This document shows, one piece after another, positions 1 to 9,947 of a stretch of 9,947 nt of DNA. The notes below the pieces were generated by a model. The model saw only the letters and a list, made by a program, of their open reading frames with translations, searched no databases and was not told the DNA's origin. Numbering within the stretch: position 1 is the first letter of the stretch; the number at the start of each line of letters is the position of its first letter. Source of the DNA: Bacteroidales bacterium (GTDB taxonomy: Bacteria; Bacteroidota; Bacteroidia; Bacteroidales; UBA7960); assembly GCA_003553005.1 (NCBI GenBank), contig PUPG01000164.1, forward strand, positions 1 through 9,947. Direction: 5' to 3'. Both the position numbers and the translations under genes were made by a program.

Positions 1-2306
1 ACAGTGAGCCCGCCGACGTGCAGATGCCCAACTTCAGCAGCTGGGGCCCCACCAACGACGGGCGGATCAAGCCCGACCTGGTGGCCAGTGGCATCGAACT
101 CTATTCCACGTCCTCCCAGTCGACCAACCATTATACCACAATGAGCGGCACCTCGATGGCCGCTCCCGTCGTCAGCGGCACCGTTGGCCTCCTGTTGCAG
201 CAATACAATCAAACCTACGGACACGACGCGGTGAGCTCCGCCACCATGAAGGGCCTGCTCATCCACACGGCCGACCAGGCAAGCCCACACGCCGGTCCCG
301 ACTACAGCCACGGCTGGGGTGTGCTGAACGCCCACGAAGCGGCTCGGGTGATTTCCAGGGACGCTTCCAAGGGCAAGGAGTTCCTCATCCGGGAGCTCAC
401 CTTGCACGAGGGCGACACCATCCACCTGCCCTTCTGGGCTTCCGGAGAGGAGCCCCTGCGGGCGACCATCGCGTGGATCGATCCGCCCGGCGACATCCCG
501 CCATCTTCGCTGAATCCCCCGGACCTGGTGCTGGTGAACGACCTGGACATGCGATTGATTGACAGCGAGGGCAAGAGCCACAAGCCCTACATCCTGGATC
601 CGGCAAACCCGGCGCAGCCAGCGGCCACCGGCGACAATTTTCGCGACAACGTAGAGCAAATCTTCATTCCGGATGCAGCGGCCGGCAACACCTACACCCT
701 GCAAATCACACACAAGGGAGCACTGGAGGATGGCCGCCAGGATGTGTCCCTGATCATCACCGGGGTGGAACAGGCCACCACCTTTACTGGTCCCGGTGAA
801 CAGTGGGACGACCCGGAAAACTGGACGAATGGGGTGCCCGAAACCGGCGATCACATCATCCTCTCCTCCGAAGGCACGGCTTCGCTGCACGTCGAAGAAG
901 CCAGGACCGCCACCAACATTTACATCGAAGACGGGGCCCTGTTGACCATTGGCGCCCACGGTGCCCTCGACGTGAAAGGTAACATCTATGCCGAAAACGA
1001 TGCCATTCCAGGCATCCTGATCCGGTCGACCACAGAAGGTACCGGATCGCTGATCCATCACACCCCAGGCATTCCCATCGAGATGGAAAGCCACGTGGAT
1101 GCACACGTTCGCGCACAGGACGCCGCAAGCCTGCTGAGCGCACCGGTCGCCGGACAGTCCTTCGCGTCGCTGGTGGCGTCGCACGACCTGGATCAAACGC
1201 TTTTTTCCCGGTGGGATGAAGTCCAGGGAGACTGGCAGTCCTTGTGGGACGAAGACGATGGCTGGCTGCAGGACGACCTGCTGCCGGGCAGCGGCTACCT
1301 TTACGACGGAGACCCCGGTCCGGTGATCAGCTATCGCGGCCACGCGACCGTAGCGGACCTCTCCCCCGGGGCCTTAAGCATTACGCCAGGCACGGGGGAA
1401 GGCTGGCACCTGCTGGGGAACCCCTTTGCCGCCGGATTGCATTGGGATGTCCACCAATGGCAGCTTTCGGGCATTGCCCACACGGCCAAGATCTGGCAAA
1501 ACGGAGGTTACGTCGACCTGCCCGCAGGCGAGGGCATCATCCCACCTGCGCACGCCTTTTTCGTCCAGGCCTTCGATGAGGCCAATGCGCTGACGATCCC
1601 GGAGGCAGCCCGCACCCACGACAGCATCGCCGAGGTGCCCGCGGACGAAGCGCGTCTCCGGATGATGGTCACTGCCACGGAACACGACGCACAGCAACAA
1701 AGCCTGGTCAGGCTGACCCACGAGGCATCTGAAGGGTTTGACACACGATTTGATTCGCACTTCCTGGAAGGCCTGGGGCCGGTATTCTATTCGGTGAAGG
1801 ATGGCATCCCACTCTCTACGCTTGCCCTGCCTTCCGACGCCGATGACCTGAGGCTGCGCTTTTATTTTCATTCCGCAGAGCCCGGCAGGGAGTACACTTT
1901 GCACCTCCTGGACAACAACATCGACGTGCCGTTTTATCTTTACGACAAACACACCGGCGAGCTGCACGACCTGGACGAAGACCGCCCCTATGGCTTTGTG
2001 GCTTCTGCTAACCAGCACGCCTGGCCCCGGTTTGAGCTGCACATCACCTCATCCTTCATCCCTACCGGCACAGATGAGCCAACAGAGCCGCCACACCAGG
2101 TATGGTACCATTCCGGCGAGCTCCATTACGCAGTCGACGACCTGCCAGCCAGGATCACCATCTATGCCGTGGACGGCCGGCAGATCGCCTCCCACCAGCT
2201 AGCATCCCCTACGGGCAGCATCCCGGCTCCGGTGCGTGCCGGCATCTATCTTGCCGAGATCTCCACCAACGGCAGCAGGCAGGTGACCCGGATCCTCGTC
2301 CAATAG
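1..2306 (+). CDS. Secreted subtilisin-like serine protease (peptidase S8) with T9SS C-terminal sorting domain, 5' end missing
   Basis: This is the C-terminal part of a large extracellular endopeptidase. The reading frame is open from base 3, and the first GTG (base 18) lies inside the catalytic domain, so the true start is upstream of the window. Counting from that GTG, residues 5-24 hold the conserved subtilase stretch FSSWGPTNDGRIKPDLVASG, and GTSMAAP at 44-50 contains the catalytic Ser46. The catalytic Asp and His must lie upstream. Residues about 125-250 form a beta-sandwich typical of S8 proteases (NDLDMRL at 174-180). A spacer with a GNW-like motif (ENWTNGVPETGD, 268-279) follows, and residues about 370-530 resemble Bacteroidota surface-protein modules (WHLLGNPF, 463-470). 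The last 70 residues (ITIYAVDGRQIAS ... AGIYLAEIS) are a T9SS type A sorting domain, which predicts export across the outer membrane. The gene converges on the minus-strand cluster and is unlikely to share its transcript. Confidence 0.93.
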   Translation, partial: SEPADVQMPNFSSWGPTNDGRIKPDLVASGIELYSTSSQSTNHYTTMSGTSMAAPVVSGTVGLLLQQYNQTYGHDAVSSATMKGLLIHTADQASPHAGPDYSHGWGVLNAHEAARVISRDASKGKEFLIRELTLHEGDTIHLPFWASGEEPLRATIAWIDPPGDIPPSSLNPPDLVLVNDLDMRLIDSEGKSHKPYILDPANPAQPAATGDNFRDNVEQIFIPDAAAGNTYTLQITHKGALEDGRQDVSLIITGVEQATTFTGPGEQWDDPENWTNGVPETGDHIILSSEGTASLHVEEARTATNIYIEDGALLTIGAHGALDVKGNIYAENDAIPGILIRSTTEGTGSLIHHTPGIPIEMESHVDAHVRAQDAASLLSAPVAGQSFASLVASHDLDQTLFSRWDEVQGDWQSLWDEDDGWLQDDLLPGSGYLYDGDPGPVISYRGHATVADLSPGALSITPGTGEGWHLLGNPFAAGLHWDVHQWQLSGIAHTAKIWQNGGYVDLPAGEGIIPPAHAFFVQAFDEANALTIPEAARTHDSIAEVPADEARLRMMVTATEHDAQQQSLVRLTHEASEGFDTRFDSHFLEGLGPVFYSVKDGIPLSTLALPSDADDLRLRFYFHSAEPGREYTLHLLDNNIDVPFYLYDKHTGELHDLDEDRPYGFVASANQHAWPRFELHITSSFIPTGTDEPTEPPHQVWYHSGELHYAVDDLPARITIYAVDGRQIASHQLASPTGSIPAPVRAGIYLAEISTNGSRQVTRILVQ

Positions 2307-2321
2307 CAAAGCGCCAGATAT

Positions 2322-2340
2322 GGGTGCCCGGACCTTTTTT
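2322..2340 (+). terminator. Weak terminator-like site after the subtilase gene
   Basis: Sixteen bases after the TAG stop there is a very short possible stem (GGT/ACC closing GCCCGG) followed directly by six T residues at 2335-2340. The T run is clear but the stem is weak, so this is only a candidate end point for the subtilase transcript. Confidence 0.25.
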
Positions 2341-2402
2341 CAGCAATGCACCATCCAAAAATCACAAAAACAAAAACCTTAAGGCCTGCTTATCAATCAT
2401 TT

Positions 2403-2424
2403 AAAAAATGAGCGTCGATAACGC
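2403..2424 (-). terminator. Candidate intrinsic terminator for the minus-strand cluster
   Basis: Read on the minus strand, a short stem GCGT-TATCG-ACGC (2424 down to 2412) is followed by TCA and then six T residues (2408-2403). This is the order expected of a Rho-independent terminator. It lies about 60 bases past the stop codon of the last minus-strand gene, in the 180-base convergent gap 2307-2486. The stem has only 4 perfect pairs. A second small hairpin, TCTGC-GTAA-GCAGA at 2448-2461, lies just upstream on that transcript. Nothing else was recognised in the gap. Confidence 0.4.
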
Positions 2425-2486
2425 GCATAAACAAAAAAGCGGATGATTCTGCGTAAGCAGATGCTGAGAAGAAAACCAGGGCAAGC

Positions 2487-3854
2487 TTACCGCTTGATCC
2501 ACGACTTGCTGATGGTCTCTCTGCCCGCAGTAAGGCGGAGGACATAGGCGCCCGCAGGCAGGTCAGAGACATCCAGGGAGATGGCTTCACCGGGTACGTA
2601 ACCCGGCCTGGCGTGCATCACCAGGCGGCCGTCGGACGCACGCACTTCGACCGAAAGACCTTCCCCGGTTTCTCCCGGGAAGGCATTTTTCAGCTCCAGG
2701 TGGAGCAGGTCCTCTGCCGGGTTGGGGTAAAGTTTTAGGTTCAGACCCGTTTTTTCAGGCCCTTGGATGCTGGTATCATCCTCCTCTCCCGCCACAAACA
2801 GATCGCCGTCCACCACATACCAAAAATCCCATTCGCCGCCCTCGCCTTCTTCCCAGCCGTCGATATCAAACCAGCCGCTTCCTTCAAAATCACCTTTCAC
2901 TTTGTATCCCCGGATGGCTTCCTGGTCCCGTTCCCAGTGCAGGGGTTCGCCGGAGACGCAGGTTTCTGGCGGTCCGCCATATTGCTGCAGGAAATAGGCA
3001 TAATCGTCGTATGCAGGATCGCCAAAGACCCGGGCCTTTCCCGTTTCATCCACCGCGATGGCGGTATATTCGTTGGCCGCGATCCCGCGCGCATCCATAT
3101 CCCAGTCGGCGACCATCCTGGCCATAAAGCCCACGTGCCGCCCGTGGCGGTTCATCCCGTCGTCGTGAATGCGGTTGTAATGGCTGTCCGTGACCGTTTG
3201 TTCCATAAAGGGAACCTCCAGGAAGTCCTTTTCCAGCTTCATTCGCCAGTGGTAGGGGTTGGAAAGGGCTTCTGAAGACCACACGGTGCCTTCTTCTGCG
3301 GTGAACACCACCTCACCCAGAACCGCCATTCCGGCGCTGGTCCCGCCAATGGTAATCTGCTTGTCGTGGATCAGTCCGTTAAGCGCCTCCAGCAACTGGC
3401 TGTCGCGCCACTCATCTACATAGTGCCACTGGTTGCCCCCGGCAATGAACACCACCTCCGCTTCGGCGACGATGTCGAGCACCTCCTGGCTATCTGCATC
3501 TTCCGGTCCGGTGATCACGATGGACGTTACCGAGTTGACCTCCACGCCCAGTCCGCTATAGAGGTAATCGTTGTACCCATCTGAGCCCGTGGCCCGGAGC
3601 ACCACGACGTCGCCGCCATCGGCTCGCTGCAGCATCCAGGTCATCGCGTCGTCGTTGTCGCTTTCCCCGCCCGCCAGCACCAGTCCAGGCAAATGATCCG
3701 TGTCTGCGGGCTCTTCATTGCCCGTATGGTAGATCTCCTGGGTCCAACCAGCAGTCCCTGCCAAAACCAATAAAATCGTCAATAGTCCTTGCATACGTCT
3801 CGTTTTTGCCATAAAGTGAAATCCCAAAAAACCGATAAACAGGTAACTTTTCAT
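2487..3854 (-). CDS. Cyanophycinase-like peptidase S51 with signal peptide and T9SS sorting domain
   Basis: This is a predicted secreted serine peptidase of family S51 (cyanophycinase/dipeptidase E fold), 455 residues from the ATG at 3854. The catalytic domain spans about 57-290: AGG at 61-63, the loop FIAGGNQ at 136-142, the nucleophile elbow GGTSAG with Ser173, the catalytic His225 in DSHYNR, and the probable catalytic Glu262 in NEYTAI. Residues about 305-355 (LHWERD ... WYVVDGDL) look like a family-specific C-terminal extension. Residues 371-455 (LNLKLYPNPAEDLLHLEL, then LPAGAYVLRL) are a T9SS type A sorting domain, so the enzyme should be released or anchored at the cell surface. Compared with CphB, the Gln before the catalytic His is Ser224, and about seven extra residues precede the RHGR segment, so the substrate may differ. 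Start: the 3854 ATG has GGAG four bases upstream (3859-3862), but the in-frame ATGs at 3812 and 3794 give a cleaner signal peptide (MAKTRRMQGLLTILLVLAG). Confidence 0.9.
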   Translation of the reverse strand: MKSYLFIGFLGFHFMAKTRRMQGLLTILLVLAGTAGWTQEIYHTGNEEPADTDHLPGLVLAGGESDNDDAMTWMLQRADGGDVVVLRATGSDGYNDYLYSGLGVEVNSVTSIVITGPEDADSQEVLDIVAEAEVVFIAGGNQWHYVDEWRDSQLLEALNGLIHDKQITIGGTSAGMAVLGEVVFTAEEGTVWSSEALSNPYHWRMKLEKDFLEVPFMEQTVTDSHYNRIHDDGMNRHGRHVGFMARMVADWDMDARGIAANEYTAIAVDETGKARVFGDPAYDDYAYFLQQYGGPPETCVSGEPLHWERDQEAIRGYKVKGDFEGSGWFDIDGWEEGEGGEWDFWYVVDGDLFVAGEEDDTSIQGPEKTGLNLKLYPNPAEDLLHLELKNAFPGETGEGLSVEVRASDGRLVMHARPGYVPGEAISLDVSDLPAGAYVLRLTAGRETISKSWIKR

Positions 3855-3953
3855 TTAACTCCAGTGTTCGCGCCCCACACAGTTTGCTCCAAACACCATT
3901 GGGGGCCTCATAACGCACGCCGCTTCCATTTGCCTTGCAGGGAAAGCCTCCCG

Positions 3954-3995
3954 GCCAGCCAGAATCTTCATCCGCCCCCGGTCACGGCGGCTGGC
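3954..3995 (-). other. Hairpin just downstream of the YfcC gene
   Basis: Exact 7-base inverted arms GCCAGCC (3954-3960) and GGCTGGC (3989-3995) lie immediately after the YfcC stop codon. A GC-rich loop between them can form a competing CCGCC/GGCGG pairing (3972-3976 with 3986-3990). There is no T run, so it could be an mRNA-stabilising or processing element rather than an intrinsic terminator. The rest of the 144-base gap 3855-3998 shows no promoter that I can defend. Confidence 0.3.
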
Positions 3996-3998
3996 AGC

Positions 3999-5612
3999 CT
4001 AAAACCCCGAAAGATCCATCGTCACCGTGGGTATCAGCAGCAGGAAGCCAAGCAGGATCAGGATGGCGATCAGCGGGGCGACCCATTTGACCCATTTGTG
4101 GTAGGGGATGCGGGCCACGCCGAGCACGGCGATGAGTACCCCCGACGTGGGAGTGATCATGTTGGTAAAGCCATCGCCGAACTGGAAGGCCATCACGGTG
4201 GCCTGCCTGGAGATGTCAATCAGGTCGCTGAAGGGCGCCATGATGGGCATGGTGATGGCCGCCTTGGCTGAGCCGCTTGGAATCACGATGTTGACGATGG
4301 TCTGGATCACGTACATCACACCCACGGAGGCCACGCTGCCAAACTGGCCCAGCGAACGACTCAGTCCGTAAAGAATGCTGTCGATGATGCCGCCATCCTC
4401 CAGCACCACGATGATGCCCCCGGCCAGTCCGACGATGATGGCGGCCGACATGATGTCCTTGACCCCGTCGAGGAAGGAGGTGGCGATGTCGTTGGCATCC
4501 TTTTGGACGGCAAGCCCTGCAGCGATCCCCATTCCGAGGAAGAGGGTGGCGATCTCCATCACATACCACTGGTAGCCCATCACGCCCACGATCAGGAAGA
4601 GGATGGTGTAGGCCAGCAGCAGGAGGATGAAGAAGTGCACGGACTTTTGGAGCGTCCAGATCCCGGCGAGGGCAAAGACCACGGTGGCCACGGGGATCAC
4701 GGTAATGGTGGCTGAGGAGGCGCCCACGGTCAGCGTAGACACCGGGTACATCACCGAAAAGATGGCGAGCACCAGCAGGACCGCCCCATACACGTACCAG
4801 GCCATCCTAGGCGTATAATAGGTGATGTTGTTCACGTCGCTGGCCTCTCGTTTGCGCCAGTAGCTGTCTTCTTCATACATGATGGAACGCGTGGGGTCCT
4901 TGCGGATCCGGGCCACGTATCGCAGGACAAAGGCGATGCCCACGACGTTGATCACCAACCAGGCAAACAGGCGGTATTCGAGTCCGGAGAAGAGGGGCAG
5001 GTCGGCGAGGCCCTGGGCGATCCCGATGGTAAAGGGGTTGAGGATGGCGCCCGCAAAGCCCAGGTGGGCGCCGATGTAGACCATGCACACCCCGGTAATG
5101 CTATCGTAACCCATGGAGATTGCCAGCGGGATCAGGATGATCACGAAGGCGATGGTTTCCTCGCTCATCCCGAAGATGGCGCCGAAGGCGCTGAACAGCA
5201 GCATCACCATCACGATGATGATGTTGTCCACCCCCAGCCGCCGCATCGTGGCGTTGCTTTCGAGCCTTCGGGCGTAGCGCAGGAAGGACATGATGCCCAC
5301 ATCGATGGCTTTGGTCTGGTTCATGATCCAGAAGGCGCCGCCGATCATCAGGATGAACACGATGATGTTGGACTGGCGGACAAAGCCGTTGAAGAGCGCA
5401 GACAGCACCTGCCAGGTCTGTGGCTGGCTGTCGAGGGTATGGCCCTCCGGCAGCTGGTCTTCGTAGTAAAAGACCATCGTGGTCTGTTCCCTGCCATCGA
5501 TGACCACCGTTTCCTCAATGTATTTTCCCGGTGGAATGAACCAGGTGAGCACGGCGGCCACGATGATGATGAAAAACACGATGACGTAGGTGTGGGGTAT
5601 CTTCTTCAGCAT
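3999..5612 (-). CDS. YfcC-family inner-membrane carrier (DcuC/ArcD-like superfamily)
   Basis: This is a polytopic cytoplasmic-membrane transporter of the YfcC family (Pfam DcuC-like, ion transporter superfamily). Characterised or predicted relatives carry C4-dicarboxylates, basic amino acids or peptides. It is 537 residues from an ATG with no evident Shine-Dalgarno site. Hydrophobic helices start at 8-27 (TYVIVFFIIIVAAVLTWFIP) and continue through 520-530. The hallmark C-terminal block is well kept: NIVIPSGSAKAAITMP at 441-456, SRQATVMAFQFGDGFTN at 468-484 and PTSGVLIAVLGVARIP at 488-503. These paired re-entrant-type segments are the likely substrate path. It is somewhat longer than I expect for the family, with a hydrophilic linker at about 233-268 and an additional hydrophobic region at about 270-345. 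It lies between two S51 peptidase genes on the same strand, with gaps of 144 and 94 bases. This context suggests uptake of their products (for example beta-Asp-Arg, Arg or Asp). The substrate cannot be read from sequence. Confidence 0.9.
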   Translation of the reverse strand: MLKKIPHTYVIVFFIIIVAAVLTWFIPPGKYIEETVVIDGREQTTMVFYYEDQLPEGHTLDSQPQTWQVLSALFNGFVRQSNIIVFILMIGGAFWIMNQTKAIDVGIMSFLRYARRLESNATMRRLGVDNIIIVMVMLLFSAFGAIFGMSEETIAFVIILIPLAISMGYDSITGVCMVYIGAHLGFAGAILNPFTIGIAQGLADLPLFSGLEYRLFAWLVINVVGIAFVLRYVARIRKDPTRSIMYEEDSYWRKREASDVNNITYYTPRMAWYVYGAVLLVLAIFSVMYPVSTLTVGASSATITVIPVATVVFALAGIWTLQKSVHFFILLLLAYTILFLIVGVMGYQWYVMEIATLFLGMGIAAGLAVQKDANDIATSFLDGVKDIMSAAIIVGLAGGIIVVLEDGGIIDSILYGLSRSLGQFGSVASVGVMYVIQTIVNIVIPSGSAKAAITMPIMAPFSDLIDISRQATVMAFQFGDGFTNMITPTSGVLIAVLGVARIPYHKWVKWVAPLIAILILLGFLLLIPTVTMDLSGF

Positions 5613-5706
5613 GGATCAACGATTTAAGACGTGCTTGTTCACAGGTTAAACGAGGTCTCAGTGTTGACTCTTGGCGACCGGTCAATAACTGTCTTTTGCT
5701 GGTAAA

Positions 5707-6585
5707 TTAGCGATCGGTGATTGGTTTTTGGCTGATGGCAAATCGTTCGCCGGGCAGGAACACGTCCAGCTGCAGGTTTCGGCCGCCCAGCTTATCTTCA
5801 TATTGGGTTTGGGATGCGTCCGGGTTTCTGTACACCAGCACCTGGGCTATTCCTACCACTTCGGCTTCATTGCCGTGGACCAGGATGGCGGTGGATTCGT
5901 CGATGCCAATGCCTGGCAGCTCCGGGTATTCCAGCACGGAGGTGATCAGGCGGTTATGTCGGCTTCTCCACACGAAGTGCTGATCGATCACGGCGGTAGT
6001 CAGCAGGCCCAGTCCTTCGGCGATCTCCAGGTTTTCCGACTCGATCACCGGAAAGGTGGGGCGGTACTCGGGGTAACGCAGCTCGTCGCCGGTAATCATT
6101 TTTTCGCTCATCACGGCAGCACCGGCGCTGGTCCCGGCAATCAAGGCGCCATCGGCATAGGCTTCGTGGATCGCCTCCATCACCGGACCGTCGTAGACGA
6201 TGTCCATGAAGCGATTCTGATCACCCCCGCTGATGTAGATCAGTGGGGCATTCCTGACGGAGTCCACCCACTCCGTGGGCGGTTCTTCGGCGGGCAGGAA
6301 GTTAAAACCGGCAATGCGGGTGATGCCTTGCTCCAGGAACTGTTCGCTGGCCCAGATGATGGCCGAGTCGGGTTCGGCGCTGGACATTGGCAGGATGGCT
6401 ACATAGCCTTCATCCCAGATGCCGGCTTCGTCGATCATCCGCTCGACCATCTCGGCGGGACGGCTGCCGCCGCCGATAATGAACAGGCTTCCTTCCGGGT
6501 GTTCCTCTGCGGCCCTTTCAGCAGCCGGCTGACAGGACACGGCAGTCAACAAAGCCAGCACAATGTATAACTGGGTTGTCTTCAT
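5707..6585 (-). CDS. Cyanophycinase-type peptidase S51, predicted lipoprotein
   Basis: This is a predicted exo-acting serine peptidase of family S51, closest in motifs to cyanophycinase (CphB), which cuts cyanophycin into beta-Asp-Arg dipeptides. It is 292 residues from the ATG at 6585, close to the usual size for the catalytic domain alone. The upstream in-frame TTG at 6603 is a less likely start. Residues 1-18 are a lipoprotein signal with a loose lipobox (AVSC, Cys18), so the enzyme is probably tethered to a membrane facing the periplasm or surface. Motifs: FIIGGG at 35-40, ISGGDQ at 118-123, GTSAGA with nucleophile Ser153, DQHF with catalytic His203, and GIDESTA with catalytic Glu230. The His-Glu spacing (27) equals that of CphB (His174/Glu201, from memory). 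DQHFVWRSRHNR (201-212) keeps the Asp, Gln and three Arg of the CphB substrate pocket. It differs from the other S51 gene here by lacking the T9SS tail. Peptidase E-like dipeptidase activity on Asp-X is the main alternative. Confidence 0.92.
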   Translation of the reverse strand: MKTTQLYIVLALLTAVSCQPAAERAAEEHPEGSLFIIGGGSRPAEMVERMIDEAGIWDEGYVAILPMSSAEPDSAIIWASEQFLEQGITRIAGFNFLPAEEPPTEWVDSVRNAPLIYISGGDQNRFMDIVYDGPVMEAIHEAYADGALIAGTSAGAAVMSEKMITGDELRYPEYRPTFPVIESENLEIAEGLGLLTTAVIDQHFVWRSRHNRLITSVLEYPELPGIGIDESTAILVHGNEAEVVGIAQVLVYRNPDASQTQYEDKLGGRNLQLDVFLPGERFAISQKPITDR

Positions 6586-6650
6586 GGGTTTATGTTTTTG
6601 CAAATTATTGGTTATCTGAATCTTATGTTTTCAACAGGAGTGCTATTGGC
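6586..6650 (-). repeat. Duplicated leader, copy A, upstream of the S51 lipoprotein gene
   Basis: This roughly 65-base leader is a near copy of 7642-7707. Shared exact blocks on the plus strand are TTTTGCAAATTATT, GGTTATCTGAA and a 21-base block at 6630-6650 containing CAACAGGAGTGCTATTGGC. The 21-base block lies 45 bases from this start codon and 46 from the other. Read on the minus strand, TAATTTGC just before the A-rich leader resembles the Bacteroidota -7 element (TAnnTTTG), with a TTG about 24 bases further upstream. That spacing is a little long, so the promoter reading is tentative, while the repeat itself is certain. Confidence 0.75.
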
Positions 6651-6699
6651 TTTTGGCTATTAGCTTTGGCTTTCTTGCCAATAGCCAATGGCCAATAGC
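6642..6699. repeat. Long imperfect inverted repeat of GCTATTGGC units
   Basis: GCTATTGGC at 6642-6650 is the exact reverse complement of GCCAATAGC at 6691-6699. The next arm, TTGGCTAT at 6653-6660, pairs with ATAGCCAA at 6681-6688. The result is 17 pairs interrupted by one 2-base mismatch, closing a 20-base loop. The element lies between the PKD lipoprotein stop and the duplicated leader of the S51 lipoprotein gene. It could be a terminator without a T run, an mRNA-stabilising stem, or a dispersed intergenic repeat. Confidence 0.7.
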
Positions 6700-6753
6700 C
6701 TGCTTAGCTATAATCACCCTCCTGTGTGTCGAAAAAACGTCATGGGCGTTTCA

Positions 6754-7641
6754 TCACAGGCTACCTGCAAACAGGTGAATGTCCGTGAGCACGATCGACC
6801 AGAGGTCGGTGGAGTCGTGGTGCCTGAAGGCCACGTGGATCTCTTCCCCGGCAAACTCCGAGAGGTCGAGTGAGCGCAGCGCCCACACCCAGTTTTCCAT
6901 CTCCGGGTCGAGCCGTTCGCTGTATATGGTTTCAAAATCATCGACTTCGGTTCCGGTGGTGGACACCAGCACGCTGTACTTCTCTGTCCGGAAGTCGGGA
7001 TCGTTGGCCCTTGGGGTCACGTAGAACTCCAGCACCGTTTCGCCGTGTTCAGTAAGGTCGATGGGTGGGGTAATGATCCAATTGTCCGGCTCGAGCACAT
7101 CTCCCGTGCTTTGGTCCCAGGAGTCGGACAAGATATAATACTCCGTCTCGTCATCGCCTTCGAAGCTGTCCCAATACCAGTTGTTGCCATCACCGTTCAG
7201 GTCGATCAGCGTCCATCCTTCCGGTGGGAAGTCTTCCTCCAGTGCGGGGTCGTCGAAGCGCTCCCGGAAGATCGTGGACACCAGGCTCAGGCGCTCGGAA
7301 GCTTCCAGCTTGTTATAGTGCAACTCCTTTTCCGGCTCCACCGTCAGGGTCACCTCATACACGCCGTCGGCTTCGTAGACCTCCACGGGGTGCTTTTCGT
7401 CTGACGTGTTTCCATTGCCAAAGTCCCAGTGATGGCTCACCGCGTGCAGGGACTTGTTTTCGAAAGAGACCTCATAATGGATCTCCCCGGTGTCGTCATC
7501 TGTTTTTACCTCGACCGTATAGTCGAATGCAGCCTGGGTGCTTGGTGCGGGCACCTCCAGGTCATCGTCCGAGCAGGCGTTCAGACCCACGATCAGCGCC
7601 GGTACGATCAGCAGGCTCATTATTTTCAGCAAGGTTTTCAT
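6754..7641 (-). CDS. PKD and choice-of-anchor-J domain surface lipoprotein
   Basis: This is a predicted substrate-binding or adhesive lipoprotein with no visible catalytic motif. It is 295 residues from the ATG at 7641, and an in-frame TTG at 7659 is a less likely start. The signal peptide ends in lipobox LNAC with Cys23, followed by SDDD, which resembles the Bacteroidota lipoprotein export signal that sends lipoproteins to the cell surface. Residues about 38-115 form a PKD-type Ig fold (HHWDFGNGNTS at 70-80). Residues about 125-295 are a jelly-roll choice-of-anchor-J/cleaved-adhesin domain, with ERFDD, PPEGWTLIDLNGDGNNWYW (139-157), PDNWIITPPIDL (185-196), and VWALRSLDLSEFAGEEIHVAFRH (252-274). 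It lies 90 bases after susD, the position where SusE/SusF-type binding lipoproteins sit in polysaccharide loci. A role in capturing the locus's substrate is inferred from that position. It carries its own duplicated leader, so it may also have its own promoter. Confidence 0.85.
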   Translation of the reverse strand: MKTLLKIMSLLIVPALIVGLNACSDDDLEVPAPSTQAAFDYTVEVKTDDDTGEIHYEVSFENKSLHAVSHHWDFGNGNTSDEKHPVEVYEADGVYEVTLTVEPEKELHYNKLEASERLSLVSTIFRERFDDPALEEDFPPEGWTLIDLNGDGNNWYWDSFEGDDETEYYILSDSWDQSTGDVLEPDNWIITPPIDLTEHGETVLEFYVTPRANDPDFRTEKYSVLVSTTGTEVDDFETIYSERLDPEMENWVWALRSLDLSEFAGEEIHVAFRHHDSTDLWSIVLTDIHLFAGSL

Positions 7642-7707
7642 GTGTTTACTGTTTTGCAAATTATTTGGTTATCTGAAGTTTAGGTGTTCAACAGGAGTGC
7701 TATTGGC
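7642..7707 (-). repeat. Duplicated leader, copy B, upstream of the PKD lipoprotein gene
   Basis: This is the second copy of the 6586-6650 leader. The 21-base block recurs at 7687-7707 and the TTTTGCAAATTATT block ends close to the start codon, as in copy A. It fills most of the 90-base gap after susD. Past 7707 this copy continues into CATTGGC, TTTTAGC and TGTTGGC units (7708-7729), the same degenerate family as the hairpin beside copy A, but without the inverted arm. A -7-like TAATTTGC on the minus strand makes a promoter possible. Confidence 0.75.
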
Positions 7708-7731
7708 CATTGGCTTTTAGCTGTTGGCTTT

Positions 7732-9075
7732 TTAATAACAGTCATTCTGGTACATCTCCTCGTGGAAGTTGGTCAGCAGCTCACCCAAGGGGATGGGGAA
7801 GAGCGTGTAGCATTCGTCATCCAGGCCATCCAGTTCTTCCACCGCCCTGCCGCTGCGCACGAGGTCAAACCAGCGATGCCCTTCGAAGGCAAACTCCAGC
7901 TGCCGGGTTTCGTGGATGATGTCGAGCAGTTCTGCCGGATCGGTGGTATCTACCGGATCCAGGCCTGCCCTTTCGCTCACCACGTTTACGTCGTCGCGTG
8001 CCTGGTCGAGGTTTTCACCGAGCAGGGCGTGGGCCTCCGCGCGGATGAGGTACATCTCTGCCAGTCGCAGGATATACACGTTGTCGGTTCCCGTCTCGAT
8101 GTCATCGTATTTGATGGCATAGAAGTTATCGCCATCGATCGCGATGGACAGGTCCCGGCGCACGTCGCCTTCATCGTACCGCTCGTACAGCGTTTCGGTC
8201 GGCGAGAACTCCCTTCTTCCGCTCAGCGATGTCGGGAAGAAGTACTCCGCCAGCCTGTTGCGTGCCTGTTCATAGAAGTCCACTTCAAAGATGCTTTCGC
8301 TATTGTGGCCGTCGGCAAACAGGTTTTCGAAGGGCACGAGGGCGAGGCCGTAGTCTTCGATGACGGACGTGGCTTCGGCGGCGGCGGTCGCCAGTTGCCC
8401 CTCTTGTCCGTGAATGGCATATTCAAATAGGCTGACCCGTGCCCTGAGGGCTTGCACGGCAGCCTTTGACGCCAACCCTTGCTCCACGTTGGTCCGCAGG
8501 TAGGCCTCCGCAAAATCGAGGTCGTCGTGCACCTGCATAAACACATCGGCATAAGGCCTGCGGGGCACGTTGAGGTCGCCCTCGTCCTCGGTGGCTGGCG
8601 TCGTGCGGATGGGCACCGGACCAAACATACGCACCAGGTCGAAATGGGCCAGGGCGCGCAGGAACTTCAGCTCCGCCGTGTAGGCATTGGCCTCATCGCC
8701 GGTAAGCTCATCCACCTGGGGAATTTGTGCGATGGTGTGGTTGGCGCGGTTGATCATCCGGTAGATGTCCGCCCAGATCCCTTCCACGATTACGTTGTCG
8801 GCCAGGATGCTGTTGTTGTCCATCTGGTTGTACCCGGCCGTGGTTCCTGTCCAGGCGAGGTTATCGGCAGGCAGGTCGCCGGCCACCAGAAAGTTCCGGC
8901 CATAATAGCCTGCAGCCTGCAGTGCAGAATAGGTGCCGGTGATGGCACTTTCCACGTCGGCTTTGCTTTCGATGGCTTCTTCGCCCGGGATGCTGTGATA
9001 GGGTTCGACATCCAGCACGTCGCATGCGGAGAAGGCGAACAACAGCAGCAGGGGCAGCAATATTGTTTTTTTCAT
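7732..9075 (-). CDS. SusD/RagB-family outer-membrane nutrient-binding lipoprotein
   Basis: This is the surface lipoprotein partner of the SusC-type transporter encoded just before it. SusD proteins form the lid that hands glycans or peptides to the SusC barrel. It is 447 residues from the ATG at 9073-9075, somewhat short for the family (usually about 480-600). The signal peptide MKKTILLPLLLLFAFSAC has its lipidated Cys at 18. The N-terminal SusD-like region includes SAITGTYSALQAAGYYGRN (43-61) and IYRMINRANHTIAQIPQV (104-121). The TPR-bearing core includes the hallmark AELKFLRALAHFDLVRMFGPVPI (134-156). The C-terminal RagB region holds YILRLAEMYLIRAEAHA (334-350), RQLEFAFEGHRWFDLVR (391-407) and LFPIPLGEL (425-433). 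The motifs are intact, so the gene looks functional. The substrate class cannot be told from SusD sequence alone; the neighbouring S51 peptidases point to peptides rather than glycans. Confidence 0.96.
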   Translation of the reverse strand: MKKTILLPLLLLFAFSACDVLDVEPYHSIPGEEAIESKADVESAITGTYSALQAAGYYGRNFLVAGDLPADNLAWTGTTAGYNQMDNNSILADNVIVEGIWADIYRMINRANHTIAQIPQVDELTGDEANAYTAELKFLRALAHFDLVRMFGPVPIRTTPATEDEGDLNVPRRPYADVFMQVHDDLDFAEAYLRTNVEQGLASKAAVQALRARVSLFEYAIHGQEGQLATAAAEATSVIEDYGLALVPFENLFADGHNSESIFEVDFYEQARNRLAEYFFPTSLSGRREFSPTETLYERYDEGDVRRDLSIAIDGDNFYAIKYDDIETGTDNVYILRLAEMYLIRAEAHALLGENLDQARDDVNVVSERAGLDPVDTTDPAELLDIIHETRQLEFAFEGHRWFDLVRSGRAVEELDGLDDECYTLFPIPLGELLTNFHEEMYQNDCY

Positions 9076-9112
9076 TTTATCTGGGATTTATTTGTTTTTA
9101 CAATGCGTTTGG

Positions 9113-9170
9113 GTGCCCGTCCGCCGGCTGGTTGCCGTGCTGGCCTGGTGCTGACCACCAGGACGGGCAC
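9113..9170 (-). other. GC-rich hairpin between susC and susD
   Basis: Perfect 10-base inverted arms GTGCCCGTCC (9113-9122) and GGACGGGCAC (9161-9170) enclose 38 bases. A competing inner hairpin, CCTGGTG (9144-9150) with CACCAGG (9156-9162), overlaps one arm by two bases, so the two folds could be alternatives. On the transcript the outer stem is followed by CCCAAACGC and not by a U run. It may therefore mark an mRNA processing or stability point that lets the susC and susD levels differ, rather than full termination. The remaining bases of the 111-base gap are an A/T-rich leader for susD. Confidence 0.45.
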
Positions 9171-9186
9171 GTGTCGTCCAGCGGCT

Positions 9187-9947
9187 TTAGATGTCGAGGC
9201 TCACGCCAAGCGAAATGGTGCGCACCTGCGGGTGGGTAAAGAAGTCCGTGCCCCTTCTGAGGTCATCGGCACCGGCATAGTTCACTTCCGGGTCCATCCC
9301 GCTGTAATTGGTGAAGGTGAGCACGTTTTCGCCGGAGATGAACACCCGTGCGCTGCGCATACCCATCCTGGCGGCAGATTCCGGGGTAAAGCGGTAGGAC
9401 AGCCTCAGGTTTTTCACCCGGAGGTAAGAGCCATCTTCAATGAAGCGGCTGGAGACCCTGTTGTTGTTATTGGGATCCAGCTCCGTGGCCCTCGGGATGT
9501 CCGTCTCGTCGCCCGGCTGTTGCCAGCGGTCAAGCACAGCGGTGGTCTGGTTGTCCTCGCCCTTCATCGACTCGATGTAGATGCGGGTGCCGTTGAAGAT
9601 GTCGTTGCCATAAGAAAACTGCAGGAAGACGCTCAGCTCGAAGTTCTGGTAGCGGAACCGGTTGGTCAGGCCGCCCGTGAAGTCGGGGTTGGGGTCTCCG
9701 ATTTTGGTCCGGTCTTCCGAGGTGATCTGTCCGTCGCCATTGATGTCGGCAAACACGATGTCGCCGGTCGAGGGGTCCACACCCAGGCTCTTGTATCCAT
9801 AAAAGATTCCGATGGGTTCCCCTTCCCTGACGCTGTTGCTGCCTCTTCCGAGGTTGTCCAGGGGTTGTCCCTGGTACAGCTCAAGCACCTTGTTCCGGTT
9901 CCTGCTGATGTTGAAGTCGGTAGACCAGGAGAACACCGCGTTGTCGA
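9187..9947 (-). CDS. SusC/RagA-family TonB-dependent outer-membrane transporter, C-terminal part
   Basis: This is the last 253 codons or so of a SusC-type transporter. These are 22-stranded beta-barrels that import oligomers with TonB energy, capped by a SusD lipoprotein. The frame is open to the window edge and the first possible start (GTG, 9936) is inside conserved barrel sequence, so the signal peptide, carboxypeptidase-like N-terminal domain and plug are outside the window. Visible SusC hallmarks, counted from that GTG, are FSWSTDFNISRNRNKVLEL (2-20), GEPIGIFYGYKSLGVDPSTG (39-58), the DINGDGQITSEDRTKIGDPN stretch (64-83), DGSYLRVKNLRLSYRF (167-182) and FISGENVLTFTNYSGMDPEV (199-218). The final residues RTISLGVSLDI are a typical last strand. 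Its pairing with susD, 111 bases downstream, defines the importer of this locus. No frameshift or truncation other than the window edge was seen. Confidence 0.96.
   Translation of the reverse strand, partial: DNAVFSWSTDFNISRNRNKVLELYQGQPLDNLGRGSNSVREGEPIGIFYGYKSLGVDPSTGDIVFADINGDGQITSEDRTKIGDPNPDFTGGLTNRFRYQNFELSVFLQFSYGNDIFNGTRIYIESMKGEDNQTTAVLDRWQQPGDETDIPRATELDPNNNNRVSSRFIEDGSYLRVKNLRLSYRFTPESAARMGMRSARVFISGENVLTFTNYSGMDPEVNYAGADDLRRGTDFFTHPQVRTISLGVSLDI

Follow-up and report, generated by a model that had tools for sequence, protein, structure and literature searches.

The window, meaning the whole 9,947 bp (9.9-kb) stretch of DNA analysed, carries a block of six genes at 2487-9945, all on the minus strand, with intergenic gaps of 90 to 168 bp when measured from the ATG starts. 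The coding sequences are:

9187..9945, minus strand: susC, C-terminal 252 aa, the gene running beyond the window (TIGR04056, 211.8 bits)
7732..9075, minus strand: susD, surface lipoprotein (PF07980, 94.2 bits; PF14322, 79.3 bits)
6754..7641, minus strand: lipoprotein with PKD and Cleaved_Adhesin/choice-of-anchor-J domains, here PKDJ (PF07675, 86.0 bits; PF18911, 42.8 bits; NF038128, 86.2 bits)
5707..6585, minus strand: cyanophycinase-type S51 peptidase, probable lipoprotein (TIGR02069, 145.4 bits against a cut-off of 126.6)
3999..5612, minus strand: YfcC/DcuC-family inner-membrane carrier, 537 aa (DcuC family PF03606, 339.4 bits; NF008611, 367.7 bits, under the YfcC equivalog cut-off of 500)
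2487..3854, minus strand: second S51 peptidase, with a T9SS sorting domain (Por_Secre tail; PF03575, PF18962, TIGR04183)
3-2306, plus strand: S8 subtilase with a T9SS tail, convergent to the operon and outside the conserved block

The sequence-only reading had described six same-strand genes of these named families, and all six are present. Its family calls hold for each gene, with the reservations that SusC is incomplete and that the name YfcC applies at the level of the family only, the carrier scoring under the curated cut-off. The S8 subtilase was considered as a member of the locus and rejected, being convergent and having a single BLAST match in 80 loci, at 8% coverage. There are no carbohydrate-active enzyme families among the profile matches of the seven window proteins, and a reading of the locus as a glycan PUL was rejected on this ground.

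The order SusC-SusD-PKDJ-S51-YfcC is found again in the related loci L002-L005, L009, L011-L015, L017, L020, L076, and L078, although the copies in L004 and L005 meet a contig end. This recurrence indicates that the gene order is not due to chance. By its own terms the sequence-only reading would have failed had S51 and YfcC not stayed together with SusCD in related genomes; the block is in fact conserved in relatives. In L002 the order is iadA-susC-susD-PKDJ-S51-yfcC-S51 with T9SS tail, where the S51 lipoprotein is 89%, the carrier 98%, and SusD 87% identical to those of the window. The 252 aa SusC fragment matches the C-terminal end of the 979 aa SusC of L002 at 94% identity, the full gene being seen only in relatives, and its score under the TIGR04056 cut-off of 368.25 bits is expected of a fragment. 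SusC and SusD are co-directional, as in a SusCD-type cyanophycin utilisation locus, and the PKDJ gene sits between SusD and S51 in relatives also. The mature N-terminus of PKDJ, C-S-D-D-D, resembles the Bacteroides surface-export signal. ECF sigma/FecR genes were found at the locus in some relatives.

The S51 lipoprotein, 292 aa from its ATG (the listed ORF start is the TTG at 6603), scores above the TIGR02069 cyanophycinase cut-off and far under that of the PepE model (36.2 against 156 bits). With its lipoprotein-like N-terminus it is an exported cyanophycinase-type S51, accompanied by a second S51 with a T9SS tail. Its predicted fold is that of S51/cyanophycinase, and in alignment the catalytic Ser-His-Glu and the pocket residues of cyanophycinase are kept; the roles of these positions are taken to be those of the known cyanophycinase residues, the title of structure 7uqw (S132DAP) marking the catalytic Ser. 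Structural alignment gives 27-28% identity to CphB entries and 35% to the closest solved structure, which is titled 'pseudo-CphB'. As pseudo-CphB also keeps the aligned catalytic residues and is reportedly inactive, residue conservation is no proof of activity in the S51 lipoprotein. It is a predicted cyanophycinase, and the case of pseudo-CphB cautions that the right fold and residues might not suffice. Plasmids searched for relatives of this S51 gave distant ones only, the best at 35.8% identity.

In the case of the second S51, which probably starts at ATG 3812 or 3794, the sorting domain exceeds both cut-offs (TIGR04183, 29.5 against 23 bits; PF18962, 32.9 against 27), as for a T9SS cargo, while the TIGR02069 score of 46.0 bits is below 126.6. 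A Ser replaces the Gln that follows Asp in CphB. Its structural model matches cyanophycinase entries in Foldseek, and the predicted fold and triad would suggest an enzyme that may work like a cyanophycinase, the likeness extending no further. Homologues of this gene follow YfcC or an M20 gene in L002, L006, L008, L012, L021-L028, and L036.

At E 1e-40, 23 of 198 sampled genomes have a relative of the S51 lipoprotein, and at 1e-70 the figure is 19 of 395, both counts including the known-positive centre genome. For the neighbourhood counts, L070 (no S51 ORF of at least 150 bits) and 20 of 120 loci with less than 3 kb on either side were dropped, which left a usable set of 100 Bacteroidota S51 loci, no two of which reach 99% identity in S51. 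Some S51 loci have no SusC; a SusC label falls within 8 kb in 76 of the 100, at 400 bits or more in 66 and as weak matches in the others, so that little weight is given to the figure of 76.

The sequence-only reading had proposed extending the contig to look for isoaspartyl dipeptidase. There is no iadA in the window, which is cut inside susC, but iadA lies immediately upstream of susC in L002 (476.8 bits, against a curated cut-off of 331.25), L003, L004, and L012. Elsewhere in the larger collection of loci, the gene near S51 is instead one for IaaA, for an exported M20 (as in L021, from Psychroserpens burtonensis), or for an M20 of the PepT-like type. A dipeptidase of one of these four types is within 8 kb in 57 of the 100 usable loci (12 IadA, 23 IaaA, 14 exported M20, 8 PepT-like M20), and 44 of the 57 are within 300 bp of S51; in 43 loci none of the four is present over that distance. 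Weak matches to amidohydrolase (34-35 bits) in L025, L027, and L028 were not counted, nor was one glycosylasparaginase-like ORF in L136.

IadA over the cut-off is found in 18 of 19 searched genomes in which the YfcC of the S51 locus is 54-98% identical to that of the window, and in none of the five with a distant YfcC (37-49%; L041, L048, L057, L062, L068); in three of these the locus encodes a cytosolic IaaA. In the genomes of L002, L003, L004, and L012 neither a cyanophycin synthetase above the cut-off nor any match to Asparaginase_2 is present, on account of which they look like scavengers. Genomes were also searched for 10 of the 14 M20 loci in the usable set (L024, L032, L038, and L156 were left out). 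None of the 10 has an IadA over the cut-off, that of G020 being split by stop codons. The idea that M20 genomes have no other isoaspartyl enzyme was rejected, as Asparaginase_2 genes are present in all 10; in 8 of them this gene is within 4 kb of the genome's own cyanophycin synthetase.

The window SusC falls in a SusC clade that occurs with S51 and IadA. In a 247-genome draw of the order, all 12 genomes with this S51, the centre genome included, rank among the 21 best SusC matches. Eight genomes lack this S51 but carry a SusC that shares 57% identity or more with that of the window, and in six of them another S51 and an IadA adjoin SusC, while in the remaining two the contig ends there. Most of 43 genomes compared are at 45-53% identity to the window SusC; L183, at 52% and without this S51, is the sole such genome inspected in that range and has neither S51 nor IadA beside SusC. 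For L179, in which SusC and SusD are missing from the called ORFs, the SusC position was taken from the SusC match in the genome draw.

Cyanophycin, or multi-arginyl-poly-aspartate, is a polymer of arginine and aspartate that serves cyanobacteria and other bacteria as a store. The IadA of L002, the dipeptidases in 57 of 100 S51 loci, and the S51 and IadA beside SusC in six of eight further genomes make cyanophycin or its beta-aspartyl peptides very probably the substrate, and the operon is in all likelihood one for cyanophycin scavenging. The sequence-only reading, which proposed cyanophycin or isoaspartyl peptides, is supported by the conserved block, by the position of iadA, and by IaaA and M20 near S51 in the wider set. 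In the proposed pathway, SusD and the PKDJ lipoprotein would bind cyanophycin or pieces of it on the cell surface, where the T9SS-exported S51 would begin cutting outside the cell. SusC would take in the oligomers, from which the S51 lipoprotein would free beta-Asp-Arg dipeptides. The YfcC-family carrier may then move beta-Asp-Arg across the inner membrane, for cytosolic IadA to split into Asp and Arg. In this genome iadA would be expected just outside the window, given its place upstream of susC in near relatives.

The cargo of the carrier is suggested by the company it keeps. Of the 27 loci whose dipeptidase is cytosolic, 15 have YfcC within 8 kb, against 1 of 30 with an exported one (Fisher p 9e-6). 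The sole exported locus with YfcC, L149, has a doubtful, probably over-extended start codon, and without it the contrast is 15/27 against 0/29 (p 1e-6). L149 was kept as scored unless stated, as was L072, which was scored cytosolic and looks like a lipoprotein; IadA was assumed cytosolic without a score. The contrast holds after thinning by S51 identity to 80% (p 0.0002) and 70% (p 0.008), but not to 60% (p 0.16), 55% (p 0.10), or 50% (p 0.34). On the tree the 'exported' state changes only four times and gives 2-3 independent pairs, a number that does not permit a test, so that a rule linking YfcC to the dipeptidase compartment rests on few independent events and is a lead, not a result. The association with cytosolic and hardly with exported dipeptidases nonetheless suggests that YfcC imports beta-Asp-Arg. 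There could be, as a tentative scheme somewhat short of an even chance, two topologies in the Bacteroidota: one in which a YfcC/DcuC carrier imports beta-Asp-Arg to be split by cytosolic IadA, short IaaA, or PepT-like M20, and one without YfcC, in which an exported carboxypeptidase-G2-like M20 or signal-peptide IaaA splits the dipeptide and the free amino acids are imported. No earlier statement of the beta-Asp-Arg idea for YfcC is among the literature matches listed, subscription papers being mostly outside their coverage.

For this one step, carriage of Arg, Asp, or ornithine by YfcC instead of the dipeptide is a serious if rather doubtful option. The NCBIfam family name is 'putative basic amino acid antiporter', 12 of the 27 cytosolic-dipeptidase loci have no YfcC within 8 kb, and the opposing contrast is lost under strong thinning. 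Uptake after periplasmic hydrolysis, however, predicts exported dipeptidase partners, which are seen in 1 of 30 cases, that of the doubtful start, and two exported-dipeptidase loci (L139, L141) have a DctA-type carrier instead.

Taken as a whole, the locus might serve general scavenging of isoaspartyl (beta-aspartyl) peptides, for example from aged or partly digested protein, and not of cyanophycin as such. PMC10206079 describes IadA and IaaA as promiscuous, accepting many isoaspartyl dipeptides. Peptides from aged proteins would fit the same enzymes, a convergent secreted subtilase adjoins the operon, and the S51 lipoprotein is closest to pseudo-CphB. This is nonetheless unlikely: there are two exported S51 enzymes, one passing the cyanophycinase cut-off, and a SusCD pair fit for oligomers, and an orthologous arrangement is present in a Salinivirgaceae MAG, from a family with a locus reported as cyanophycin-directed. 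To our knowledge, no cyanophycinase has been reported to cut ordinary isoaspartyl peptides, which also counts against it. RagAB is a SusCD peptide importer, and the operon could in principle be a general oligopeptide importer of that kind with incidental, aspartyl dipeptidase-like S51 peptidases. RagAB oligopeptide uptake is cited in PMC9723704, and the S51 family includes PepE, but the low PepE score, the isoaspartyl-type dipeptidases linked to S51 loci, and the close SusC clade with IadA and S51 in 6/8 further loci make this quite improbable. Defence against peptidyl-nucleotide antibiotics in the manner of MccG would draw on the reported inactivation of McC by S51 enzymes of clade V (PMC9239234). 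MccG acts inside the cell, whereas both window S51 enzymes look exported, and score and neighbourhood are cyanophycinase-like; McC resistance was rejected on these grounds as having hardly any likelihood.

As a cyanophycin operon, the locus indicates recurrence across the Bacteroidota of SusCD-linked systems that target a storage polymer other than a glycan, and would link the cyanophycin nitrogen store to scavenging bacteria. Comparison of the relatives suggests roles for a membrane carrier and for several peptidases of unassigned function, with testable functions for the YfcC-family carrier and the M20 enzymes. If the two topologies are real, the YfcC family gains a substrate, and the M20-family enzymes become candidates for the isoaspartyl dipeptidases of Bacteroidota, which are termed undiscovered in PMC10206079.

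Glycan PULs, like the window operon, have SusC, SusD, and a surface lipoprotein, with ECF sigma/FecR in some relatives of the window, but the seven window proteins match no carbohydrate-active enzyme family. The proposed import of peptides and not glycans is shared with RagAB, from which the operon differs in having accessory enzymes of the cyanophycinase family, joined in relatives by isoaspartyl dipeptidase families. The S51 lipoprotein shares fold, catalytic residues, and aligned pocket with the CphB/CphE cyanophycinases (TIGR02069), but is a probable lipoprotein at 27-28% identity and closer to pseudo-CphB. In the Salinivirgaceae MAG L033 the order is S51-SusC-SusD-PKDJ, with a SusC 51% identical over its full length to that of L002. 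In the similar locus L167 the opposite strand carries iadA and the second S51, and YfcC is not seen within the stretch, whereas in the window yfcC lies between the two S51 genes. A cyanophycin utilisation locus has already been reported in Salinivirga cyanobacteriivorans L21-Spi-D4 (Ben Hania 2017, as cited in PMC10206079), with cyanophycinase genes, iadA, and a transporter. Like the window, it is from the Bacteroidota and encodes a pair of S51 peptidases, of which one ends in a Por tail (PMC6243061). The window operon is a further case of this kind of locus, already reported in a related bacterium.

The six minus-strand genes proposed in the sequence-only reading are confirmed between 2487 and 9945, separated by intergenic gaps of 90 to 168 bp, with the qualification that SusC is present in the window only as its C-terminal 252 aa. 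In order of transcription, and with the gene that faces them, the features are:

up to 9945, minus strand: susC, C-terminal 252 aa
within 2487–9945, after susC, minus strand: susD
within 2487–9945, after susD, minus strand: gene for a lipoprotein with PKD and choice-of-anchor-J domains (PKDJ)
within 2487–9945, after PKDJ, minus strand: S51 lipoprotein gene
within 2487–9945, after the S51 lipoprotein gene, minus strand: YfcC/DcuC-family carrier gene
from 2487, last of the six, minus strand: S51 peptidase gene with a T9SS sorting domain
3–2306, plus strand, convergent with the operon: S8 subtilase with a T9SS tail, its 5' end cut by the window

The subtilase was not found at the relatives' loci, bar one match of 8% coverage, and no tRNA was found in the window. 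Two long open frames lie opposite real genes, at 8479–9945 (plus strand, 489 aa) and 3–1343 (minus strand, 447 aa), and are probably shadow frames such as a G+C-rich genome produces; they were not counted as genes. There is also a 95 bp, mostly intergenic repeat containing a GCTATTGGC-type palindrome, with two copies 76% identical (6593–6687 and 7650–7744), which lie 5' of the S51 lipoprotein and PKDJ genes, respectively. The copy before the window S51 looks like an insertion, because there is no spacer in the near relative L002, where PKDJ and S51 share 4 bp.

Scanning genome contigs yielded 80 loci. The top match (L001) is only 4.8 kb and comes from a contig labelled Halorubrum, an archaeon, which carries this Bacteroidales operon at 84–94% protein identity and is probably misbinned. 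The nearest locus of useful length is L002, in a Bacteroidales MAG (isolate B1Sed10_143R1, part of a soda-lake series), where the order in one direction is iadA-susC-susD-PKDJ-S51-yfcC-S51(T9SS). Its proteins are 94% (SusC fragment), 87% (SusD), 84% (PKDJ), 89% (S51 lipoprotein), 98% (YfcC) and 75% (T9SS S51) identical to those of the window, and the protein encoded by its iadA reaches 476.8 bits against the isoaspartyl dipeptidase model, whose cut-off is 331.25. The iadA-first order is also present in L003, L004 and L012, while SusC-SusD-PKDJ-S51-YfcC is found without adjacent iadA in L011, L013–L015, L017, L020, L076 and L078, as well as in L009, where the contig begins inside SusC. The SusCD, S51 and YfcC neighbourhood expected to be conserved does recur in relatives (e.g. 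L002–L004, L011–L015). Where the locus YfcC is 54–98% identical to that of the window (19 searched genomes: L002–L004, L006, L008–L020, L076, L078), IadA is over cut-off somewhere in all genomes except L006 (18/19). It is over cut-off in none of the five genomes with a more distant locus YfcC (L041, L048, L057, L062, L068), three of which have a cytosolic IaaA, of the Asparaginase_2 family, at the locus (L048, L062, L068).

With 41 loci from drawn genomes, the pool came to 121; after removal of one locus and of 20 with too little sequence on one side, 100 were usable. A dipeptidase of four kinds (IadA 12, IaaA 23, M20 14, PepT-like 8) lies within 8 kb of S51 in 57 of these and in none of the other 43; it is within 300 bp in 44 of the 57, and the share is 34/62 for scan loci and 23/38 for drawn-genome loci. 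These dipeptidases, and iadA as first gene in four relatives' operons, lend sequence-based support to the suggested cyanophycin substrate, and the operon is likely to be directed at cyanophycin or its direct peptides.

Elsewhere other peptidases take the place of IadA. The Flavobacteriia (L021–L028, L032, L035, L036) have the gene order sigma-FecR-SusC-(SusD)-PKD-PKD-S51-M20, followed by a T9SS S51 except in L032 and L035; no SusD ORF was kept for L032. Compared with solved structures, one M20 matches carboxypeptidase G2 (1cg2) at 91.3 bits and, weakly, poly(aspartic acid) hydrolase (7ljh) at 25.9 bits. All 13 M20 proteins listed have a hydrophobic N-terminus, and beta-Asp-Arg, chemically an N-acyl-arginine, would be a plausible substrate. 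In Pedobacter and its kin an IaaA/Asparaginase_2 with a signal peptide adjoins S51, and in other genomes a short cytosolic IaaA or a PepT-like M20 is at the S51 locus. In another clade (L137, L159–L162) the S51 gene is followed by one for a 728–733 aa protein, of the penicillin-amidase family in L137, the sole one scanned, and in L159–L162 it is preceded by one for a 492–500 aa protein, an M28 peptidase in L159, the sole one scanned. Both are further candidates for the dipeptide-splitting step.

YfcC accompanies a cytosolic dipeptidase in 15/27 loci and one scored as exported in 1/30 (L149, with a doubtful start), and a DctA-type carrier is beside S51 in two exported-IaaA loci (L139, L141). 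That YfcC goes with cytosolic and not exported dipeptidases is nevertheless an unproven reading, as is the role that it would give to the M20 enzymes, because the contrast weakens once S51 sequences are thinned by identity (p 0.008 at 70%, 0.16 at 60%) and the 'exported' state changes only four times on the tree.

Among 247 drawn genomes of the order, this S51 was found in 12, the centre genome among them (E 1e-70). In the draw of equal size from the same request, the window SusC fragment (E 1e-60) finds 43 genomes, with all 12 of those carrying this S51 within the best 21. A SusC of at least 57% identity is present in eight genomes that lack this S51, and in six of these loci a different S51 and IadA are near the SusC (L176–L180, L182), with YfcC too in L179 and L182. 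In L175 and L181 the contigs end close by and show neither S51 nor IadA, and both are also missing from a ninth locus (L183), where SusC identity is 52%. The clade of close SusC relatives is thus linked to isoaspartyl-peptide enzymes, also where the S51 is of another subtype.

The T9SS S51 of the window reaches no more than 46 bits against the cyanophycinase model. The best matches of its predicted structure (mean pLDDT 86) are the cyanophycinase entries 7uqv, 7uqw and 3en0, with target-normalised TM-scores of 0.69–0.77, and the Ser, His, Glu triad is aligned. CphB has Gln after Asp, whereas this protein has Ser there and some relatives have Thr or Gln. It is cyanophycinase-like, not a family member.

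Cyanophycin synthetase is over cut-off in 16/47 genomes, those of eight M20 loci (L021, L022, L025–L028, L035, L036), six Pedobacter-type loci (L059–L061, L063, L064, L066), L030 and the YfcC-type L078; four more YfcC-type genomes (L009, L014, L020, L076) have long matches below cut-off (691–784 of 850 bits). In the genomes of L002, L003, L004 and L012 there are only short, Mur-ligase-like synthetase matches and no Asparaginase_2, so that of the two isoaspartyl dipeptidase families searched there, only IadA is represented. On these gene contents, the near relatives of the window look like scavengers.

Five Bacteroidales relatives of the YfcC type encode, next to iadA or a short way from it, a 565–636 aa protein (L081:4497–6407, L082:8503–10410, L083:2409–4304, L084:5670–7367, L085:4141–5838), which matches only about positions 100–572 of 862 of cyanophycin synthetase, the ATP-grasp half. 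Another S51 gene is near it in L081 and L083, that of L081 scoring 210 bits on the cyanophycinase model with no apparent N-terminal signal. The protein could be a minimal CphA2-like enzyme repolymerising imported beta-Asp-Arg.

In the abstract of Ben Hania et al. the complex is reportedly described as a homologue of polysaccharide utilisation loci. According to PMC10206079, these authors described a cyanophycin utilisation locus in strain L21-Spi-D4 that comprises iadA, cyanophycinase genes and a transporter; the same source mentions a similar cluster in Flammeovirga pacifica and states that in Firmicutes and Bacteroidota the isoaspartyl dipeptidases are still undiscovered. S. cyanobacteriivorans is credited with two S51 proteins of this type, of which one carries a Por domain (PMC6243061), and a Citromicrobium locus led to cyanophycin being proposed as a TonB-dependent transporter substrate (PMC3400609). 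No earlier description of the YfcC-containing arrangement was present among the literature matches listed (YfcC or SusD with cyanophycin), which leave subscription papers mostly uncovered. Since the locus is reported in strain L21-Spi-D4, and an orthologous S51-SusC-SusD-PKDJ set is present in a Salinivirgaceae MAG (L033), this kind of locus is already in print, and what the window operon would add to it is the arrangement containing YfcC.
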